From positions 1 through 64,000 of the forward strand of contig CAIKND010000106.1 of NCBI GenBank assembly GCA_903828675.1: a stretch of DNA of 64,000 bases, in the 5' to 3' direction. This DNA comes from an uncultured Acidobacteriaceae bacterium (GTDB taxonomy: Bacteria; Acidobacteriota; Terriglobia; Terriglobales; Acidobacteriaceae). Below the pieces are notes generated by a model. The model saw nothing but the letters and a program-made list of their open reading frames with translations. It did not search any database and was not told the origin of the DNA. A program made the translations under genes and the position numbers. Positions 1 through 64,000 of this stretch are shown piece by piece. The first letter of the stretch is position 1. Each line of letters begins with the position of its first letter.

Positions 1-780
1 CGTCGTTCCGCTTCCCGTCACGCCGCTGCCTGACCACGAATAAATCGCGTTCAGCTTAGGATCAAGACCGCCTGCCGTCGCCGTCACTGTAACCGGGTCG
101 CCAGGGAATACCGATGCCGGACTGGCCGAGCAAGCAAGCGTGAGAGGCAGTGGCTCCGCGGCCTGAATGTGGTAGGTGATGCCGAAAGCCAGCCGCAAGT
201 CGCTTTGCGTGTTCGCATAGGCGTTGGGCAGCGCCGTCCGCACGTAGTCGGCTTCCAGCAGGCGCACGCCGAATCTCCTGGTGAGGTAGAGATTCAGGCC
301 GCCGCCGGCTTGGATCGCCAGTGAGTTGGCGCTGCTCGTCGCAGCCCCTTCGGCCGGAAAGAGCCCGTCGAAGGCATGTACCTCGCCAAACAGTCCCTGA
401 GCATAAACCTGCAACCGCCGCCTGTCCGGAGCGCTGCCATGCCCCTGCCAGGCCGTGAATGTGTACCGCGGACCACCCATAACGGCGATCTTGTTCACAT
501 CAATACCCGGTGTGAAGTTGGAGGCATGATCGCCGGTAAGGCTGGCGGCAATGCCGAAGCCATTCCAGAAGGTCACCGCCGCATCCGCCCCGCCTCCCTT
601 GAGCCAGAAGCAGCAATGGCCCGGTACCCACCGGGCATGCTCGGCGGCAAAAGTCACGGCCAGATCGCCCGAGACCACCGCCGGAGCAGCCGGCTTCTGA
701 CTCTGCTGTGCCCAGCCTGCGGCCCCAGCCAACATGCTTGCGCCCACAAGGAGCACCCTTACGCGATTCGAAAAACGCAT
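1..780 (-). CDS. Outer-membrane beta-barrel protein with Ig-like tail (partial, runs off the left edge)
   Basis: The reading frame opens with ATG at 780 and stays open to base 1, so at least 260 codons are present and the C-terminus is missing. An AAGGAG Shine-Dalgarno lies at 788-793. The first 25 residues form a signal peptide (basic n-region, hydrophobic core, cleavage near GWAQQ). The next 180 or so residues have the alternating aromatic/small pattern of an outer-membrane barrel, with strands such as DLRLAFGITYHIQ. An Ig-like segment (CSASPASVFPGDPVTV) then begins, of the kind that often links a barrel to an OmpA-type peptidoglycan-binding domain, but that part lies outside the window. 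Only 14 nt separate it from the stop of the NHL-repeat gene upstream, so the two are probably cotranscribed. The barrel assignment rests on composition and is an inference. Confidence 0.75.
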   Translation of the reverse strand, partial: MRFSNRVRVLLVGASMLAGAAGWAQQSQKPAAPAVVSGDLAVTFAAEHARWVPGHCCFWLKGGGADAAVTFWNGFGIAASLTGDHASNFTPGIDVNKIAVMGGPRYTFTAWQGHGSAPDRRRLQVYAQGLFGEVHAFDGLFPAEGAATSSANSLAIQAGGGLNLYLTRRFGVRLLEADYVRTALPNAYANTQSDLRLAFGITYHIQAAEPLPLTLACSASPASVFPGDPVTVTATAGGLDPKLNAIYSWSGSGVTGSGTT

Positions 781-794
781 CCCAGTTCTCCTTC

Positions 795-3700
795 TTACTC
801 AATCGTCAACGTAACGTTGGAGGTGTGCGACAGCGCGCCCGAAGTTCCAGTCGCGGTCAATGTATATGTCTGCTGTGCCTGGCCAAAGAAGCCTGTGGCG
901 GAACCGCAGCCGCTCACGCCGGCCAGAGCCACCGCGCCTGCTACGAGCAGCAGAAAAATCGAGAGCATACGGCTGAAGCGCCTGCCCGCCTTGCGAAGCC
1001 TGCCCACAAAAGGCAGCAGGAAGAACGCCAGCGAGAACGGCGCAAGCCGCGAAAGCAGATTGCCCCCTGGGCCGCTGGGCGGCTCAATCGCCGCGGTAGC
1101 CTTCGTCGTTTGGACGGTCAAGGTAACCGTGGTCACACCCGCCCCAGCTGCGATGGTCGACGGGGTGAAGACCGCCGTAGTTCCAGCAGGCAAGCCGCTG
1201 ACCGACATCGTGATGGCCGACGGGAACAAGGTAGCCCCGCCCGAAGGACTCACGAGAAATGCGTACGTGGCCGTTGAGCCCGGTATCACCGTAAACGAAG
1301 CTCCCTGGATAGTGATGGTGAAGTCCACCACCGCTTCGGTCAGCACGCTGCTGGGCCCCGGAAGATAGTTCGCGTCGCCGCCATACGACGCGGTGATGCT
1401 GTGCGACGCCACTGCCAGATTTGAAGTGGTAAAGGTGGCCACGCCGCTTGCGTTCAGCGTTCCCGTGCCCAGTGGAGTTGTGCCATCCAGGAAGGTCACT
1501 GTACCGGTTGGTCCGCTCAATCCAGGGGCGCTCCCCATCGGCTGCACTCCGCTTCCGGAGCCGGTCGGCTGGCTTGCGCTCAATGCAACCGTTGCCGTGA
1601 ACGTCACCGCGTTCTGTACAAACACCGGGTTAGCGCTACTGGTTACCTTCACTGCCGAAGCTGCCCGGTTAACCGTGATTGCGTAAACTTGGCTCACCGA
1701 GAATGGCGCGCCTGTTCCCGTGCTGCTGTCGGCTGCCGTAACCGTGAAGGAGTATGGAGTCGCACTTGCCGCGGTCGGCGTTCCCGAAATCAGGCCGGTC
1801 GAGGCGCTGAGCAACAACCCGGGAGGTAGACCGGCGCCCACCGAGTACGTGTACGGCGCGGTACCGCCGCTGGCGCTGATGGAACGGCTGTAGACCGATC
1901 CAAAAGTTCCGGCAGGCAGTGTGGCGGGCGCGAGCGCAAGCACCGGCGCGCTTACCACGATGCTGTAAGCCTGGCTGGCCGTGTTGTTCGCACTGTCAGT
2001 GGCCTGAATCGTGAAGTTGAACGTACCCGCGGCTGTCGGAATTCCCGAGATCAGCCCCGCGTTCGCCCCGGAACCGGCCAGCGTCAGCCCTGCAGGCCAG
2101 CTCCCGCCCGTCACCGAGTACGCATAAGGACTTGTCCCACCGCTGGCAAGTATCTGTTGAGCGTAGGAAACTCCCACCTGTCCGGCAGCCAGCGGGGGCG
2201 GCGTCAGCGTAATGGCGATAACGTCGAAGCTGGTGCTGTTGGCCGTGATGGTGAAGGGGCCTGCCGTGGCCGAGGCCACCAGGTAGTCCCCGGTTTGTGC
2301 CCCGGAGACCTTCAGACCGCTAAAGATCGCTGCTCCATTTGTGCCCGTATTCATTCGCAGTGTTCCGCTGAGCGCGCCGTTCTTGAGTGCAACCGTAATC
2401 GGCGCTCCAGGAAGCGCGAAAGGCTGCGCGTTATCGCTCAACTGCACCACCGAATCCGGCGTGAACGCGACATTGATATGTTGCGAGGACGCTGGCGAGG
2501 TGGTAAAGCTCAACGAGTAAGCCGTCTGTACCGAGCCCGCATCTACGCATGCAGTTGGGCTGTAGGCTGTCGTCGAACGGGGATTGCCGCGTTGATCGGT
2601 GCTTAGTCCGGCCGTCGTCGCGTTCGCAGGAATTCCGGCGCAGATGGCCACACTCGAAAGCAGGGGCATCATAGTCTGCGTTGGGCCGCCGTAGTTGCCT
2701 AGCGGGGCAAGGTTCACATCGGCCAAGGTCACCCCTGGGGTTCCAGAGCCGACCACCACGTTGCCGCCGTTATCGGTCTCCGTGCCGTCGCCGTTGTCGA
2801 TGGCATCGGCGAGCAGGTTGTTGGCCAGCGTAAGTGCTGCGTCGCTATAGCCGCCTGCAGTGGTTTCGCTGCCGGCGCTATTGCCGCTGATAGTGTCGTT
2901 CACCAGCGTCATGGTCGCGCCATCGCCGGTGTTGTAGAGGCCGCCGCCCATGTCTACTGCGGAGTTGCCGCTGAAGGTGCTGTTGCTCACTACTGCCGCG
3001 CCGTAGTAGCCGTCGTTGTCGCTGTAGTTATAGATGCCGCCACCAGTCGTCGCGCTATTGCCGCTAAACGTGCTGCTGGTCACCGTCAGCGGGCCATAGT
3101 TGACAATGCCGCCGCCGTTGTTGCCTGCGCTATTGCCGCTTACGGTGCAGTCGGTCATGGTCAGCATGCCGACATTGTGGATGCCGCCGCCGCTCCAGTT
3201 AGTCGCGACATTGTTACTGATTGTGCAATTGGCCAGCGTCAGTGTGCCAAAGTTCTTGATGCCGCTGCCTTCCTTGTACTTGCCGCCAGTTACGGTCAGT
3301 CCGGATATTGCGACCGTCGTTTCTCCATCGATGTAGAAGATTCGATTCAGATTCGCGCTGGCCACACTGAGCGCGTTCGCGCCCGGTCCCACGATGTCCA
3401 TATTGGCGCCGATTTCCAGAGAGCCGCCGGTGTCCACGTTGTAGACCCCCGGATGGCTTGCGCTCAGGTTCAGCGAGGCGGCAAAGTTGATCGTCGGCGT
3501 AAGCGTCGCGGTACTCATCTCGGTGGCCGCGGCAATCGCGTCGCGCAGGCTGCAGGTTGGCTTCGCCGTTGCGCCAGTGGAGGTATCGTTGCAGTTCGCC
3601 GCTACTCCGACCTTTCCATCCGCGCTCGTGGCGCTGGTCACGCCTTTCGCGCTCTTTACAACAGCCGAACCATCAGGAGTTGGGATAAATGCCACATCAT

Positions 3701-5201
3701 CGGTCAGGGTCGTCACCGTGAAGACCGGAGGCGGCAGATTGGTCAAATTGAATAGCGCCCCCAAGGTCGCCCCTGGGAACATTGCGGAAACCTGGTACGC
3801 ACCGGGAATCATGTTGGCCGTAGCGGACACACTGGCTGTGCCATTCAAATCGGTGACTGCCGTCATGCTTGACAGCACCGCGCTGGCGCCAGATGTGGGT
3901 ATTGTGAACGTCACCGTCACGCCCCACACGCCGTTTCCACCCCCATCGACCGCCTTAACCCACAACCGGTCGCCAAAAAGCTGGCCCACACGCGCAGATT
4001 GATCATCCGCAAGAGCGTCAAGCCCAACCGCTGAATCCAGGCTAACCACCATCGTCCGCTGCACCTGAGGTGCCGCCACATAGTTGGCGTTGCCGGCCTG
4101 GTTGGCATCGATGATTACCGTGCCTGGACCGATAATCGTCAACGTGCCGCCGCTGATGCTGGCGATTCCGGCGGTTGAGCTCGGATCGACGCTGAAGACA
4201 ACTGGATTGCCCGAGCCGCCGCCGCTGGCGCTGGGCGTAAAGGTAAGATTAACCCCGTTGTAAATGGCAGTGCCAGGCAGAGTGAATACGATCGCCTGCG
4301 TGGCCATTCCCAATCCGCTCAGCGCAATGCTCTGCGTGGCGTATGCCGGAGATACCGCATTGAGCGCGTCGTCTGTAAGCACCAGCGTGCCGTTGTAGCT
4401 CGCGGCCTGTGTTGGCGCAAAACCGATAGGCAACTGGCACGAACTTCCAGCTTCCAGCGTCCCGGCAGAAGCGCCAGCCGAGATCAGCTGGCAGTCCGAT
4501 CCGTTGCCGCTGATCAATGTAAAGCCGGCCGCGATGCTGGGGTTGGTCCCGGAGCTTGGCGCCGGAAAACTCAGCGGCGCGTTGCCGATATTCTCAACCG
4601 TCACCGTCTTCGAACCGTCGGTAATTGTCGATCCAACTGCCGCGCCGGCAAAAACAATCGTCGGACCATCCGCCACGTCCAGCTTCATCACACCCGGAGT
4701 GGCGACGTACGGCAGAACTACATAGATGTTGCCGAGGGCATCGACCGCTATGTTGTTGTCTTGACCTATTCCGCTGGCAACTGTATTGGCCGTCGTGTAG
4801 CCGCCCGCCACCAGTATCTCTTTCACTTCTTGGTGGCCAGCGTCGGCGACGAAGACGTTGCCATTGCCGTCCACCGCCACGCCTCTGACGGTTGAATAGC
4901 TGCCCGCCAGGGTTTTGACCGTGGTGTAGCCACCCGCCACTAAGATCTCTTTGACCGCGTTGTTGTTGGTATCGGCAACAAACACGTTGCCTGCCACATC
5001 CGCGGCAATGCCATAAGGCTGGTTGAAACTGGTGGCCAGGGTTTTGACCGTCGCATAGCCGCCCGCCGCTTCAATCTCGTATACAGCGTTGTTGCTGGCA
5101 TCCACGACAAAGGCGTTTCCCGCCCCGTCTACCGCCACGCCGTAGGGGTAGCCGAACACAAAGCCGACGCCGAGCTGTTTGACCGTGGTATAGCCGCCCA
5201 C
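795..5201 (-). CDS. Secreted NHL-repeat/beta-helix/Ig-like giant, C-terminal part after an in-frame stop
   Basis: This 1468-residue frame continues the frame of the gene at 5211-6704 directly. The nominal start is a GTG inside an NHL repeat (GGYTTVKQL), so it is not a natural N-terminus. In order it shows NHL repeats (about 1-170), a choice-of-anchor/ASH-like beta domain (about 185-300), bacterial Ig-like segments, a right-handed parallel beta-helix with repeated SGNSA and GGGIYN motifs (about 560-820), two putative-Ig He_PIG modules (about 1020-1190) and an Ig-like domain containing GTVTFLDGTTPLGTG. The C-terminus has two hydrophobic segments (about 1388-1402 and 1412-1431), then a Cys and a short beta tail, an arrangement seen in acidobacterial surface giants. 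It is probably an adhesin or surface scaffold, and no catalytic motif is visible. The start is artificial unless translation re-initiates. Confidence 0.7.
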   Translation of the reverse strand: MGGYTTVKQLGVGFVFGYPYGVAVDGAGNAFVVDASNNAVYEIEAAGGYATVKTLATSFNQPYGIAADVAGNVFVADTNNNAVKEILVAGGYTTVKTLAGSYSTVRGVAVDGNGNVFVADAGHQEVKEILVAGGYTTANTVASGIGQDNNIAVDALGNIYVVLPYVATPGVMKLDVADGPTIVFAGAAVGSTITDGSKTVTVENIGNAPLSFPAPSSGTNPSIAAGFTLISGNGSDCQLISAGASAGTLEAGSSCQLPIGFAPTQAASYNGTLVLTDDALNAVSPAYATQSIALSGLGMATQAIVFTLPGTAIYNGVNLTFTPSASGGGSGNPVVFSVDPSSTAGIASISGGTLTIIGPGTVIIDANQAGNANYVAAPQVQRTMVVSLDSAVGLDALADDQSARVGQLFGDRLWVKAVDGGGNGVWGVTVTFTIPTSGASAVLSSMTAVTDLNGTASVSATANMIPGAYQVSAMFPGATLGALFNLTNLPPPVFTVTTLTDDVAFIPTPDGSAVVKSAKGVTSATSADGKVGVAANCNDTSTGATAKPTCSLRDAIAAATEMSTATLTPTINFAASLNLSASHPGVYNVDTGGSLEIGANMDIVGPGANALSVASANLNRIFYIDGETTVAISGLTVTGGKYKEGSGIKNFGTLTLANCTISNNVATNWSGGGIHNVGMLTMTDCTVSGNSAGNNGGGIVNYGPLTVTSSTFSGNSATTGGGIYNYSDNDGYYGAAVVSNSTFSGNSAVDMGGGLYNTGDGATMTLVNDTISGNSAGSETTAGGYSDAALTLANNLLADAIDNGDGTETDNGGNVVVGSGTPGVTLADVNLAPLGNYGGPTQTMMPLLSSVAICAGIPANATTAGLSTDQRGNPRSTTAYSPTACVDAGSVQTAYSLSFTTSPASSQHINVAFTPDSVVQLSDNAQPFALPGAPITVALKNGALSGTLRMNTGTNGAAIFSGLKVSGAQTGDYLVASATAGPFTITANSTSFDVIAITLTPPPLAAGQVGVSYAQQILASGGTSPYAYSVTGGSWPAGLTLAGSGANAGLISGIPTAAGTFNFTIQATDSANNTASQAYSIVVSAPVLALAPATLPAGTFGSVYSRSISASGGTAPYTYSVGAGLPPGLLLSASTGLISGTPTAASATPYSFTVTAADSSTGTGAPFSVSQVYAITVNRAASAVKVTSSANPVFVQNAVTFTATVALSASQPTGSGSGVQPMGSAPGLSGPTGTVTFLDGTTPLGTGTLNASGVATFTTSNLAVASHSITASYGGDANYLPGPSSVLTEAVVDFTITIQGASFTVIPGSTATYAFLVSPSGGATLFPSAITMSVSGLPAGTTAVFTPSTIAAGAGVTTVTLTVQTTKATAAIEPPSGPGGNLLSRLAPFSLAFFLLPFVGRLRKAGRRFSRMLSIFLLLVAGAVALAGVSGCGSATGFFGQAQQTYTLTATGTSGALSHTSNVTLTIE

Positions 5202-5210
5202 CGCCAGAAC

Positions 5211-5213
5211 CTA
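5211..5213 (-). other. In-frame TAG that splits the NHL-repeat gene
   Basis: On the minus strand the frame reads A-V-Y-TAG-V-L-A-V-G-G-Y. Equivalent positions in neighbouring NHL repeats read AVYEILAAGG and VYEIEAAGG, so the stop sits exactly where Glu is expected. A single GAG-to-TAG change explains it. Both flanking frames are in the same register (6704 minus 5201 is a multiple of three). It could be a real nonsense mutation, a phase variant or a sequencing error. Confidence 0.9.
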
Positions 5214-6704
5214 ATAGACCGCCTTGCTATTCGGTAAAGCGACAAAGAGGTTTCCCGCGCCGTCCACAGCCACGCCGTCGGCCGAACCCGGTACGCCGGT
5301 CAGCGTTGTCACTGCGCCTCCCGGCGCAAACTTTTTCACGCTAGAGAATGCCTGGGTTGCAAAGATATTCCCGTCGCCGTCTACCGCAACCGCGGAAGGA
5401 GAGCCAAGGCCAGTTGCCACCATGCTCCGCGTTGCTGGCGAAAACGCAACCTGGGGCCCCACGCCCGTGCCTTGCAGATAGGCCGTGGAAATCACGTTGC
5501 CATCGATATCCAGAAGTTCCACCGCGCCCACGCGCACGCCGGAAACCGTCGGCTCCAGCGTCACGTCCACCGTGCAAGTTTCGCCAGTTTCGTAGATCTT
5601 GTCTGATCCGTTATTTGTGGTGCATGTGCCCGTTCCAGCATCAACAAAGTCCAGATCGACTGCACCCTTGGTCACAACCATCGGCGCGCTGATCGCTCCC
5701 CCGTGGATGAAGGTAAAGGTCAAAGTCACGGCTGAGCCGGTGCTGCCCACATTCACCGCACCAAATTTGGCGGTGATCAGATTCAGCTTGTCGATTACCT
5801 TGGCTGCTCCGTTGGCGACAAAGACGTTCCCCCGGCTGTCCGCCACCATACCTTCTGGGCTCTGAACATTGCCCAGGATGACAGCATCACCGCCCGCTCC
5901 CTGAATCTCCCACAGGTAACTCTGATCGGAAACGAATACGTTGCCGCTGCCGTCCACCGTGATGAATTGCGCGGTGTTCAAGCCGGTCAACAGCGTGTTG
6001 ATCGTTGACGATGACGTAACCACGCCGCCGGTCGCGACCATCTCATACGCGTTGCCGTTGCCATTGTCCGCCACAAAGATGTTTCCGCTCGCGTCCACGG
6101 CAATGCCCTTGGGCGCGCTGAAACTGCTTGAAAGCAGAGTTGCCGAGCTGTAGCCACCCGCCTTCGTAACCTCGTACACGCCCTTCGAGCCGCTGAAATT
6201 CGTAAAGAAGAGGTTCCCGCTGCCATCCACCGCAATGCCGCCCAGATTGGTAGCGCCAAAACTGCTCGTCGAGCCGCCCAGCGTCTTCAGCGACGAGCAA
6301 TTCCCCGCGGGAATCTCGTAGATCGTCTGCTGAGCGTTATCGGCGACAAAAACATTCCCACTGCCATCCACGGCCACGCCGGAGGGGTATCCGAAGCTGC
6401 CGCTGCAAAGGTTGTTCACGGTCGTATGACCGCCCGCCGCCAGAATCTCATAAACAGCAGAACTCCCCGGATCGGCAACATAAAGGTTCCCGCTGCTGTC
6501 CATCGCGACGCCCTGGGGATTGCTGAAGCTTGCGCTCAGCGCGCTCTGGGCTGAATTGAAGATGGCTTCGGTCGGAGGTGTCGCGCCCATACCCAGCGGA
6601 AATGCCAACAATGCCGCTAAAAATGTCAGGGTTGCCGCCCAGGAAGTCCGGACTACTCCGGTTCCCACTTTGAATGAGAATAATGACTGGAAATCGAGAA
6701 GCAT
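5211..6704 (-). CDS. Secreted NHL-repeat protein, N-terminal part of the split giant
   Basis: This 497-residue frame starts at ATG 6704 behind a GAGGCG ribosome-binding site. A long n-region precedes a hydrophobic signal segment (about 20-40, TSWAATLTFLAALLAFPLG). At least seven NHL beta-propeller repeats follow, each with the pattern GVAVDGSGNVFVADN...VYEI, spaced 40-50 residues apart. A middle beta-sandwich segment (about 315-415) carries a Cys pair (TCTTNNGSDKIYETGETC), then propeller repeats resume and are cut by TAG at 5211. NHL propellers usually mediate protein or glycan binding. With the downstream frame it would make a protein of about 1970 residues, so this is best treated as the 5' half of one interrupted gene. 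Confidence 0.75.
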   Translation of the reverse strand: MLLDFQSLFSFKVGTGVVRTSWAATLTFLAALLAFPLGMGATPPTEAIFNSAQSALSASFSNPQGVAMDSSGNLYVADPGSSAVYEILAAGGHTTVNNLCSGSFGYPSGVAVDGSGNVFVADNAQQTIYEIPAGNCSSLKTLGGSTSSFGATNLGGIAVDGSGNLFFTNFSGSKGVYEVTKAGGYSSATLLSSSFSAPKGIAVDASGNIFVADNGNGNAYEMVATGGVVTSSSTINTLLTGLNTAQFITVDGSGNVFVSDQSYLWEIQGAGGDAVILGNVQSPEGMVADSRGNVFVANGAAKVIDKLNLITAKFGAVNVGSTGSAVTLTFTFIHGGAISAPMVVTKGAVDLDFVDAGTGTCTTNNGSDKIYETGETCTVDVTLEPTVSGVRVGAVELLDIDGNVISTAYLQGTGVGPQVAFSPATRSMVATGLGSPSAVAVDGDGNIFATQAFSSVKKFAPGGAVTTLTGVPGSADGVAVDGAGNLFVALPNSKAVY

Positions 6705-7318
6705 CTTGCGCCTCTATGCCAGGAAGACTCACCGCTGATCAAGGCCCCAGCTGTGCGCCGTTTCGCCTGAATCAATGCGGAATTCCTCTGACAACACCGT
6801 TGAGTCCCGCCATCGCCAAAATAAATGCGATGCACAAGATCGTTCCTGTTCGACTGGCGACCCAAATTTGATCGCAAGCCCATGCGTCGGTTTAGACAGA
6901 AGACGTGTCCCGTCTCAACTGCCATCCGGCGTCTGCCTCCACGTAAGTGAGCAGAAGTCCCTGGTTTGGTTCAGAGTATTTCAGCCCTAAACCGATCTTC
7001 TTTAGAATGCTGCACAAGGCTACCACATGAGGCTCAAAGCAGCGCGTTATTATCTGTATCCGCCTAAGGCAACCAAAAGAGAGGACTTGCGTGAAAATAA
7101 GTAACGTTTACGGCCCGCGCCACCCTATCTTCTTCCCCGATTCAGCGCAGAGGCTACAGTAGAGGATCTCCCCTAATGTCTCTCCAGCGCCCATTGCCTC
7201 AAATCCCCGCCGCTGCCATGTCCGCCACACAGTCGCTCACTTGGTCGAGAACTTCAGCAGGAAAGACATGACGGTAATACTCTGACTATGATTTCATGGG
7301 CTCAGCGAGGCTCAATCC
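6705..7318. other. Divergent intergenic region, 614 nt, no gene seen
   Basis: The region lies between the start of the NHL gene (minus) and the membrane-protein gene at 7319 (plus), so it must hold both promoters. No open frame with homologous-looking protein, hairpin of note or dispersed repeat was found. The stretch around 7030-7110 is more AT-rich than its surroundings and is the likeliest promoter area, but no confident -35/-10 pair was identified. Confidence 0.4.
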
Positions 7319-8167
7319 ATGGCATTGGAAAACTTCGGGGGCATCCGGTCCATCTCAGTTCCCACCTGGCTCAAACTGCTCATCTTCCTCATCGTGCTGG
7401 CCGTGCTTGCGGCGGATCTGGCGATCGCCTTGATTGCTCTCACAAACCCGACGCACAAGGACTGGTTTTCCGTTTCGGTGCAACTCGTAGGCTCGCTGCT
7501 TCCCTTGCTGCTGGTCATTTTGCTCCTCGCATTTTCCAGCCGAGGTCCGGAGGCTATTCGACGGAAAACCTCGCATCTGCTTCTGCACCTTGTGCCCGAA
7601 ACCATCGAATCTTCGCTCACCTGGAGCCCCGAGTTCGACGCCATTGAAAAGCAGCAGTGGGGCAAGAAGCGCAATGGAAGCACGCAAATCGAAGTCGGTC
7701 ACCGGCAGGGAGATTTCTGCTGCATCTACAGGATTTCGTTCCCCGAGCTTCACTCCATCCCCGCAAGATCGCGGGTCGTATTCCTGGTCGTCGAGCTGAA
7801 GGTGCGCCAGGCGAATATGCACCTTTGCGTGCCACGAGATGCGTTTGACAATTTCTGCAGCCAATCCGGAATGGCAGGATTCGAGGCCTTCAAAAAGGCA
7901 TTCGGGCTGACCCTGGGCGGCGCGGAAAAGGCCGGATGCAAGGTCAACCCTGCAATCTACCAGTTCCCCTACTCGCAGGGCACGCTCCAGACCGGGGTCG
8001 TAGTCTATCGGGACCTGTCCGAGGATTTTTTTACGGATCCTGCCGAACAATTGTTCTGGGCGCAGGACATGGTCACCATGCTCAAGGGTTTCGTCGAGGA
8101 GGGCCTTGCCGCTTCGCAGCCCGCGCCGTGGTTTCCTGAGGCGACTCCTCCGGAAAAACCCCGCTGA
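7319..8167 (+). CDS. Two-helix membrane protein of unknown function
   Basis: The protein has 282 residues. Two hydrophobic helices near the N-terminus (about 18-43 and 52-74) are joined by a short loop with NPTHKDWFS, and a soluble domain of about 200 residues follows. The soluble part is alpha/beta in pattern, with Cys at CCIYRISFPEL and an acidic C-terminal helix, and ends in a Pro-rich tail. No recognisable catalytic or binding motif was found. The start ATG has a weak GAGG about 10 nt upstream. It stands alone between a divergent surface gene and a tRNA on the other strand. The function is unknown. Coding is supported by a long uninterrupted frame with normal codon use. Confidence 0.7.
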   Translation: MALENFGGIRSISVPTWLKLLIFLIVLAVLAADLAIALIALTNPTHKDWFSVSVQLVGSLLPLLLVILLLAFSSRGPEAIRRKTSHLLLHLVPETIESSLTWSPEFDAIEKQQWGKKRNGSTQIEVGHRQGDFCCIYRISFPELHSIPARSRVVFLVVELKVRQANMHLCVPRDAFDNFCSQSGMAGFEAFKKAFGLTLGGAEKAGCKVNPAIYQFPYSQGTLQTGVVVYRDLSEDFFTDPAEQLFWAQDMVTMLKGFVEEGLAASQPAPWFPEATPPEKPR

Positions 8168-8326
8168 TGGCTATACCGCGGAGCAGAGCGCGGACCCGGC
8201 AAAGAAGGTGCCGGCATAAGCGGCAGCGATCAGGTCCCAGGTAACCGTCAGGGGCGCACCCCAGGTGAGAGATTTCCAGGCGATTGACCACGAACTCTCT
8301 AAAACATTGATTATATTGAGGAAAAC

Positions 8327-8403
8327 TGGTGGCGGGAGGCAGGATCGAACTGCCGACCTACGGGTTATGAATCCGTCGCTCTAACCATCTGAGCTACCCC
8401 GCC
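8327..8403 (-). tRNA. tRNA-Met (CAT), elongator type
   Basis: On the minus strand a complete cloverleaf can be drawn: acceptor GGCGGGG paired with TCCCGCC, D-arm GCTC/GAGC, anticodon loop TTCATAA, T-arm with GTTCGATCC, discriminator A and encoded CCA (8327-8329). The anticodon CAT is the complement of 8367-8369. The anticodon stem ACGGA/CCCGT has an A.C apposition at the loop-proximal pair. The acceptor starts with a normal G-C pair, which argues against the initiator form. A lysidine-modified tRNA-Ile2 cannot be fully excluded from sequence alone, but the body resembles elongator tRNA-Met. Confidence 0.95.
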
Positions 8404-8614
8404 AGAGGGACAAAGGAAAGGAGCAGGCCGCGCTGGCCCCGCTGCGTGCGTGCGGACAGGAATCCACCACAACTTCCAACCTTGATGATACGGGTGCCTG
8501 GAAACTAGGTCAAACCTGACCGCTGCGCAATAGCTGCCCAGGCCCGCCCCTCCGCCCGCCTTCCAGGTGCCGCGCAGATGAATTTGCCTCCCCCGTTCCT
8601 GTAAACTCGCCTCC

Positions 8615-9364
8615 ATGAGTACGTTCCGTATCGCCGGCGTAATTCCCGCCCGGCTCAGTTCCACGCGCCTCAGCCGCAAGGTCCTGCGCTCCATTGCCGG
8701 CCGTCCCATGGTGGAGTGGGTGTGGCGCGCCGCCGCCTCCAGTGGCCTTATGGACCCCGTTGTCGTAGCCACCGACTCCGACGAAGTGGCCTCAGTCTGC
8801 CGTGAGCGAGGCATCCCCGTGGCGATGACTTCCCCATCCTGCCCCAGCGGGTCCGATCGTGTGCGCGAAGTCGCCCGCCAGATCGACGCCGACATCTATG
8901 TCAACATCCAGGGCGACGAGCCCACCCTGACCGCAGACTTTTTCCCGCCATTGCTCTCTCTCTTCAGCCGCCCCGAGGTTCAGGTCTCCACCCTCGCCGT
9001 CCGCTGTCAGCCCCATGAGTTCACAAACCCCAACGCCGTCAAAGTCGTCACCGCCCTCGACGGCCGCGCCCTCTACTTCTCCCGCGCCACCATCCCATTC
9101 GACCGAGATAACACCGGCTTCTCTGGCTACCGCAAGCACCTCGGCATCTACGCCTACCGCAAAGCTGCCCTTGAGCTCTTCGCCTCTCTCCCACCCTCGC
9201 CCTTGGAGAAACTCGAACGCCTCGAGCAACTCCGTCTCCTGGAAAACAACATCGCCCTCTACGTAGCCGAAGCCCCAAGAGACACTATCGGCGTCGACAC
9301 CGAAGAAGACCTCGCCCACGCCGAAGCCGCCCTCAAAGGTGCCGCAGGCCCAGCCATCGCATAG
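8615..9364 (+). CDS. kdsB: 3-deoxy-manno-octulosonate cytidylyltransferase
   Basis: The product transfers CMP from CTP to Kdo, activating it for lipid A inner-core assembly in the cytoplasm. The 249 residues match the family length. The N-terminal nucleotide-binding motif is IPARLSSTRLSRK, followed by the family motifs RPMVEWVW, VATDSDEV, CPSGSDRV, NIQGDEP and the late GVDTEEDL. An ATG at 8615 gives a full-length N-terminus, with no strong Shine-Dalgarno visible. It implies a Gram-negative envelope with lipopolysaccharide. No other Kdo gene is adjacent. Confidence 0.96.
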   Translation: MSTFRIAGVIPARLSSTRLSRKVLRSIAGRPMVEWVWRAAASSGLMDPVVVATDSDEVASVCRERGIPVAMTSPSCPSGSDRVREVARQIDADIYVNIQGDEPTLTADFFPPLLSLFSRPEVQVSTLAVRCQPHEFTNPNAVKVVTALDGRALYFSRATIPFDRDNTGFSGYRKHLGIYAYRKAALELFASLPPSPLEKLERLEQLRLLENNIALYVAEAPRDTIGVDTEEDLAHAEAALKGAAGPAIA

Positions 9365-9435
9365 CGTCCAATAAACCCATAAATTCCGAATTCCCCGCAA
9401 GAACTGGATAGCGCCCCGCCCCCCAATGAGCGACC

Positions 9436-10506
9436 ATGGTTCTCGTGAGCATCAACCACCCCATCGATCCGGAAGCCGCCTGGCAGCAACTCTTCGCCCG
9501 CGACCCTGCCGCCACCTTCTTCTACGCGGTCGCTACCACCGGCGTCTTCTGCCGCCCCACCTGCGCCAGCCGCCGCCCCTTGCGCGCCAACGTCCGATTC
9601 TTTCCAACCGCCCAGGCTGCCCAGGCCGCCGGCTTCCGCCCCTGCAAGCGCTGCCGCCCCACCACCGCGCAAATCAACCCGCTCGATAAAATCCGCAGCT
9701 ACATTGAAGACAATTTCGACCGCCCCGTCCCGCTCGCCGAACTCGGCCGCATCGCCGGCATGAGCCCTTTCACCGTGCAGCGCCTCTTCAAGCGAGAGAT
9801 GGGCGCAAGCCCGCTTGCCTACCAGCGCGCGCTCCGTGCCAGTTCCCTGCGCGGCGCGCTCAAACAAGGAGATTCCGTGACCAAGGCAATCTATGAAGCA
9901 GGCTTCGGCTCCTCCAGCCGCGCCTATGAGGGTGCGCCGCTCGGCATGACGCCTGCGCGCTTCGCTCAGGGAGGCCGCGGCGAGCAGATCGCTTTCACCA
10001 CTGCGCGCTCCCCCTTCGGCTGGCTCGTCGTTGGCTCCACCCATCGCGGCCTCTGCTGGCTTGCCCTCGGCGCCACCTCTGCCGAAGCCGAGGCCAGCCT
10101 CCGCGAAGAGTTTCCTCTCGCTACCCTCTATGGCGATCCATCCCTCTCGAAACTTGTTGACGCCGCCGTTGCCATCGTCAGCGGCAGCGCGCAGCCGCCC
10201 ACCGAACTTTCGCTCGACCTGCGCGGTACAGCCTTCCAACTGCGCGTCTGGCAGGCTCTCCGCCAGATTCCCCGCGGCCAGACCCGCACCTACAGCCAAC
10301 TCGCCCGCGAGATGGGCATTCCCCGATCCACCCGCGCCGTGGCCCGCGCCTGCGCCACCAACCGCGTCTCCCTTTTCGTCCCCTGCCATCGCGTCGTTGG
10401 CGTCACCGGCTCGCTCACCGGATACCGCTGGGGCGTCGAGCGCAAACGCAAGCTCCTTGAAGCGGAAGGCGCAGCCAATGGAACGCACATCCCCCGGTCT
10501 GCGTAG
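9436..10506 (+). CDS. ada: Ada-type regulator / O6-methylguanine-DNA methyltransferase
   Basis: The 356-residue protein has the full Ada architecture. An N-terminal zinc domain carries Cys39, Cys43, Cys70 and Cys73 (CRPTC and CKRC); Cys39 is the likely methylphosphotriester acceptor. An AraC-type helix-turn-helix follows (about 85-185, PLAELGRIAGMSPFTVQRLF). The C-terminal alkyltransferase domain has the PCHRVVG motif with active-site Cys317 and a preceding RAVARACATNR segment. In the family, methylated Ada activates genes of the adaptive response to alkylation damage. It sits 71 nt after kdsB and 45 nt before the zinc-ribbon gene, so readthrough is possible. No Ada operator was identified. 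Confidence 0.96.
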   Translation: MVLVSINHPIDPEAAWQQLFARDPAATFFYAVATTGVFCRPTCASRRPLRANVRFFPTAQAAQAAGFRPCKRCRPTTAQINPLDKIRSYIEDNFDRPVPLAELGRIAGMSPFTVQRLFKREMGASPLAYQRALRASSLRGALKQGDSVTKAIYEAGFGSSSRAYEGAPLGMTPARFAQGGRGEQIAFTTARSPFGWLVVGSTHRGLCWLALGATSAEAEASLREEFPLATLYGDPSLSKLVDAAVAIVSGSAQPPTELSLDLRGTAFQLRVWQALRQIPRGQTRTYSQLAREMGIPRSTRAVARACATNRVSLFVPCHRVVGVTGSLTGYRWGVERKRKLLEAEGAANGTHIPRSA

Positions 10507-10551
10507 TAAGCTGCGTAACAGTCTCGATGCACCGCTTCTGAAGGAGGCACC

Positions 10552-11064
10552 ATGTTTTGCAGTGGATGTGGTCAGGCTTTGGCGGCTGGGGAGGCCTTCT
10601 GCCCCCATTGTGGCCGCCCCTCGGCGCCGGTAATTCCCGCAGTTCCCGGCCTTCAGTTCCAGGTAGAGAACTACGCCGCCAAAGTTAGAACCCTCAGCGT
10701 CTTCTGGTTTGTTTATGCGGGGCTCTCTCTCGTCGTCGGATTCGCCGGCCTTGCCTTCGCCGGCGCATTATTCGCCGGCCGTCTCGGCCCCTGGATGCAA
10801 GGTCCCTGGGCGAATGGCGCCATGCCGCCCATGTGGATGGGGCCGGCGATCCTGCATTTTGCCTGGGTCTTCCTCGTAATCCGTGCCGGCCTGGCTCTTG
10901 CAGCCGCGTGGGGGCTGTGGGAGCACGCGCCATGGGGCCGGGTCGTCGCCATTGTCGCTGCCGTCCTAAGCCTTCTCAAGTTCCCCTTCGGAACCGCCAT
11001 CGGCATTTGGACCCTGGTCATGCTCCTCGGCTACCGCAACAGCTCGCTCTACGAGCAGTTGTAA
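10552..11064 (+). CDS. Zinc-ribbon membrane protein
   Basis: The 170-residue protein starts behind a strong AAGGAGG. Residues 1-25 form a zinc ribbon with two CxxC pairs (FCSGCGQ and FCPHCGR). A linker leads to three or four hydrophobic helices (about 45-70, 97-125 and 130-155). Such zinc_ribbon_2 membrane proteins are common in Acidobacteriota and of unknown role. A hairpin at 11101-11135 follows the stop and may end the transcript. Confidence 0.85.
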   Translation: MFCSGCGQALAAGEAFCPHCGRPSAPVIPAVPGLQFQVENYAAKVRTLSVFWFVYAGLSLVVGFAGLAFAGALFAGRLGPWMQGPWANGAMPPMWMGPAILHFAWVFLVIRAGLALAAAWGLWEHAPWGRVVAIVAAVLSLLKFPFGTAIGIWTLVMLLGYRNSSLYEQL

Positions 11065-11100
11065 AGCCATCGAGTTTTGCGAAATAGCCTCGGCGTAGAA

Positions 11101-11135
11101 TGCCCGGAGAGCGCTGAAAATGCCCTCTCCGGGCA
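11101..11135. terminator. Hairpin after the zinc-ribbon gene
   Basis: An 11-bp perfect stem (TGCCCGGAGAG, 11101-11111, with CTCTCCGGGCA, 11125-11135) encloses a 13-nt loop. It lacks a downstream T-run, so termination is inferred only from position and stability. Confidence 0.5.
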
Positions 11136-11183
11136 GCAAATCAAGGTCAGCATCCCGCATCGCTCTATCCGCCGCAATCGTAG

Positions 11184-11256
11184 TTTTGAAAGGGCGCGGC
11201 TTTAGCCGTGCCGCAAGCGTTCTCAATTCAACTGGGCTTCAGCCCCCGAGGGAATG
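11184..11256 (+). repeat. TTTTGAAAGGG dispersed repeat, copy A
   Basis: The copy begins TTTTGAAAGGGC and has two hairpins: GGCGCGGC/GCCGTGCC with loop TTTA (one G-T pair), and GGGCT/AGCCC. It ends in GAGGGAATGC. Related copies lie at 19855, 24829 and 24943, with a tail-only copy at 25061. It occupies the 5' region of the universal stress gene. Confidence 0.8.
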
Positions 11257-11433
11257 CTTGTCGGCACATCCATACTTTTCGAGGCACTGCGGTATCTGCC
11301 GCTCTTTCAGGCGGACGCCACTTGCGCCAATTCTCGGGCTTCTGCATGCATGTCCAAAACAGCACAGTCCATGTTCGCCTGTGTAGAGGAAAATCAGACT
11401 CCAGCCACCTTCACGGTTGGCCAGGAGTCCGTC

Positions 11434-11946
11434 ATGTCTGAAGCTATCGATTTCCCTTCCATCCCCACCAAGATCCTTTTGCCCATCGACTTCAGCCCCT
11501 CCTCCCAGATGGCTTTGGAGATGGCTGCGGATCTTGCCCAGCACTTTAGTGCGGAACTCTGCATGGTGCATATCATCCCGTTCTTTCCAACCACCACCCT
11601 CCCCGATTTCGCCCCGGAGGAGGCTTTTGTCGTGAATGCAAGAGCCAGCGCTGAAGTAAACCTGGCCAAGTGCCGTGCGATTCTCACCGGCAGGGGGATC
11701 AAGGCTAGTTCCATCGTCGACGTCGGAAACGATGTAGCCTCGAGCATCATGGAAGTGGTTGAGCGCGAGAAAGTCGACATGATCGTCATCTCCACTCATG
11801 GAATTTCCGGGTGGCATCCGCTTGTGTTCGGCTCCATCGCAGAGAAGGTGGTAAAGCTGGCGCAATGTCCGCTCCTGCTCCTTCGCTCGGCCAAACCCAA
11901 GACGACCGCAAAGAAACCCTCCGAACGCTCAATGGAATGGTGGTAG
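11434..11946 (+). CDS. Universal stress protein (UspA family)
   Basis: The ATG at 11434 is chosen over an upstream in-frame ATG at 11254. It has GGAG 7 nt upstream, and the Usp fold begins shortly after it ([13 protein letters not shown]). The extra upstream codons would translate repeat sequence. The 170-residue product has the typical single-domain length. The nucleotide-binding loop near the C-terminus reads STHG, nine residues, then GS, close to the G-x2-G-x9-G(S/T) ATP motif but with Ser in place of the first Gly. It probably acts in stress survival through ATP binding. The stop lies 38 nt before hemB. Confidence 0.9.
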
Positions 11947-11984
11947 GCAGCGACGCGGTTCAGCCTCGCAGTACAATTTATTCC

Positions 11985-12974
11985 ATGACCTTCCCTGAAA
12001 TGCGGATGCGCCGCCTTCGGCGCAGTGACTCTCTGCGGGCCTTGGTGCGCGAAACCAACGTCGAGCCCGGCGACCTCATCTACCCCCTCTTTCTCTGCCC
12101 CGGTGAGGGTGTGCGTAAAGAGGTCGGCTCCATGCCCGGCGTCTTCAACCTCTCCATCGACGAAGCGGTTCGCGAGGCGGAAGAGGCCGCCAGCCTGGGC
12201 ATCGCCGGCCTGCTGCTCTTCGGCCTGCCTGAAGCCAAGGACGAGCAAGGCACCGGCGCGTGGGACGAGAACGGCATTGTCCAGCAGGGCCTTCACGCCC
12301 TCCGGCAATCCGCCGCCTCCAAAAAGCTGGTCCTCATCGCCGACGTATGCCTGTGCGAGTACACCAGCCACGGCCACTGCGGCGTCATCATCGAGGGCCG
12401 TGACGGCTTTGAGGTGGACAACGATCCCTCGCTCGATCTGCTCGCCCGCACCGCCGTCAGCCAGGCCAAAGCAGGAGCTGACATCGTGGCCCCCAGCGAC
12501 ATGATGGACGGTCGCGTGGCCGCCATCCGCACCGCCCTCGACAAAGCGGGCTGCGCGCAGACGCCCATCCTCAGCTACGCCTCCAAGTTCGCCTCCGCCT
12601 TCTACGGACCGTTCCGCGAGGCCGCCGACTCAGCTCCCCAGTTCGGCGACCGCAAAACCTACCAGATGGACGGCGCGAACCTCCGCGAAGCCATGCGCGA
12701 AATCGACCTCGACCTGGCCGAAGGCGCAGACATGATCCTCATGAAGCCCGCCATGCCCTACCTCGATGTCATCCGCGCTGCCCGCGAGCGCGTCGACGTC
12801 CCCATCGGCGCTTACCAGGTTTCGGGCGAGTACTCCATGATGCAGGCCGCCTTTGCCAAAGGCTGGCTCGACCGCGATCGCGCTATCCTCGAATCGCTGC
12901 TAGGCATCCGCCGCGCCGGCGCCGATTTCGCCGTCACCTACTTCGCCAAGGAAGCCGCCAAGCTGCTGGGTTAA
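11985..12974 (+). CDS. hemB: Delta-aminolevulinic acid dehydratase (porphobilinogen synthase)
   Basis: The enzyme condenses two 5-aminolevulinate molecules to porphobilinogen, the second common step of tetrapyrrole synthesis; hemL lies in the same window at 33.8 kb. The ATG at 11985 gives 329 residues, the usual length. The frame is open further upstream, but it overlaps the stress-protein gene there. Motifs are the zinc-site cluster [13 protein letters not shown], the Schiff-base lysine segment [13 protein letters not shown], and [11 protein letters not shown]-like [16 protein letters not shown]. The three cysteines indicate a zinc-dependent active site. Confidence 0.97.
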
Positions 12975-13050
12975 ACGCGCGGTCTCCCAGGCCTCCTAAT
13001 CGAGAACTGGGTCACCCGCCAAATATCCTTCACCACTCGGAGCGCGCACT

Positions 13051-14550
13051 ATGAAGTGGCAGGCAAAGAGTGTTCTAGTTCTACTCTTGATCGTCGCCCT
13101 GACAGCCGGTGCTCAATCCTCGCCCCAGGACACTTCGTTGGCGCAGGAGACTCAGGCGCGCGGGTATTGGATCGATCCCTCCACCGGATTGATGTGGGCC
13201 GGGAAAGACAACGGCAAAGACGTGAGTTGGCGCCAGGCAACAAAGTACTGCCGCAACCTGCCCTTAGCCGGGTTCTCCGACTGGAGGCTGGCGGGAATCG
13301 ACGAATTGCAAGGGATTTACGACAAGAGCGTCAGAGCCCTCGGGCGGGCCGGGATGCACGACGATGTATCGACCACGTGGCACGTGAAAGGCAACATATT
13401 TCTGACGGGTGATGAATGGGGCAGCGCTCAGAGAAGCGATGATCGCGGGCATCCTTCGGGATATGCGTGGTACTTCGATTTCAATGAAGGACGATCGAAC
13501 GAAGAGCCAACCGGGTTCCCGTATTCCTTCTCCTTTATGCGCGCGCTGTGTGTGCGCAATTCCGGCGAGAAACCCCGGCTTGACTACCCCAAAATGAATG
13601 TGTCATCCGACAAGGACCTTCCGCCAGGCGATCTATTTGAACAGGCTGAAGTCTATAAAGCCACGGCCGAAGCCGATCCTTCGGTTGCACAAATCTACAA
13701 CCAAAAAGCCCTTGCAATCTATCTTTCGCTACTCAAAATGAATGGGCTGCCCGAGGCCCGTCGCGCTCAGATGGAATTGGGCAACTTTGTTATCGACGGC
13801 ATCTACAGTGCCGGAGACGACCCCAAGGCTCGCGCGCTCAATTTGGAGTGGGCGCGCATCATCGCGCAGGAACTGCTTGGGCAGGAAGAGTTGAAGATCG
13901 CCGTCGATTACAGAATTGGTCGTGAGGACCTATCTATAGACCAAGCTATGTGGCTACGATTCTGCAAGCGCGCAGCGGCATACAACATCGATCTTGCGCA
14001 GCATTCCTATGCGGAAGCCATCAATAATGCCGCCGCCAAAGATTTCTCTGGCCATGATGCGATTGCCTGGACCCGGCTCGCCGGCGAAAAGCGGAGTGGA
14101 GATTTGCCGCTGCTGAAAGCATTCACAAGCTTCATGACGGCACAGCAAATCGAACAGGCGAATGCGGCATACAAGGCCCTGGCCGACACCCGGAAGCGAG
14201 CAGGCGCGTATTATCCAGCAGACGACCCGCTACGCAGTCCCTCGCCTGCCGATCTTGACGCCCTGCCCAAGGATGACCCTGACGCGCAACTGCGGCGCGC
14301 TTTCGACCTCGAAAAGGCGGCAGCCGGCGATGCAGAACTGTATGTGCGTGTGTTGCACATTTACCGGACCATTCGCAACCGGCGCAAGATGGACATTCGT
14401 TATGCGCTCGGCCTCTACTCGCTCGACGGGAAGTTTGGTGTGCCGAAGAATAGGGAGATTGCCGAATACTGGCTTCGCGAAGCCGCCAACGAAGGTTCGA
14501 AGCCAGCCCAGAATCGTTTGGCCGATCTCGCCAGTCAACCGGCGAAATAG
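13051..14550 (+). CDS. Secreted protein with Lcl/DUF1566 domain and Sel1-like C-terminus
   Basis: The 499-residue protein has a clear signal peptide (VLVLLLIVALTAGAQSS). Residues about 35-170 match the Lcl C-terminal/DUF1566 fold: GYWIDPSTGLMWAGKDNGKD, SWRQATKYCRNL, GFSDWRLAGIDELQGIYD and the closing MRALCVRN. A helical middle follows. The end has one Sel1-like unit (YALGLYSLDGKFGVP...AEYWLREAANEGS). The Lcl fold resembles formylglycine-enzyme/C-lectin domains and often binds ligands, while Sel1 repeats mediate protein contacts. The start ATG has GGAG about 10 nt upstream. No partner gene is evident, and the role is unknown. Confidence 0.8.
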   Translation: MKWQAKSVLVLLLIVALTAGAQSSPQDTSLAQETQARGYWIDPSTGLMWAGKDNGKDVSWRQATKYCRNLPLAGFSDWRLAGIDELQGIYDKSVRALGRAGMHDDVSTTWHVKGNIFLTGDEWGSAQRSDDRGHPSGYAWYFDFNEGRSNEEPTGFPYSFSFMRALCVRNSGEKPRLDYPKMNVSSDKDLPPGDLFEQAEVYKATAEADPSVAQIYNQKALAIYLSLLKMNGLPEARRAQMELGNFVIDGIYSAGDDPKARALNLEWARIIAQELLGQEELKIAVDYRIGREDLSIDQAMWLRFCKRAAAYNIDLAQHSYAEAINNAAAKDFSGHDAIAWTRLAGEKRSGDLPLLKAFTSFMTAQQIEQANAAYKALADTRKRAGAYYPADDPLRSPSPADLDALPKDDPDAQLRRAFDLEKAAAGDAELYVRVLHIYRTIRNRRKMDIRYALGLYSLDGKFGVPKNREIAEYWLREAANEGSKPAQNRLADLASQPAK

Positions 14551-14613
14551 AAAGACCTGAGGCTTGACTCCATATCGTTTTCGCGCCGCGTAACGCATTG
14601 AGGCGCCGGGTGC

Positions 14614-14648
14614 CCCATCCATTCCGCGCACTTTGCGGAATGGGTGGG
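14614..14648. repeat. CCCATCC hairpin repeat, copy 1
   Basis: A 14-bp stem pairs CCCATCCATTCCGC (14614-14627) with GCGGAATGGGTGGG (14635-14648) with one T-G pair and a 7-nt loop. The flank GTGCC before and an ACAAC-containing flank after recur in the copies at 16155 and 17993. It lies between a secreted-protein gene and the permease gene. Confidence 0.85.
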
Positions 14649-14727
14649 ATTCGAACAACCTCACCTCCGCCCCGCTTCCCCACCAGCCCCTTCCATCCAC
14701 CGTGTACTCTTTTAGCAGCACCCGCCT

Positions 14728-16035
14728 ATGCTCAAACGCCTCGCAATTTACTTTGAATTCGCGCGCCTCGGCACCAACTGGCGCACCGAGATCCTGGCCG
14801 GCATCACCACCTTCCTGACCATGGGTTACATTGTCCTGGTCAATCCGGCCATCCTGTCCGCTGCGGGCATGCCTCTGGCCGCGGTCACCGCCGCCACCTG
14901 CCTCTCGGCTGCCTTCGCCTCCATCCTCATGGGCGTGGTCGCGCGCTATCCCATCGCGCTGGCCCCCGGCATGGGCCTCAATGCCTACTTCGCCTACGCC
15001 GTCTGCATCCGCATGCACGTCCCCTGGCAGACCGCTCTCGGCGCAGTCTTCCTCTCGGGAGTCCTGTTTCTGGCCCTCACCGCCGCCGGCATCCGCCAGA
15101 TGATCCTCCGCGCCATCCCTCACGAGCTTTACGCCGCGGTCGCCGGTGGCATCGGCCTGTTCATCGCGCTCATCGGCTTCCGCAACGCCGGCCTCGTCAT
15201 CGGCGACCCGCAGACCCTCGTCAACATCGGCAGCATCCGCAATCCCACCACCGCCCTGGCCCTGTTCGGTCTGGCCCTGATGACCGCGCTTGAAATCAGA
15301 AAAGTCCGCGCCGCCATCCTCATCGGCATCCTGGCCACGACCATCCTGGCCTGGCCCTGCGGCCTCATCCATTGGACCCCCGCCGCCGGAGGCTTTCACT
15401 CACTGGCCGACACCGCCTTCAAGCTTGATATCCGCGGCGCGCTTAACAAGGGACTGCTCGAAATCGTCTTCATCTTTTTCTTCGTCGACCTCTTTGACAA
15501 CCTCGGCACCCTGGTCGCCGTCACCAAGCGGGCCGGACTCATCGAGGCCGATCACACCATCCCTCGCCTCAACCGCATCCTCTTTGCCGACGCCACCGCA
15601 ACCGTCTTCGGCTCCCTTACCGGAACCTCTACCGTCACCAGCTACGTCGAATCTACCGCGGGCGTCGCCGCCGGAGGCCGCTCCGGCATCACCGCTATCG
15701 TTACCGGGCTGCTGTTTTTCCTGGCCATCGGTGCAGCGCCCTTCATCGGCATGGTGCCCGCCGCCGCCACTGCCCCCGCGCTCATTCTTGTGGGTTCCCT
15801 CATGCTCGGCGGCATCTCGGAGATCCGCTGGCGGGAACCCCTGGTCGCCCTGCCCGCCTTCCTGACCCTGGTGCTGATTCCTTTCACCTACTCCATCGCC
15901 AACGGCCTCGGCTTCGGCGTCATCGCCTGGGCAGTCCTCCACCTCGCCACTGGCAGGTTCCGCCGTCAAGACTGGTTCCTCTATCTCCTCGCCGCCCTCT
16001 TCCTCGCCCGCTTCATCTACATGGGGGCAACCTAG
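14728..16035 (+). CDS. NCS2-family purine permease (AzgA-like)
   Basis: The 435-residue inner-membrane transporter has about 12 hydrophobic segments. Family features are the N-terminal TNWRTEILAGITTFLTMGYI, the substrate-site helix region YPIALAPGMGLNAYF, the carboxylate motif FVDLFDNLGTLVAV and the re-entrant GTSTVTSYVESTAGVAAGGRSG. These fit the AzgA group that imports adenine, guanine or hypoxanthine by proton symport. Exact substrate cannot be read from sequence. It stands alone, flanked on both sides by copies of the CCCATCC hairpin. Confidence 0.92.
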   Translation: MLKRLAIYFEFARLGTNWRTEILAGITTFLTMGYIVLVNPAILSAAGMPLAAVTAATCLSAAFASILMGVVARYPIALAPGMGLNAYFAYAVCIRMHVPWQTALGAVFLSGVLFLALTAAGIRQMILRAIPHELYAAVAGGIGLFIALIGFRNAGLVIGDPQTLVNIGSIRNPTTALALFGLALMTALEIRKVRAAILIGILATTILAWPCGLIHWTPAAGGFHSLADTAFKLDIRGALNKGLLEIVFIFFFVDLFDNLGTLVAVTKRAGLIEADHTIPRLNRILFADATATVFGSLTGTSTVTSYVESTAGVAAGGRSGITAIVTGLLFFLAIGAAPFIGMVPAAATAPALILVGSLMLGGISEIRWREPLVALPAFLTLVLIPFTYSIANGLGFGVIAWAVLHLATGRFRRQDWFLYLLAALFLARFIYMGAT

Positions 16036-16467
16036 TGTCCTGAGTCCAGAATTCCCAACAAAACATCGGCTGTCCTTCTGAGCATCTTCACTCGCGGCAG
16101 CGCGTTACATCCGGGGTGAACGGCCGCCGTCCACCTCGCAAAAAAGCACCGTGCCCCATCCATTCCGCGTCCTTTGCGGAATGGGTGGGACAGAACAACA
16201 CTCAACCGGGCCGTTCATTAGGAGCGAACGGGGCGCCGAACGTTTTCCGGGGTCCCCAGGGAGCGTTTTTGCTCTTTGGGGTGGAGCATCGGGGGTGGTG
16301 AGCGAAGAATCTGCTTTTGTCCTTCGGCGAACTTCAGACTCACCACACTAGAACTTGAACAAAGTAGCCACCTTGAGTCCTCTTCTCCCTGGCGCTGGCC
16401 AAAAAGTCGTAAGCCCATCCCATCTCTTCCCTGTACTATGGGTGGGAGGCTTGTGCCACTCACGAAC
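16036..16467. other. Intergenic region of about 430 nt with hairpin repeat
   Basis: The region holds copy 2 of the CCCATCC hairpin (16155-16189). Downstream of it is a G-rich stretch (about 16200-16310) with short runs such as GGGGTCCCC, which resembles repeat debris. No coding frame of its own was supported. The open frame that extends upstream of the lipoprotein gene has no signal peptide or homologous-looking sequence there. Confidence 0.4.
16155..16189. repeat. CCCATCC hairpin repeat, copy 2
   Basis: The stem CCCATCCATTCCGC (16155-16168) pairs with GCGGAATGGGTGGG (16176-16189); the loop is GTCCTTT. It differs from copy 1 mainly in the loop. The downstream flank ACAGAACAACACTCAAC matches those of the other copies. 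Confidence 0.85.
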
Positions 16468-17229
16468 ATGCGCGCCATGAGAACGATTCGGAATCGGTGG
16501 ATGGGGAATGTAAGGCAGTTCACGCTGCCCAAGTTGGCTGTCGCGGCTGCAGTTTCGCTTGCGCTGGCGCTCGGACTTTCGGCCTGTCAGACCGTAGCCA
16601 CTTTCACCCAGCCCAGCTTGGTTCGCGTCATTGACGCCTCGTACATCGCTCCGGCTGTCAATGTCGTGGTTGAAGGCACCGTTCTAGCCGCCAATATCGG
16701 ACAGGGTTCCATCACCCCCTACGGCACCCTGCCGGCTTCCAGCGCAGCCCTCATCAAGGTCACTGCCGCCACCGGCGGCGCATCCCTGGTCACCACCAAC
16801 GGCACTCTGCTCGCCGGCCGCCAGCACTCCATTTTCCTCACCGACAACGGCGCCGCGCCCACCAGCTACACCGTCACCATCCTTGAAGACCAGCAGACCG
16901 CGGCTGCCGGCGGACACTCCGCCTTCCGCTTTCTCAATCAGGCGCCCAAGGTCGGCCCCCTCGATGTCTACATGGTCCCCGCCGGCACCACCCTGGCCAA
17001 CACCATTCCTATCGTCACTGCTCTGCCCGTCGGCGCCACTGCCGGCTACATCAGCTTCACCTCGCAGACCGTCACCATGGTCATCGTGCCCACTGGCCTC
17101 ATTAAGCCCAAGTACACCTCCGCGGTCATGGCCCTCACCGGCGGAGAAGTCCGCACCATCCTCATGGTTGACACTCAGTTGACCTCCGACCCCCCCGTCG
17201 CCGTCTACATGGCAAACGACGTAAATTAG
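16468..17229 (+). CDS. DUF4397-type lipoprotein
   Basis: A basic n-region and hydrophobic core end in the lipobox LGLSAC, so the mature protein is probably lipidated. The mature part has two DUF4397-like beta-sandwich halves: LVRVIDASYIAPAVNVVVEG and FRFLNQAPKVGPLDVYMVPAG, each followed by a VTILEDQ- or VTMVIVPTG-type strand. The start is uncertain: ATG 16468, ATG 16477, ATG 16501 and GTG 16453 are in frame, and the GGGAGG at 16444-16449 suits none ideally. The domain is frequent in cell-surface proteins of unknown role. It is probably an envelope lipoprotein. Confidence 0.82.
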   Translation: MRAMRTIRNRWMGNVRQFTLPKLAVAAAVSLALALGLSACQTVATFTQPSLVRVIDASYIAPAVNVVVEGTVLAANIGQGSITPYGTLPASSAALIKVTAATGGASLVTTNGTLLAGRQHSIFLTDNGAAPTSYTVTILEDQQTAAAGGHSAFRFLNQAPKVGPLDVYMVPAGTTLANTIPIVTALPVGATAGYISFTSQTVTMVIVPTGLIKPKYTSAVMALTGGEVRTILMVDTQLTSDPPVAVYMANDVN

Positions 17230-17291
17230 AGCCAGCCCCGAGTCACAGCCCCCGCCGCTTTCCCCGCGTATACTTTCTCGCAAGGCAAGCC

Positions 17292-17888
17292 ATGGACCCA
17301 ACTACGATCCTGCTCCCCAATTCCCTGCAAAACGCAGCCGTCCTCACCGTTGTGCTCGCATTTGCCGGATACCTCGTCACCTTTCTCATCACCCGCATGA
17401 TGGCCCGGCGTGCCGATATGCTCCGCCTCGTCAACAAGCGGCTCAACGAGTTTTATGGCCCCCTCTATGTGGCCTCCCAGGCTGGCAACATCGCCTACCG
17501 CTCGCTGCTTAAAAAGCAGGGCAAAACCCAGAGCGAGCCCATCCTCGATTCGGAGATGAAGGAGTGGGTCCTATGGATGAGCACCATCTTCATGCCCCTG
17601 AACGATATCCGCGAAAAAATCATCATTGAGAAGGCCCACCTCATCGTCGAGGAAGAGATGCCCCACTGCCTGCTTCAGTTCGTCACCCACGTTGTGGGTT
17701 ACAAGGCCGTACTCTCCAAGTGGGCAGACGGCGACTACTCCGAGCGCCGCTCCACCATCGGCTGGCCACCCGAGTTCGACGGCTACATCGAGCGCAGCTA
17801 TAAAGCCCTCAAGTCCGAGCAGATGCACTTGCTCCACAACTCCGCCTGGCGCATCTACCACCACCTCTCCCGCCGCAGGCGAAAGTAA
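17292..17888 (+). CDS. Membrane-anchored protein of unknown function
   Basis: The 198-residue protein has a single N-terminal transmembrane helix (about 14-35, AAVLTVVLAFAGYLVTFLI) followed by a basic stretch and a helical cytoplasmic domain (for example MLRLVNKRLNEFYGPLYVAS). The pattern FYGPL...A is common in a family of short membrane-anchored bacterial proteins without known role. A strong hairpin terminator (17919-17950) follows the stop. It may share a transcript with the lipoprotein gene, 62 nt upstream. Confidence 0.75.
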   Translation: MDPTTILLPNSLQNAAVLTVVLAFAGYLVTFLITRMMARRADMLRLVNKRLNEFYGPLYVASQAGNIAYRSLLKKQGKTQSEPILDSEMKEWVLWMSTIFMPLNDIREKIIIEKAHLIVEEEMPHCLLQFVTHVVGYKAVLSKWADGDYSERRSTIGWPPEFDGYIERSYKALKSEQMHLLHNSAWRIYHHLSRRRRK

Positions 17889-17918
17889 CGCAGAGAACGA
17901 GAACTCTGCCCCAAACAA

Positions 17919-17950
17919 GCAAAAGCCCCGGCCGCGGCCGGGGCTTTTGC
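17919..17950. terminator. Strong palindromic terminator hairpin
   Basis: A perfect 16+16 palindrome GCAAAAGCCCCGGCCG / CGGCCGGGGCTTTTGC, with A- and T-rich outer ends, can act in either direction. It closes the transcript of the gene ending at 17888. Confidence 0.85.
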
Positions 17951-17992
17951 ATAGTCACATCTATTCGTTCATTCAGGTTCAAAGCTCCGTGC

Positions 17993-18028
17993 CCCATCCA
18001 TGCGGCTTTTTCCTGCCGCATGGGTGGG
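17993..18028. repeat. CCCATCC hairpin repeat, copy 3 (compensatory variant)
   Basis: The stem CCCATCCATGCGGC (17993-18006) pairs with GCCGCATGGGTGGG (18015-18028). Compared with copies 1 and 2, the inner half changes from ATTCCGC/GCGGAAT to ATGCGGC/GCCGCAT, so several positions changed on both arms while pairing was kept. The flanks GTGCC and ACAGCAACCAACTCAAC are conserved. Confidence 0.88.
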
Positions 18029-18057
18029 ACAGCAACCAACTCAACGCGGTGCCTTTT

Positions 18058-18085
18058 CACTGTCCACTGACCACTGTCCACTGAC
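18058..18085. repeat. Tandem 14-bp duplication
   Basis: Two perfect copies of CACTGTCCACTGAC lie head to tail, just after the stop of ahcY on the minus strand. The unit itself contains the near-repeat CACTG/CACTGAC. No function is evident. Confidence 0.85.
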
Positions 18086-18093
18086 AACGGCCT

Positions 18094-19539
18094 TTAGTAC
18101 CTGTAATTCTCCGCCTTGTACGGTCCGCTCACCGGAACGCCCAGATAGTCAGCCTGCTTTGCCGTCAGAGTCGTCAGCCTCACGCCGATCTTCTCCAAAT
18201 GCAACCGCGCAACCTCTTCGTCCAGCTTCTTCGGCAGCACATAAACGCCCACCTTGTACGTGTCCTTGTTGGCCCACAGGTCCAACTGTGCCAGCGTCTG
18301 GTTGGCAAAGCTGTTGCTCATCACAAAGCTCGGATGTCCGGTCGCGCAGCCCAGGTTCACCAGCCGTCCCTCCGCCAGCACAAAAATGCTGTGCCCGGCC
18401 GTATTCTGGCCTGAAGGGAAGGTGTACATATCCACCTGCGGCTTGATGTTCAACTTCGTCACCCCCGGCTCTGCGTTCAACGGATCCATCTGAATCTCGT
18501 TGTCGAAGTGCCCAATGTTGCACACAATCGCCTGGTCCTTCATCTTCTTCATGTGATCCAGGGTGATAATGTCCACGTTGCCCGTGGTGGTGACGTAAAT
18601 ATCGCCGCGCCCCAGCGTGTCTTCAACGGTAGTCACTTCGTAACCTTCCATCGCCGCCTGCAGCGCGTTGATCGGATCGATCTCCGTGATCACGCAGCGC
18701 GCGCCCATGCCGCGCAGCGACTGTGCGCAGCCCTTGCCCACGTCGCCGTAACCGCAAATCACGGCGATCTTGCCCGCCACCATCACGTCGGTGGCGCGCT
18801 TGATGCCGTCGGCCAAGGACTCGCGGCAGCCATATAGGTTGTCGAACTTCGACTTCGTAACCGAGTCGTTCACGTTGATCGCCGGAACCAGCAGCTTGCC
18901 CTGTTCCATCATCTTGTAGAGCCGGTGCACGCCTGTCGTCGTCTCTTCGGATACGCCACGCCACGCTGCGGCCACCTTGTGCCAGTGCTGCGGATCCTCG
19001 GCAAACACCTGCTTCAGCAAGTCCTTGATGACCTTCTCTTCGTGGCTGCCTGATTCGGAATCCACCCACGTGTCGCCGTTCTCCAGTTCGTACCCCTTGT
19101 GGATCAGCAGGGTCACATCGCCGCCATCGTCCACCACCAGCTCCGGCCCCTTGCCGCCCTTATGCGCCAGAGCCTGATACGTGCACCACCAGTAATCTTC
19201 CAGCGACTCGCCCTTCCACGCATACACCGGTACCCCGGTCGCCGCAATCGCAGCCGCCGCATGGTCCTGCGTTGAAAAAATGTTGCAACTCGCCCAGCGG
19301 ACTTCCGCGCCCAGGCTCACCAGAGTCTCTATCAGCACCGCCGTCTGAATCGTCATGTGCAGCGAACCCGTGATGCGCACCCCGGCCAGCGGCTTGCCCG
19401 CCGCATATTTGTTCCGGATCGACATCAGGCCCGGCATCTCCTGCTCGGCGATGTTGATTTCCTTGCGGCCCCAGTCGGCCAGGGTCATGTCGGCTACTTT
19501 GTATCCAAGATCGGTCACTTCCAGCGTCGAACTTGCCAT
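18094..19539 (-). CDS. ahcY: S-adenosylhomocysteinase
   Basis: The enzyme hydrolyses S-adenosylhomocysteine to adenosine and homocysteine, relieving inhibition of methyltransferases. The 481 residues fit the longer bacterial form. Features are the N-terminal [16 protein letters not shown], the Cys-containing [16 protein letters not shown], the NAD-binding [18 protein letters not shown] and the C-terminal substrate region VDMYTFPSG with the terminal KAENYRY. AGAGGAG precedes the ATG. It is divergent from an ArsR-methyltransferase fusion with a 77-nt intergenic region containing a palindrome, which suggests regulation by that neighbour. Confidence 0.98.
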
Positions 19540-19574
19540 TTTGATTCTCCTCTTATCGTCCTATCGTGATATGT

Positions 19575-19586
19575 TGATATGTATCA
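19575..19586. promoter_or_regulatory. Palindrome in the ahcY / ArsR-methyltransferase intergenic region
   Basis: TGATA-TG-TATCA is a 12-bp inverted repeat embedded in a longer AT-rich run that also holds the direct repeat GATATGT-TGATATGT. It lies midway between two divergent starts, a typical place for an ArsR-family operator. Binding is an inference. Confidence 0.5.
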
Positions 19587-19616
19587 GAATCCGTAGCTCG
19601 CAGTCAATCGCAAACT

Positions 19617-20660
19617 ATGCCGTCCATCGTGAAAATCCTCCGCGTACTCGCCGATCCCAACCGGCTCCGCATCCTGCTCCTGCTGCAGGGTGAGGAGCTT
19701 TCTGTCGCCGAATTGCAGGAAATTCTCACCATGGGCCAGAGCACCATCTCCACTCATCTCTCTCAACTCAAGCAGGCCGGCCTGGTTGAGGACCGCCGCA
19801 CCGGCAAGAGCAATCTCTACCGCCTCGCCACCCGAGCTTCAGAGAATGTTGCAGTTTTGAAAGGGCATGACTCTAGTCGTGCCGATAGTGGCATTCAATT
19901 AGCCGGGCCTTTAGACGCTGAGGGATCTTCCGCTTTCGCCACTCCGGAGGCGGGCAACTTTCTACACAACCTGCTCGCGACGGCCAAAGCGGAGATCCCT
20001 GAAGCCGCCCCCGACCAGGCCGCCATGCGCCTCGTTCTCCGCAAGCGCCAGGACAAGATGCGCAGCTTCTTTGACTCCGTTGCCGGCCGCCTTGGCCGCG
20101 ACTACGTCCCCGGCAAATCCTGGAAGAGCCTGGCCGAAGCCCTGCTCCGCCTCATGCCTCCCATGGTCATCGCCGACCTCGGCGCCGGCGAGGGCGCCTT
20201 CGCCATGCTGCTGGCCGAGCGCGCCCGGCAGGTCATCGCTGTCGACACCTCGGCAAAAATGATCGAAGTGGGCCGCGACCAGGCCCTCCGCCACGGCGTC
20301 CAGAACGTCGATTTCCGCCTCGGCGACATGGAAGAAGTCCCCATCGCGGACGGCGAAGTCGATCTCGTCTTCTTTTCGCAGTCCCTCCATCACGCCCTGC
20401 ACCCTGCCCGCGCCGTCGAAGAAGCCTACCGCATCCTCGCTCCCGGAGGCCGCCTCGTCATCCTCGACCTCGTCCGCCACCGCTTTGAAGAAGCCCGCGA
20501 ACTCTACGCCGACGAGTGGCTTGGCTTCAGCGAAGTCGATCTCGAATCCATGCTCGAAAAGGCCGGCTTCACCCAGGTCCAGACCTCCATCGTCCACAAG
20601 GAACCTGACACTCCCCAGTTTCAAACCCTCCTCGCCGTCGCCCACAAGCCCGGCAAATAA
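19617..20660 (+). CDS. ArsR-family regulator fused to a SAM-dependent methyltransferase (SahR-like)
   Basis: The 347-residue protein has an N-terminal ArsR winged helix (about 1-75; VLADPNRLRILLLLQGEELSV, QSTISTHLSQLKQAGLVEDR, GKSNLYRLA) and a C-terminal class I methyltransferase (motif I ADLGAGEGAFA at about 185-195, then RLGDMEEVPIADGEVDLV and LAPGGRLVILDL). The ArsR part has no metal-site cysteines. Residues about 80-103 are encoded by a copy of a dispersed intergenic repeat (19855-19926), forming the linker. ArsR proteins fused to methyltransferase domains next to ahcY are thought to sense SAM/SAH and control the methyl cycle, and the divergent ahcY supports this. Whether the domain still methylates anything is unknown. 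Confidence 0.9.
   Translation: MPSIVKILRVLADPNRLRILLLLQGEELSVAELQEILTMGQSTISTHLSQLKQAGLVEDRRTGKSNLYRLATRASENVAVLKGHDSSRADSGIQLAGPLDAEGSSAFATPEAGNFLHNLLATAKAEIPEAAPDQAAMRLVLRKRQDKMRSFFDSVAGRLGRDYVPGKSWKSLAEALLRLMPPMVIADLGAGEGAFAMLLAERARQVIAVDTSAKMIEVGRDQALRHGVQNVDFRLGDMEEVPIADGEVDLVFFSQSLHHALHPARAVEEAYRILAPGGRLVILDLVRHRFEEARELYADEWLGFSEVDLESMLEKAGFTQVQTSIVHKEPDTPQFQTLLAVAHKPGK
19855..19926 (+). repeat. TTTTGAAAGGG dispersed repeat, copy B, inside a coding region
   Basis: The copy keeps the TTTTGAAAGGGC start and the first hairpin, but as GGCATGAC/GTCGTGCC with loop TCTA. Relative to copy A, inner stem positions differ on both arms while pairing is kept (one T-G). The second hairpin is degraded, and the tail GCTGAGGGA remains. 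It is read in frame as VLKGHDSSRADSGIQL and following residues between two protein domains. Confidence 0.82.
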
Positions 20661-20668
20661 GCGCGCTG

Positions 20669-22441
20669 TCAGCCAATCGTGAGCGTCTTCCGGAACGGGG
20701 TGAAGCCGGTTATATAGACTCGGTAGCGGTCCGGCTGCGATGGCCCTTGGCGCGTGTCATAAAACTCCTCTTCCATCCGGATCATCTCGTGATCGGCCTG
20801 TCCGGGACCGAACATGATGACGTCATTGCCCACGCGAAACCGTCCAGTTCCCTGGCGCAGGAAATAGAGATTCGGCCTTGTTGCGCCAAGCTCGATCCCT
20901 TCCAATTGGCCATTCCGTCGAAATGTGAGTTCAATCGTCACCGGGACGCGATCGTGCCCTCCCACATCGAACGCAAGTTCAAAAGTGCCGGCGTTCTCGG
21001 TCACGCTGACTTTCTGCTGCAGAGTCTGGATATTGCTCTTTGGCCGCCCGGTAAAATTCAACTTGCTCCAGAAGCGATTCCCTGCGGGTGTCAGCGCATA
21101 GTCTCCCTGTGGATTGCGCAAATGCTTGGGTAGAGGCTGATAGTAAGGCACCTGCATGTCCTGGTGGAGCAAGTACCGTTTCCCATCCAACTTCATCCCC
21201 GCACTGCGGAAAGAACCTTCGCTGAAGAAGTTCGGGATCATTCGCACAGATTCCAGCACTGCTTTTCCTTTGCGAAAACTGAAGAACGTCGAATTACTGG
21301 CCAGCCCGGATGCAACGCCCAGGGGCCAGTCGCTTCCGCCGTACACCGTAGCGCTCACATCTCCCCTTCGAATGCGAGACAGGGCGCTGTTCCTGAAAAA
21401 CCGCTCGTAGTCCAAGGGCAATGGCTCAGCATTGGGCAGCTTTTCACAGTAGAGAGGCTCTTCCAGAAATTCAATCAGGGGAATCTTCGCTTCCGCATGA
21501 TCGAGACCGATCTGTTCGGCCAATCTGGCCACCGCGGCAAACTGTCCGTTCCGGTCTTTGATCGCCATGTAGCGGTATTGCAGATAGTAGTTTGAAATCC
21601 AGGCGTCCATCGTCTGATCTTGCCGCCTTGACCCAACCGTTTCGAGTTCGCCATTCGGATGCATGTAAAACATCGTCATGGCCAGGTTTCTGCGGACCAA
21701 CTCCAGCAGTGCAGGACGATCGAGCAACCGAGCCATCGTGATCAGCGCGTTGTCCACCACGCGCGAGTATATGCCCGTGCTCCTTTCCTCAAACTGCCCA
21801 TCCGCATCACAAAAAACGCCCTCTCCCAACCAGTCATCGATCCTGTTTGTGTACTTCGCTGAGGGGAAGAGCGAATTCAGTTGCGCCAAAGCGGAGCAGA
21901 CCACCCAGCGATGGTTTGGCGTATGGATTCCGCCAGTAGACAGCGCCTCGCCGGCCGCCAGCACGAACCTTCCCAGTTTCTTGTTGACGGAGGAGAGTTG
22001 CGGCAATCTCATGCGCTGCAGTACAGCCAGGGCCAAGCAAACCGTTTGGACCACAAATCCCGTGTCTGGCGGAGAGTACAAATTGCCCGAATCGATGGTC
22101 CCATCGGCGTGCTGAGCCGCCAGTAATTTGTCCGCTTCTGCTTCCAGCATTGTTAGCAGCACCTGGGACTCGAAGTAAGTGGACTCCGGCGCGCAGTACG
22201 CGCCCGCCAACGCGTCCACTGCCTCCCCAACGCCGCGAGCGCCAAAACGTTGAGCTGACCCTCTCACCGGCTCGAAATAGGACCGCAGGCCGGCATCGTT
22301 TGCTTGCACCAGCCGGCGATAGTAATCGTCCTCTCTCTCAGCTGCGTCACCCGCGCTCGCACCCCCAATGCCGGCCAACCCCGCCAACGCCGCTGCGGTG
22401 CCCAAAGCATCTCGCACAAACCCTCTCCGTGATATGTCCAT
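20669..22441 (-). CDS. Tat-exported protein, alpha/alpha-toroid lyase-like
   Basis: The 590-residue protein begins with a twin-arginine signal (SRRGFVRDALGTAAALAGLAG). The first half (about 40-330) is helical with repeated ALAVLQRM- and LARLLDRPALLELVRR-type helices and conserved aromatic/His segments (GGIHTPNHRWV), resembling an (alpha/alpha)6 toroid. The second half is beta-rich (about 350-590; FFSFRKGKAVLESVR, RVPVTIELTFRRNGQLEG). This two-part layout is typical of heparinase II/III-type and related polysaccharide lyases, but I could not identify a catalytic Tyr/His set with confidence. It converges with the upstream plus-strand gene, with only 8 nt between stops. The assignment is tentative. 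Confidence 0.72.
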   Translation of the reverse strand: MDISRRGFVRDALGTAAALAGLAGIGGASAGDAAEREDDYYRRLVQANDAGLRSYFEPVRGSAQRFGARGVGEAVDALAGAYCAPESTYFESQVLLTMLEAEADKLLAAQHADGTIDSGNLYSPPDTGFVVQTVCLALAVLQRMRLPQLSSVNKKLGRFVLAAGEALSTGGIHTPNHRWVVCSALAQLNSLFPSAKYTNRIDDWLGEGVFCDADGQFEERSTGIYSRVVDNALITMARLLDRPALLELVRRNLAMTMFYMHPNGELETVGSRRQDQTMDAWISNYYLQYRYMAIKDRNGQFAAVARLAEQIGLDHAEAKIPLIEFLEEPLYCEKLPNAEPLPLDYERFFRNSALSRIRRGDVSATVYGGSDWPLGVASGLASNSTFFSFRKGKAVLESVRMIPNFFSEGSFRSAGMKLDGKRYLLHQDMQVPYYQPLPKHLRNPQGDYALTPAGNRFWSKLNFTGRPKSNIQTLQQKVSVTENAGTFELAFDVGGHDRVPVTIELTFRRNGQLEGIELGATRPNLYFLRQGTGRFRVGNDVIMFGPGQADHEMIRMEEEFYDTRQGPSQPDRYRVYITGFTPFRKTLTIG

Positions 22442-22560
22442 AGTCAGGCCTTGAACACTAAACTACCTTTCTGTGTCGATGTCATGAAATTGTAGCCCTC
22501 GCGATGCAGATCAAGCCTCGCTCATCAGGAGCGCCCCCAGCATGCCTGCATCAATAATTG

Positions 22561-22682
22561 CGGCGGGTGGCCCCGATCCCTCAGTCCTTTCCAAACCACA
22601 ACGAGGGTGCTCCCGGTCCCTCGGCGGGTGGCCCCGATCCCTCAGTCCTTTCCAAACCACAACGAGGGTGCCCCCGGTCCCT
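22561..22682. repeat. Two tandem 61-bp repeats
   Basis: Unit 1 (22561-22621) and unit 2 (22622-22682) are identical except for one base (GCTCC versus GCCCC). Each starts CGGCGGGTGGCCCCGATCCC and ends CGGTCCCT. The second unit runs into a perfect hairpin, CCCCGGTCCC (22672-22681) with GGGACCGGGG (22691-22700). The near identity implies a recent duplication. Confidence 0.9.
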
Positions 22683-23339
22683 CGCTTTTGGGGACCGGGG
22701 ATGACAGCCTCCAACCCTCCCGCCAGATCACTCCCTGAAGTCGGCTTCTCACCAGCCATCGACGACCCGCGCCGCTTCCAACTCCTCCAGCACATCGCCA
22801 AAGCCGGATGTCCACTGCGTTGCGCGCAGGCCCGCGCCAACCTCTTACCTTCAAGCTTTGCGCGGCGGAAAAACTCAATCTGACTTTTGTACGGACTTTT
22901 GCCCCCGAAAGCACCCGCCTTCAAGCCACGCAAAAGAATCGCCGCGCCGTTTGCAGTCCAGCATGGGGCGCCGCCGCACCCCGAAAAAGATGAAAATGAG
23001 GCATAATTTTACAATGCTTAATTTCAATAACTTAGCCGCCATTTTCACTGCAGATAATTACCACCCATCGGCGCACAATAGTTCTATGTTCACTTTTCGC
23101 CCAACTCGATGCTCATCCGCCGGCCCGGCATCGGCAAACCCATTCAAGAGACGCACCACCCTGAAGCAGCCCCCACCCCCCTCCCTACCTACCACCCTCC
23201 CTCCCACCCCCCCTCTTTGAAATGTTTTCTAGTTAGTTAACACGCTGCCTGGCACCTGATCTTCTTCACCTGAGCGCGCGTTCCCCATTCTGGGATTGTC
23301 CGCGCGGCTCAACATCACGCAAGCGTTACGATTAAGACA
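22683..23339. other. Non-coding stretch with polypyrimidine tract
   Basis: No supported gene lies here. It contains the right arm of the hairpin above, an AT-richer part (about 22990-23060) that may hold the promoter of the hydrolase gene, and a C/T-only-like tract at 23170-23216 with several C5-C7 runs. On the minus strand this tract could form a G-quadruplex. The open frames across the repeat region have repetitive composition and no ribosome-binding site. Confidence 0.4.
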
Positions 23340-24164
23340 ATGACTACAACGCATATTGAGCATGCACCGGCAGCGGTGGCCGAGGGATCGGTGCGCTCTG
23401 CCGACGGAACGCGCATTAGCTTTCATCGCCTGGGCAGCGGACCGGGCGTGGTCTTTGTCCATGGCAGCGTAGCCATGCACACAGACTGGATGCCAGTTGT
23501 CAGACTGCTGGCGAGCCGCTTTACCTGTTTCGCCATGGACCGGCGCGGCCGCGCCAAAAGCGGTGAGGGCATTGGGCCTTATTCAATCGAGCGCGAGTAT
23601 GAGGATATTGCCGCGGTGCTTGCCGCCGCCGGGCCGGGAGCTGCGCTGGTTGCCCACTCTTTTGGCGCCACCTGCGCCCTGGGCGCGGCCTTGCGCCATC
23701 CGGTGCCGGGGCTGGTGCTCTATGAGCCGCCTCTGCCCGTCGGCGGCCTCATTGCAGGCGAAAACCTGCCGCCCTACGTCCGCGCCATCGAAGACGGTGA
23801 TCCCGACAGGGCTCTGGAACTGGGCCTCGCTAGATTTCCCCGCCTTCCCGCCGAAACCATAACTGGCCTCCGCACCTCGCGCGGTTGGCCCCGCCTGCGA
23901 GCCATGGCCAAAAGCTGGATTCGCGAACTCGAGGCAATGGATGCGTTGAGCGCGGATGTGGAACCCTATCGCGCACTCTCTTTCCCGTCCATGCTGCTTG
24001 TAGGCGAACTCAGCCCCGAGCATCCCATGCTGGACGCCTCCCGAGCGCTCGCCGAAGTTCTACCAGGCGTGCGGGTCGAGTGGCTGTTAGGCCAGGGCCA
24101 TGGAGCGATGCGGGCCGCGCCGGAGATGGTGGCGCGTCTGATTCGCGAGTTCCTGGCAGAGTAA
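23340..24164 (+). CDS. Alpha/beta hydrolase
   Basis: The 274-residue protein has the alpha/beta-hydrolase core: oxyanion motif VFVHGSVAMHTDW, nucleophile elbow AHSFGA, an acid loop after MLLVGELSPEHP and the catalytic His in LGQGHGAM. No signal peptide is present, so it is probably cytoplasmic. The specific substrate is unknown; similar proteins act on esters or lactones. The start ATG lacks an obvious Shine-Dalgarno. It converges with the gene at 24263, with a bidirectional hairpin between them. Confidence 0.9.
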   Translation: MTTTHIEHAPAAVAEGSVRSADGTRISFHRLGSGPGVVFVHGSVAMHTDWMPVVRLLASRFTCFAMDRRGRAKSGEGIGPYSIEREYEDIAAVLAAAGPGAALVAHSFGATCALGAALRHPVPGLVLYEPPLPVGGLIAGENLPPYVRAIEDGDPDRALELGLARFPRLPAETITGLRTSRGWPRLRAMAKSWIRELEAMDALSADVEPYRALSFPSMLLVGELSPEHPMLDASRALAEVLPGVRVEWLLGQGHGAMRAAPEMVARLIREFLAE

Positions 24165-24201
24165 TTGGCCGGCGTCGGTAACCAGCAGTGGCCTGAGTTA
24201 C

Positions 24202-24238
24202 GCACGAAGGGGAGGCCAGATCGGCCTCCCCTTCGTGC
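24202..24238. terminator. Bidirectional terminator between convergent genes
   Basis: A perfect 16-bp stem GCACGAAGGGGAGGCC / GGCCTCCCCTTCGTGC encloses the 5-nt loop AGATC. It lies between the stops at 24164 and 24263, and the outer parts give short T-rich ends on both strands. Confidence 0.8.
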
Positions 24239-24262
24239 ATTGCTTACCCTGACTTCCAGATC

Positions 24263-24625
24263 TCAGGCGTCAGTGCCTTCGATGCTCTCGACATGGATCA
24301 GTTTCGCTTCCATGTCGAGCTGACCAGTCACCGTAACGGCTTTGCCCTCAAATGGTTTGGCCCGCTCCGGGTCGTCGAGTTTGAATAACTGCCCTGAGGA
24401 TTCTCGCAGAACGAATTGCTCGCCGTCCTTCACCACAGTTCCGGTATAGGTTTTGGACTTGGCCTGTTCCTGCTGTGGCTGTGCCGGTTGGGCCTGCTCT
24501 TGCACCGCTACAGCCTTCGGGCCTGAGCCAGTTCCGAAAAATGGGCTTCCCCACGCCAAAGCGCAAGTGAAAACCAGCGCACTAAGGGTGAGGCCTAGGG
24601 AGAGATCGCGCTTGATGAATTGCAT
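24263..24625 (-). CDS. Small exported DUF5818-like protein
   Basis: The 120-residue protein has a signal peptide (LGLTLSALVFTCALAWGS), a Gln/Pro/Ala-rich linker (about 40-56), and a compact beta domain (TYTGTVVKDGEQFVLRESSG, FKLDDPERAKPFEGKAVTVTGQLD). The pattern 'GTVVKDGEQFVLRES...KLDD...GKAVTVTG' is that of the OB-like DUF5818 domain common in Acidobacteriota. It is probably periplasmic and of unknown function. A GGAGG-like site precedes the ATG. Confidence 0.8.
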   Translation of the reverse strand: MQFIKRDLSLGLTLSALVFTCALAWGSPFFGTGSGPKAVAVQEQAQPAQPQQEQAKSKTYTGTVVKDGEQFVLRESSGQLFKLDDPERAKPFEGKAVTVTGQLDMEAKLIHVESIEGTDA

Positions 24626-24828
24626 AGGTCATACCTCCGGGGGATGGAATGATCGTGCGCCTGCATACAAGCATTCCCGGGGCCAAACCCATGGCTATTG
24701 AGGGCAATGGAATTCCCACCGCCCATCTCGCGCAACCGGTAATAACAACCGATCCGCAAGAGGTAAAAACTACCTGCAAAAGAAAGTACGACCCAGCCTG
24801 ATCTAGCAAACCTCTGGTTGAGTCGATG

Positions 24829-24918
24829 TTTTGAAAGGGCCCGGCTTCAAAGCCTGCACTGAGCGAAGTCGAAGTGTGCCGCAAATGCTGCAAAATGAAC
24901 GAGGGCTTCACAGGCTGC
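24829..24918 (+). repeat. TTTTGAAAGGG dispersed repeat, copy C (with insert)
   Basis: The copy starts TTTTGAAAGGGCCCGGC. The first hairpin is interrupted by the sequence ACTGAGCGAAGTCGAAGTG, itself a short element that recurs in unrelated bacterial intergenic regions. The tail ACGAGGGCTTCACAGG corresponds to the second hairpin of copy D. Confidence 0.7.
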
Positions 24919-24942
24919 GGAAAAACTCTTATTGCGCCGCTG

Positions 24943-25012
24943 TTTTGAAAGGGCACGGCTTGAGCCGTGCCACAAACCCCTGAAAACAAACGAGGGCTTT
25001 AGCCCCTGAGGG
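24943..25012 (+). repeat. TTTTGAAAGGG dispersed repeat, copy D
   Basis: This is the cleanest copy: GGCACGGC-TTGA-GCCGTGCC as first hairpin, spacer of about 22 nt, then GGGCTTTAGCCC and CTGAGGGA. It follows copy C after only 24 nt in the region downstream of obgE on the minus strand. Confidence 0.85.
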
Positions 25013-25060
25013 ACGTCTTTCGCCATTCTCGCTCGGAATCAGGCCTTTTTCCGCAGCCTG

Positions 25061-25085
25061 TTTCAGCCCCTGAGGGAATGCCCGC
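25061..25085 (+). repeat. Tail-only fragment of the TTTTGAAAGGG repeat
   Basis: TTTCAGCCCCTGAGGGAATG repeats the last 20 bases or so of copy A (TTCAGCCCCCGAGGGAATG). The head is missing, which points to repeated insertion or recombination at this site. Confidence 0.6.
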
Positions 25086-25098
25086 CGTGGAATAAGAC

Positions 25099-26199
25099 TC
25101 AATGAGAGGTTCCCTGGCTCTGCTCGCCAATCCGCAGTTGTTTTGACAGCGCCCACTTCAACTCATCAATCCCCTCACCGGTAACCGCCGAAATCGCATG
25201 AAATTCCAGCTTGCGCCGCTTCACGTGCGCCGCCAGCTTCTTTAGCTTTTCAGGGTTCGCTGAATCGATCTTGGTCGCGCACACAATCATCGTCTTATCG
25301 GCTAGCGGGTGATTGGGCAACAACGGATCGTCATCGCTTGCAAAGGGGTCAGATTCCTTTCGGATTCCACTGCTGGTAAAGCTGGCCAACTCCTTGTTAA
25401 TGATCTTGAAGTCCTCCACCGGGTCCGGCCGCCCTGAAGAGTCCGACACGTCAACCAGATGCAGCAAAAGCCGCGTACGCTCGATGTGGCGCAAAAACTG
25501 GACGCCCAGCCCCGAGCCCAGGTGCGCACCTTCAATGAGCCCCGGCATATCGGCCACAACATAGGATTCCAGGTCCGGCTCTTCGCCCACCGTCACCACG
25601 CCCAGGTTCGGCTCCAGCGTCGTAAACGGGTAGTCGGCAATCTTGGGCTTTGCAGCCGAGATGCGCGCAATCAGCGTCGACTTGCCGGCGTTCGGGTAGC
25701 CAACCAGCCCCACATCGGCCAGCAGCTTCAACTCCAGCCGGTAATTGCGCTCTTCGCCCGCTCGTCCCAACTCGTGCTCCCGTGGGGCCTGGTGGGTACT
25801 GGTGGCGAAGTGCTGGTTGCCGCGTCCGCCACGCCCACCACGAGCGATAACTACTTCCTCATCGGGTTCCTGGAAGTCGTGGACCAACTCCCCGGTATCT
25901 TCGTCGTAAAGCGCCGTGCCCACAGGCACTTGCAGCGTGACGGACCGCCCGTCCAGACCGGTGCAATTGGAGCCCATGCCGTGCTCACCGCGCTGTGCCT
26001 TGTGCTCCGGGTTATACCGGAAGTGGATCAGCGTATTGTGGCGCTGCGAAGAGACCATCACTATATCGCCGCCACGGCCGCCGTCACCGCCCGAAGGACC
26101 GCCGCGGGGTACAAACTTCTCGCGCCGGAAAGCCATGCAGCCATTGCCGCCGTCGCCGGCCTTCACGCGAATTTTCGCTTCATCGATAAACATAGACAT
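25099..26199 (-). CDS. obgE: Obg-family GTPase
   Basis: The essential GTPase acts in late 50S ribosome assembly and stress response. The 366 residues have the Gly-rich Obg fold (1-158; [31 protein letters not shown]) and a G domain with G1 GYPNAGKST, switch [10 protein letters not shown]3 [10 protein letters not shown] and G4 ATKID (NKxD replaced by TKID), then SAVTGEGI as G5. A variable C-terminal OCT domain is absent, as in many family members. There is no rplU or rpmA neighbour, unlike many genomes. Confidence 0.97.
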
Positions 26200-26522
26200 C
26201 CAGGGGAACAGAGATTTGCGCTTCCTTGCGCTCTATAGGAGCCAGAAACAACACGCCGTCTCTTCAGTTTATCGAAATTGCGGCCATTTCACAGCGGATT
26301 CCAATGAATCTTGCCCGGCGCTCGCGGTAAACACCTCTGGGGCGCTGTGACGAACACTACTTTCCAGTTCCACCTGGGCGGCATAGAATCGCTTCCAACT
26401 CCACTTGGGTGTAGGCAAAACGGGCGAATCCGCACTGCCCAGGAATCCGGACCCGCCAATAGAGCGGGCTGGCGGAGTGTGTTGTGTAATTCTCCCAGGG
26501 TCTGCCACGGGCAGGTGTCTCG
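26200..26522. other. Intergenic region between obgE and TonB receptor 1
   Basis: The 323 nt hold the divergent promoters. Two imperfect 20-bp direct repeats, TTTCCAGTTCCACCTGGGCG (26361-26380) and CTTCCAACTCCACTTGGGTG (26392-26411), differ only by transitions. No gene is supported. Confidence 0.5.
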
Positions 26523-29500
26523 ATGGCAGGTGTAATGCGGAGCTGGACCAGCCCGCTATTGATAGTCGTGCTGCTTGTTGGCGCGGCAATGCCTGCTCTT
26601 GCCCAATCTGCTCCGCGTGGCTCCCTCCTAGGAAAACTTACTGATCTGCATTCGAAGCCGCTGGCCGGCGTTGAAGTTATCCTGCGCAATCAGGCTACTG
26701 GTGCGGAGATGCGCACCAATACCGCCAGGAACGGCGCTTACTGCTTCTCTTCCCTCGATGCCGGCGAATACACCATCGAAGCGAATAGTGCCCGCTTCGA
26801 AGACATCCACGTGTCCGCCGGATACGAAGCCCGCGTGCAGGCAGCCCTCCAATTTGAGCTTCCTCCGCCCCACCCCATACAAATCCTCTTTCATTACATC
26901 GCCACCCAGCCACCAACGGTAGCTGAAACGCTGCCGTTAGAGCCCTTGCACGCGATGCACATGACAGGGCAAACCATGCCCGCCCTCGTGCGAGACCCAC
27001 CCCCTACCGAAATTCAAATGTTGACCGCCACACTTCCGCCTTTGCCGTGGCCGCAGATGCTCTTTACCGCGCTGCCTACCCGGGAGGCTCCGCATCCGCC
27101 GCCCCACCCCACCAGTCCGCTACAGCTGACCGCAGTCGCTCCAGATGCAAGCGAAGTGGAAGAGCTGAACGCACTGGCAACCACGGGGTCCAACCTGCCC
27201 AATTCCAGCCATGTGCAGGGGGCCTCGCAGGAGGAGGGTGGGGTCACTTCTGCCGTGACCACCACAGTCTCGGCAGCGGAGTTGCAATCGTTGCCGCTGA
27301 GTGGCCGCAGATGGCAGGAGTTTGTACTTGACACCGCAGCAACCGCGGCTCCGGCGGGCGCCTCGCAACCTTCATTGCGCGGCGCAGGCCAGGGTACCTC
27401 CGACATATCGGTCGATGGTGCAAGCACTAGTCTTGCGTTTGGTGGCGAATCGCAGGGGGCCGGGTCAGCGGGCCAGGGCATGGCGGAGCCGAGTGGCATG
27501 GGCCAGGTCTGGTCGGGAGGGCGCGGTTTCGCTGTCAGCGAGGCGGCCATACGGACGGTTCAGACCACCGCCGGCAACGTCGAGGTGCAGGCATCCCGCT
27601 CAGCTGGTGGCCGCATGAACGTTTCAACCATGCGCGGTTCCAACGGCCTGCACGGGCAGGGCTTCGTTTTCGACCGGCAAGACACCTGGGGTGCGCGAAA
27701 CCCCTTTACCCAGTGGGTGCAGGAAACCGCGCCTGCTACCGCCATCTCCACGCCGGTTTTCACGGCTAAGGCGTACACGCCTCCGGACCACGAAACGACC
27801 TGGGGAATCGGCGTCGGCAGCCAAATCCGCCGCGACAGGCTCTTTTGGTTTGCCGCACTCGACAGGTATCGCCGCAATGATCCAGGCGTTGCCGCCGTCA
27901 AGCACCCAGACAAGTTTTTTGCTCAACCGTCGAACGACCAGATGCAATTGCTGGGCGCGCAACTGGGATCCGGCAGCGCTCCACTGGCCCGCTACTCTCA
28001 AATGCTCGAGACACTGGACGGATTGCTCGGACCCGCCGCTCGTGTTGCAGAGCAATGGGTGGGCTTCGGCCGCACCGACTGGGCGGCAGGAGAGCGCCAT
28101 CGTTTCACCCTAGAGGGAATCGGCGCGAACTGGAACTCCTCCGGCGGCGGGCTCACGCGCGTTTCGGAGACCTTTGGAAGCCACAGCTTTGGCTCGAGCC
28201 ACGCCGCGGAAGAATGGGCGCTTACTCGCTGGGAAGCATTCGTCACTCCAAACCTGCTGGCGGTAACCCAGGCATCCGCAGGACGCAATATCCTCAATGC
28301 GCACGCTGAAACTCCTTCGGCTTTCGAGCAAACGCTCAACCAGAACAGCTGGGGCCAGTTGCCGCAGATCGTTGTGGATTCCCGCTATGGCTTCACGATC
28401 GGCAACCCGGCGCGCTTTGGCCAGGGCAGCTATCCTGACGAACGCCTCTATCGGGTCCAGGAGTCGTTGGACTGGGTTCACGGCAACCTGCTGGTAAAAG
28501 CGGGCTTTGACGCAGGCCACAATGCCGACAACACCAGCCTGCTGCGCAACCAGACAGGCACCTATTACTACGCAAGTGTCGAGAATTTTGTGTCTGACGC
28601 TTTGGCCTATGGCGACTTTGGCTTCTCCAACGCACTGGACAGAACCAACCCGCACAACTGCGACGAGACCGGCAAGGTCTGGCGGGATTCCGTGGGTAAA
28701 TTGCGCGGCCTCGGCAACCTGCCATGCTACACGTATCACTCACAGACCATGGGCCCGTCGAACTGGCACTTGAGCACCAACGACTGGGCCGGATATTTCA
28801 CTGCCCAGTGGCAGCCTAGCAAGCTGACGGTGTTCGCCGCCAGCTTGCGCTGGGAGCGCCAGCAGCTGCCGCAACCTATTGCCAACCTCGCCAACCCGGA
28901 TCTGCCGCGAGCAGGCAAGCTGCCAAACCTCGGCAACAATTGGGGTCCGCGCCTGAGTCTGGCTATCGGCAGCGCCGAAAGCCGGAAGATAGGCTGGCCG
29001 GTGCTGCGCTTCGGCTATGGCATGTACTACGGCCGTACCCAGAACTCCACCATCGAGACGGCGCTCACCCAGACCGGCTCTCCCGCAGGCGATCTTAGCT
29101 TCTTCTCCCGGCCTACGGATAACCTGCACGCGGGCGGAGCACCGCCCTTTCCTTATGTCTTTGCCGGCGAGCCGCTGAGTGCGGTCAAGCCCGGAGCAGT
29201 GGAGTTTGCGCCCAACTACCGCAACCCTGAGATTCACCAGGCGGTCGCCGTCATCGAGGAGACCCTTCCTGGCCATATACAACTGGCTGCGAGCGCATTG
29301 CTGAGCCTAGGCCGCAGGCTGCCCATTTCCATCGACACCAATTTTGATCCCGCGGTCAACCCGGGAACCATCACCTACAACGTGGTTGACGGCACCGGCA
29401 AAGGGCCTATCAAGGCTTCCCAGATTACCGTCCCCTTTTACGCCTCGTGGCCTTCAGCCACTTCAGGAACCGGTACAGCCGGACGGCTCAATCCAAACTA

Positions 29501-30302
29501 CCAGCAGATCACCCAAATCACGAGCCGTGCCAACTCCACCTATGAAGCGGCGATGTTGAGGGTGAACCGTTATGGCAAGCGCGGCCTGAGTCTCCACGCT
29601 CACTACACCTACGCTCACGCCATGGACTGGAACCCAAACGAAAGCACGCTGGTGGCGGGAAGTAATGTCCTCGACCCGGCCGACTTCAGCCACGAATACG
29701 GAACAGGCAACCTTGACGTGCGCCACTCCGGTTCCGCGACGGTGATTTACGAAGCGCCATGGAAGCTCCGCAAGTTGGCCGGCCGCTTGGTCAACGGCTG
29801 GATGCTGTCGGGCATCGGCCGCTTCCACACCGGAACGCCGTACAGCATGCGCACTTCCGGCGCACTGCCAAAAGAGTTCGTCGAGACGACAGGCCAGGCA
29901 ATCGCGGGCGTGGGGCCAGGAATGAACGGTTCCGGCGGCGACAACCGGATCTACGGCATTGGGAGCGATCACATCACCTACAATGTTGGCCGCAATACCT
30001 ATCGGTATCCCTCGGCATGGAAGGCCGACCTGCGGCTCGGCAAGCGCTTCGACCTCGGCCATCTGCGCCAGTTGGAGTTGCTTGCCGAGAGCTTCAATCT
30101 CTTCAACCACCAGAACGTCACACAGACTGAAACGGTCGGCTATATCATTCAATCCGGAAGTCTCAACGGCGCTTTCCCAACGCTGAACTTTCTTACCGGC
30201 CTGAAAGCCAACACCACCGCCTTTGGCCAGCCGCTGAATATCAACGCCACCAATTACTACCGCGAGCGCCAGATTCAGTTCGGGATGCGGATTAGGTTCT
30301 GA
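26523..30302 (+). CDS. TonB-dependent receptor, carboxypeptidase-regulatory-like type (receptor 1)
   Basis: The 1259-residue outer-membrane protein has a signal peptide (LLIVVLLVGAAMPALAQ), a CarboxypepD_reg-like beta domain (about 30-110, LLGKLTDLHSKPLAGVEVIL), a long Pro-rich linker (about 112-235), a plug (about 240-390, AAELQSLPLSGRRWQEF) and a C-terminal barrel ending in RIRF with the terminal Phe used for outer-membrane assembly. It resembles Oar-like receptors of Acidobacteriota that import unknown oligosaccharides or peptides. The start is uncertain: ATG 26523 or ATG 26535. The linker is longer than in receptor 2. No partner transporter or regulator is adjacent. Confidence 0.88.
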   Translation: MAGVMRSWTSPLLIVVLLVGAAMPALAQSAPRGSLLGKLTDLHSKPLAGVEVILRNQATGAEMRTNTARNGAYCFSSLDAGEYTIEANSARFEDIHVSAGYEARVQAALQFELPPPHPIQILFHYIATQPPTVAETLPLEPLHAMHMTGQTMPALVRDPPPTEIQMLTATLPPLPWPQMLFTALPTREAPHPPPHPTSPLQLTAVAPDASEVEELNALATTGSNLPNSSHVQGASQEEGGVTSAVTTTVSAAELQSLPLSGRRWQEFVLDTAATAAPAGASQPSLRGAGQGTSDISVDGASTSLAFGGESQGAGSAGQGMAEPSGMGQVWSGGRGFAVSEAAIRTVQTTAGNVEVQASRSAGGRMNVSTMRGSNGLHGQGFVFDRQDTWGARNPFTQWVQETAPATAISTPVFTAKAYTPPDHETTWGIGVGSQIRRDRLFWFAALDRYRRNDPGVAAVKHPDKFFAQPSNDQMQLLGAQLGSGSAPLARYSQMLETLDGLLGPAARVAEQWVGFGRTDWAAGERHRFTLEGIGANWNSSGGGLTRVSETFGSHSFGSSHAAEEWALTRWEAFVTPNLLAVTQASAGRNILNAHAETPSAFEQTLNQNSWGQLPQIVVDSRYGFTIGNPARFGQGSYPDERLYRVQESLDWVHGNLLVKAGFDAGHNADNTSLLRNQTGTYYYASVENFVSDALAYGDFGFSNALDRTNPHNCDETGKVWRDSVGKLRGLGNLPCYTYHSQTMGPSNWHLSTNDWAGYFTAQWQPSKLTVFAASLRWERQQLPQPIANLANPDLPRAGKLPNLGNNWGPRLSLAIGSAESRKIGWPVLRFGYGMYYGRTQNSTIETALTQTGSPAGDLSFFSRPTDNLHAGGAPPFPYVFAGEPLSAVKPGAVEFAPNYRNPEIHQAVAVIEETLPGHIQLAASALLSLGRRLPISIDTNFDPAVNPGTITYNVVDGTGKGPIKASQITVPFYASWPSATSGTGTAGRLNPNYQQITQITSRANSTYEAAMLRVNRYGKRGLSLHAHYTYAHAMDWNPNESTLVAGSNVLDPADFSHEYGTGNLDVRHSGSATVIYEAPWKLRKLAGRLVNGWMLSGIGRFHTGTPYSMRTSGALPKEFVETTGQAIAGVGPGMNGSGGDNRIYGIGSDHITYNVGRNTYRYPSAWKADLRLGKRFDLGHLRQLELLAESFNLFNHQNVTQTETVGYIIQSGSLNGAFPTLNFLTGLKANTTAFGQPLNINATNYYRERQIQFGMRIRF

Positions 30303-30653
30303 GCTCAGTTCAGGCCCATCTCGATTCTGTTTACTATTTCAGCGACAGAATCACATTTAGATATTAGTGGTATATCGCTCTAACTAGTTTATTTTAAGTA
30401 GTTTGCTGAATCGGTCGCCGTGAGAATGTGCTTTATTGTAAAGAGAAAGTAGGGGGGTGGGGGGGGGGACGTCAATGGACATGAGGCGGAGGGTTAGCTT
30501 ATGCCGGTGGCCGATTTTCGGTCAGAAATACGCGGACTGAATGCGCAACTTGCCTAATTCTTCTCTTTAGAACCATTGTGCGCCAAGGGATGGATATTAT
30601 CTGAAAAAGCGCGAAAACTAAAATGGCCGCGGTCCCTGGAACCGGTTTTGCCC
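30303..30653. other. Intergenic region with long G run
   Basis: The 351 nt separate convergent genes (receptor 1 and purN). It is AT-rich at first (30340-30420), then has G6-T-G10 at 30452-30468. No gene or clear hairpin terminator was found. The long open frame on the plus strand across purN is antisense to it. Confidence 0.5.
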
Positions 30654-31307
30654 TCAGTCCGTTGCCAGTGGATTGCACTTCACAAATCGCCGTTCCCGGA
30701 TTTCATATTCCCCGCTGACGACTTTGCCGATGGCTTCGCTATAGGCCTGGTGCTCTTCGACAAGAATTCGATCCGCAAGCGAGTGGGCGTCGTCAGTCTC
30801 CAGTACGGGAATCGCCCGCTGCAAAATAATCACGCCGTGGTCCAGGTGTTCGTCCACAAAGTGAACGGTGCAGCCAGCCACCTTGACTCCATAAGCGAAG
30901 GCCTGGGCCTGCGCGTCGAGCCCTGGAAAGGCGGGCAGCAGGGAGGGATGGATGTTGAGGATGCTATTGGGAAATGCCGCGACAAACTCCGGGGAGAGCA
31001 GCCGCATGTATCCGGCCAGGCAGACCAGATTCACCTGATGAGCCTGGAGGCAGGCAATCATCTCGGCATCGTGCTCGGGGCGCTTGCGCCCCCTGGAAAT
31101 GAGAAGCGCGTGTGGCAGGCCGAGTTCCTGGGCAGCCTTCAGACCGCCGGTTTCTGCCACATTGGAGATGACCACAGCGATCTGCGCGCCTTTGATCCGC
31201 CCGGTGCGGATGGAGTGGGCGATGGCGAGAAAGTTCGATCCGCGGCCAGAGAGCAGGATTCCCAACCTTACCGGAGCGCCGCCCGCCGCGACTGCGGAAC
31301 CGCTCAT
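30654..31307 (-). CDS. purN: Phosphoribosylglycinamide formyltransferase
   Basis: The enzyme transfers a formyl group from 10-formyl-THF to GAR, step 3 of purine synthesis. The 217 residues include the N-terminal RLGILLSGRGSNF, the catalytic NIHPSLLPAF segment with Asn and His, and the distal VDEHLDHGVII containing the catalytic Asp. The ATG overlaps the purM stop by four bases (ATGA, 31304-31307), indicating translational coupling. Confidence 0.96.
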   Translation of the reverse strand: MSGSAVAAGGAPVRLGILLSGRGSNFLAIAHSIRTGRIKGAQIAVVISNVAETGGLKAAQELGLPHALLISRGRKRPEHDAEMIACLQAHQVNLVCLAGYMRLLSPEFVAAFPNSILNIHPSLLPAFPGLDAQAQAFAYGVKVAGCTVHFVDEHLDHGVIILQRAIPVLETDDAHSLADRILVEEHQAYSEAIGKVVSGEYEIRERRFVKCNPLATD

Positions 31308-32353
31308 GTGTACTGCACCTTGCGATCACCCTTGACCACACGGCCGATGACAAAGAACTTTTCTTCGGCCCGGTTGAGCAGATTCTTGGCGCGCGCGAAC
31401 TTGGCCGCGGGAATGACCGCGATGAGACCGATGCCCATGTTGAAGGTGCGCATCATCTCTTCTTCAGAAACCTGGCCCAGCGTCCGCAGATGCTCAAAGA
31501 TGGGGAGCACCGGCCAGGAACCGATCTCGATCTGCGCCCCGGTGTTCTTGGGCAGGATGCGGGGCAGGTTCTCCGTAATGCCGCCGCCGGTGATGTGGGC
31601 CATGCCCACGGTGATTCCCGCTGTCACCAGCTTCTGAATCACGGAGAGATAGCTGCGGTGGGTCTTCATCAACGCCGTGCCCGCCTTTTCTTTGATCGCG
31701 GTCACATATTGGTTGGGCTTGTATCCTGCCACCTCAAAGAACAGCTTGCGCGCGAGGGAATATCCGTTGGTGTGCAGTCCCGTTGAGGGCAGCCCGATGA
31801 GCACATCGCCCACCTTGATGTCGGCGCCGGTCACCATCTTTTCGCGGTCCACGGCGCCCACGATGAAGCCCGCCAGATCGTACTCGCCGTCGGTGTAGAA
31901 GCCGGGCATCTGCGCCGTCTCGCCGCCGATGAGGGCGCAGCCGTTGGCCTTGCATGCCTCGGCGAGCCCGGTGATTACGCTCTCGGTGACCTCTGGGTCC
32001 AGCTTGCCGCTGGCCAGATAGTCGAGGAAAAAAAGCGGAGTCGCGCCCTGCACGGCGATGTCGTTGACGCAGTGATTGACGAGGTCAATGCCAACCGTGC
32101 GGTGCTGGCCGAGTTCGAAGGCGATCTTCAGCTTGGTGCCGACGCCGTCAGCCGAACTGACGAGGATGGGATTCTTCCAGCGCTGCAGATCCAGCCGGAA
32201 CAAGGCGCCGAAGCCGCCGATACCCCCGAGCACGTTGCGGTTGAAGGTTTTCTGCGCCAGGAACTTGATGCGCTCCTTGGCTCGGTCGCCGCTGCTGATG
32301 TCAACGCCAGCATCGGCGTAGGTCACGGATTTGGGCTTGGGTTCTTCTGGCAC
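31304..32353 (-). CDS. purM: Phosphoribosylformylglycinamidine cyclo-ligase
   Basis: AIR synthetase makes aminoimidazole ribotide from FGAM with ATP (step 5 of purine synthesis). I chose GTG at 32353, giving 349 residues, the family norm and starting just before SVTYADAGVDI; the ATG at 32485 would add 44 residues of low-complexity sequence. Motifs are SSADGVGTKL, DLVNHCVNDIAVQGA, LIGGETAQMPGFY, GLPSTGLHTNGYSLAR and AHITGGGITENLPR. It forms an operon with purN. Confidence 0.95.
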   Translation of the reverse strand: MPEEPKPKSVTYADAGVDISSGDRAKERIKFLAQKTFNRNVLGGIGGFGALFRLDLQRWKNPILVSSADGVGTKLKIAFELGQHRTVGIDLVNHCVNDIAVQGATPLFFLDYLASGKLDPEVTESVITGLAEACKANGCALIGGETAQMPGFYTDGEYDLAGFIVGAVDREKMVTGADIKVGDVLIGLPSTGLHTNGYSLARKLFFEVAGYKPNQYVTAIKEKAGTALMKTHRSYLSVIQKLVTAGITVGMAHITGGGITENLPRILPKNTGAQIEIGSWPVLPIFEHLRTLGQVSEEEMMRTFNMGIGLIAVIPAAKFARAKNLLNRAEEKFFVIGRVVKGDRKVQYT

Positions 32354-32492
32354 GGTGTGGGCTTTCTGCGTGTGGAGTTGACGCCGGCGTGGAGGTCCGG
32401 AAAGGTCGATTCTAGCAGGATTTGATGCTCTTGAACCCGCATTGCGTGATCGAGGCATTGGGATGGGCGCGGATACTCGCGGCAAAGTATGA

Positions 32493-32530
32493 CAAGCCGG
32501 CTTGACATCGCCTTGTCTCCAGGTTACTCT
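32493..32530 (+). promoter_or_regulatory. Promoter with overlapping palindrome for the XRE gene
   Basis: TTGACA (32502-32507) and TACTCT (32525-32530) are separated by 17 nt, matching a housekeeping promoter. A perfect 12-bp palindrome CAAGCCGGCTTG (32493-32504) overlaps the -35 box, as expected for an autorepressor site. The downstream gene starts at 32552. Confidence 0.65.
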
Positions 32531-32551
32531 GATTTGGAAAGTCGGCTTTAC

Positions 32552-32764
32552 ATGGAGCGTACGATTTCAAATCGGGTCAAGGAGCTGCGTACCGCTCGCG
32601 GGTGGACGCAAGAGGAGCTCGCTCATGCTGTCGGCGTTTCGCGGCAGAGCATCAACTCCATCGAGCGCAACCGGTACGTGCCCAGCCTCGAACTGGCGCT
32701 TATGTTCGCGCGCACATTCGCCTGCCCCACCGACCAAATCTTCCAGTTGGAGAACGAAGCATGA
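32552..32764 (+). CDS. Small XRE-family (Cro/C1) transcriptional regulator
   Basis: The 70-residue protein is a single HTH domain: ISNRVKELRTARGWTQEELA, VSRQSINSIERNRYVPSLEL, and a C-terminal helix with DQIFQLENEA. ATG 32552 is chosen because the HTH begins right after it and the promoter lies just upstream; a further upstream ATG would lie in the promoter. Its stop overlaps the next start (ATGA, 32761-32764). Small XRE proteins of this type commonly sit before short membrane proteins and probably control them. Confidence 0.9.
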   Translation: MERTISNRVKELRTARGWTQEELAHAVGVSRQSINSIERNRYVPSLELALMFARTFACPTDQIFQLENEA

Positions 32765-33000
32765 CTCATCCCTTCCTGAGCAGAATTCCTTTCCTCGGCC
32801 GCTTTGTCGACGAGCGATTTCTGGAGCACCGCCGCCGCTCCTCGAGCGCAGCCGGAATCGCTGTTGCCTGCCTGGCCGTGGTCCTCTTCGAATACCGGTT
32901 CTTCATCAACCACGTCTGGAGTTGGGATCTGTTCGCGATCGCCGCCGGCTTCGTTGTTATCAAGATGTCGCTATTTGCCTGGTACCGCTTCAACGACTGA
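32761..33000 (+). CDS. Small membrane protein, coupled to the XRE gene
   Basis: The 79-residue frame starts in the ATGA overlap with the regulator. It has a basic N-terminal amphipathic part (FLGRFVDERFLEHRRRSS) and two hydrophobic helices (about 30-45 and 56-74) joined by a WSW-containing loop. No known family was recognised. Translational coupling supports it as real and functionally linked to the regulator. Confidence 0.8.
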   Translation: MTHPFLSRIPFLGRFVDERFLEHRRRSSSAAGIAVACLAVVLFEYRFFINHVWSWDLFAIAAGFVVIKMSLFAWYRFND

Positions 33001-33021
33001 GCCTGAAAAGAGAGTTTTGCC

Positions 33022-33246
33022 ATGTGTCTTGTTCGCCGCAACCTGGACCCGAAAGCGCGCCGTTTTCTGGCCTTCGGCAACCTCTGCCTCGCTGTTGGCC
33101 TGACGCTTCCTTACCTGGGCAAGGGCTTCGGCCTGCGGCATCCTGAGCTGTTTGATGGACTTCGGGGGCTACTGCTCGGCCTTTCAATTGCGTTCATCTT
33201 CACGGCATTTCGTCGCAGCCGACGGTGCGGAGACAGGCAGATCTGA
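33022..33246 (+). CDS. Small membrane protein, third gene of the XRE operon
   Basis: The 74-residue protein has two hydrophobic helices (about 17-33 and 45-63) separated by a short loop (GKGFGLRHPELFDGL), and a basic tail (RRSRRCGDRQI). GAGAG lies upstream of the ATG, 21 nt after the previous stop. It resembles its neighbour in topology. Function is unknown. Confidence 0.75.
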   Translation: MCLVRRNLDPKARRFLAFGNLCLAVGLTLPYLGKGFGLRHPELFDGLRGLLLGLSIAFIFTAFRRSRRCGDRQI

Positions 33247-33269
33247 TTCCGGTGTTTGAAGGCAGACTT

Positions 33270-33746
33270 CTATAGAAACCGCTCGCGCTCCTCAGGCGTG
33301 GGCACGGGGCAGCTTTCAAGGCGCCCCCAGATGTGGTTGCGAGAGCGCGCGATAAGGCGATAGCCGAGGTCGCGGACGGTGCGCGGAATCCACCCGAGGG
33401 CAGAGCCAATTCCTGGCCATGGCTGCGGCAGTTCGTGCAATAGAGCCAGCACGGCATCGGAATGGCCCAGGACAGTCTCAGCAGCCGCGCCGGTGTTGCG
33501 TACCGCAAGAATTGTGCCCAGCGCCGCCGCTTCTGCTGGTGCCTGGAAGCCGTGGCGCGCCAGCAACGCGGCCAGCTTCGGCGACTCCGAGGGGGCAAAC
33601 CGCAGCCGGTCGTTGCGGTCGTGGGCGAGGAGCCATCGCACAGAGCGGTTGCAAAATGCGCAATGGCCGTCGAAGATGACCAACAGCCGGTCGCCGATAT
33701 TGATGAGGCTCGTCACACTCAGCGAGATGCCTGCGCAGAGCTGCAC
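33270..33746 (-). CDS. DCC-family (DUF393) thiol-disulfide oxidoreductase
   Basis: The 158-residue protein has the family DxxCxxC motif as FDGHCAFCN near the N-terminus, then [15 protein letters not shown] and the closing region with [13 protein letters not shown]. The two Cys form the redox centre in the thioredoxin-like fold. The first 20 or so residues precede the fold and the true start may be a little downstream. It converges with the XRE operon. The substrate is unknown. Confidence 0.9.
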
Positions 33747-33796
33747 GATTCAATTCAGCGGAGATGCAACGTCCCGCCTTCTATACTGAATCAACC

Positions 33797-35107
33797 ATGA
33801 GTTCTCAAACCCAGATTCGCACCCGTTCACAGGCCCTGCAACAACGCGCTGAGCGCTACTTTCCCGGCGGAGTCAATTCTCCTGTCCGCGCCTTTCGCGC
33901 AGTGGGCGGTGCGCCGCCGTTTATCGAGAGCGCCGCGGGCGCGTGGCTTACGGACGTTGACGGCAACCGGTACATCGACTACTTCGGCTCCTGGGGGCCC
34001 ATGATTCTGGGCCACGCATTTCCGCCGGTTGTGGAGGCTATTGAGCGCGCTGCTCGGAACTCGGCGAGTTTTGGGGCGTCTACAGCAGCCGAGGCGGATC
34101 TGGCCGAACGCGTCGTGGCTTGCTTTCCCGCCATTCAAAAGCTTCGCTTTGTCAGCTCCGGCACTGAGGCCACCATGTCGGCCATTCGCCTGGCGCGCGC
34201 CGCTACCGGCCGCAAGATCATCATCAAATTCGAGGGCTGTTACCACGGCCATGCAGACGGATTGCTGGTGAAGGCCGGGTCGGGCGTTGCGACATTCGGC
34301 ATTCCCGGATCGGCCGGCGTGCCGGAAGAGGTAGCCCACCTTACGCACGCCCTGCCGTACAACGATATCGCCGCTGTCGAAGCTGCTTTTGACGCCCATC
34401 CAGACGAGATAGCCGCCGTCATTCTGGAGCCGGTGGTCGGCAACGCGGGCTGCATTCCTCCTGCTCCCGGCTATCTGGCCGGCCTGCGTGCAATAACTGC
34501 GCGTGAAGGGGCGTTGCTGATTGTCGATGAAGTGATGACCGGCTTCCGCGTCGCGCTGGGCGGCGCGCTGGAACTCCACGGCGTGGATGCGGATCTGGTT
34601 ACGCTGGGCAAAATTGTCGGCGGCGGGTTGCCTGTTGGCGTCTTCGGCGGCAAGCGCGTTTTCATGGACTTGCTGGCCCCGCTCGGCCCCGTCTACCAGG
34701 CTGGAACTCTGAGCGGGAATCCGCTGGCCATGGCTGCGGGCATTGCCACCCTCAGCTATTTACAGGAGCACGAAGGCGAGATTTATCCAAAGCTCGAGGC
34801 CACGTCCAGGGCCGTTGCCGAAGGCGTTGCCGCGGAGGCCGCCAGCGCGGGCATTCCGCTGACCCTTAACCGCGTAGGCGCCATGTGGACGTGGTTCTTT
34901 ACCCCCGACCCGGTGACCAACTACGACGAAGCAGCCAAATCCGATACGGTCGCTTTTGGGCGCTTCCACAACGCCATGTTGAATGCGGGCATCTGGCTGC
35001 CGCCCTCGCAGTTTGAGGCCGCGTTCATCGGTATTGCGCACGGAGAAGAAGAGATTGCTGCCACCATTGCAGCGGCGCGTGAGGCATTCAAGGCTGTCCT
35101 AGTGTGA
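33797..35107 (+). CDS. hemL: Glutamate-1-semialdehyde 2,1-aminomutase
   Basis: The PLP enzyme converts glutamate-1-semialdehyde to 5-aminolevulinate, feeding hemB. ATG 33797 gives 436 residues, the usual size; an in-frame ATG at 33764 adds 11 unlikely residues. Motifs are the N-terminal [13 protein letters not shown], the PLP phosphate site [24 protein letters not shown] and the Schiff-base Lys in [11 protein letters not shown]. The last codons overlap the end of the convergent deacetylase gene by 9 bp. Confidence 0.97.
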
Positions 35108-35848
35108 TAAGCGCGCTGAATCGTCCCACGCATCGAGCGTGACAAAGCGGCAAGTGTCTTTGTAGTGCGCGGCCAGCAGACCGGCGGCGGTTACGGACGG
35201 TTCGCGGTAGACCCCTGAATCCAGATGCCCCCCATCGTGGAGCACGATGTTGGCTGCCCAGCCGCTCTGCATGAGGCGGTCGATCTTTGCGGTGAGTCGC
35301 GCCACGATCTTGTCCGTGGAGGGCTCGCTCCAATCTGAAGTCATCGCGTTCCACAGCACCGGGCTCAGGCCCAGCGAACGCGCAATGCGAAACACGGCAG
35401 GCCGGCGTGCGCCAAAAGGCGGACGAAAAAACCGCACCGGGGCTCCGATAATCTGCTCCAGTGTGTCGTTGGTCCAGACCAGTTCATCGAGAATGCGGCT
35501 CTGCGCGGTACGGGCCAGGTTGAGATGGCTCCAGGAATGGCTTCCGATCAGGTGTCCGGCCTCGGCAACTCGCCGAACCAGATCGGGCTCTGCGTGGGCG
35601 TAGCTGCCCAGCATGAAGAACGTCGCCTGCACATCATGGCCGGCCAGAATATCGAGGAGGCGCGGCGTCCATGCCGGGTTAGGACCGTCGTCGAAGGTGA
35701 GCGCAAGTTCGCCCGGTCGAGGCGGCGCAATCAGCGCATGCCCAAAGATCCGCGAGCCCGGCCACATGGCCGCGTATGCGCAGCCGCCCGCCGCCAGTCC
35801 GGCAGCGCCAAGCCCAACGGAAAGCCCAAATGATAAAGAAGAAAACAT
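35099..35848 (-). CDS. Polysaccharide deacetylase (NodB-type)
   Basis: The 249-residue protein has an N-terminal hydrophobic segment (about 8-28, possible signal anchor). The NodB homology domain has motif 1 LTFDDGPN, the metal-binding motif 2 GSHSWSH, motif 3 [12 protein letters not shown] and the late NIVLHDGGH. It is a metal-dependent de-N-acetylase of carbohydrate-esterase family 4, probably acting on peptidoglycan or exopolysaccharide outside the cytoplasm. It is divergent from panB. Confidence 0.92.
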
Positions 35849-35973
35849 TCTCTATCTCAGTGTGCGGTCACAGGGGCTTTGTCGGCAAGCGCCTGCGCCA
35901 GCATCGCCATCGGGGGTATACTCAGCTTGTTCGGGTCGCATCCTGAGTTTGCGGAGCGGCACTGGAGACAACC

Positions 35974-36897
35974 ATGAGCATCACGCACTTCCCCGGCGGC
36001 GCGAGTTCCTCGCCCCTCGCCAGTCCCCTGACAAAAGTGACCATGCCCACGCTGAGCGAGATGAAGCGCCAGGGCAAGCCTATCTCCGCACTCACCGCTT
36101 ACGACTACGGCACCTCGCGCCTGCTGGACGAGGCCGGCATCGATCTGGTTCTGGTGGGCGATTCGCTGGCGATGGTGGTTCTGGGCCACGAAAACACGCT
36201 GGCCGTCACCGTGGATGAGATGCTGCACCACACGCGAGCCGTTCGCCGCGGAGTCCGTCGCGCGCTGGTGGTGGCCGATATGCCGTTTGGGAGCTATCAC
36301 GGCACGGTGGCGGAAGGCGTGGCCAACGCTGTCCGCTTCGTCAAGGAAGCCGGCGCCGAGGCGGTCAAGATTGAAGGGCCGCGCATCGAGTTGGTGCTCG
36401 CTCTTACCGAGGCAGAGATTCCCGTCGTGGGTCACCTTGGGCTGACGCCGCAAAGCGTGAATCGCATGGGCGGCTATCGCGTGCAAGCCCGGAGTGTCGA
36501 AACGGTGCGGCAGCTCAAAGCAGACGCCCTGGCGCTGGCTCAGGCCGGAGCGGGAGCGCTCGTTTTGGAAGGCATTCCGCGCGAAGTGGCCGCCGGCATC
36601 ACCGCCGAACTGCCCATTCCGACTATCGGCATAGGCGCCGGTCCCGATTGCGATGGGCAGATCCTCGTCTTCCACGATTTGGTGAACCTGACGTTTACGC
36701 CGCCGGCCAAGTTTGTCCGCCGATACGGCGATGCGGCTGCGCTGTTCCGCACCGCCGTCGAGCACTATCGCGAAGATGTGGAGCATCGCGCCTTTCCCTC
36801 AGACGAAGAGAGCTATCACTTGCCTGACGAGGTGCGAAAGTCCCTCAAGCCTGGTCGAAATACCCTGACAAAAGTGGGGGTGATACAGAAAGCCTAA
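35974..36897 (+). CDS. panB: 3-methyl-2-oxobutanoate hydroxymethyltransferase
   Basis: The enzyme makes ketopantoate from 2-ketoisovalerate and methylene-THF, the first committed step to pantothenate and CoA. The 307 residues are a little longer than usual at the N-terminus (about 20 residues rich in Ser/Pro before KVTMPTLSEMK). Motifs are LTAYDYGTSRLLDEAG, VGDSLAMVVLGH, MPFGSYHG, EGIPREVA and IGIGAGPDCDGQ. GGAG precedes the ATG. The stop overlaps the panC start by one base (TAATG). Confidence 0.96.
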   Translation: MSITHFPGGASSSPLASPLTKVTMPTLSEMKRQGKPISALTAYDYGTSRLLDEAGIDLVLVGDSLAMVVLGHENTLAVTVDEMLHHTRAVRRGVRRALVVADMPFGSYHGTVAEGVANAVRFVKEAGAEAVKIEGPRIELVLALTEAEIPVVGHLGLTPQSVNRMGGYRVQARSVETVRQLKADALALAQAGAGALVLEGIPREVAAGITAELPIPTIGIGAGPDCDGQILVFHDLVNLTFTPPAKFVRRYGDAAALFRTAVEHYREDVEHRAFPSDEESYHLPDEVRKSLKPGRNTLTKVGVIQKA

Positions 36898-37736
36898 TGG
36901 ATATCTTCCGCACGACAGCCGAACTCCGACGTTGGTCACGCGCAGTTCGAAGCAGCGCCGCCGTTGGCCTGGTGCCGACCATGGGCGCTCTGCACGCCGG
37001 GCACGCCTCCTTGATTCGGGCAGCCGCTGCGTCCTGCGGGCAAGTGGCGGTGAGCATCTTCGTCAACCCCACGCAGTTCGGCCCCAATGAGGACTACGGC
37101 CGCTATCCACGAACATTTGATGCGGACTGCGCTCTCGCAGAGGCTGAAGGCGCAAGCGCTATCTTCGCTCCCACGGTGGAAGAGCTTTATCCGGCGGGGG
37201 CGGCTACGTTCGTTGAAGTCGAGGGTTTGAGCAACCGCCTCGACGGCGCATCGCGGCCCGGCCACTTTCGGGGTGTAGCTACGGTCGTCGCCAAGCTGCT
37301 TATCGCCGCAGAGCCAGACCGCGCCTTCTTCGGGCAGAAAGATGCGGCCCAGGTATCCGTAATTCGCCGCATGGTGGCCGATCTTCGCCTGGCCACGGAA
37401 ATCGTCGTCTGCCCCATCGTCCGCGAGGCCGATGGATTGGCTTTAAGCTCCCGCAATATCTATCTGAGCCCCGCCGAGCGGACCCAGGCACTTGCCCTCA
37501 GCCGGGCGGTACGGCAGACAGAGGCGCTTGTCTCGGTTGGAGAGCTTCGCGCCAGCACGCTGATAGAGGTGGCTCGCCAGATTCTGGCTGCCGAGTCGGA
37601 AATTCGTATCGACTATATTGAAGTGGTGACCTGGGCGACGCTCGAGCCTGTCGAAGTTGCGGAGCCGGGGACTCTCTTTGCCGTTGCGGCATGGGTGGGC
37701 GCTACGCGCCTGATCGACAATACGATTCTTGGTTGA
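36897..37736 (+). CDS. panC: Pantothenate synthetase
   Basis: The enzyme joins pantoate and beta-alanine with ATP. The 279 residues carry PTMGALHAGHASLI (HIGH-like HAGH), SIFVNPTQFGPNED, RPGHFRGVATVV, FFGQKDAAQ and SSRNIYLS (KMSKS-like). Translational overlap with panB gives a two-gene operon. A panD homologue is not in the window. Confidence 0.97.
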   Translation: MDIFRTTAELRRWSRAVRSSAAVGLVPTMGALHAGHASLIRAAAASCGQVAVSIFVNPTQFGPNEDYGRYPRTFDADCALAEAEGASAIFAPTVEELYPAGAATFVEVEGLSNRLDGASRPGHFRGVATVVAKLLIAAEPDRAFFGQKDAAQVSVIRRMVADLRLATEIVVCPIVREADGLALSSRNIYLSPAERTQALALSRAVRQTEALVSVGELRASTLIEVARQILAAESEIRIDYIEVVTWATLEPVEVAEPGTLFAVAAWVGATRLIDNTILG

Positions 37737-37819
37737 GGCAGTACCCTCAAAAAGTATAGGGGCTGCGCACAAGATCGTTCTTGCATTACAGCTCCCTCCG
37801 GCAGCAAGCTGATAAGCAA

Positions 37820-38719
37820 ATGCCGGAACTCCCTGACATCGCCGCCTACATCACTGCTCTCGAAGCGCGCGTCCTTGGGCAGTCGCTGGAGCGGGTTCGA
37901 CTGGCCAGCGTCTTTCTGCTGCGCACTGCGGATCCACCGCTATCTGCCGTCGATGGTAAAACGGTCCGCTCGCTGCGCCGTATCGGCAAGCGCATCGCCA
38001 TTGGCGTTGAGGGCGATCTGTGGCTGGTGCTCCACCTGATGATTGCCGGACGCCTGCATTGGAAGCCCGCGCAGGCGAAACTCGCAGGCCGGAACGCCCT
38101 GGCCGCCTTCGACTTTCCTTCCGGCTCCCTGGTGCTGACGGAAGCCGGCAGCAAGCGCCGCGCCTCTCTGCGTGTGATTCGCGGCGAATTCGCACTCAGC
38201 GCCATCGATCCCGGCGGCGTCGAAATCTTCTTGACGGATCTGGACGGCTTTCGCGCGGCTCTCACTCTGGAGAACCGCACGCTCAAACGCGCCCTGACCG
38301 ATCCGCGCGTGATCAGCGGTGTCGGCAACGCCTACTCCGACGAGATTCTGCACGCGGCTCAACTGTCGCCCATCACGCTCACGCACAAGCTGAAGCCGGA
38401 AGAGTGGGAGCGGCTCTTTGACGCCACTCGCTCCACGCTGACCCTTTGGATCGATCGCCTTCGCGCTGAAGCCGACAAGAGCTTTCCTGAGAAAGTAACC
38501 GCCTTTCGCCCGGAGATGGCAGCGCATGGGCGCTTCAACCTGCCGTGTCCGCGCTGTGGCGAGAAGGTGCAGCGCATTCGTTATGCCGACAACGAAACAA
38601 ATTATTGTGCGCGCTGCCAGACCGGCGGAAAGGTGCTGGCGGACCGCAGTTTGTCGCGCCTGCTTGGCTCCGACTGGCCGCGAACCCTGGAAGAGCTGGA
38701 AGGGCTGAAGCGCCGCTGA
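37820..38719 (+). CDS. Formamidopyrimidine-DNA glycosylase family (Fpg/Nei)
   Basis: The 299-residue protein starts PELPDI after Met at 37820; Pro2 and Glu3 are the catalytic N-terminus of the family, which rules out the ATG 39 nt upstream. Other marks are the beta-hairpin Lys in RRIGKRIAIG, the helix-two-turns-helix with GVGNAYSDEIL, and a C-terminal zinc finger CPRC...CARCQ with the preceding Arg region. It excises oxidised purines (Fpg) or pyrimidines (Nei); which one cannot be decided, because PELPDI departs from the usual PELPEV of classic Fpg. Confidence 0.92.
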   Translation: MPELPDIAAYITALEARVLGQSLERVRLASVFLLRTADPPLSAVDGKTVRSLRRIGKRIAIGVEGDLWLVLHLMIAGRLHWKPAQAKLAGRNALAAFDFPSGSLVLTEAGSKRRASLRVIRGEFALSAIDPGGVEIFLTDLDGFRAALTLENRTLKRALTDPRVISGVGNAYSDEILHAAQLSPITLTHKLKPEEWERLFDATRSTLTLWIDRLRAEADKSFPEKVTAFRPEMAAHGRFNLPCPRCGEKVQRIRYADNETNYCARCQTGGKVLADRSLSRLLGSDWPRTLEELEGLKRR

Positions 38720-38879
38720 CGGCCCTTGAGCTTTCGGCCTGCGATTCCTCTTGACACCGCTCTCGCCTGTGCCGCAAAGTCAACTGCAAGACTGCTTTCC
38801 GCTCGGAAGGCACTTTTCCCCATCTCCCTGAACTTCCGGTTTTCAGACGCAGATTCAATCGCACCTTGGAGGATTCCCG

Positions 38880-39293
38880 ATGCACCATATTCTTCACTTC
38901 AATCACCTGGCAATCCTGGTTTCGGCCTTGATCCTGTGGTTTCTGGGTGCGGCGTGGTACTCGCCCGCCCTGTTCGCCAAGCCTTGGATGGCAATGGTGG
39001 GAACACCAAAAGACGCTGCCAAAAGCAAGACGATGATTGCAGGCATGATCTCGTCTTTTATCGGCGACCTGTTGCTGGCCTTCATATTGGCGCACATGGT
39101 CAAGTGGGCCGGGGCAGACTCGTTTGGGTTCGGAGCGTTCATCGGCGGCATCGTCTGGCTGGGTTTTTTTGCGGCTCCCGCTTTTCCGCAGGGGATCTAC
39201 GAAAGCCGTCCCTTCAAGCTCTTTGCCATCAACGCGGGATATTGGCTTGTGGGGTTGCTGATTGTCGGCGGCCTGCTGGCGGTGTGGCCGTAA
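38880..39293 (+). CDS. DUF1761 membrane protein
   Basis: The 137-residue protein has four hydrophobic helices (about 8-26, 52-72, 82-100 and 115-135). Family features are WFLGAAWYSPALFAKPW near the N-terminus and the late YESRPFKLFAINAGYWL. GGAGG precedes the ATG. The family is of unknown function. Confidence 0.88.
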   Translation: MHHILHFNHLAILVSALILWFLGAAWYSPALFAKPWMAMVGTPKDAAKSKTMIAGMISSFIGDLLLAFILAHMVKWAGADSFGFGAFIGGIVWLGFFAAPAFPQGIYESRPFKLFAINAGYWLVGLLIVGGLLAVWP

Positions 39294-39335
39294 TCAGTTG
39301 ACGCCAGGCGGGCGCATGCCGCTTACAATCTAGCC

Positions 39336-39722
39336 ATGAGCAAAACAGTCATCGCAACCGACGGCGCACCCGCGGCGATTGGGCCCTATTCTCAGGCCGT
39401 GCGTGTGGGGAATCTCATCTTCACGGCCGGCCAGATTCCGCTTGACCCAGCTACGCAGCAGATCGTGGCAAGCGGGATTACGGACCAGACCCGGCGGGTT
39501 CTGGAAAATCTGAAAGCCGTGCTTGAAGCCGGCGGCAGCGGGATGGACCGGGTGGTGAAGGCCACTGTCTTCCTGAAGGACTTCAACGACTTCGCAGAGA
39601 TGAATGCGGTCTACGCCGAGTATCTGGGCCAGGATGGCGCTGCCCCGGCGCGGTCCACTGTGGAGGTTTCACGGCTGCCTAAAAATGTGCTGATTGAGAT
39701 TGAGTTGGTCGCCGAAGCCTGA
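39336..39722 (+). CDS. ridA: RidA family enamine/imine deaminase
   Basis: The protein hydrolyses reactive enamines/imines released by PLP enzymes such as threonine dehydratase. The 128 residues show the family pattern: [20 protein letters not shown], the mid [23 protein letters not shown], and [21 protein letters not shown] with the conserved substrate-binding Arg. The start ATG is very near a likely -10 region (TACAAT at 39325-39330), so the mRNA may be leaderless or nearly so. Confidence 0.96.
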
Positions 39723-39821
39723 GCCGGGCGGAGGGAGCTTTGTCGCAGCTTGGCGCATCTGATTGATGTAGAACAAGTTGGAATGCCTAACTTCCCCTCA
39801 AATTGATGACTGGAGGTTCAC

Positions 39822-40232
39822 ATGAGCGAGACGCCCGAGAAGGTCGTGCGCAGCGAGGCGGAGTGGCGCGCCCTGCTGACGCCCGAGCAGTACCAGATTT
39901 TGCGTGAGAAGGCCACGGAACGGGCTTACACCGGCGCGCTAACCCAAAACCACGACACCGGCAACTACCATTGCGCCGGATGCGGGGCGCTTCTGTTCAT
40001 GAGCGGGGCCAAATTTGACTCGGGGTGCGGATGGCCAAGCTTCATGCTGCCGGCTGAATCCAAAGCAGTTGAAGAGCACGAAGATGTGAGCTTTGGGATG
40101 CGTCGCGTGGAGGTGACCTGCGCCCGATGCGGCGGCCATCTGGGGCACGTTTTCCCTGACGGACCGAAGCCCACGGGATTGCGCTACTGCATCAATTCGG
40201 CGTCGCTCACATTCACGCGGCAGGAGCCGTAA
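39822..40232 (+). CDS. msrB: Peptide-methionine (R)-S-oxide reductase
   Basis: The enzyme reduces R-methionine sulfoxide in proteins. The 136 residues have two zinc-site CxxC pairs (CAGC and CARC), the GCGWPSF motif, [11 protein letters not shown] and the catalytic Cys in [14 protein letters not shown] precedes the ATG. No signal peptide is present, so it is cytoplasmic. A terminator hairpin follows. Confidence 0.97.
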
Positions 40233-40267
40233 GGAGGCGGGAATCGGCTGGGGTCGCGCAGACACAA

Positions 40268-40298
40268 CAAAACCCCGTCCGGCACGGACGGGGTTTTG
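40268..40298. terminator. Bidirectional terminator between msrB and rpmB
   Basis: A perfect 14-bp stem CAAAACCCCGTCCG / CGGACGGGGTTTTG with 3-nt loop GCA lies between the two convergent stops. Outer A/T runs give U-tracts on either strand. Confidence 0.88.
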
Positions 40299-40340
40299 GC
40301 CGATACTGAAGTTTGCCCTTAAGCCTGCGAATGCTGCTGA

Positions 40341-40568
40341 TTATGCAGTTGTTACGACGGGCTTGACGGCGGTCGAAGGGCCGGCCTTGGTGATCTTTCC
40401 GCTCTTGATGCAGCTGGCGCAAACGCGAATACGCTTGGCATTGCCGTTGACCAGGGCCTTGACGGCCTGCAAGTTAACGTTCCAGCGGCGGCGGGTTACG
40501 TTGTGGGCGTGAGAGATGTTGTTACCGAATTGCGGGCCTTTGCCGCAGATGTCGCATACTTGTGCCAT
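40341..40568 (-). CDS. rpmB: 50S ribosomal protein L28
   Basis: The 75-residue protein starts [17 protein letters not shown], with [17 protein letters not shown] and a second Cys pair in [10 protein letters not shown]. The four Cys mark the zinc-binding (C+) form. The C-terminal Ala/Thr/Val tail is slightly longer than usual. It stands alone, without rpmG. Confidence 0.97.
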
Positions 40569-40752
40569 CGTCCAACTCCAAATCCTTGAGTACTTTACGG
40601 CATCCGAACATGTGTCAGGGTCGACCCGGGCACACTACGGACTGCCTCCGCGGAGACCTGCCGAATCCTCAGTATACCGCGAATGCGGCGAGAGCGCCAA
40701 AATGAGGCGCATCGATTGGAATGGCGATGTCTCGAAATCAGTACGTGCGCAG

Positions 40753-41334
40753 TTACCAACAAGGAAGTCCGGCGGCGGGCAAGGGGCGTGCGAGGGGGAA
40801 CCGGGCACGAATCTCGTAGATTGATCCGCCGGGAGAGAGGTGGCTCTCGTAGAGAAGAAACTCGTGAGCCGCGAAGGGCGTGAAGCTCGGCTGGCGGCTG
40901 ATTTTGGCTTTCAGTTGCTGGAGCGGCCGGTTGCGGGCTGCGCCCTGGCCCTTGGCACGGGCGAGAGTGATGTGCGGATGGAAGAGACGCGCCTCAGCGA
41001 CGAAGCCACAGAGGGCTGTGGCCGCAGTGACGCGCTGGGCGAGCGAGACGAGTTCATGGCATGCCGCGATGTCGGCAAAGAAGACGCCGGGGCGGTCAAA
41101 GAAACCCAGCTTCTCAAGGCGGACGGGCACAGGCGGAGAACGCAATGCGGCGAGGTGGGGAAGCAGGCAGTCGTATTGCGCGGGAGTCGTGTCCCCGAGA
41201 AACTGGAGAGTGATATGCCAGGTCTCCGACGCCGTCCAGCGAAGACTGTCAGCGTTGGACCGGAGCCGCGCGACCACCGCTGAGATTTCGGAGAGGACAG
41301 AATCCGCCAAGGGAATGCCGATGAAGAGGCGCAT
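40753..41334 (-). CDS. thpR: RNA 2',3'-cyclic phosphodiesterase (2'-5' RNA ligase family)
   Basis: The protein has the two HxT motifs of the 2H phosphoesterase fold: HITLQFLG and HPHITLARAKG. ATG 41334 (MRLFIGIPL) is chosen because the fold begins there; the ATG at 41379 would add 15 residues. It gives 193 residues, close to the family length. The enzyme opens 2',3'-cyclic phosphates in RNA, although its biological substrate is unclear. It is divergent from the GH13 gene. Confidence 0.92.
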   Translation of the reverse strand: MRLFIGIPLADSVLSEISAVVARLRSNADSLRWTASETWHITLQFLGDTTPAQYDCLLPHLAALRSPPVPVRLEKLGFFDRPGVFFADIAACHELVSLAQRVTAATALCGFVAEARLFHPHITLARAKGQGAARNRPLQQLKAKISRQPSFTPFAAHEFLLYESHLSPGGSIYEIRARFPLARPLPAAGLPCW

Positions 41335-41496
41335 AGGTATGTAGTTTAGGGCATGCCGGGTTTGATGCGAATTTCTCATCCTTCACAAGCGAATGTCATG
41401 TTATGCTCGTGGCCTGAGCAACTCAGAAAACCCCAACTGGCGGCTTCCACGCCTCCAATCTTCTTCCCTGACCTTCCTACATTCGTGAGGAGAGCC

Positions 41497-43428
41497 ATGA
41501 CTACTCGAGCATTCTCAGCAGATGTTCAAGCCGTACTTGACCAGTTTCTCTCTGCCTCCCGTACGCAAGGAACCCGGCCGATCGAGGTCGATGGCAATGT
41601 GATTCAGGTCCCCTACCCTTATCCGTCGCCTGCGGACTGGCGCGACTGCTGGATCTATTTCCTCATGGTGGACCGCTTTAACAACCCGGCTTCGCCGCCG
41701 GTTTTCGATTGGAACAAGAAGTACGGATTTCGCCAGGGTGGAACCTTCGAGGGGGTGCGGCAGCAATTGCCCTACCTTCAGGAACTGGGCGTGAACGCCA
41801 TCTGGCTTTCGCCGGTGGTAAAGAATACGCGGCCGGAGATTGACGGCTTTGCGTATTGTTATCCGGGTTACAACGCGCAGGATTTCTTCAGCATCGAAGG
41901 GCGCTTTGCCTCTGACGGCACGGAGGCTACCGCGGAGATCGAGTTGGTGGCCCTGGTCCAGGAGGCCCACGCGCGGGGCATCTTCGTTGTGGTCGACATT
42001 GTCCTGAACCACACAGGGCGCGTCTTCGACTATCTGCGGCGGAATCAGGTTGAGGGTGCTTTCACCGACGATGGTCTGCTTTACGGTCCGGCCGGTAACG
42101 AGCCGGCCATCCAGTGGATGAACGGCTTCGGAAATCCGCGGGGCGATTGGCAAAACGCCGCGGACCCGGCAGGGGCAGGGCAGGACGACGCGGTGTGGCC
42201 GATCGAGTTGCAGCAGCCGGTCTTCTTCCGGCGGCGCGGTTCGAAAGACTCCGACGCGCCGCGCCCGCCGCTTGGTTATGTACCCGGCGACTTTGGCACC
42301 ATGCGGCAGTTGGTGGTGGAATATGATGCCACCGTCCCAGGACAGGTGCAGCTTCGCGACCAATACGGCGTCGCGCCGGTGCTGAGTATATTGATTCGCG
42401 CGTATCAGTACCTGATGGCCAAGTTCGACATTGATGGATACCGCATTGACACGGTGAAATACGTGCGGGCGGACATGATTGCCACGTTTGGAAACGCCAT
42501 GCGCGAGTTTGCCCAGAGCGCCGGCAAAAGGAACTTCTTTACCTTTGGCGAGATCTACGATACGGATGCGACGATCGACCAGTTTGTGGGCAGGAACGCC
42601 GCGGACAATCAGGGATTCGGCATCGATTCGGCGTTGGACTTTCCACTGTTTTTTCAGTTGCCCGCGGTGATCAAATCGCTGGGGCAAAACCCTCCTGGAG
42701 TTGAAAGCGTTGCGGCAGTTTTCAGCAGCCGCAAACTAGCCGAACGGGGGCAGATCTCATCGCACGGCGAGGCCGGAAAGTACTTTGTCAGTTTCATCGA
42801 CAATCACGATCAAAACTCCCGATTCAAGAGCCCCGGAACGCCTGTTGAACAAGTGAGCATGGCGCTGGCGGTACTGTTCGGCTTACAGGGGATTCCCTGT
42901 GTCTACTACGGAACTGAGCAAGGGCTGCAGGGAACGACGGACGGCCTCGACTCAATGGAATCCGTGAGGGAAGCGCTCTGGGGCAAGCCGGACGCCTTCG
43001 ATCCGAATTCCGTTCTATACGTAGAGTTGCAAAAGATCGCACGCCTGCGCATGAGTGAAAATGCGCTGCGCTTCGGCAGACTCTACTTCCGCGAACTCTC
43101 CGGAAACGGCGTTGACTTTGGCCCGTCGACTGGTCCGCGCGGGGTGATCGCGTTTTCGCGGATTCTCTCCAACCGCGAGATTGTTGTGGTTGCGAATACG
43201 AATGGCTCAAGCTTATTTCAAGGCAGCGTGCTGGTGGATATCGACATCAATCGAGCCAACGTGGCGATGCGCATCGCCTACAGCAACAAACAGAGTACCG
43301 GCACGGAGGCAACGGTAATCGCCGAGGGCAACCTCTACTCTGCCGCGGGCGCCGCCACGCCGATGCGGATTGCGTCGCTGGCAGTCTCACTTGCCCCCTG
43401 GGAAGTCCAGATTCTCACGCCGGCCTGA
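41497..43428 (+). CDS. GH13-family alpha-amylase-like glycosidase
   Basis: The ATG at 41497 follows AGGAG and gives 643 residues; the frame is open upstream to 41353 but without such a site. The (beta/alpha)8 barrel shows region I VVVDIVLNHTG, region II GYRIDTVKYV (catalytic Asp near 315), region III TFGEIYD (catalytic Glu near 351) and region IV SFIDNHDQ (Asp near 434). A C-terminal beta domain follows. There is no signal peptide, so it is probably cytoplasmic. Region II RIDTVKYV resembles secreted or cyclomaltodextrinase-type relatives; exact specificity on alpha-glucans is uncertain. Confidence 0.92.
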   Translation: MTTRAFSADVQAVLDQFLSASRTQGTRPIEVDGNVIQVPYPYPSPADWRDCWIYFLMVDRFNNPASPPVFDWNKKYGFRQGGTFEGVRQQLPYLQELGVNAIWLSPVVKNTRPEIDGFAYCYPGYNAQDFFSIEGRFASDGTEATAEIELVALVQEAHARGIFVVVDIVLNHTGRVFDYLRRNQVEGAFTDDGLLYGPAGNEPAIQWMNGFGNPRGDWQNAADPAGAGQDDAVWPIELQQPVFFRRRGSKDSDAPRPPLGYVPGDFGTMRQLVVEYDATVPGQVQLRDQYGVAPVLSILIRAYQYLMAKFDIDGYRIDTVKYVRADMIATFGNAMREFAQSAGKRNFFTFGEIYDTDATIDQFVGRNAADNQGFGIDSALDFPLFFQLPAVIKSLGQNPPGVESVAAVFSSRKLAERGQISSHGEAGKYFVSFIDNHDQNSRFKSPGTPVEQVSMALAVLFGLQGIPCVYYGTEQGLQGTTDGLDSMESVREALWGKPDAFDPNSVLYVELQKIARLRMSENALRFGRLYFRELSGNGVDFGPSTGPRGVIAFSRILSNREIVVVANTNGSSLFQGSVLVDIDINRANVAMRIAYSNKQSTGTEATVIAEGNLYSAAGAATPMRIASLAVSLAPWEVQILTPA

Positions 43429-43495
43429 GGCTTTTGAGCACAAAGCGCAGTCGCCGGCGATCTGAATCTCAATCTGCATTGCTTGCGCTTGGTGC

Positions 43496-43524
43496 TTGAC
43501 AGTGGCCCATTGCGTTGGGAAAAT
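43496..43524 (+). promoter_or_regulatory. Promoter of the S53 peptidase gene
   Basis: TTGACA (43496-43501), 17-nt spacer, GAAAAT (43519-43524). The -35 is a perfect match and the -10 matches four of six. The start codon is at 43580, giving a leader of about 50 nt. Confidence 0.6.
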
Positions 43525-43579
43525 AGGGTCCCGTGTTGATGCAGGAAACGCGGATTTCCCCACCCCCCAAGGAGGAATC

Positions 43580-45883
43580 GTGACTAAGACAGTGGCTAGA
43601 CTTCTGTTCGCATTGGCGGCGATTGTGTCGCTGGCGGCAACCTATTCCCAGGCACAAACGGCATTGACCGGGCATGTCCATCAGGCGATTCGGGATGGCG
43701 AGGCACGGCCCGTTGGACGGCTGCAGGCAGACCGGATCATGCAGCTCGATTTGGTTCTTCCGCTGCGCGATGAGCCCGGCCTGGACGCATTCCTGAGCGA
43801 ACTTTACAACCCGGCGAGCGCCTCTTATCGCCACTTCCTCACCGTACAGGAGTTCACCGCGCGATTCGGTCCCAGCCGGGCGGATTACGACGCTGTGGTG
43901 CGCTTTGCAAAGGCGAACGGCCTCACGGTAACGGGCGGCACGCGCGATGGCATGGAAGTGCAGGTGAAGGGGCCGGTTGCAGCAGTGGAGTCGGCCTTCC
44001 ACGTAAATATGCGCACCTACCAGCATCCCACCGAGAACCGTGTTTTTTACGCGCCTGACCGCGAACCAATCACCAACCTGGCAAAGCCGCTTTGGCACGT
44101 GTCTGGATTGGATAACTACTCGATTCCGCACCCCATGCTGGTGAAGAAGAGCGACTACGCGCAGGCTCATGGCATCAACGCCAATGCTGTTGTTTCCCAC
44201 GCCACAACGGGCTCCGGGCCCTCGGCATCGTTCCTGGGCAGCGACATGCGTGCGGCTTACTCCGGAGGTACGTCTCTGACGGGCGCGGGCCAGAGCCTGG
44301 GGCTGCTGGAGTATTACGGCACCGATCTGGCGGACGTTACCACTTATTACAACAACGTCGGACAGACCAACAGTGTGCCGATCACCTTGCTGTCAACGGA
44401 CGGCACCAGCACGGCCTGCGTGTATTCCAGGGCCGGCGGCAACTGCGACGACACCGAGCAAACGCTGGACATAACCCAGGCGCTGGGCATGGCTCCGGGG
44501 CTGTCGAGCCTGGTGGTGTATGTCGGGTCCACAGACACGGCCATTATCAGCGCAATGACAACACATAGCCCGCTGCCCCTGACCATTGGCTGCTCGTGGG
44601 GCTGGACGCCGGCGGATCCGGCGACGCTGGACCCCTACTTCAAAAAGATGGCGGCTCAAGGGCAGACATTCTTTGCGGCGTCGGGCGACGCCTCCACCTG
44701 GTCAACCAGGAATGAAGCCTGGCCCGCGGACGACGCCTATGTGGTTTCAGTGGGCGGCACAGATCTGATTACCTCCGGCGCGGGCGGGCCGTGGTCGTCG
44801 GAGACGGCCTGGGTAAACAGCGGCGGCGGCATCTCTCCTGACGCGATTGCCATTCCCTCTTGGCAGCAACTGTCGGGCGTGATCAACACCAGCAACAAGG
44901 GTTCGACGACCCTTCGCAATGGCCCGGACGTATCGGCAAACGCCAATTTCACGTTTTACGTTTGTGCGGATCAGACCACTTGTACCGCAAACTCCTATGG
45001 CGGAACCAGCTTTGCCGCTCCCATGTGGGCAGGTTATATCGCGCTCGTGAACCAGCAACTGGCCTCGCAGGGAAGCCCGGGGATCGGCTTCATTAACCCG
45101 ACAATCTACACGCAGAACGTGAGCGGCAGCTATGCCGCGGATTTCCACGACGTCACCAGTGGCACCTCGGGCAGCTATGCAGCGACGACGGGTTACGATC
45201 TTGTGACCGGATGGGGCAGCCCCAACGGGGTCGGCCTGATTAACGCGCTGACTTCGTCGGCCACCTCTCCGACCTTCACGATCTCCGCCTCGCCCTCGTC
45301 GGTTTCAGTGCTTCCGGGCAACAACGGAACCACCACCATTACGACCAGCGCTCTGAATGGTTTTGGGTCGGCGGTTGCTCTGTCTGCGAGCGGCCAGCCC
45401 ACAGGCGTGACGGTTAGCTTCAGTCCGGCCTCGATAGCGTCGCCGGGATCGGGTTCGTCCACCATGACCCTGGCGGTGGCCTCAACAGTGGCTGCGGGCA
45501 CCTATGCGATTACCGTCACCGGCACCGGTGGAGGGGTTACCAAGACCGCTACGGTTTCGCTGACAGTGACGGGGCCGGCCAGCTTCACCCTCTCGGCATC
45601 GCCAACCTCGTTGTCGGTGAGGCGCGGACGGTCCGGCACCTCTACCATCACAACCGCCATCTCCGGCAGCTTCAACTCGGCAATTGCCTTGTCGGCGTCC
45701 GGGCAGGGCAGTGGGGTGACGGTATCCTTCAGCCCTGGCTCGATTGCTGCGCCCGGCGGCGGAACTTCGAGGATGACGGTCACTGTGGCCTCCTCGGCTA
45801 CAACCGGAAGCAGGTCGATTACAGTCACGGCAGTGGGCGGAGGCATTACCCATACCGCAACGGTGTCTCTTACCGTGCGCTAA
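43580..45883 (+). CDS. Secreted S53-family serine-carboxyl peptidase with Ig-like tail
   Basis: GTG 43580 follows a perfect AAGGAGG and starts a signal peptide (VARLLFALAAIVSLAATYSQAQ); the ATG at 43496 overlaps the promoter. The 767 residues comprise a pro-kumamolisin domain (about 40-190, YNPASASYRHFLTVQEF), the sedolisin catalytic domain with Glu/Asp in DDTEQTLDIT (near 293-297), the oxyanion Asp in AASGDAS (near 369) and catalytic Ser in GGTSFAAP (near 476), and two repeated Ig-like modules (about 565-767), each with an SASP-S-LSV start, a VSFSP mid motif and a VSLTV end. S53 peptidases work in acid. The neighbour receptor 2 could take up peptides released by it, but this is only inference. 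Confidence 0.95.
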   Translation: MTKTVARLLFALAAIVSLAATYSQAQTALTGHVHQAIRDGEARPVGRLQADRIMQLDLVLPLRDEPGLDAFLSELYNPASASYRHFLTVQEFTARFGPSRADYDAVVRFAKANGLTVTGGTRDGMEVQVKGPVAAVESAFHVNMRTYQHPTENRVFYAPDREPITNLAKPLWHVSGLDNYSIPHPMLVKKSDYAQAHGINANAVVSHATTGSGPSASFLGSDMRAAYSGGTSLTGAGQSLGLLEYYGTDLADVTTYYNNVGQTNSVPITLLSTDGTSTACVYSRAGGNCDDTEQTLDITQALGMAPGLSSLVVYVGSTDTAIISAMTTHSPLPLTIGCSWGWTPADPATLDPYFKKMAAQGQTFFAASGDASTWSTRNEAWPADDAYVVSVGGTDLITSGAGGPWSSETAWVNSGGGISPDAIAIPSWQQLSGVINTSNKGSTTLRNGPDVSANANFTFYVCADQTTCTANSYGGTSFAAPMWAGYIALVNQQLASQGSPGIGFINPTIYTQNVSGSYAADFHDVTSGTSGSYAATTGYDLVTGWGSPNGVGLINALTSSATSPTFTISASPSSVSVLPGNNGTTTITTSALNGFGSAVALSASGQPTGVTVSFSPASIASPGSGSSTMTLAVASTVAAGTYAITVTGTGGGVTKTATVSLTVTGPASFTLSASPTSLSVRRGRSGTSTITTAISGSFNSAIALSASGQGSGVTVSFSPGSIAAPGGGTSRMTVTVASSATTGSRSITVTAVGGGITHTATVSLTVR

Positions 45884-45924
45884 GGCTGCAATGAGGGCGC
45901 TCGCTGCGCCTGCATTGAAGCATA

Positions 45925-45954
45925 GAAGGCCCGGACTTTTCAGTCCGGGCCTTC
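45925..45954. terminator. Terminator after the S53 peptidase gene
   Basis: A perfect 13-bp stem GAAGGCCCGGACT / AGTCCGGGCCTTC with loop TTTC lies 41 nt after the stop, followed by AGAGTTTT. It separates the peptidase transcript from receptor 2. Confidence 0.85.
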
Positions 45955-46017
45955 AGAGTTTTGGGAGTGAAGTTTATAAAACCACGGGTCCCAACAAATA
46001 TTTTGCTTCAGAATTTA

Positions 46018-46045
46018 TTGACTGTTGGCCTGTTCCGAGTATCCT
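46018..46045 (+). promoter_or_regulatory. Promoter of TonB receptor 2 with long leader
   Basis: TTGACT (46018-46023), 16-nt spacer, TATCCT (46040-46045). Transcription from here would give a leader of about 140 nt before ATG 46191. The leader contains the hairpin GGGAC-TGTAAG-GTCCC and G/C-rich complementary segments. Confidence 0.55.
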
Positions 46046-46190
46046 GCTGGCAGAAGCTAATTATCCTCATATCGAGTGCCGGCGCAAGGGCGGACGTGCA
46101 GTTTCTGTTCTCGCTTGGGGGACTGTAAGGTCCCGTCCGGCTGGAAACCCCTGTGGAGAAGTTCTGAATAGAGTTCCGAGAGGAGACGCT

Positions 46191-49100
46191 ATGCGCCGCA
46201 TTTCAGTGTTTGTACTTCTGGTGGTACTGGCAGTCAGCGCCAGGGCGCAGTTCGATACAGCAACACTGCTTGGGACGGTGACCGACCCGAGTGGAGCGGT
46301 GATACCGAACTGCCAGGTAGCCTTGCACAACACTGCCACCGGGGCACTTGCCACGGTGAACACCGACGACCGGGGAGAGTACCGGTTTGTGGACGTGTCG
46401 ATCGGTCCTTATGAACTGAAAGTGACGGCGCAGGGCTTTCAACCGGCCGCGGCCAAACTCCAACTGACAGTGGGCGCTCGCCAGCGTGTGGATGTGGCAT
46501 TGCGGGTGGCTACGGCGGCAGCCTCCGTGACTGCGACGGCTGAGGCCACGCAGCTCGAGACCGAATCCAGCGAACGAGGGCAGGTGGTGAATGAGCGCGA
46601 GATTGCCGAGCTGCCGCTGAACGGGCGTCAATATTCGCAGTTGGTCGCGCTGACCGCGGGTGTGGTTCCCAGCCCCAACCAGCTAGGCACGGGCTACACG
46701 CAACGGGAAGGATCGTTCAATGTGAATGGCCTGCGCAGCGTGTTTAACAACTACCTGCTGGACGGGTTGGACAACAACCAATACGGCACCTCAAACCAGG
46801 GATTCTCCAACCAGGTGGTGCAGTTGTCGCCGGACGCAGTGGCCGAGTTTCAGGTGGTGACCAACAACATGAGCGCGGAGTACGGCCGCTCCGGGGGCGC
46901 CGCCATCAATGTAGTCACGCAATACGGCACTAACCGGTTTCACGGCCGGGCATGGGAGTTCCTGCGCAACACGAAGCTGGATGCCGCTGGCTTTTTCAAG
47001 CCGGATTACGGCGGCAAGCCGGCGCTGCACCAAAACCAATTCGGCGGCACCCTGGGCGGCCCGCTGAAGAGAGACAAGCTCTTTTTCTTCCTCGACTACG
47101 AGGGTTCCCGCCGGACCAGTTCCTTTACGGACACGGCTACACTACCCACGACGGCTCAGCGCGGCAACCCGGCCGGAGGCGCCGGCTTGCCCACGACGAA
47201 CTACCTGATTGACAACCCAGGCGTAGGGTCCGGCTACCTGCCGGTCTCCAACCCCTGCCCCTACGTCGGCCCGAACGGCGGTCCGCAAACAGTGGCCGCG
47301 AATGTGAACCCGTGTACTTCGCAACAGTTGTTTGGCATCGGCCTCGGCGCGGGCGGCCCTGCCCTGCAGGCCTATTATGGCGGCACACAGTACCTGAACC
47401 CGCCTTATGCGGCAGCGCCCGGGGTTCCCATCTCCGCGGTCATACCCTATGCCAAGGCGGTGCTTGCGCTGCTGCCGGCCACAACAAACAGCAACCAGAC
47501 CAACAACTACGTCGTCCTGCATCCAAACAGCTTCAACCGCGACAAGGGCGATATAAAGGTGGACTACGACCTGCGCAAGGGCCTGCGTCTTTTTTCCCGC
47601 TACTCACAAGCCCGGTTCGACGCCTTTGACCCCGGAACCATTGCCGGCCCGGCCGGCGAGGGCGGCGACGGCCACGTCTATGCCCCGGTGATTCAGATCG
47701 TGGGCGGCGCAACGTGGACCATCAATCCGAAATCCTTGCTGGAGGTCCGCTTCGGCTTCTCACGCATGAGGGCGGGCAAGACCCCCCCGCTGGCCGGCGG
47801 CCCCAGCATGTTGCAGCAGTTCGGCATCACCGGCCTGCCCACCGACCCGCAGTACACCGGCGGCATCACCTACGAGTACTTCGAAAGTGGCGGTATGACC
47901 AACCTGGGCCGCCTTTGGACCAGCCCCCAGTACCAGAACCCTACCGTCTGGAATCCCAAGGTGAGTTACACCCGGCTGCTGCCCGGCCACACTCTCAAGG
48001 CGGGGTTGGAGTACACCTTGCTCCACGTCGCGCAGCAGGACTTGCATCCTGTGATGGGCGGCGACGTCTACGGCGCGCAGATGAGCGGCTACGGCTATTA
48101 CAACGGCCTCTATTATGGCGTCAGCCCCTCCCTCTACGGCGGACATACCGCGCAGACCAACAAGATGTACGACTATGCCGACTTCCTGCTGGGATACCGA
48201 GCGGAAATCGGGCTCTCCAACTCTCCTATCGCAAACATCCGCGACTGGAGCTGGGGCGGCTATCTGCAGGACGACTGGAAGGTGAGCCACCGCCTGACGG
48301 TGAACCTGGGCCTGCGCTACGAGTACGCCACTCCCCTCTACGAAGCCAATAACCAGCTCTCCAACTTCAATCCCACCACCCAGGCCCTGGTGCTGGCGAG
48401 CTCCAGCAATCGCTATACGATCAATCCCAACAAGAAGGACTTCGGTCCCCGTTTGGGCGCGGCCTATAGTCTCTCCGGCAACACCGTGCTGCGCGGCGGC
48501 TTCGGCATCAGCTATTCGCACTGGAACCGCACCGGTTCGAGCTACCTTACCCAGAACGCGCCCTTCGGCATCAGCGCCGTGCGCCTGGCTTACCCCAGCC
48601 TGCCCACCTATCTCAACACCGAGGCGAGCTTCCCGGCCAATATGGTCAGCCCCACCAGCTACAACCCGCTCGAGGTGGCGCTCCAGTACATGCCGCCCAA
48701 CTCGCCTGACACGCAGGTACAGAGCTGGTTCTTCTCAGTGCAGCGCGACTTGGGTCACAGCCTGCTGGTCGACCTGGCCTACGTGGGCAACAGGGGCCTC
48801 AACGAGGTCATCATCAACGACATCAACCAGGCCTCGCCGCAACCGGCCACATGCACCATTGCCACGGAAAACGTCTCCGGCGCATGCATCACAAACTTCC
48901 AGAGCCGTGTCCCCATGCCCAACTTCACTTCGGTCCTTGGCACGTTGCCTCAGGGCAGCTCCAACTACCAGGGCTTGCAAGCCAAGGTGGAAAAACGCTT
49001 CAGCTCCGGACTCTACCTGCTTGACTCCTTCACCTGGTCCAAATCCATCGATATCGCAGCCCAGGCGCAGGACGGCAGCGGCGGCTGCGACAACTGCGGC

Positions 49101-49736
49101 AACTTCATTCCCTCCGTGCAGAACATCTACAACGTGAAGGCGGACCGCGGCATCTCCGCCAACAACCGCCCGCTCATCAACGTCACTTCCGTGGTCTGGA
49201 CGCTGCCCGTCGGCAAGGGTCAAAAGTTCCTGCCAAACCTCAATAAGGTTGGGAACGCAATCCTGGGCGGCTGGCAAATGACAGACATCTTCCAGGCCCG
49301 CAGCGGCGACCCGCTCACTTTTGCCTATAGCCCTGACGGCGACACGCAGGTCTCTCCGCTCATCACCATCAGCGGCCGCAACAACTACCGCCCCAACCAG
49401 ACCGGCCCGGCTATTGCTTCAAACAAGACCTACAAGGGCTATTTCAACACCGCCAATTTTGCCACGCCGCAACCCTATGCGCCCTTTGGCAATTCGCCCC
49501 GCAACGCGGTCCGCGGCTACGCCTTCTGGCAACTCGACACCGGCCTCACCAAGGACTTTCCCTTCACCGAGAAAGCCCACGTGCAGTTCCGCGCCGAAGC
49601 CTTCAACATCACCAACAAGACCAACTTCGGCGAGCCCAACACCCTCTACAACGGTGCCGGCAGCACCACATTCGGCGTCATCACCTCGACCCTTCCCGCC
49701 CGCGAATTACAAGTGGCGGCAAAGATCGTTTTCTAG
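46191..49736 (+). CDS. TonB-dependent receptor, carboxypeptidase-regulatory-like type (receptor 2)
   Basis: ATG 46191 with GAGGAG upstream starts a typical signal peptide (ISVFVLLVVLAVSARAQ); the same frame is open to 45891 but crosses the terminator and promoter. The 1181 residues hold a CarboxypepD_reg domain (about 20-105, LLGTVTDPSGAVIPNCQVAL), a plug (about 130-255; ELPLNGRQYSQLV, FNVNGLRSVFNNYLLDG, SAEYGRSGGAAINVV) and a barrel ending in ELQVAAKIVF with terminal Phe. It is an Oar-like receptor, with cargo unknown. It follows the S53 peptidase and has its own promoter. Confidence 0.92.
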   Translation: MRRISVFVLLVVLAVSARAQFDTATLLGTVTDPSGAVIPNCQVALHNTATGALATVNTDDRGEYRFVDVSIGPYELKVTAQGFQPAAAKLQLTVGARQRVDVALRVATAAASVTATAEATQLETESSERGQVVNEREIAELPLNGRQYSQLVALTAGVVPSPNQLGTGYTQREGSFNVNGLRSVFNNYLLDGLDNNQYGTSNQGFSNQVVQLSPDAVAEFQVVTNNMSAEYGRSGGAAINVVTQYGTNRFHGRAWEFLRNTKLDAAGFFKPDYGGKPALHQNQFGGTLGGPLKRDKLFFFLDYEGSRRTSSFTDTATLPTTAQRGNPAGGAGLPTTNYLIDNPGVGSGYLPVSNPCPYVGPNGGPQTVAANVNPCTSQQLFGIGLGAGGPALQAYYGGTQYLNPPYAAAPGVPISAVIPYAKAVLALLPATTNSNQTNNYVVLHPNSFNRDKGDIKVDYDLRKGLRLFSRYSQARFDAFDPGTIAGPAGEGGDGHVYAPVIQIVGGATWTINPKSLLEVRFGFSRMRAGKTPPLAGGPSMLQQFGITGLPTDPQYTGGITYEYFESGGMTNLGRLWTSPQYQNPTVWNPKVSYTRLLPGHTLKAGLEYTLLHVAQQDLHPVMGGDVYGAQMSGYGYYNGLYYGVSPSLYGGHTAQTNKMYDYADFLLGYRAEIGLSNSPIANIRDWSWGGYLQDDWKVSHRLTVNLGLRYEYATPLYEANNQLSNFNPTTQALVLASSSNRYTINPNKKDFGPRLGAAYSLSGNTVLRGGFGISYSHWNRTGSSYLTQNAPFGISAVRLAYPSLPTYLNTEASFPANMVSPTSYNPLEVALQYMPPNSPDTQVQSWFFSVQRDLGHSLLVDLAYVGNRGLNEVIINDINQASPQPATCTIATENVSGACITNFQSRVPMPNFTSVLGTLPQGSSNYQGLQAKVEKRFSSGLYLLDSFTWSKSIDIAAQAQDGSGGCDNCGNFIPSVQNIYNVKADRGISANNRPLINVTSVVWTLPVGKGQKFLPNLNKVGNAILGGWQMTDIFQARSGDPLTFAYSPDGDTQVSPLITISGRNNYRPNQTGPAIASNKTYKGYFNTANFATPQPYAPFGNSPRNAVRGYAFWQLDTGLTKDFPFTEKAHVQFRAEAFNITNKTNFGEPNTLYNGAGSTTFGVITSTLPARELQVAAKIVF

Positions 49737-49772
49737 CTGGGTCCTGGAGTTATAGCGAGGCATACAACCGAG

Positions 49773-49806
49773 CGCGGCGGATTCTTCTTCTGAAGAATCC
49801 GCCGCG
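49773..49806. terminator. Terminator after TonB receptor 2
   Basis: A perfect 15-bp stem CGCGGCGGATTCTTC / GAAGAATCCGCCGCG encloses a 4-nt loop TTCT. It lies between the convergent stops of receptor 2 (49736) and the CehA-like gene (49987). Confidence 0.85.
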
Positions 49807-49986
49807 TTCGGTTAGCGCTACAGTGTCATTCACTCGGCGAACGTAGTCTGTTTTCAGCCGCGCTGTGGATTATCGGGGGCAGGTGTCTTCAGGAACATGA
49901 ATACCACGGCCTAATGAATAGCCTTTAGAGCTGGGCCTTTTCCCCTTGCATTTAAGGAGGCTTTGGGCCCAATCCAATCCACCTAA

Positions 49987-51474
49987 TCAGTCGGCAAAAT
50001 TCACATAGATTGGGCTGCTCATCAACAGCAAGCCGCCCTTGGCGTCGCGCACCTCGACGCGCAGCCAATGGCGGCCCGCGCCAACAGTGACCTTGGCCTC
50101 CACCGGAGCGCCCGCGCTGTCTACAGTCATCGGCGGCGCAGCGGCAACCTCCTCGCCATCCAGCAGCAGGTGAACCAGCGAACCCGCGCATCCAACGGTA
50201 TGAATCCGCACGCGAATCTCCGCTCCAGCGGCGGCATGGAGCGTTTCTCCCATGCGCGCTTGGACCCCGCCGGACTCGGCCTCGAAATCCACCACCTTGT
50301 CGTGCGAAGCAGTCAGGTCAACAAACGTGCGCCCCCTGCGAATGCCGCCGAGAATGGCGGAAACGGAGAGTTCGTCCGCCTCAACAACCGTTGTCGGCCA
50401 TCCAATAGACCCCTTCGGCCCCGGCGGGTTCATCGCGTTGTGGCTGTCGCTGCCGCCGACCGCGGCCAGCCGATGGCCCTCGCGCAGTTGCGCATCCCAG
50501 AACTTTGCGCTGGATAGCATGAACGGGCCGCCGTTGATGACCTCGACAGCAGTAAAGAGGCTTATGTCCTCGTCCGGCGGTGGATCCCACTTGCATCCCA
50601 TGCAGATCTCGCCATCCGGCGACAGCGCGTGATTGACGGATGCAATGCCGCCCTTTGCCGCCACGTCGCGCAGCACGCTGTTCAAGTCGAGGCCGCCCTG
50701 GGTCACGCGCCAATCTACAAACTGGGTCACGCCAAAGATGTTGAAGTGCCCGTGGAAGGTGGTGATCTCACGAGCCGGTATCAGCAGCACGCGGTCGAAG
50801 TAGGGCTGCAACTCGCGCTCCGCGTCATATTGAGAATCGGCGTTGTGGTCGGCGATGGCGATAAAGTCGAGTCCGCGTGCAGCCGCCGTCTGCGCGTTCA
50901 CAAAGACCGGACACGCGACCATCGCACCGCTCTGGCTGGGGCAGCGCCCGTCGCTGTGCCCGCTGTGCATATGCAGATCGCCGCGATACCAACGCGTGCC
51001 CTTCGCTAGCGGTTGCTCCGCGAAGCTCGCATCCTCGGCGCGGTCGTTGAAGCGAATCTCGGCCCGGTAATGGGAGACAACGTGCGCGCGCATATTCGGC
51101 ACCGCGATCAGCAGATGCCAAGTGCCCGCGGGAATTGCACCGGGCAAATACGAGGGGGTGGCGTCGTTCTCGCCGATGGTGAAGTGGCTCTTGTTGCCGC
51201 CGCTCTCTCCGCGAAAGCGTTCCGGATCGGCGATGCCCAGATCGAGCGTTGCATGCTGCTCCGCGCCCGTGTAGTGGAAGTCGACACTGATGCGATGCGT
51301 CCCGGCGGGCACATTGAAGGGAATCTCAAAATGCGTCTTGTTCTGTGCGCCTGTGACATCACCGGTGAGTACGATGCCTGCCGGCGGACTCTGCGCCTGT
51401 CCTTGAGCCGTCCTGATCGGGATCGCGAACATCAGGAACATCAGGCTGGCTGCTGCTGTCCATTGCTTCTTCAT
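49987..51474 (-). CDS. Exported CehA/McbA-type PHP-fold metallohydrolase
   Basis: The 495-residue protein has a signal peptide (AASLMFLMFAIPIRTAQGQ), an N-terminal beta sandwich (about 35-155) and a PHP-like metallohydrolase domain with GDLHMHSGHSDG (near 167-177), AIADHN, SVNHALSP and GGSDSHN, all probable metal ligands. A C-terminal beta-sandwich (about 400-495) follows. CehA/McbA relatives hydrolyse carbamate insecticides, but most members have unknown natural substrates. It is 172 nt downstream of the GH2 gene on the same strand and may belong to that operon. Confidence 0.88.
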   Translation of the reverse strand: MKKQWTAAASLMFLMFAIPIRTAQGQAQSPPAGIVLTGDVTGAQNKTHFEIPFNVPAGTHRISVDFHYTGAEQHATLDLGIADPERFRGESGGNKSHFTIGENDATPSYLPGAIPAGTWHLLIAVPNMRAHVVSHYRAEIRFNDRAEDASFAEQPLAKGTRWYRGDLHMHSGHSDGRCPSQSGAMVACPVFVNAQTAAARGLDFIAIADHNADSQYDAERELQPYFDRVLLIPAREITTFHGHFNIFGVTQFVDWRVTQGGLDLNSVLRDVAAKGGIASVNHALSPDGEICMGCKWDPPPDEDISLFTAVEVINGGPFMLSSAKFWDAQLREGHRLAAVGGSDSHNAMNPPGPKGSIGWPTTVVEADELSVSAILGGIRRGRTFVDLTASHDKVVDFEAESGGVQARMGETLHAAAGAEIRVRIHTVGCAGSLVHLLLDGEEVAAAPPMTVDSAGAPVEAKVTVGAGRHWLRVEVRDAKGGLLLMSSPIYVNFAD

Positions 51475-51646
51475 CGCCGCGAAAACTCCTCGCTCATTCT
51501 ACTCAGCTTCGAATGCGAGCAGCAGATGCCGTGAACAATTGCCGTGAGTTGCGGGCGCGATGTGCCAGCCGCCATGCCTCCGGTGATAATCTGCCGTCGA
51601 AGCGCGCCCACGGTTATCCTCATGGGCGCGCTTGAGACCGGCTTCG

Positions 51647-54229
51647 CTACTGCAATTCAGCGTTCGGCTGCGCGGCGTTGGCGTCGATTGTCAACGAGCC
51701 ACTGCTGAGGGCGGAGCTTTTGACGGTCAGGTTGATGGGGCCAGCCTGTCGCGACGCGCGAATCACGACTTGCGCGCGCCCCTGGTAGAGCTTGCGTCGA
51801 TCGCTGGAATAGGAATCAGGATCCTGCCCGTCTCCGTTGCCCACGGCAGCAATCACACCAGGACCGCTGATCTCGAACTGGACCTCCTGACTCGCGTGCT
51901 GATCGGGCTGGCCGTGCGCATCCACGGCCTCGACGGTGACGAACGAAAGGTCCTCGCCGTCCGCCTGGAGCACTGTTCGATCCGCCGTGACGCGTAGCCT
52001 GGCCGCTTCTGCCGCCGTTGTAAGCACGCTCACCGCAACCACGCGATCACCGCGCAGGCCCACTGCCTTCAGCGTGCCTGGTGCATAGGGCACGGAGAAC
52101 ACCGCCTTGAACTCCTGCTCGCGGCCAGTGGGTTTTTCACCAATGAGCTTGTCATTCAGGAAGAGCCGCACCTTTTCCGCTCCAGAGTAGACCTCCACTT
52201 CGAGTCCTTTACCTTCCTGTCCTGGCCAACTCCAACTGGGAAGGGTGGGATAAGTAGCCCACATGATCGCGATGATCTTTTTGCCTTCAGGGTCGGGCAA
52301 CCGCACGGTGGCATAAACTCGGTCGCCGCCGTTCCAGATGATGTCGCGATAGTAAGACTGCGGCTTGCGGAAGCCGGTGAGATCGAGATCGCCGCAGACA
52401 GCCGCGTGCCACGGGTAGGGATGAAAGAAGACTTCCATCATTGCCTTGGCGTTGGGATCGGAGTTGTTTTTGGCCAAGTCGGCCATGACGTCCTTCCCGT
52501 CAGCCATTCCAGCGAAGAGCTGGTCGACCATGGCGGTGTCCGACATCATACCCGACATCCCCTCGGCCATCTTTGCCTGCTGCGGAGTGCCGTATTGCCA
52601 GGCGCCAATGCCGGATTCGCCAAGGTAGTCCATCGCGGTCCAGGTAAGGTCGCCGAGAATATACGGATTGTCGTGCGAGACCTGCCACAGCGGAAAGGCC
52701 TTCGCCGGCCACGACTCGGTTGTGAGCATCATGCGCGCGGGTAACTGCTCGTGGTCCTTCTGATAGGTGGGAAGGATGTTGTAGTTGTAGCCGGTGATGT
52801 CGAGTTGCGAGAACACCGCCTGCGCGTTGGGCTTGGTCGTTGAGCCTGGAAACGCGAGAGTGAGCGGGCGCGTGCTGTCGAGCGCACGCACCTGGTCAGC
52901 AATCTGCTTGCCGAGCGCGGCGCCACGATCCACTTCGAGCTCGGGAATCTCATTTCCTATTCCCCAGATCACAATCGATGGATGATTGCGGTCTCTCAGC
53001 ACCATCGACGAAACATCCTGCTTCCACCACTCATCAAAGTCGCTGCCGTAATCGAACTTCACCTTGTGGGCCTTCCACACGTCGAACGGCTCATCGAGAA
53101 CCAGCAGGCCGAGGCGGTCGCATGCGTCCAAAAACGCAGACGACGGCGGATTGTGCGCCGTGCGCACCGCATTCATGCCCGCGGCTTTCAGCAGTTCTAC
53201 CCTGCGCTCTTCCGCGCGATCAAAGGCGGCAGCGCCGAGAGGCCCGTTATCGTGATGAACGCTGCCACCGGTCAGTTTGACGGGCTTGCCGTTGAGCAGC
53301 AGCCCTTTCTCTGCCGACCACGCAAGCGAGCGAATGCCGAACGGCGTGACTACCTGGTCAATAATCTTTCCGTCTTTGCGAACCGTGGAGACGGCGCGGT
53401 ACATTGTGGGCGACTCCGGCGACCAGAGCGCGGGATGCGAAACGGTGATCCCTTGCGCTGCGTCGTCTTCCTGGCCCGGCGCAACGCTCAACTTGGATTG
53501 CGAGCTGCCAATTTTGCGCCCGGTATTGTCGAGTAGCGCGGTCTCGATCGTCACCCCCGCAGTATCGGAGGACTCATTTGCCACCCTTGTGCGGATTGAG
53601 ACCTTGGCCAAGGTGCTGTTTGCTTCCGGAGCGGTAACAAAGACTCCCCAATGCGCCACGTGCGTGGTATTCGTGACCACGACGCGAACATGCCTGTAGA
53701 TGCCTGAGCCGCTGTACCAACGGCTGTTCGGCAGGGCCGAGTTATCCACGCGCACAGCGAGCACATTTGCGCCTGAAAAATCAAGTTCCGGGGTGAGGTC
53801 GAAGGTGAACGCCGTATAACCGTAAGGGTGCGCTCCCAACTTGTGCCCGTTTAGATACACGGTGGCATCGCGGTAGACCCCATCGAATTCAACGCTCACG
53901 CGCTTCCCTTTCCAATTGGCAGGGGCGTGGAATGTCTTGCGATACCAACCGATACCACCGGGGAAGAACCCTCCGCCAGCGCCGCTCGCGCTATCCTTGT
54001 CGGGCTTGTTCTCGATGCTCCAGTCGTGGGGTAGAACGACTGCGCGCCAGGACACATCGGAAAACGAAGGGGTCTCCGCTCCGCTCGGATCGCCGAGGAA
54101 GAACTTCCATCCGGCATCGGCCGCGAGCTGTTGCCTGGGTAAGTTGGTGTTGGCGGCGCGCATCGAGGCGGGCACAAAGCACGCCAGCGCGGCCGCGAGA
54201 ACGATCAGGGATCGAGACTGAAGCTTCAT
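51647..54229 (-). CDS. Exported GH2-family glycosidase (beta-galactosidase-like)
   Basis: The 860-residue protein has a signal peptide (LIVLAAALACFVPASMRA), a jelly-roll sugar-binding domain (about 35-200; VVLPHDWSIE, YRKTFHAP, DGVYRDATVYLNG), an Ig-like domain (about 205-305), and a TIM barrel (from about 310) with SVHHDNGPLG, RTAHNPPS, acid/base Glu in WGIGNEIPE (near 427) and the nucleophile Glu in LTTESWP (near 505). DUF4982-like and Ig-like domains end the protein. It probably hydrolyses beta-galactosides in the periplasm. The ATG overlaps the TetR stop (ATGA, 54226-54229), so it is coupled to that regulator. Confidence 0.93.
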   Translation of the reverse strand: MKLQSRSLIVLAAALACFVPASMRAANTNLPRQQLAADAGWKFFLGDPSGAETPSFSDVSWRAVVLPHDWSIENKPDKDSASGAGGGFFPGGIGWYRKTFHAPANWKGKRVSVEFDGVYRDATVYLNGHKLGAHPYGYTAFTFDLTPELDFSGANVLAVRVDNSALPNSRWYSGSGIYRHVRVVVTNTTHVAHWGVFVTAPEANSTLAKVSIRTRVANESSDTAGVTIETALLDNTGRKIGSSQSKLSVAPGQEDDAAQGITVSHPALWSPESPTMYRAVSTVRKDGKIIDQVVTPFGIRSLAWSAEKGLLLNGKPVKLTGGSVHHDNGPLGAAAFDRAEERRVELLKAAGMNAVRTAHNPPSSAFLDACDRLGLLVLDEPFDVWKAHKVKFDYGSDFDEWWKQDVSSMVLRDRNHPSIVIWGIGNEIPELEVDRGAALGKQIADQVRALDSTRPLTLAFPGSTTKPNAQAVFSQLDITGYNYNILPTYQKDHEQLPARMMLTTESWPAKAFPLWQVSHDNPYILGDLTWTAMDYLGESGIGAWQYGTPQQAKMAEGMSGMMSDTAMVDQLFAGMADGKDVMADLAKNNSDPNAKAMMEVFFHPYPWHAAVCGDLDLTGFRKPQSYYRDIIWNGGDRVYATVRLPDPEGKKIIAIMWATYPTLPSWSWPGQEGKGLEVEVYSGAEKVRLFLNDKLIGEKPTGREQEFKAVFSVPYAPGTLKAVGLRGDRVVAVSVLTTAAEAARLRVTADRTVLQADGEDLSFVTVEAVDAHGQPDQHASQEVQFEISGPGVIAAVGNGDGQDPDSYSSDRRKLYQGRAQVVIRASRQAGPINLTVKSSALSSGSLTIDANAAQPNAELQ

Positions 54230-54951
54230 GAGGACCTCTTTCTGGATGGACTTTTGGGAGTTTTCTGTTTTTGGGGATGTGGGCGGGCCGGAGCTTCCGG
54301 AACTCGCAAGCCCAGCAGGAGCACGCGGATGGTCTCGCGGAACAAGCGATCGATGGGTTTTCCGTATTCCGCCTCGACCTTTTTCCCCAGGGAAGCGAGG
54401 CGGCGCTGGGCTCCGATCACAGCGTTGATAACGGCGTGCATCGTCAGGTCGGGGTCAAGATCGGGACGGAGTGAGCCTTCTGCGATGCCTTCGCGGATCA
54501 AATTGGTGAAAACCAGAAACCCTTCTGGGTTGATTTGCGATTCCAGGGTTATGAGCCGTTCGGCCGGCCAGTCGTGCGCATAGATCGCGTCAAATTGCGC
54601 CATGAACCGGACCTCCAACTGGTTGGTCGCCAGTTCATCGGCCATGAAGTCCAACAGGGCGGTTAGCCGGGCGAGAGCGCTGGGTGCAGCATCCACCCTC
54701 AGCTTCGCGCGGCGACTGGCCTCTTGCATCGACTCGCTCAGGAGCGCCCAGACGATGTCGTCCTTGTTGGCGAAATACTGATAAATCGTCGAAGGCTGGA
54801 CGCCGCTGGCCGAGGTGATCTCGGCCATGGTGACCCGATCGATTCCGCGCTCATCAAACAGTTTTCTGGCACCATCGAGGATCCGACGGTGTTGTCGCTC
54901 GCGGTGAGCATGGTAAAGGTTTGGCTGTTTATCTGTCGTCTTCCGAGTCAT
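54226..54951 (-). CDS. TetR-family transcriptional regulator
   Basis: The 241-residue protein has an N-terminal TetR HTH (about 15-65; RRILDGARKLFDERGIDRVTMAEI, GVQPSTIYQYFANKDDIVWAL). The rest is helical, with a basic Pro/Lys-rich tail (RPHPQKQKTPKSPSRKRSS). The stop overlaps the start of the GH2 gene. An 8-bp inverted repeat, AATTCGAA-N7-TTCGAATT, lies 33 nt upstream of the start and is the probable autoregulatory operator. Confidence 0.92.
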   Translation of the reverse strand: MTRKTTDKQPNLYHAHRERQHRRILDGARKLFDERGIDRVTMAEITSASGVQPSTIYQYFANKDDIVWALLSESMQEASRRAKLRVDAAPSALARLTALLDFMADELATNQLEVRFMAQFDAIYAHDWPAERLITLESQINPEGFLVFTNLIREGIAEGSLRPDLDPDLTMHAVINAVIGAQRRLASLGKKVEAEYGKPIDRLFRETIRVLLLGLRVPEAPARPHPQKQKTPKSPSRKRSS

Positions 54952-55578
54952 GCGTCGACGCTTCAGTTCGTAATGATAGATCGAATTCGAACTAGTATTT
55001 CGAATTTATACACGCAAACGACTGCTGAGGTCAAAAGAAATAAACCCCTGGATGTGGTAATTACAAGCCGGCCCCTGTTGAAAAGATCTGCCTACTTAGA
55101 GGGTGACGATTCGCCTGCGCCCTCGCCCTGCGCTACCGGGGGGCTGCGTTCGTCCTCGGCGGAGTACTTGGCCAGTCGGGAAACAGTCGCGGAAGTAGCA
55201 ATGGCCAAAGTGCTACCCAGGAGGTCTTTTAGAAAGCAGCTATAGGGCAGTGGAAGCACGAGAGGCGCAAGAGTTGGTCATACAGGGCCTATTGTGGAAG
55301 GAGTTGACTTCAGCACAAAAAACGGGAGAGAAAGAAGATGCCATCCGAGTAGATCATTGATTCTAATCTAAATATGGTAGGCACGACTGGATTAGTAACT
55401 AACTGCAAGATGTTTATTTTCAAAGGAATAATACATTGCCAGTCATACGTACCCCCAAATATACCCCCTATCAAGCAGGGCTTGGTGCTTTTTGTCCCAG
55501 ATCAGGCCCGAATCCCCTCCAGCGCGACGGTGTGCTCCAGGGGTACGAAATCTCCCGGCGCAGGTAGAGGAAATCCGG
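54952..55578. other. Intergenic region, start of the accessory island
   Basis: The 627 nt hold the TetR operator (54984-55006), an otherwise uneventful stretch that is more AT-rich than the core (55250-55450), and a pair of TACCCCC heptamers (55450-55456 and 55462-55468). No gene was supported. The change of gene content on its right suggests the island boundary lies here, but no duplicated attachment site was found. Confidence 0.4.
54984..55006. promoter_or_regulatory. Putative TetR operator
   Basis: AATTCGAA (54984-54991), 7-nt spacer CTAGTAT, TTCGAATT (54999-55006). The left half overlaps a second palindrome TCGAATTCGA (54981-54990). Position just upstream of the TetR start and symmetry fit a TetR-dimer site. 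Confidence 0.65.
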
Positions 55579-56271
55579 TTACCGGTTCGCAACTTCTGTC
55601 CATGACGGGTCGCGAGGGGCCGTGCTCTCGTCTGCTGTTCTCGCTCGTTCCAGCATCCATGAGTAGAGGTCTGGATAGTTCTTCTTGAGGTACTCTCTCC
55701 TCTTTCGGATTGCGTCGCCGGACAGATCCTCTGTAAGCGAACGCTCCGAGACGGCTTGATACAGCTCTGCGAGATGCTCATCATAGTGCTGGCCGGTTTT
55801 CAGCCGAACGAATTCCGACGCGACAATCAAAAAGAAACCGTAGAGATTTCCTTCCTTATGGCCGCGCTTCCCAAACAAGTCCAGCATCCCGCCAACCACC
55901 TTCGAGAACTCGGTGAGCTGCCGTGGGAGATCGCTGAAACTGGAGATGTATGGGAGCAGTACATCGGAATCCGGCCCGTGGAATACCTCCGATTCCAACT
56001 TCGAGCCAAGCTTCGCCGCATCGGCCACAAGCTTAGCCTCTTTTTCCAATAGTCCATCCTTTGATCGTCTCTTCCCGTTCTGGGTGGTCACCGCAGCATA
56101 GACCTTGAGCATTGAGTATAGGATTTTCTGATCCGGCCCACTGAGCTTCCGCAGCGGATTGGTGGCGGCAATGTGCCGGAAAGCCTGGGCTGTAGGGCCA
56201 ACGAGATCGACAACCATGGGGAATTGACCTCCTCCCAAACCGGACAAAAGTACGGTCAGGGTTTTGTCCAT
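55579..56271 (-). CDS. Hypothetical helical protein of the island
   Basis: The 230-residue protein has an N-terminal short hydrophobic stretch (TVLLSGLGGGQFPMVVDLVG), then mainly helices: NPLRKLSGPDQKILYSMLKVYAA, KEAKLVADAAKLGSKLESEV, SEFVRLKTGQHYDEHLAELYQAVSE. AGGAG precedes the ATG. No family or catalytic motif was recognised. It is divergent from the AlpA gene with only 56 nt between the starts. Confidence 0.65.
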   Translation of the reverse strand: MDKTLTVLLSGLGGGQFPMVVDLVGPTAQAFRHIAATNPLRKLSGPDQKILYSMLKVYAAVTTQNGKRRSKDGLLEKEAKLVADAAKLGSKLESEVFHGPDSDVLLPYISSFSDLPRQLTEFSKVVGGMLDLFGKRGHKEGNLYGFFLIVASEFVRLKTGQHYDEHLAELYQAVSERSLTEDLSGDAIRKRREYLKKNYPDLYSWMLERARTADESTAPRDPSWTEVANR

Positions 56272-56295
56272 TGAACTCCTGCATTCCGATTCTAA

Positions 56296-56307
56296 GCTGC
56301 AAGCAGC
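56296..56307. promoter_or_regulatory. Small palindrome between divergent island genes
   Basis: GCTGC-AA-GCAGC lies in the 56-nt gap between the gene at 55579-56271 and the AlpA gene. It may be an operator for the AlpA-type protein; this is inference from position. Confidence 0.4.
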
Positions 56308-56327
56308 AATCAGAAGGAGTTCCCAAC

Positions 56328-56552
56328 ATGGCCAACATGATTCTCAGACTTCCGGCAGTGAAGACACGAACCGGACTCTCTCGTTCAACGATCTACCTCC
56401 GCGTGGCGGAAGGCAGGTTCCCGAAACCCATTTCCCTGGGTGCTCGCGCAGTTGGCTGGGTCGATGCCGAAGTGGAGGCATGGCTTGCAGGCCAGATTGA
56501 ACTGAGCCGCAGGACTCAGGGAGGGCGGCTGCTAGCGCCGGGGTCGCACTGA
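56328..56552 (+). CDS. AlpA-family excisionase/regulator
   Basis: ATG 56328 follows AAGGAG. The 74-residue protein is a single HTH: ILRLPAVKTRTGLSRSTIYLR, then AEGRFPKPISLGARAVGWVDAEVEAWLAGQI. 'SRSTIYLRVAEGRFPKPISLG' and 'WVDAEVEAWL' are diagnostic of AlpA/phage excisionase-like proteins, which regulate integration/excision or replication of genomic islands and phages. Its stop TGA overlaps the next ATG by one base. Confidence 0.92.
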   Translation: MANMILRLPAVKTRTGLSRSTIYLRVAEGRFPKPISLGARAVGWVDAEVEAWLAGQIELSRRTQGGRLLAPGSH

Positions 56553-56641
56553 TGATCGCCTCTATAGCTCCGGTGCTTCCGCCAGAAGTGTGCGCCGTCG
56601 CAGCCAGTGACTGGCGCTGGTACATGGGCGGCACACCATGA
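56552..56641 (+). CDS. 29-residue ORF overlapping both neighbours
   Basis: The ATG shares its A with the AlpA stop (TGATG, 56550-56554), and the TGA overlaps the start of the next gene (ATGA, 56638-56641). The product is small, begins MIASIAPVLPPEVCAVAASD and ends WRWYMGGTP. It has one Cys and three aromatic residues near the end. Overlap on both sides suggests a translated relay between AlpA and the replication-like gene; whether the peptide itself has a function is unknown. Confidence 0.55.
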   Translation: MIASIAPVLPPEVCAVAASDWRWYMGGTP

Positions 56642-57153
56642 CCGTAATGTGCGAACGTTTTTTTGGAATCCCGCAAGCGGTAGTGCGAGATGGCATGATC
56701 GAACGACTCAGCCCAGTTGCCGTGAAACTATACATTGCCCTCTGGCATGAATCCGAGCGTTACAGTACGAGAGAACTAAAACGGACAGTTACTCAACTGC
56801 AAAAACTTGTGGGAGGATCACGAAATTCCTACGCCAAAGCAAGACGCGAATTGTCGCAGGCCGGCCTATTGTCCGCAGACGCCTATGGGTCGGATGGCTT
56901 CATCTTCCATCTATTCAACCCGGAAACTGGAAAGCCTTGGCCTCTCAAACCAACGGAGAAGCCTGTTTATCAGCGGAAGGGAGCACCCGCCGTTGCAAGT
57001 TCCCAAGCTCCGGCCAGGTCTACGGAACCTCCACGAACACAAGACACTGGAACCGATTTCACCTTCGGCTTCAATGGCCCCCAATCCAATGCCTTTGCAC
57101 CAAGCGGCGAGCTGTGCCGCCAGTCATTGTCTTGGAGTGAAATCGGCAAGTAG
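56638..57153 (+). CDS. Replication-initiator-like winged-helix protein
   Basis: The 171-residue protein has an N-terminal winged-helix region (about 10-95; ERLSPVAVKLYIALWHESER, TRELKRTVTQLQKLVGGSRN, SYAKARRELSQAGLLSADA) with a wing strand FIFHLFNP, and a disordered Pro/Thr-rich C-terminal half. The order 'LSPVAVKLYIALWHESER...' resembles N-terminal winged helices of plasmid/phage replication initiators and DnaD-like proteins. Iteron-like repeats begin 12 nt after the stop, supporting that role. The start overlaps the 29-codon ORF. Confidence 0.65.
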   Translation: MTVMCERFFGIPQAVVRDGMIERLSPVAVKLYIALWHESERYSTRELKRTVTQLQKLVGGSRNSYAKARRELSQAGLLSADAYGSDGFIFHLFNPETGKPWPLKPTEKPVYQRKGAPAVASSQAPARSTEPPRTQDTGTDFTFGFNGPQSNAFAPSGELCRQSLSWSEIGK

Positions 57154-57165
57154 TGTGCTGCACCA

Positions 57166-57249
57166 TGCACAAATATTGTGCATCCCCACGCGCAGAATTT
57201 GCGCTCCCCATGTACAGATATTGCGCAGGACAGGCACATTTATTGCTTG
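57166..57249. repeat. Four phased iteron-like 17-bp repeats
   Basis: Starts are at 57166, 57189, 57211 and 57233 (spacing 23, 22, 22): TGCACAAATATTGTGCA, CGCGCAGAATTTGCGCT, TGTACAGATATTGCGCA and GGCACATTTATTGCTTG. The first is a 7-3-7 inverted repeat, the second is a 5-5-5 one, and the third and fourth are weaker. A spacing of about two helix turns puts all on one DNA face. They follow a replication-like gene, as iterons do; cooperative operators are the alternative. Confidence 0.75.
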
Positions 57250-57746
57250 CGGACTGCCTGCAACTCATTCAGAAATAGAAAGTTGTTGCGGTAACGTCCA
57301 TTCCTAAGTACATTCCTAATAAAGAAGAAGATTCCTAAAGAGCATTGACCGTCCATATCAGCCAGATGCACTCATTTGTCGTTCGAATCGTTTGAAGGAT
57401 CAATCTGGATGGAGGTTGTCAATGCTGGATCAGATGCTTCTTCCCGCAAGCGAGATTCCAAAACCGGCCTTAAAAAAGTCAATGTCGCCGTGACGCCGCC
57501 TTTTCTGGAACGGGTGCCGTATACACGAAGCCACGATTCGAGCACAAAAAATCTGGATATTTTTTGAAGAAATTTTTGCTGGTGCGCCGCGAAGAGCTTC
57601 CAAGAGCAATCTGAATCCGTTGAGGTACTCTCAATATCGGGAAGGGATGGCCATAGAGCTAGCAACGGATTCGCACTAATGGTGATCCTGATCCCTGGCT
57701 TGCTTGTTGCACCGATAGTGCTGATTCATCGGGGGGAGTGTAATCT
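57250..57746. other. AT-rich stretch with ATTCCTAA repeats, then non-coding
   Basis: ATTCCTAA occurs at 57300-57307, 57312-57319 and 57331-57338 in an A-rich context (AAAGAAGAAG), like the unwinding part of an origin. The rest holds short open frames of about 60 and 97 codons on either strand (57376-57665) without good ribosome-binding sites or recognisable sequence; I did not call them. No consensus DnaA box was found. Confidence 0.5.
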
Positions 57747-58508
57747 ATGGCGAGTCAATACGGTAAGCCTATGGAGGGGGAGCGACACACTCCCAAGTAT
57801 CCGCGCGATTACCCTGCATTGCCGTCCGGTTTGCAGCCCTTGCCGTTCTATCCGAACCTGAAGAGAGAGCTTCGATCAGTGACGGGCGCGCTGGTCCTGA
57901 CCTATCTTGAAATCTACCATCCGCCCTCGCAGGACGCATCTGGTGCCCTTCTCAGCGCGCCTGTGACCCTCCACCTGGATAAGATTTCAGAAGACCTACA
58001 GATCTCCCGCAGGACTCTGTTCACAGCCCTGTGTGTACTCGCAGCCCGGTGGGGAAGCGAAGAGGCTCGTGCGCGCGCAGCCCGCGCCGGCCGCGAGTTC
58101 CTCAATCCTGCACACACCATCAATGGGCGGACAAAGTTTTACTCGGTCACCGGCGCAATCGGCTATATCCCTCACACAATCGTCCAGCTTCGTCGGAACT
58201 TTTCGCTCATCGCAGCCATGCTCCAAAATGCCGGAATCACTTCGCTCGCTCAACAAGAGTTTGTGGGCATAGACCGTTTCAAGACTTTGGACGCCGCCGC
58301 CATTTCAGCGCCAACTGCGCACATTCCGGCACAAAAAGAATCCCCCTCGGAGATTCTGTTGCTGACATCCGTGTTTGCGGGGGATCGGCGGAGCACACGT
58401 TATCCGCGGCTGCGCGCGGCTGTGGGGGCTGGCCTACTCCCAGCGAGTGCGCTCAAGCCCCGTCGAAATGCTGGGAAACACTTGCCGGACAGTGCGGAGC
58501 GGGGATAA
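57747..58508 (+). CDS. Island protein with HTH-like region, unknown function
   Basis: The 253-residue protein follows GGGGAG. It has an N-terminal Pro-rich part, then ELRSVTGALVLTYLEIY and a helix-turn-helix-like stretch LHLDKISEDLQISRRTLFTAL, and a further basic helix RARAARAGREFLNPAHTINGR. The C-terminus is Pro/Ala-rich. It may bind DNA (a second replication or regulatory factor), but no family was recognised. Confidence 0.65.
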   Translation: MASQYGKPMEGERHTPKYPRDYPALPSGLQPLPFYPNLKRELRSVTGALVLTYLEIYHPPSQDASGALLSAPVTLHLDKISEDLQISRRTLFTALCVLAARWGSEEARARAARAGREFLNPAHTINGRTKFYSVTGAIGYIPHTIVQLRRNFSLIAAMLQNAGITSLAQQEFVGIDRFKTLDAAAISAPTAHIPAQKESPSEILLLTSVFAGDRRSTRYPRLRAAVGAGLLPASALKPRRNAGKHLPDSAERG

Positions 58509-58541
58509 GCCGAGAAGTCGTTGAAATGTCAGGATGCTCTT

Positions 58542-59468
58542 TCACTCTTCCGGGGAGCTTTTCCGTAATGGCAGCCGGGACTGCCCCATCCGCTGAATCA
58601 AACCAGCCATCTTGATGACTGTTTCCAGGCTGATTGAGGGCATCTGGCCGCCCTCACCAAGGTAGTCAGCAAGATATTCCGCAGAGGGGGTCTCGATTCC
58701 CAGCCGGGTACACACAAGGTACGAGATGGATTCCGCCTCACACTCCTCCACTTGCCGATCCAACTTGCGCCGATCAGGCCAGTGTTTTTGATTTGGACTG
58801 CCGAGATGGCCGCAATAAAGGTGGCCAAGCTCATGGGCAAGGGTTGCGTATTGCTCCTCGCGGGATTGGTGGGAATTGAGCAACAACTCAAAGCGCACTG
58901 GAACGGTTTCGCGCTTCTCTTTGAAGGATGGGGGTTCCGGCAAACGGAACACGTCCTTGGTATTCGCTGGCTGGATTTGACCGGCGTGCTGAGAGCCGAA
59001 TTCGCGCTGGTGGATTCGAACGCCATCCCGCTTCGCATTCTCAATCGTTTTGTCGAGTTCGCCGTTCTCATTTCCGAGATGAATTGCGAATGGATTGATG
59101 ATGGACTCCGGAAGTTCCGGGGCACCGGACAATGTGCTGGTATCGCTGACATCGAAGACGAAGAGAACCGGACCCTTGGGTTGCAGGATTGTGATGGGCC
59201 TCGCGCAGGGATGAATTGTGCGCTTGTAACGCTCCAACCAGCGTTTGGGTGTGGCAACAAACCGCGCTCCGGGCATCTGGGTGTGAACCAGCATCGCATT
59301 GAATGGGGAGTACATCCTGAACCGGGCGATGAAGTGGAGCAGGTCTGCATACGCCGCCCGCGTCGTGAACTGTCCCGCTATCAGGAAGAGTTCGTCCAGA
59401 GCCTTTAGCGATTCGAGCGACTCGGAATGCGTTGGCTGATCGTCAAAAGGAATATCGTCGTTATCCAC
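58542..59468 (-). CDS. ArdC-like zinc metallopeptidase domain protein
   Basis: GTG 59468 with AGGAG upstream starts this 308-residue protein. The N-terminal half (about 35-200) resembles the ArdC/DUF1738 type DNA-associated domain (FRMYSPFNAMLVHTQMPGARFVATPKRWLER). The C-terminal part has the zinc-peptidase motif ATLAHELGHLYCGH followed by EECEAESISYLVCTRLG, the third ligand Glu. ArdC-type proteins protect incoming mobile DNA from restriction; IrrE/ImmA-like peptidases regulate phage and mobile-element repressors. Either role fits an island. It is the last gene of a minus-strand run. Confidence 0.85.
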   Translation of the reverse strand: MDNDDIPFDDQPTHSESLESLKALDELFLIAGQFTTRAAYADLLHFIARFRMYSPFNAMLVHTQMPGARFVATPKRWLERYKRTIHPCARPITILQPKGPVLFVFDVSDTSTLSGAPELPESIINPFAIHLGNENGELDKTIENAKRDGVRIHQREFGSQHAGQIQPANTKDVFRLPEPPSFKEKRETVPVRFELLLNSHQSREEQYATLAHELGHLYCGHLGSPNQKHWPDRRKLDRQVEECEAESISYLVCTRLGIETPSAEYLADYLGEGGQMPSISLETVIKMAGLIQRMGQSRLPLRKSSPEE

Positions 59469-59564
59469 GGATCAACTCCTGCTCGCCACCGAACCGCAAT
59501 CTACTTTGGCAACGCCTCTTTTTGAAGGGATCAGTGATCGACAGCATTCCGTGGCCTTGGTGCC

Positions 59565-60764
59565 TCATTGATGCGGCGGGTCAGCGAACGGGCCAATTGG
59601 CTGCGCCTCTTGCAGAATCCCGTGCGCAAGAAAGTAGTCCTGGTCGTTGTCTTTCTCGTCAGGAGGCATAGAGACTTTCTCTACGCTTGCGATTGTGGCC
59701 GCAATTACGAACGTATTGGACTGCCGATCCTCATTGTTCAAGATAGCCTTTGTTATGGCAGGGGCCGACAAGAGGGAGAAACGTAGATCCCATTTCATTG
59801 TTCTGCCAACGTCTTGGATCAGTACGAAGGAGTTGTCCTGCTCTCCAGATTTGCGCACGTCTTCCACAAGTCCAAAAGCAAGGATAGGCCGACCCTTTAT
59901 GAGTGCGTTTTCAAGCTCGATCGTGTACGGAGTAACGTAAGCGCCCTTGGAAGAGAAGGTATCTTCCCAATTGTCGTCAGCATTCCAAGAGTTCCCAACT
60001 CTCGCCACAATCGACCTTGCCTGTTGTTCCCTGGCCGCCGCTGCGGCTTCGACGGCTTCCGCCGCACGGCGCTTGACCTCGTGCGAATGATAAAACCACG
60101 CTGCGATCCCAGTGACTATGACGAGCACTGTTACAAGTAGAGGGGCATTCTTCCTTAGAATGCTGCCGCTGTGCAAGGCTAGTTCGGCTGGTATCTCGTC
60201 TTGGTGCTCAACCTCTTCCGTCTTCAGTTCGACTGGCTTCTCCTCCGCTGCCGGCGCTTCGCCCTTCCATTTGGCCGCCAGCGCATCAAGTGCGCCTTGG
60301 GGGTTCTGCTTGTCCCGCGCCGCCTTGCGAATGTCTGCCGGGCTCATCTCCTTGGCGTGGTAGTAGGTTCCGCTGAATGGTCCTGCGCCCTTGACTTGGG
60401 TTCGCGCCAAATCCTCGACGCCAGTCGGCTTGAACGTGGATGCAGCGGGTAGGTGGACATACGGATGCTCACCGCGGCCCGGGGCATCTGCCAAGCGTTG
60501 CAATTCTTCCCGGCTCTGACCCGGCGCGGCCGGTTCGCCAATCATGGCGGCTTGCGCGTAGTCTTCCTGCCGGTTGGCTCGGCGCTGAATCTCTTGCCCT
60601 ACCATCGCCTTGCGAACAGAACTCGTGACGGTTGCAGTCCTGCGGATTAGCGCATCAAGTTGCTCCGAGGTCGAATCCATCGGCGCGGCTGCCAGCACAA
60701 CAGCAGCCTTCCAAGTTGCAGGTGTATCAGGGATTTCCACGGGCTCATCTTCGTCAATGCTCAT
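59565..60764 (-). CDS. Single-pass membrane protein of the island
   Basis: The 399-residue protein starts behind GAGGAGCG. The N-terminal half (about 1-205) is hydrophilic and Ala/Glu-rich, a single transmembrane helix (about 208-228, APLLVTVLVIVTGIAAWFYH) follows, and a C-terminal domain (about 230-399) shows a beta pattern (PILAFGLVEDVRKSG, NSFVLIQDVG). No family was recognised. The same-strand neighbours are 57 nt upstream and about 100 nt downstream, suggesting one operon. Confidence 0.65.
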   Translation of the reverse strand: MSIDEDEPVEIPDTPATWKAAVVLAAAPMDSTSEQLDALIRRTATVTSSVRKAMVGQEIQRRANRQEDYAQAAMIGEPAAPGQSREELQRLADAPGRGEHPYVHLPAASTFKPTGVEDLARTQVKGAGPFSGTYYHAKEMSPADIRKAARDKQNPQGALDALAAKWKGEAPAAEEKPVELKTEEVEHQDEIPAELALHSGSILRKNAPLLVTVLVIVTGIAAWFYHSHEVKRRAAEAVEAAAAAREQQARSIVARVGNSWNADDNWEDTFSSKGAYVTPYTIELENALIKGRPILAFGLVEDVRKSGEQDNSFVLIQDVGRTMKWDLRFSLLSAPAITKAILNNEDRQSNTFVIAATIASVEKVSMPPDEKDNDQDYFLAHGILQEAQPIGPFADPPHQ

Positions 60765-60821
60765 CTCGCTCCTCAGCTACATCGAACAAATCGCTACGGG
60801 AGTTGGGACCGACGTGCATCC

Positions 60822-61157
60822 CTATCGGTCAATTTCAACCGTCACAGGTTCATCCAACTCGACTGGGCCGTCTATGGCGACCTCGCCATTCACGAAAGAA
60901 GAACTCTCCAGTCTCTTGGCCGCAGCTCCTCGAAGTACGTTGCGGTGTTCCTCCGGCAACGCATACATTGCGTTCTTCACTTGTTCACTTCGCATCTGGT
61001 GAATTTCATGCCAAATGCCGCCCAACTCCAAAATGACCACGCCCAAAGCGGCTGCCTTGGCAATTGCACGAATGTTCATGCGGCAATAAACGACGAATTG
61101 TCGCAACCGCCGGTAAGCTGATTGCAATCTGTTCCCCTTCAATGAATCCGAGTCCAT
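60822..61157 (-). CDS. Small membrane protein of the island
   Basis: The 111-residue protein has GAGAG before the ATG at 61157. A hydrophobic helix (about 33-50, AAALGVVILELGGIWHEI) and an acidic C-terminus (FVNGEVAIDGPVELDEPVTVEID) are visible. An internal ATG at 61079 lacks a ribosome-binding site. No homologous family was recognised. It lies between the Sel1 gene and the 399-residue membrane protein, all on the minus strand. Confidence 0.6.
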   Translation of the reverse strand: MDSDSLKGNRLQSAYRRLRQFVVYCRMNIRAIAKAAALGVVILELGGIWHEIHQMRSEQVKNAMYALPEEHRNVLRGAAAKRLESSSFVNGEVAIDGPVELDEPVTVEIDR

Positions 61158-61190
61158 AATGCTCTCTCTGCATCACCAGTATTTGTCCTT

Positions 61191-62756
61191 CTAAGGCTGA
61201 ATAGGATGAGCGGCAAACCACGCAGCCGCTCTTTGCTGCGCCGTGGATAGGTCGTCAGGAGTCAACTTCGCCGCCGCTTCATCGCGAGCCTTGGTGACCC
61301 TCTCCTGTTCTTTCCCCTTGGATCTTGCAGCGGCTAGGTTAAGCCAGAAGTACGCTTCTGAATAGTCCTGCTGCACGCCATGGCCCCCGTAATACAGTGA
61401 GCCAAGGCCGAATTGTGCTACCGCATTTCCTTTGTCGGCTGCCTTCCGATACCACGCTGCCGCCTGTTCATAATCCTGCGGAACACCGTGGCCATTTTCA
61501 TATAGATCGCCAAGGTTATTCTGGGCGATAGCGTAGCCTTGGTCGGCAGCTTTCCTAGTCCATTCAGCCACCTGGGCGTAATCCTGCGAGACACCACGAC
61601 CGTAGTAATACAATTCGCCAAGCATGGATTGCGCTCTGGCATCGCCTTGGTCAGCAGCTCTCCTAAACCACAGAACAGCCTGAGCGTAATCTTGGGGCAC
61701 ACCTCGGCCACGGTAATAGAGCGAACCAAGATGCTCCTGAGCCTCAGCAAAGCCCTGATTCGCGGCCTTGTTGTACCAAACCGCCGCTTCCGCAAAGTCC
61801 TGCTGGGCTCCTTGCCCTTTGGCGTAGGACAGACCGAGGTTGAATTGCGCTCCGGCGTTGCCCTGTTCAGCAGCCTTGCGATACCATGCCACCTTCTGAA
61901 CTGGGTCGGTTGGCATCGTCTGTTGGCCAGTATCTACAGTGGTTGCAGCGGCCGACTGCGGTGGTCTGGAATCGTCTCTTTGTGTGGCGCTCGGCGCGAC
62001 TTTTACCTCATGCTTTCCCGGCAGATGGAAGGGGATTTCGTAGCGCACGTTTCCAATCTCTGCCCTCACCAGCAGATTCTCACCGCCTTTCTGCTCTGGA
62101 AAGAACAGCCGCCCCATCGTATGCTGCCCTGGGTCCAATGTAGTTCGCTTAATCTCTTCGCCAACGAGATAGGCACCACGGCTCTGTGTTCTTCCGATGT
62201 TTGCTTGCGCCCGGTTGATGGCGTCGCTTTGAGCTTGAGGATTGGGGATCGTGACGCTGTAATCAGCCGTGGTCCCGTCGCTGTAGGTAGCGGTTCCCGT
62301 GGCCGTTGTTTCAGCGCCAAACGAGGACGCTCCAGCCGCAAGAGCGTTAGCGATGCGAGAGTGCCGCTCCATCGACTTTGCCATTTTGGCAGCTTCTGCG
62401 CGTTTCAATTCCAACACGCCTTTGTCCGTGGCTTTGAATAGGTGGATGCTTTCAGGGTTCACGTCGATTCGTCCTGCTCCCTCCGCTGGATTTCCCACAT
62501 AGACAGAAACCGCCAGCTTGCCGGAGTCAGGAATCAGGAAAACGATGAGAGATGCTTGGTTTGTAAACAGCCCCTTTTCTTCCAAGCCATTTTCGTATCT
62601 ATCGTCGCAACCTGGACCGTTCGGTTTCCAAGTTATGACCAATGGATCGACCGTTAATGCCGGTGCTGAGGCTGCTCCAGACGGCGTCTGCGCAAGAGAT
62701 TGAAAACCTGCGCAGAACAGGCAAGCTAGGGCAATCTGCTGATTTTTCCCTTTCAC
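61191..62756 (-). CDS. Exported Sel1-repeat protein of the island
   Basis: GTG 62756 with GGAGGAC upstream is the best start and gives 521 residues with a signal peptide (QQIALACLFCAGFQSLAQT); the frame continues upstream to 62951 without a site. The first half (about 25-285) is beta-rich with unknown fold. The second half has five Sel1 repeats and a partial sixth (about 290-490), each with AxWYRKAADQG-A-AQ-LG-LY--G-GV-QDY. Sel1 repeats form alpha-solenoids for protein binding. Its place in the minus-strand cluster suggests an accessory envelope role. Confidence 0.82.
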   Translation of the reverse strand: MKGKNQQIALACLFCAGFQSLAQTPSGAASAPALTVDPLVITWKPNGPGCDDRYENGLEEKGLFTNQASLIVFLIPDSGKLAVSVYVGNPAEGAGRIDVNPESIHLFKATDKGVLELKRAEAAKMAKSMERHSRIANALAAGASSFGAETTATGTATYSDGTTADYSVTIPNPQAQSDAINRAQANIGRTQSRGAYLVGEEIKRTTLDPGQHTMGRLFFPEQKGGENLLVRAEIGNVRYEIPFHLPGKHEVKVAPSATQRDDSRPPQSAAATTVDTGQQTMPTDPVQKVAWYRKAAEQGNAGAQFNLGLSYAKGQGAQQDFAEAAVWYNKAANQGFAEAQEHLGSLYYRGRGVPQDYAQAVLWFRRAADQGDARAQSMLGELYYYGRGVSQDYAQVAEWTRKAADQGYAIAQNNLGDLYENGHGVPQDYEQAAAWYRKAADKGNAVAQFGLGSLYYGGHGVQQDYSEAYFWLNLAAARSKGKEQERVTKARDEAAAKLTPDDLSTAQQRAAAWFAAHPIQP

Positions 62757-62987
62757 ATCGTCCTCCGAGAACTTTCGTAAATACACCAAAAGCGAAACGC
62801 ACGTCTTCCCTGATCCGGCATTTTGAGCTACCTCACTGGATTCTGGCAAACGGTTTGAGGCTACGGCTTGAGCGGAGTGAGGGGCAGGACTGACACGATG
62901 ATGGGGATCTGGGTGGGTGCAGAGAATGGCTTCCTGTCGAATTGCTCCCACAGATCACGCATAGAGGTTCAACGAACCCCCTCTCAA

Positions 62988-63041
62988 TGTAAGCCGCAGC
63001 TTACACGTAAGCCTTAGCATACAGCCATGCTGAAAGCATGG
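62988..63041. promoter_or_regulatory. Tandem inverted repeats before the XRE gene
   Basis: TGTAAGC-CGCA-GCTTACA (62988-63005) and GTAAGC-CTTA-GCATAC (63007-63022) share the GTAAGC half site with an 18-bp offset. A third, CCATGC-TGAAA-GCATGG (63025-63041), spans the ATG at 63038. This is the layout of a cooperative autoregulatory operator. Confidence 0.7.
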
Positions 63042-63253
63042 CAACGGACATTTGCGTGCGGATCGGCAGACGGATTCGCGTCCTGAGAACAGAGCGCGAG
63101 TGGACCCAGGCCATGCTGGCGGACCACGCCGAACTGACGCGGGAGCACTTGTCAGAGTTGGAAAACGGACACAAAGAAATGGGTGTCAGGGCGCTCGAAA
63201 AGATTGCCAACGCGCTCGACATAAATCTTCACAAATTCTTTGACGGGTTCTGA
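63038..63253 (+). CDS. Small XRE-family (Cro/C1) regulator of the island
   Basis: The 71-residue protein is a single HTH domain: VRIGRRIRVLRTEREWTQAML, ELTREHLSELENGHKEMGVRALEKI and a C-terminal INLHKFFDGF. Tandem inverted repeats overlap its start. It is divergent from the Sel1 gene and may repress the minus-strand cluster and itself. Confidence 0.9.
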   Translation: MATDICVRIGRRIRVLRTEREWTQAMLADHAELTREHLSELENGHKEMGVRALEKIANALDINLHKFFDGF

Positions 63254-63332
63254 TGTTCAGGGTAAGAAGACCTCCGTTGTGCCGGACCTGGAGCAGTGCA
63301 CAAACCTCTGATACCCCTTAGCGGCGTTCACT

Positions 63333-63659
63333 TCATGCTGGTTGCCGGGTGCGCCGGAACCAGTATCCTGCCCATCCAAACAGCAACACGCTGATAACCA
63401 TGTCAATCGGCTGCCAGTGCTCCCGGTGCATCCTGACCGGCAGGACAGGGTTCAGCAGCAGAGCAACAGCCAGGAAAGCCCACATCCAGCCCCGTGGCCC
63501 CGCCTGATACATCCGCACCGCCCAATAGACCCCGCCCACCGTTGCAGCCGTCCTCAGCACCATGTAAAAGCCGTAGGGATGCTTCCCCTCGGCGGCAACC
63601 AGCAGGAATATTGCCACCAGCACGGTGAGCGCAACTTCCAAAACCCGTTTGTTGTCCAT
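63333..63659 (-). CDS. Small DUF6804-like membrane protein
   Basis: ATG 63659 with GGAGGCG upstream is chosen over an ATG at 63851 that adds 64 basic residues without coding character. The 108-residue protein has four hydrophobic segments (about 8-22, 30-47, 56-70 and 83-97) and the sequence GKHPYGFYMVLRTAATVGGVYWA, as seen in a family of small membrane proteins (DUF6804-like) of unknown function. Confidence 0.75.
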   Translation of the reverse strand: MDNKRVLEVALTVLVAIFLLVAAEGKHPYGFYMVLRTAATVGGVYWAVRMYQAGPRGWMWAFLAVALLLNPVLPVRMHREHWQPIDMVISVLLFGWAGYWFRRTRQPA

Positions 63660-64000
63660 GAAAGCGCCTCCGCTGAGATCATTATCACGGTACTGCCCAC
63701 CTTCTTTGCGTCCGGGCCGGCACATCTGCGCGACGCTCAACCATGCAACCGACCTGAGTCTTTTTGAGCCTTTGTGAGCTTTTTTCTGCCCTCGCAAGCC
63801 TCTTCGCAATGTGCCGCACATGGCCTTCTTAAAGGTACATGTGTGCGGCACTATAAGCCGCTATAAACAAATGGGATACACGAGTAAAACAGCCATTGTG
63901 CGTCTGCGCTTTATGTTCCACTACTGCGATACCCGGTGAAGACGACTGCAAAACAGCCTACCTCCAGGCGGTCATGGACCGTAAGAAAGCGCAGCCTGCG
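63660..64000. other. Right end of the window, no gene seen
   Basis: About 340 nt upstream of the small membrane protein gene. The extension of its frame toward 63851 is not supported. The last 140 nt have no supported frame; an incomplete gene beginning or ending past the edge cannot be excluded. Confidence 0.35.

Follow-up and report, generated by a model that had tools for sequence, protein, structure and literature searches.

The DNA analysed here (the window) is the initial 64 kb of a contig of 146 kb from a draft genome (G000) of an uncultured member of the Acidobacteriaceae. Between positions 56328 and 57338, the window carries, in this order, a gene for an AlpA protein, a 29-codon open reading frame (ORF), a gene for a short winged-helix protein (hereafter Rep1), four phased repeats and an AT-rich stretch with three copies of ATTCCTAA, an arrangement that a sequence-only reading of the window had described and that our analysis confirms. 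The AlpA regulator or excisionase-like gene (56328-56552, plus strand; PF05930, E-value 1.6e-20) leads the module, the ORF (56552-56641, plus strand) overlaps its neighbours at the AlpA stop and at the start of Rep1, and the Rep1 gene (56638-57153, plus strand) encodes a putative replication initiator of 171 amino acids. The repeats are two palindromic iterons (57167-57181 and 57190-57204), an imperfect palindrome (iteron 3, 57212-57226) and a half-site (iteron 4, 57234-57248), at steps of 23, 22 and 22 bp; the half-sites pair at 6 of 7 positions in iterons 1 and 2 and at 3 of 7 in iteron 3. The core of iteron 4, at 57236, is located exactly 64 bp ahead of the first of the AT-rich repeats, which begin at 57300, 57312 and 57331 (span 57300-57338) and form a putative DNA unwinding element. 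No feature could be assigned to the interval from 57339 to 57746.

The module is part of a well-supported integrated element of approximately 11.4 kb that spans contig positions 55375 to 66808 and occupies a tRNA-Val(GAC) gene. The 20 kb beyond the window contain this tRNA gene (contig 66790-66866), and its last 19 bp (66790-66808, attR) recur within the window at 55375-55393 (attL). An integrase of 405 amino acids that we chose to label 'P4-type', in which Pfam identifies arm-binding, central and catalytic domains, is encoded at contig 65384-66601. The earlier statement that the window contains neither integrase nor relaxase holds insofar as no integrase-family match was found inside the window and no relaxase domain was detected by Pfam in 13 island proteins, but an integrase lies 1.4 kb past the window end. 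Paired TACCCCC motifs are present near both ends of the island, as TACCCCC-N5-TACCCCC at 55450-55468 and again at contig 66657-66675 near the integrase end, as well as in a sister island described below, and are candidates for an integrase arm site. A second AlpA gene adjoins the integrase gene, and the reading frames of the integrase, Rep1 and the two AlpA genes are all open. The integrase and AlpA, hallmarks of PICI and P4-like satellites, are both present in the island; no packaging gene was found in 13 island proteins with Pfam or in 8 with PHROG.

The module is preceded by a conserved island gene (55579-56271, minus strand), homologues of which adjoin AlpA in two related islands (G003 and G010), and is followed by a gene for a 253-aa protein without a family (57747-58508, plus strand) that is 85-86% identical to a gene in the G010 island and has no relatives in viral contigs. 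The idea that the latter is a replication gene gained nothing from profile, model or hhalign comparisons. As a second initiator it was rejected: there is no useful family match, the model has a pLDDT of 39, the hhalign probability with Rep1 is 0.7% and no array adjoins the gene, which could not be linked to the origin. The remaining genes include cargo for a zincin metallopeptidase (IrrE/M78, MPTase-PolyVal-like; 58542-59468, minus strand), a conserved protein (59565-60764, minus strand), a Sel1-repeat protein (61191-62951, minus strand) and a DUF6804 protein (63333-63851, minus strand), along with genes for an XRE-type regulator (63038-63253, plus strand) and a ribbon-helix-helix protein (contig 64364-64783). 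The sole match in the defence library, of the metallopeptidase to an RT_III-A model, was judged to reflect domain overlap.

A sister island in G003 is integrated at tRNA-Val(TAC), has a 20-bp repeat of its own, encodes an integrase 67% identical to that of the window island and has nearly the same gene order, with two cargo genes exchanged. The conserved protein, the Sel1-repeat protein and the XRE-type regulator all have homologues in this island and the DUF6804 protein has a partial one, whereas the metallopeptidase, the 253-aa gene and 60822-61157 have no match there. When the 63.87-65.47 kb region was compared with the G003 island, 12 of the 16 100-bp blocks were 90-97% identical and the other four 76-86%, as against 53-82% for integrase DNA (65469-66068) and 72% for the chromosomal PgsA protein. 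Given this excess of identity over the integrase DNA and PgsA, the sequence comparison suggests a recent exchange of island DNA between species. Another genome (G011) combines an integrase 94.6% identical to that of the window island and the same tRNA with different cargo, and Rep1 was not detected in that genome.

The tRNA-Val gene is located beside pgsA in 15 of the 29 pgsA loci fetched from relatives; 12 of these 15 have no integrase match (one of them ending at the tRNA with its contig), and three have one. AAATATGG precedes the repeat in four of the six unoccupied loci that our anchor could read, which are part of the set, as it does at attL of the window. The left flank of the island (53901-55374) has no match in any of 30 pgsA loci, and an empty site with both flanks was not found among the relatives' pgsA loci compared. 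The integrated state of the element is well supported because the integrase, the att repeat at the 3' end of tRNA-Val, the sister island and the integrase-free tRNA loci all point in the same direction.

The sequence-only reading had counted the 29-codon ORF as a part of the module. It is better explained as a remnant of another replication gene. In G010, an AlpA protein 93% identical to that of the window is directly followed by a Prim-Pol (PF09250, E-value 5.6e-47, with PriCT_1), and 21 residues of the ORF align without gaps to the N-terminus of this Prim-Pol, a match reached in 0 of 2000 shuffles; the last eight residues of the ORF do not align. The second AlpA-Prim-Pol locus (G036) yields a higher score with the ORF (59; 0 of 500 shuffles), and in G003, AlpA abuts Rep1 without the ORF. 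Among 15 Prim-Pol loci examined, from 20 fetched, AlpA is directly upstream of Prim-Pol in two (L088 and L089) and more distant in a third (L099), with none found by tblastn in the other 12; three AlpA-free loci (L091, L095 and L098) are also in the top 1-2% of shuffles, and the other ten are not. The G010 Prim-Pol query has no match in the window's own genome. By sequence comparison, then, the ORF is probably the relic start of a Prim-Pol, the place of which was taken by Rep1 and its origin. Prim-Pol fills the position behind AlpA in two related loci, so it seems that replication modules are exchanged there; a comparable replacement, of rep-oriV by a replicase with PriCT_1, is described for some SGI1 variants in part of the account of that island (PMC7433901).

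A relic of this kind raises the question of whether the element as a whole is decayed, such that the module is a former origin in an island past excising or replicating. The fourth iteron, being a half-site, would fit this scenario along with the probable Prim-Pol relic, but the integrase, both AlpA genes and Rep1 remain open, both att repeats are in place, and the 12 of 16 blocks that are 90-97% identical to the island of another species suggest recent exchange. We therefore regard decay as improbable; it overlaps with the interpretation of the module as an origin, and our estimates for the two are not mutually exclusive.

Rep1 itself is assigned through weak profile and fold matches. In Pfam, the window protein matches HTH_36 (PF13730) under the cut-off (14.1 bits against 25). 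Among seven Rep1 proteins, HTH_36 is matched by two (best E-value 6.7e-5) and HTH_Crp_2 by two, and none matches PF06970 (RepA_N) up to an E-value of 1; no primase, helicase or loader domain was found in Rep1. PHROG families of O-like replication initiation proteins match the window Rep1 at E-values of 3e-5 to 8e-5, and one PHROG replication-initiation family is matched by five of the seven members and another by four. A search of PDB sequences with Rep1 gave nothing below an E-value of 0.26, and no Rep1 relatives were found in the viral contigs, plasmids or phages searched. Rep1 is shorter than the lambda O protein.

The AlphaFold model of Rep1 is of low confidence (mean pLDDT 47.8; 46-72 in the blocks of the winged-helix core), with an order of helices and strands that is that of a winged helix and a short tail of very low confidence. 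When this model was compared with the PDB by Foldseek, chains of RepA_N plasmid initiators took the top eight places (best E-value 7.5e-3), the leading entries being 4pt7, 5kbj and 4pta; we take 4pql to be a RepA_N protein as well. In VIA, RepA_N chains score Z of 9.0, 8.4, 8.3 and 7.8, with a DnaB primosome chain level at 8.3; Z values of 7-8 are common for unrelated models, and many general winged helices rank below RepA_N. The best match in a library of viral structures is a RepA-like initiator (E-value 6.2e-3). Taken as model-based evidence, these matches point to a replication initiator of the RepA_N/O-like class. The FxFGxN stretch in the tail is found in four of six Rep1 members, with the second F replaced by Y in G056, and is absent in G582 and G471.

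The phased array of the window scores better than all of 200 and all of 100 dinucleotide shuffles and is the best among 558 overlapping tiles that cover 84 kb; loose scans for single palindromic sites are weak (7 matches against 3.4 expected, and 4 against 1.2). A word present in three copies within 45 bp occurs in 6 of 500 shuffles of the window region for 6-mers and in 1 of 500 for 7-mers, a test that is informative for the window, the iterons alone being able to satisfy it in G360 and G582. DnaA boxes with at most one mismatch are absent from the origins of G000, G003, G582 and G471, and one is present in the origin of G056.

To place these features in an evolutionary context, we compared the loci of Rep1 homologues. 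Counting the window genome, Rep1 matches were obtained in 5 of the 99 near relatives searched, in 8 of 399 genomes from the class and in 18 of 398 from the family. Seven matches are strong (E-value below 1e-20; G000, G003, G056, G020, G582, G471 and G360), and the six-origin counts below leave out G020, in which other sequence cuts into Rep1 and the contig measures 4.7 kb. The gene order sought in other acidobacterial genomes was indeed recovered: all six loci share AlpA or HTH_17, Rep1, three to four phased repeats, 64 bp, and three copies of a short word. The gene upstream of Rep1 exceeds the Pfam cut-off for AlpA or HTH_17 in every case, and a tyrosine integrase is encoded in the same region or island in all six. 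The integrase adjoins a tRNA gene in four of these loci (Val in two, Glu in one and Leu in one), with att repeats demonstrated at the two Val sites; the DNA fetched for G056 and G360 contains no tRNA gene. Since relatives of the Rep1 module adjoin other integration genes, the module appears to spread as a prefabricated unit.

The triple word is ATTCCTA in five of the six origins and ACTTGA in one (G360). The pattern of three ATTCCTA words is present in 4 of 398 family genomes, always directly 3' of Rep1, compared with 0 of 398 for the reversed control; the pattern was derived from these very loci, and the informative part of the result is that nothing else among the 398 genomes matched. Eighteen family genomes have some Rep1 match, and the pattern is found in four of them; it is also present in G003, which is outside the 398-genome sample. 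An earlier ATTCCTAA pattern with tighter gaps recovered the window's own genome only (1 of 398), compared with four for the looser one. Three pattern matches in viral contigs were taken for chance, the DNA there being 29-30% GC.

Measured from where the last iteron core begins, the first copy of the triple repeat follows at exactly 64 bp in all six origins. Because the last site, a half-site in G000 and G003, was called by eye and could mislead, we also used a gap-free alignment anchored on the first repeat, in which all six origins agree at 12 upstream columns, including CA at -63/-62 and TGC at -56 to -54. Random offsets give a mean of 0.14 invariant columns, and none of 5000 trials reaches 12; this control also breaks common ancestry and hence demonstrates an indel-free register, not function as such. 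The 51-bp spacer is only 31-49% identical among the five ATTCCTA origins, which makes the absence of indels telling. In addition, the triple repeats correspond to the least stable 45-bp stretch of the 600-bp region, with ranks of 0, 4, 5, 7, 16 and 16 of 555.

In the wider family, the array beats all 100 shuffles in 8 of the 21 loci included in this test out of 24 Rep1-related loci (L027, L028 and L033 were left out), and in 13 it does not, five loci with frames over 400 aa among them. The iteron arrays of G003 and G056 taken alone are no better than shuffles. At one locus (L037), the array is located inside a frame. Among weaker Rep1 homologues, three of the five scanned carry another second element, GTCTAGGTTCTT, at 17 bp from the last iteron core, the last site of L024 having been placed by eye.

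Collectively, the conservation across six loci, the instability of the triple repeats, the invariant 64 bp and the initiator-like folds support the interpretation of the module as an origin, and 56328-57338 very likely represents the rep-oriV module of a replicating element in its integrated state. The proposal of the sequence-only reading that this is the origin module of an integrated element is thereby strengthened, by the integrase, att repeat and sister island as much as by the six-locus conservation and the 64-bp distance; Rep1 was not placed in a non-replication family, and both synteny and repeats are conserved in relatives.

Among transcriptional regulators, both a winged-helix fold and 15-bp palindromes are common, and Rep1 could be one, with the palindromes and AT-rich repeats acting as operators and promoter; the HTH_Crp_2 matches of two of the seven members, and the MarR, ArsR and CRP folds that come next in the VIA ranking, agree with such a role. 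However, the array is 3' of Rep1 in all six loci, the next gene in G003 is convergent (9070-10335 on the plus strand, Rep1 on the minus strand), so that a promoter there would be unneeded, and an operator would not usually combine a triple element, a 64-bp ruler and an instability minimum, all of which makes a regulator very unlikely. Least probable of all, and hardly to be expected, is a partition site with Rep1 as a winged-helix centromere-binding protein and the iterons as a parS-like centromere: iteron arrays adjoining a DNA-binding gene are known from centromeres, the segregation protein AspA is among the Foldseek matches (5k5q, rank 22), and the ribbon-helix-helix protein matches two PHROG 'partition protein ATPase' families (1.2e-6 and 8.8e-6) over approximately 43 residues, but the PHROG matches are limited to the DNA-binding fold, Pfam detects no ATPase or TubZ domain in 13 island proteins, and the unstable element at a fixed distance would go unexplained.

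For the origin that we favour, we infer the following course of excision, binding, melting, helicase loading and replication. AlpA, together with the AlpA copy next to the integrase, would trigger integrase-mediated excision and would also drive the AlpA-Rep1 operon. Rep1 dimers would bind the palindromic iterons, spaced by two helical turns along the same face of the helix, and the resulting complex, six turns away, would melt the AT-rich three-repeat element and capture one of its strands in a sequence-specific manner. The host DnaB and DnaG would then be loaded, possibly via the FxFGxN stretch in the Rep1 tail, and the excised circle would replicate, perhaps only with a helper. The proposed opening of the element by the complex is modelled on the plasmid Rep proteins TrfA and RepE which, in the part of the report considered here, bind both the iterons and, simultaneously, a single strand of the unwinding element and need all repeats of that element at exact spacing (PMC4081077).

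Whether the six loci exemplify a general class is, in our estimation, an evenly balanced question. Such a class, made up of portable origins carried by acidobacterial islands, would combine a small, near-single-domain initiator (136-213 aa), a fixed six-turn ruler of 64 bp and a three-repeat unwinding element; the iteron words would vary by locus and the unwinding word in one locus, rep-ori cassettes would replace Prim-Pol cassettes behind AlpA, and a second branch would have 17 bp to GTCTAGGTTCTT. The six aligned origins form a natural series in which the spacing is fixed and the words vary, so that the question of the distance between iterons and unwinding element becomes directly testable. 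An AlpA slot with exchangeable Rep and Prim-Pol cassettes would show how satellites may change their replication type. Acidobacteriota are a group with few genetic tools, and the minimal rep-ori could serve as a vector backbone for these bacteria.

Among the titles and abstract openings of the literature matches listed, which leave most subscription journals outside, we found no such replication module or islands in Acidobacteriota. Several known systems share parts of the arrangement. In the phage O-like or HTH_36 (PF13730) initiators, with lambda O-ori and pPR9 Rep as far as the cited texts describe them (PMC3349717, PMC5703833), four iterons beside an AT-rich element recall the module, as do the O-like PHROG matches of Rep1, but the origin here is located 3' of the gene and has three ordered AT-rich repeats at a fixed distance. 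Gram-negative PICI, P4-like elements and PICMI share the integrase, AlpA, the small island and an iteron origin with an AT-rich melting site, according to excerpts from PMC6092414, PMC10803314 and PMC4936722, and two loci related to that of the window carry Prim-Pol behind AlpA. The differences are that primase and packaging genes were not found in the scanned proteins of the window island and that, in E. coli PICI, two iteron sets flank the AT-rich part, compared with one set here (same sources, in part).

The RepA_N initiators of Vibrio PLE and pSK41 resemble the predicted Rep1 model in the winged-helix N-terminal fold and, with semi-palindromic iterons that converge on an A tract, the origin as well, PLE itself being a satellite (PMC7145576, PMC5703833, sections on these systems). 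Rep1 differs in the lack of PF06970 and in a short, apparently disordered tail that replaces the C-terminal domain. The iterons of pSK41, in the same accounts, lie inside rep, unlike those of the window. The dependence of PLE on a helper phage and of SGI1 on a helper plasmid is described in portions of PMC7145576 and PMC7433901.

The closest counterpart of the layout is the S004-rep-oriV region of SGI1, which, in the sections of PMC7433901 that deal with it, comprises an HTH_17 gene, rep, four 17-bp iterons and an AT-rich part with three 8-bp repeats. SGI1 is likewise an integrated island, and its HTH_17-rep-oriV order recurs here. In contrast, the SGI1 Rep has a RepA_C domain, of which there is no Pfam match in 13 island proteins here; its iterons are described as direct repeats rich in GC, along with a putative DnaA box; and SGI1 carries genes for tra subunits and needs IncC plasmids (PMC7433901, in part), with no Pfam match to tra genes in the 13 island proteins. 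SGI1 is located at trmE (PMC8409611, from an excerpt) and the island here at tRNA-Val. The best reading, accordingly, is that the window carries a satellite- or IME-like element with the layout of the SGI1 S004-rep-oriV region but a different, small initiator.

Among distant homologues of Rep1, the short winged-helix putative replication initiator, three loci (L024, L038 and L040) carry 3-4 phased palindromes that precede GTCTAGGTTCTT, with this sequence located 17 bp past the last iteron core in 3/3 cases; the layout of these loci may represent a second origin branch.

The ~400 bp at 57339-57746, which separate the AT-rich repeats from the 253-aa gene (57747-58508), showed no assignable feature. 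Part of this stretch (57445-57555) is similar to DNA of the relative G010 that lies far from the G010 copy of the 253-aa gene. The zincin metallopeptidase encoded at 58542-59468 (IrrE/M78, MPTase-PolyVal-like) is matched over residues 76-282 by an RT_III-A model of PADLOC. Past the window end, the island encodes a ribbon-helix-helix protein (contig 64364-64783; L002:364-783), the C-terminal part of which is matched by PHROG families annotated as partition protein ATPase or as Arc-like repressor, and a second AlpA that adjoins the integrase gene (contig 65064-65294; L002:1064-1294) and is identical in protein sequence to the copy in the G003 island, with 94.8% identity at the DNA level.

Close to the Rep1-integrase unit of another relative, G056, a DNA methylase and a partner gene (L009:2542-5525) are perhaps restriction-type cargo. 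A related island in G010 (contig C76, L046) encompasses genes for AlpA, Prim-Pol, a DUF3631 protein, a type I restriction subunit and a RES-domain protein as well as two genes of the OMP-decarboxylase family. Prim-Pol homologues were identified in 26 of 99 relatives (retrieved loci: L088-L107), suggesting that many elements of this kind exist in the group.
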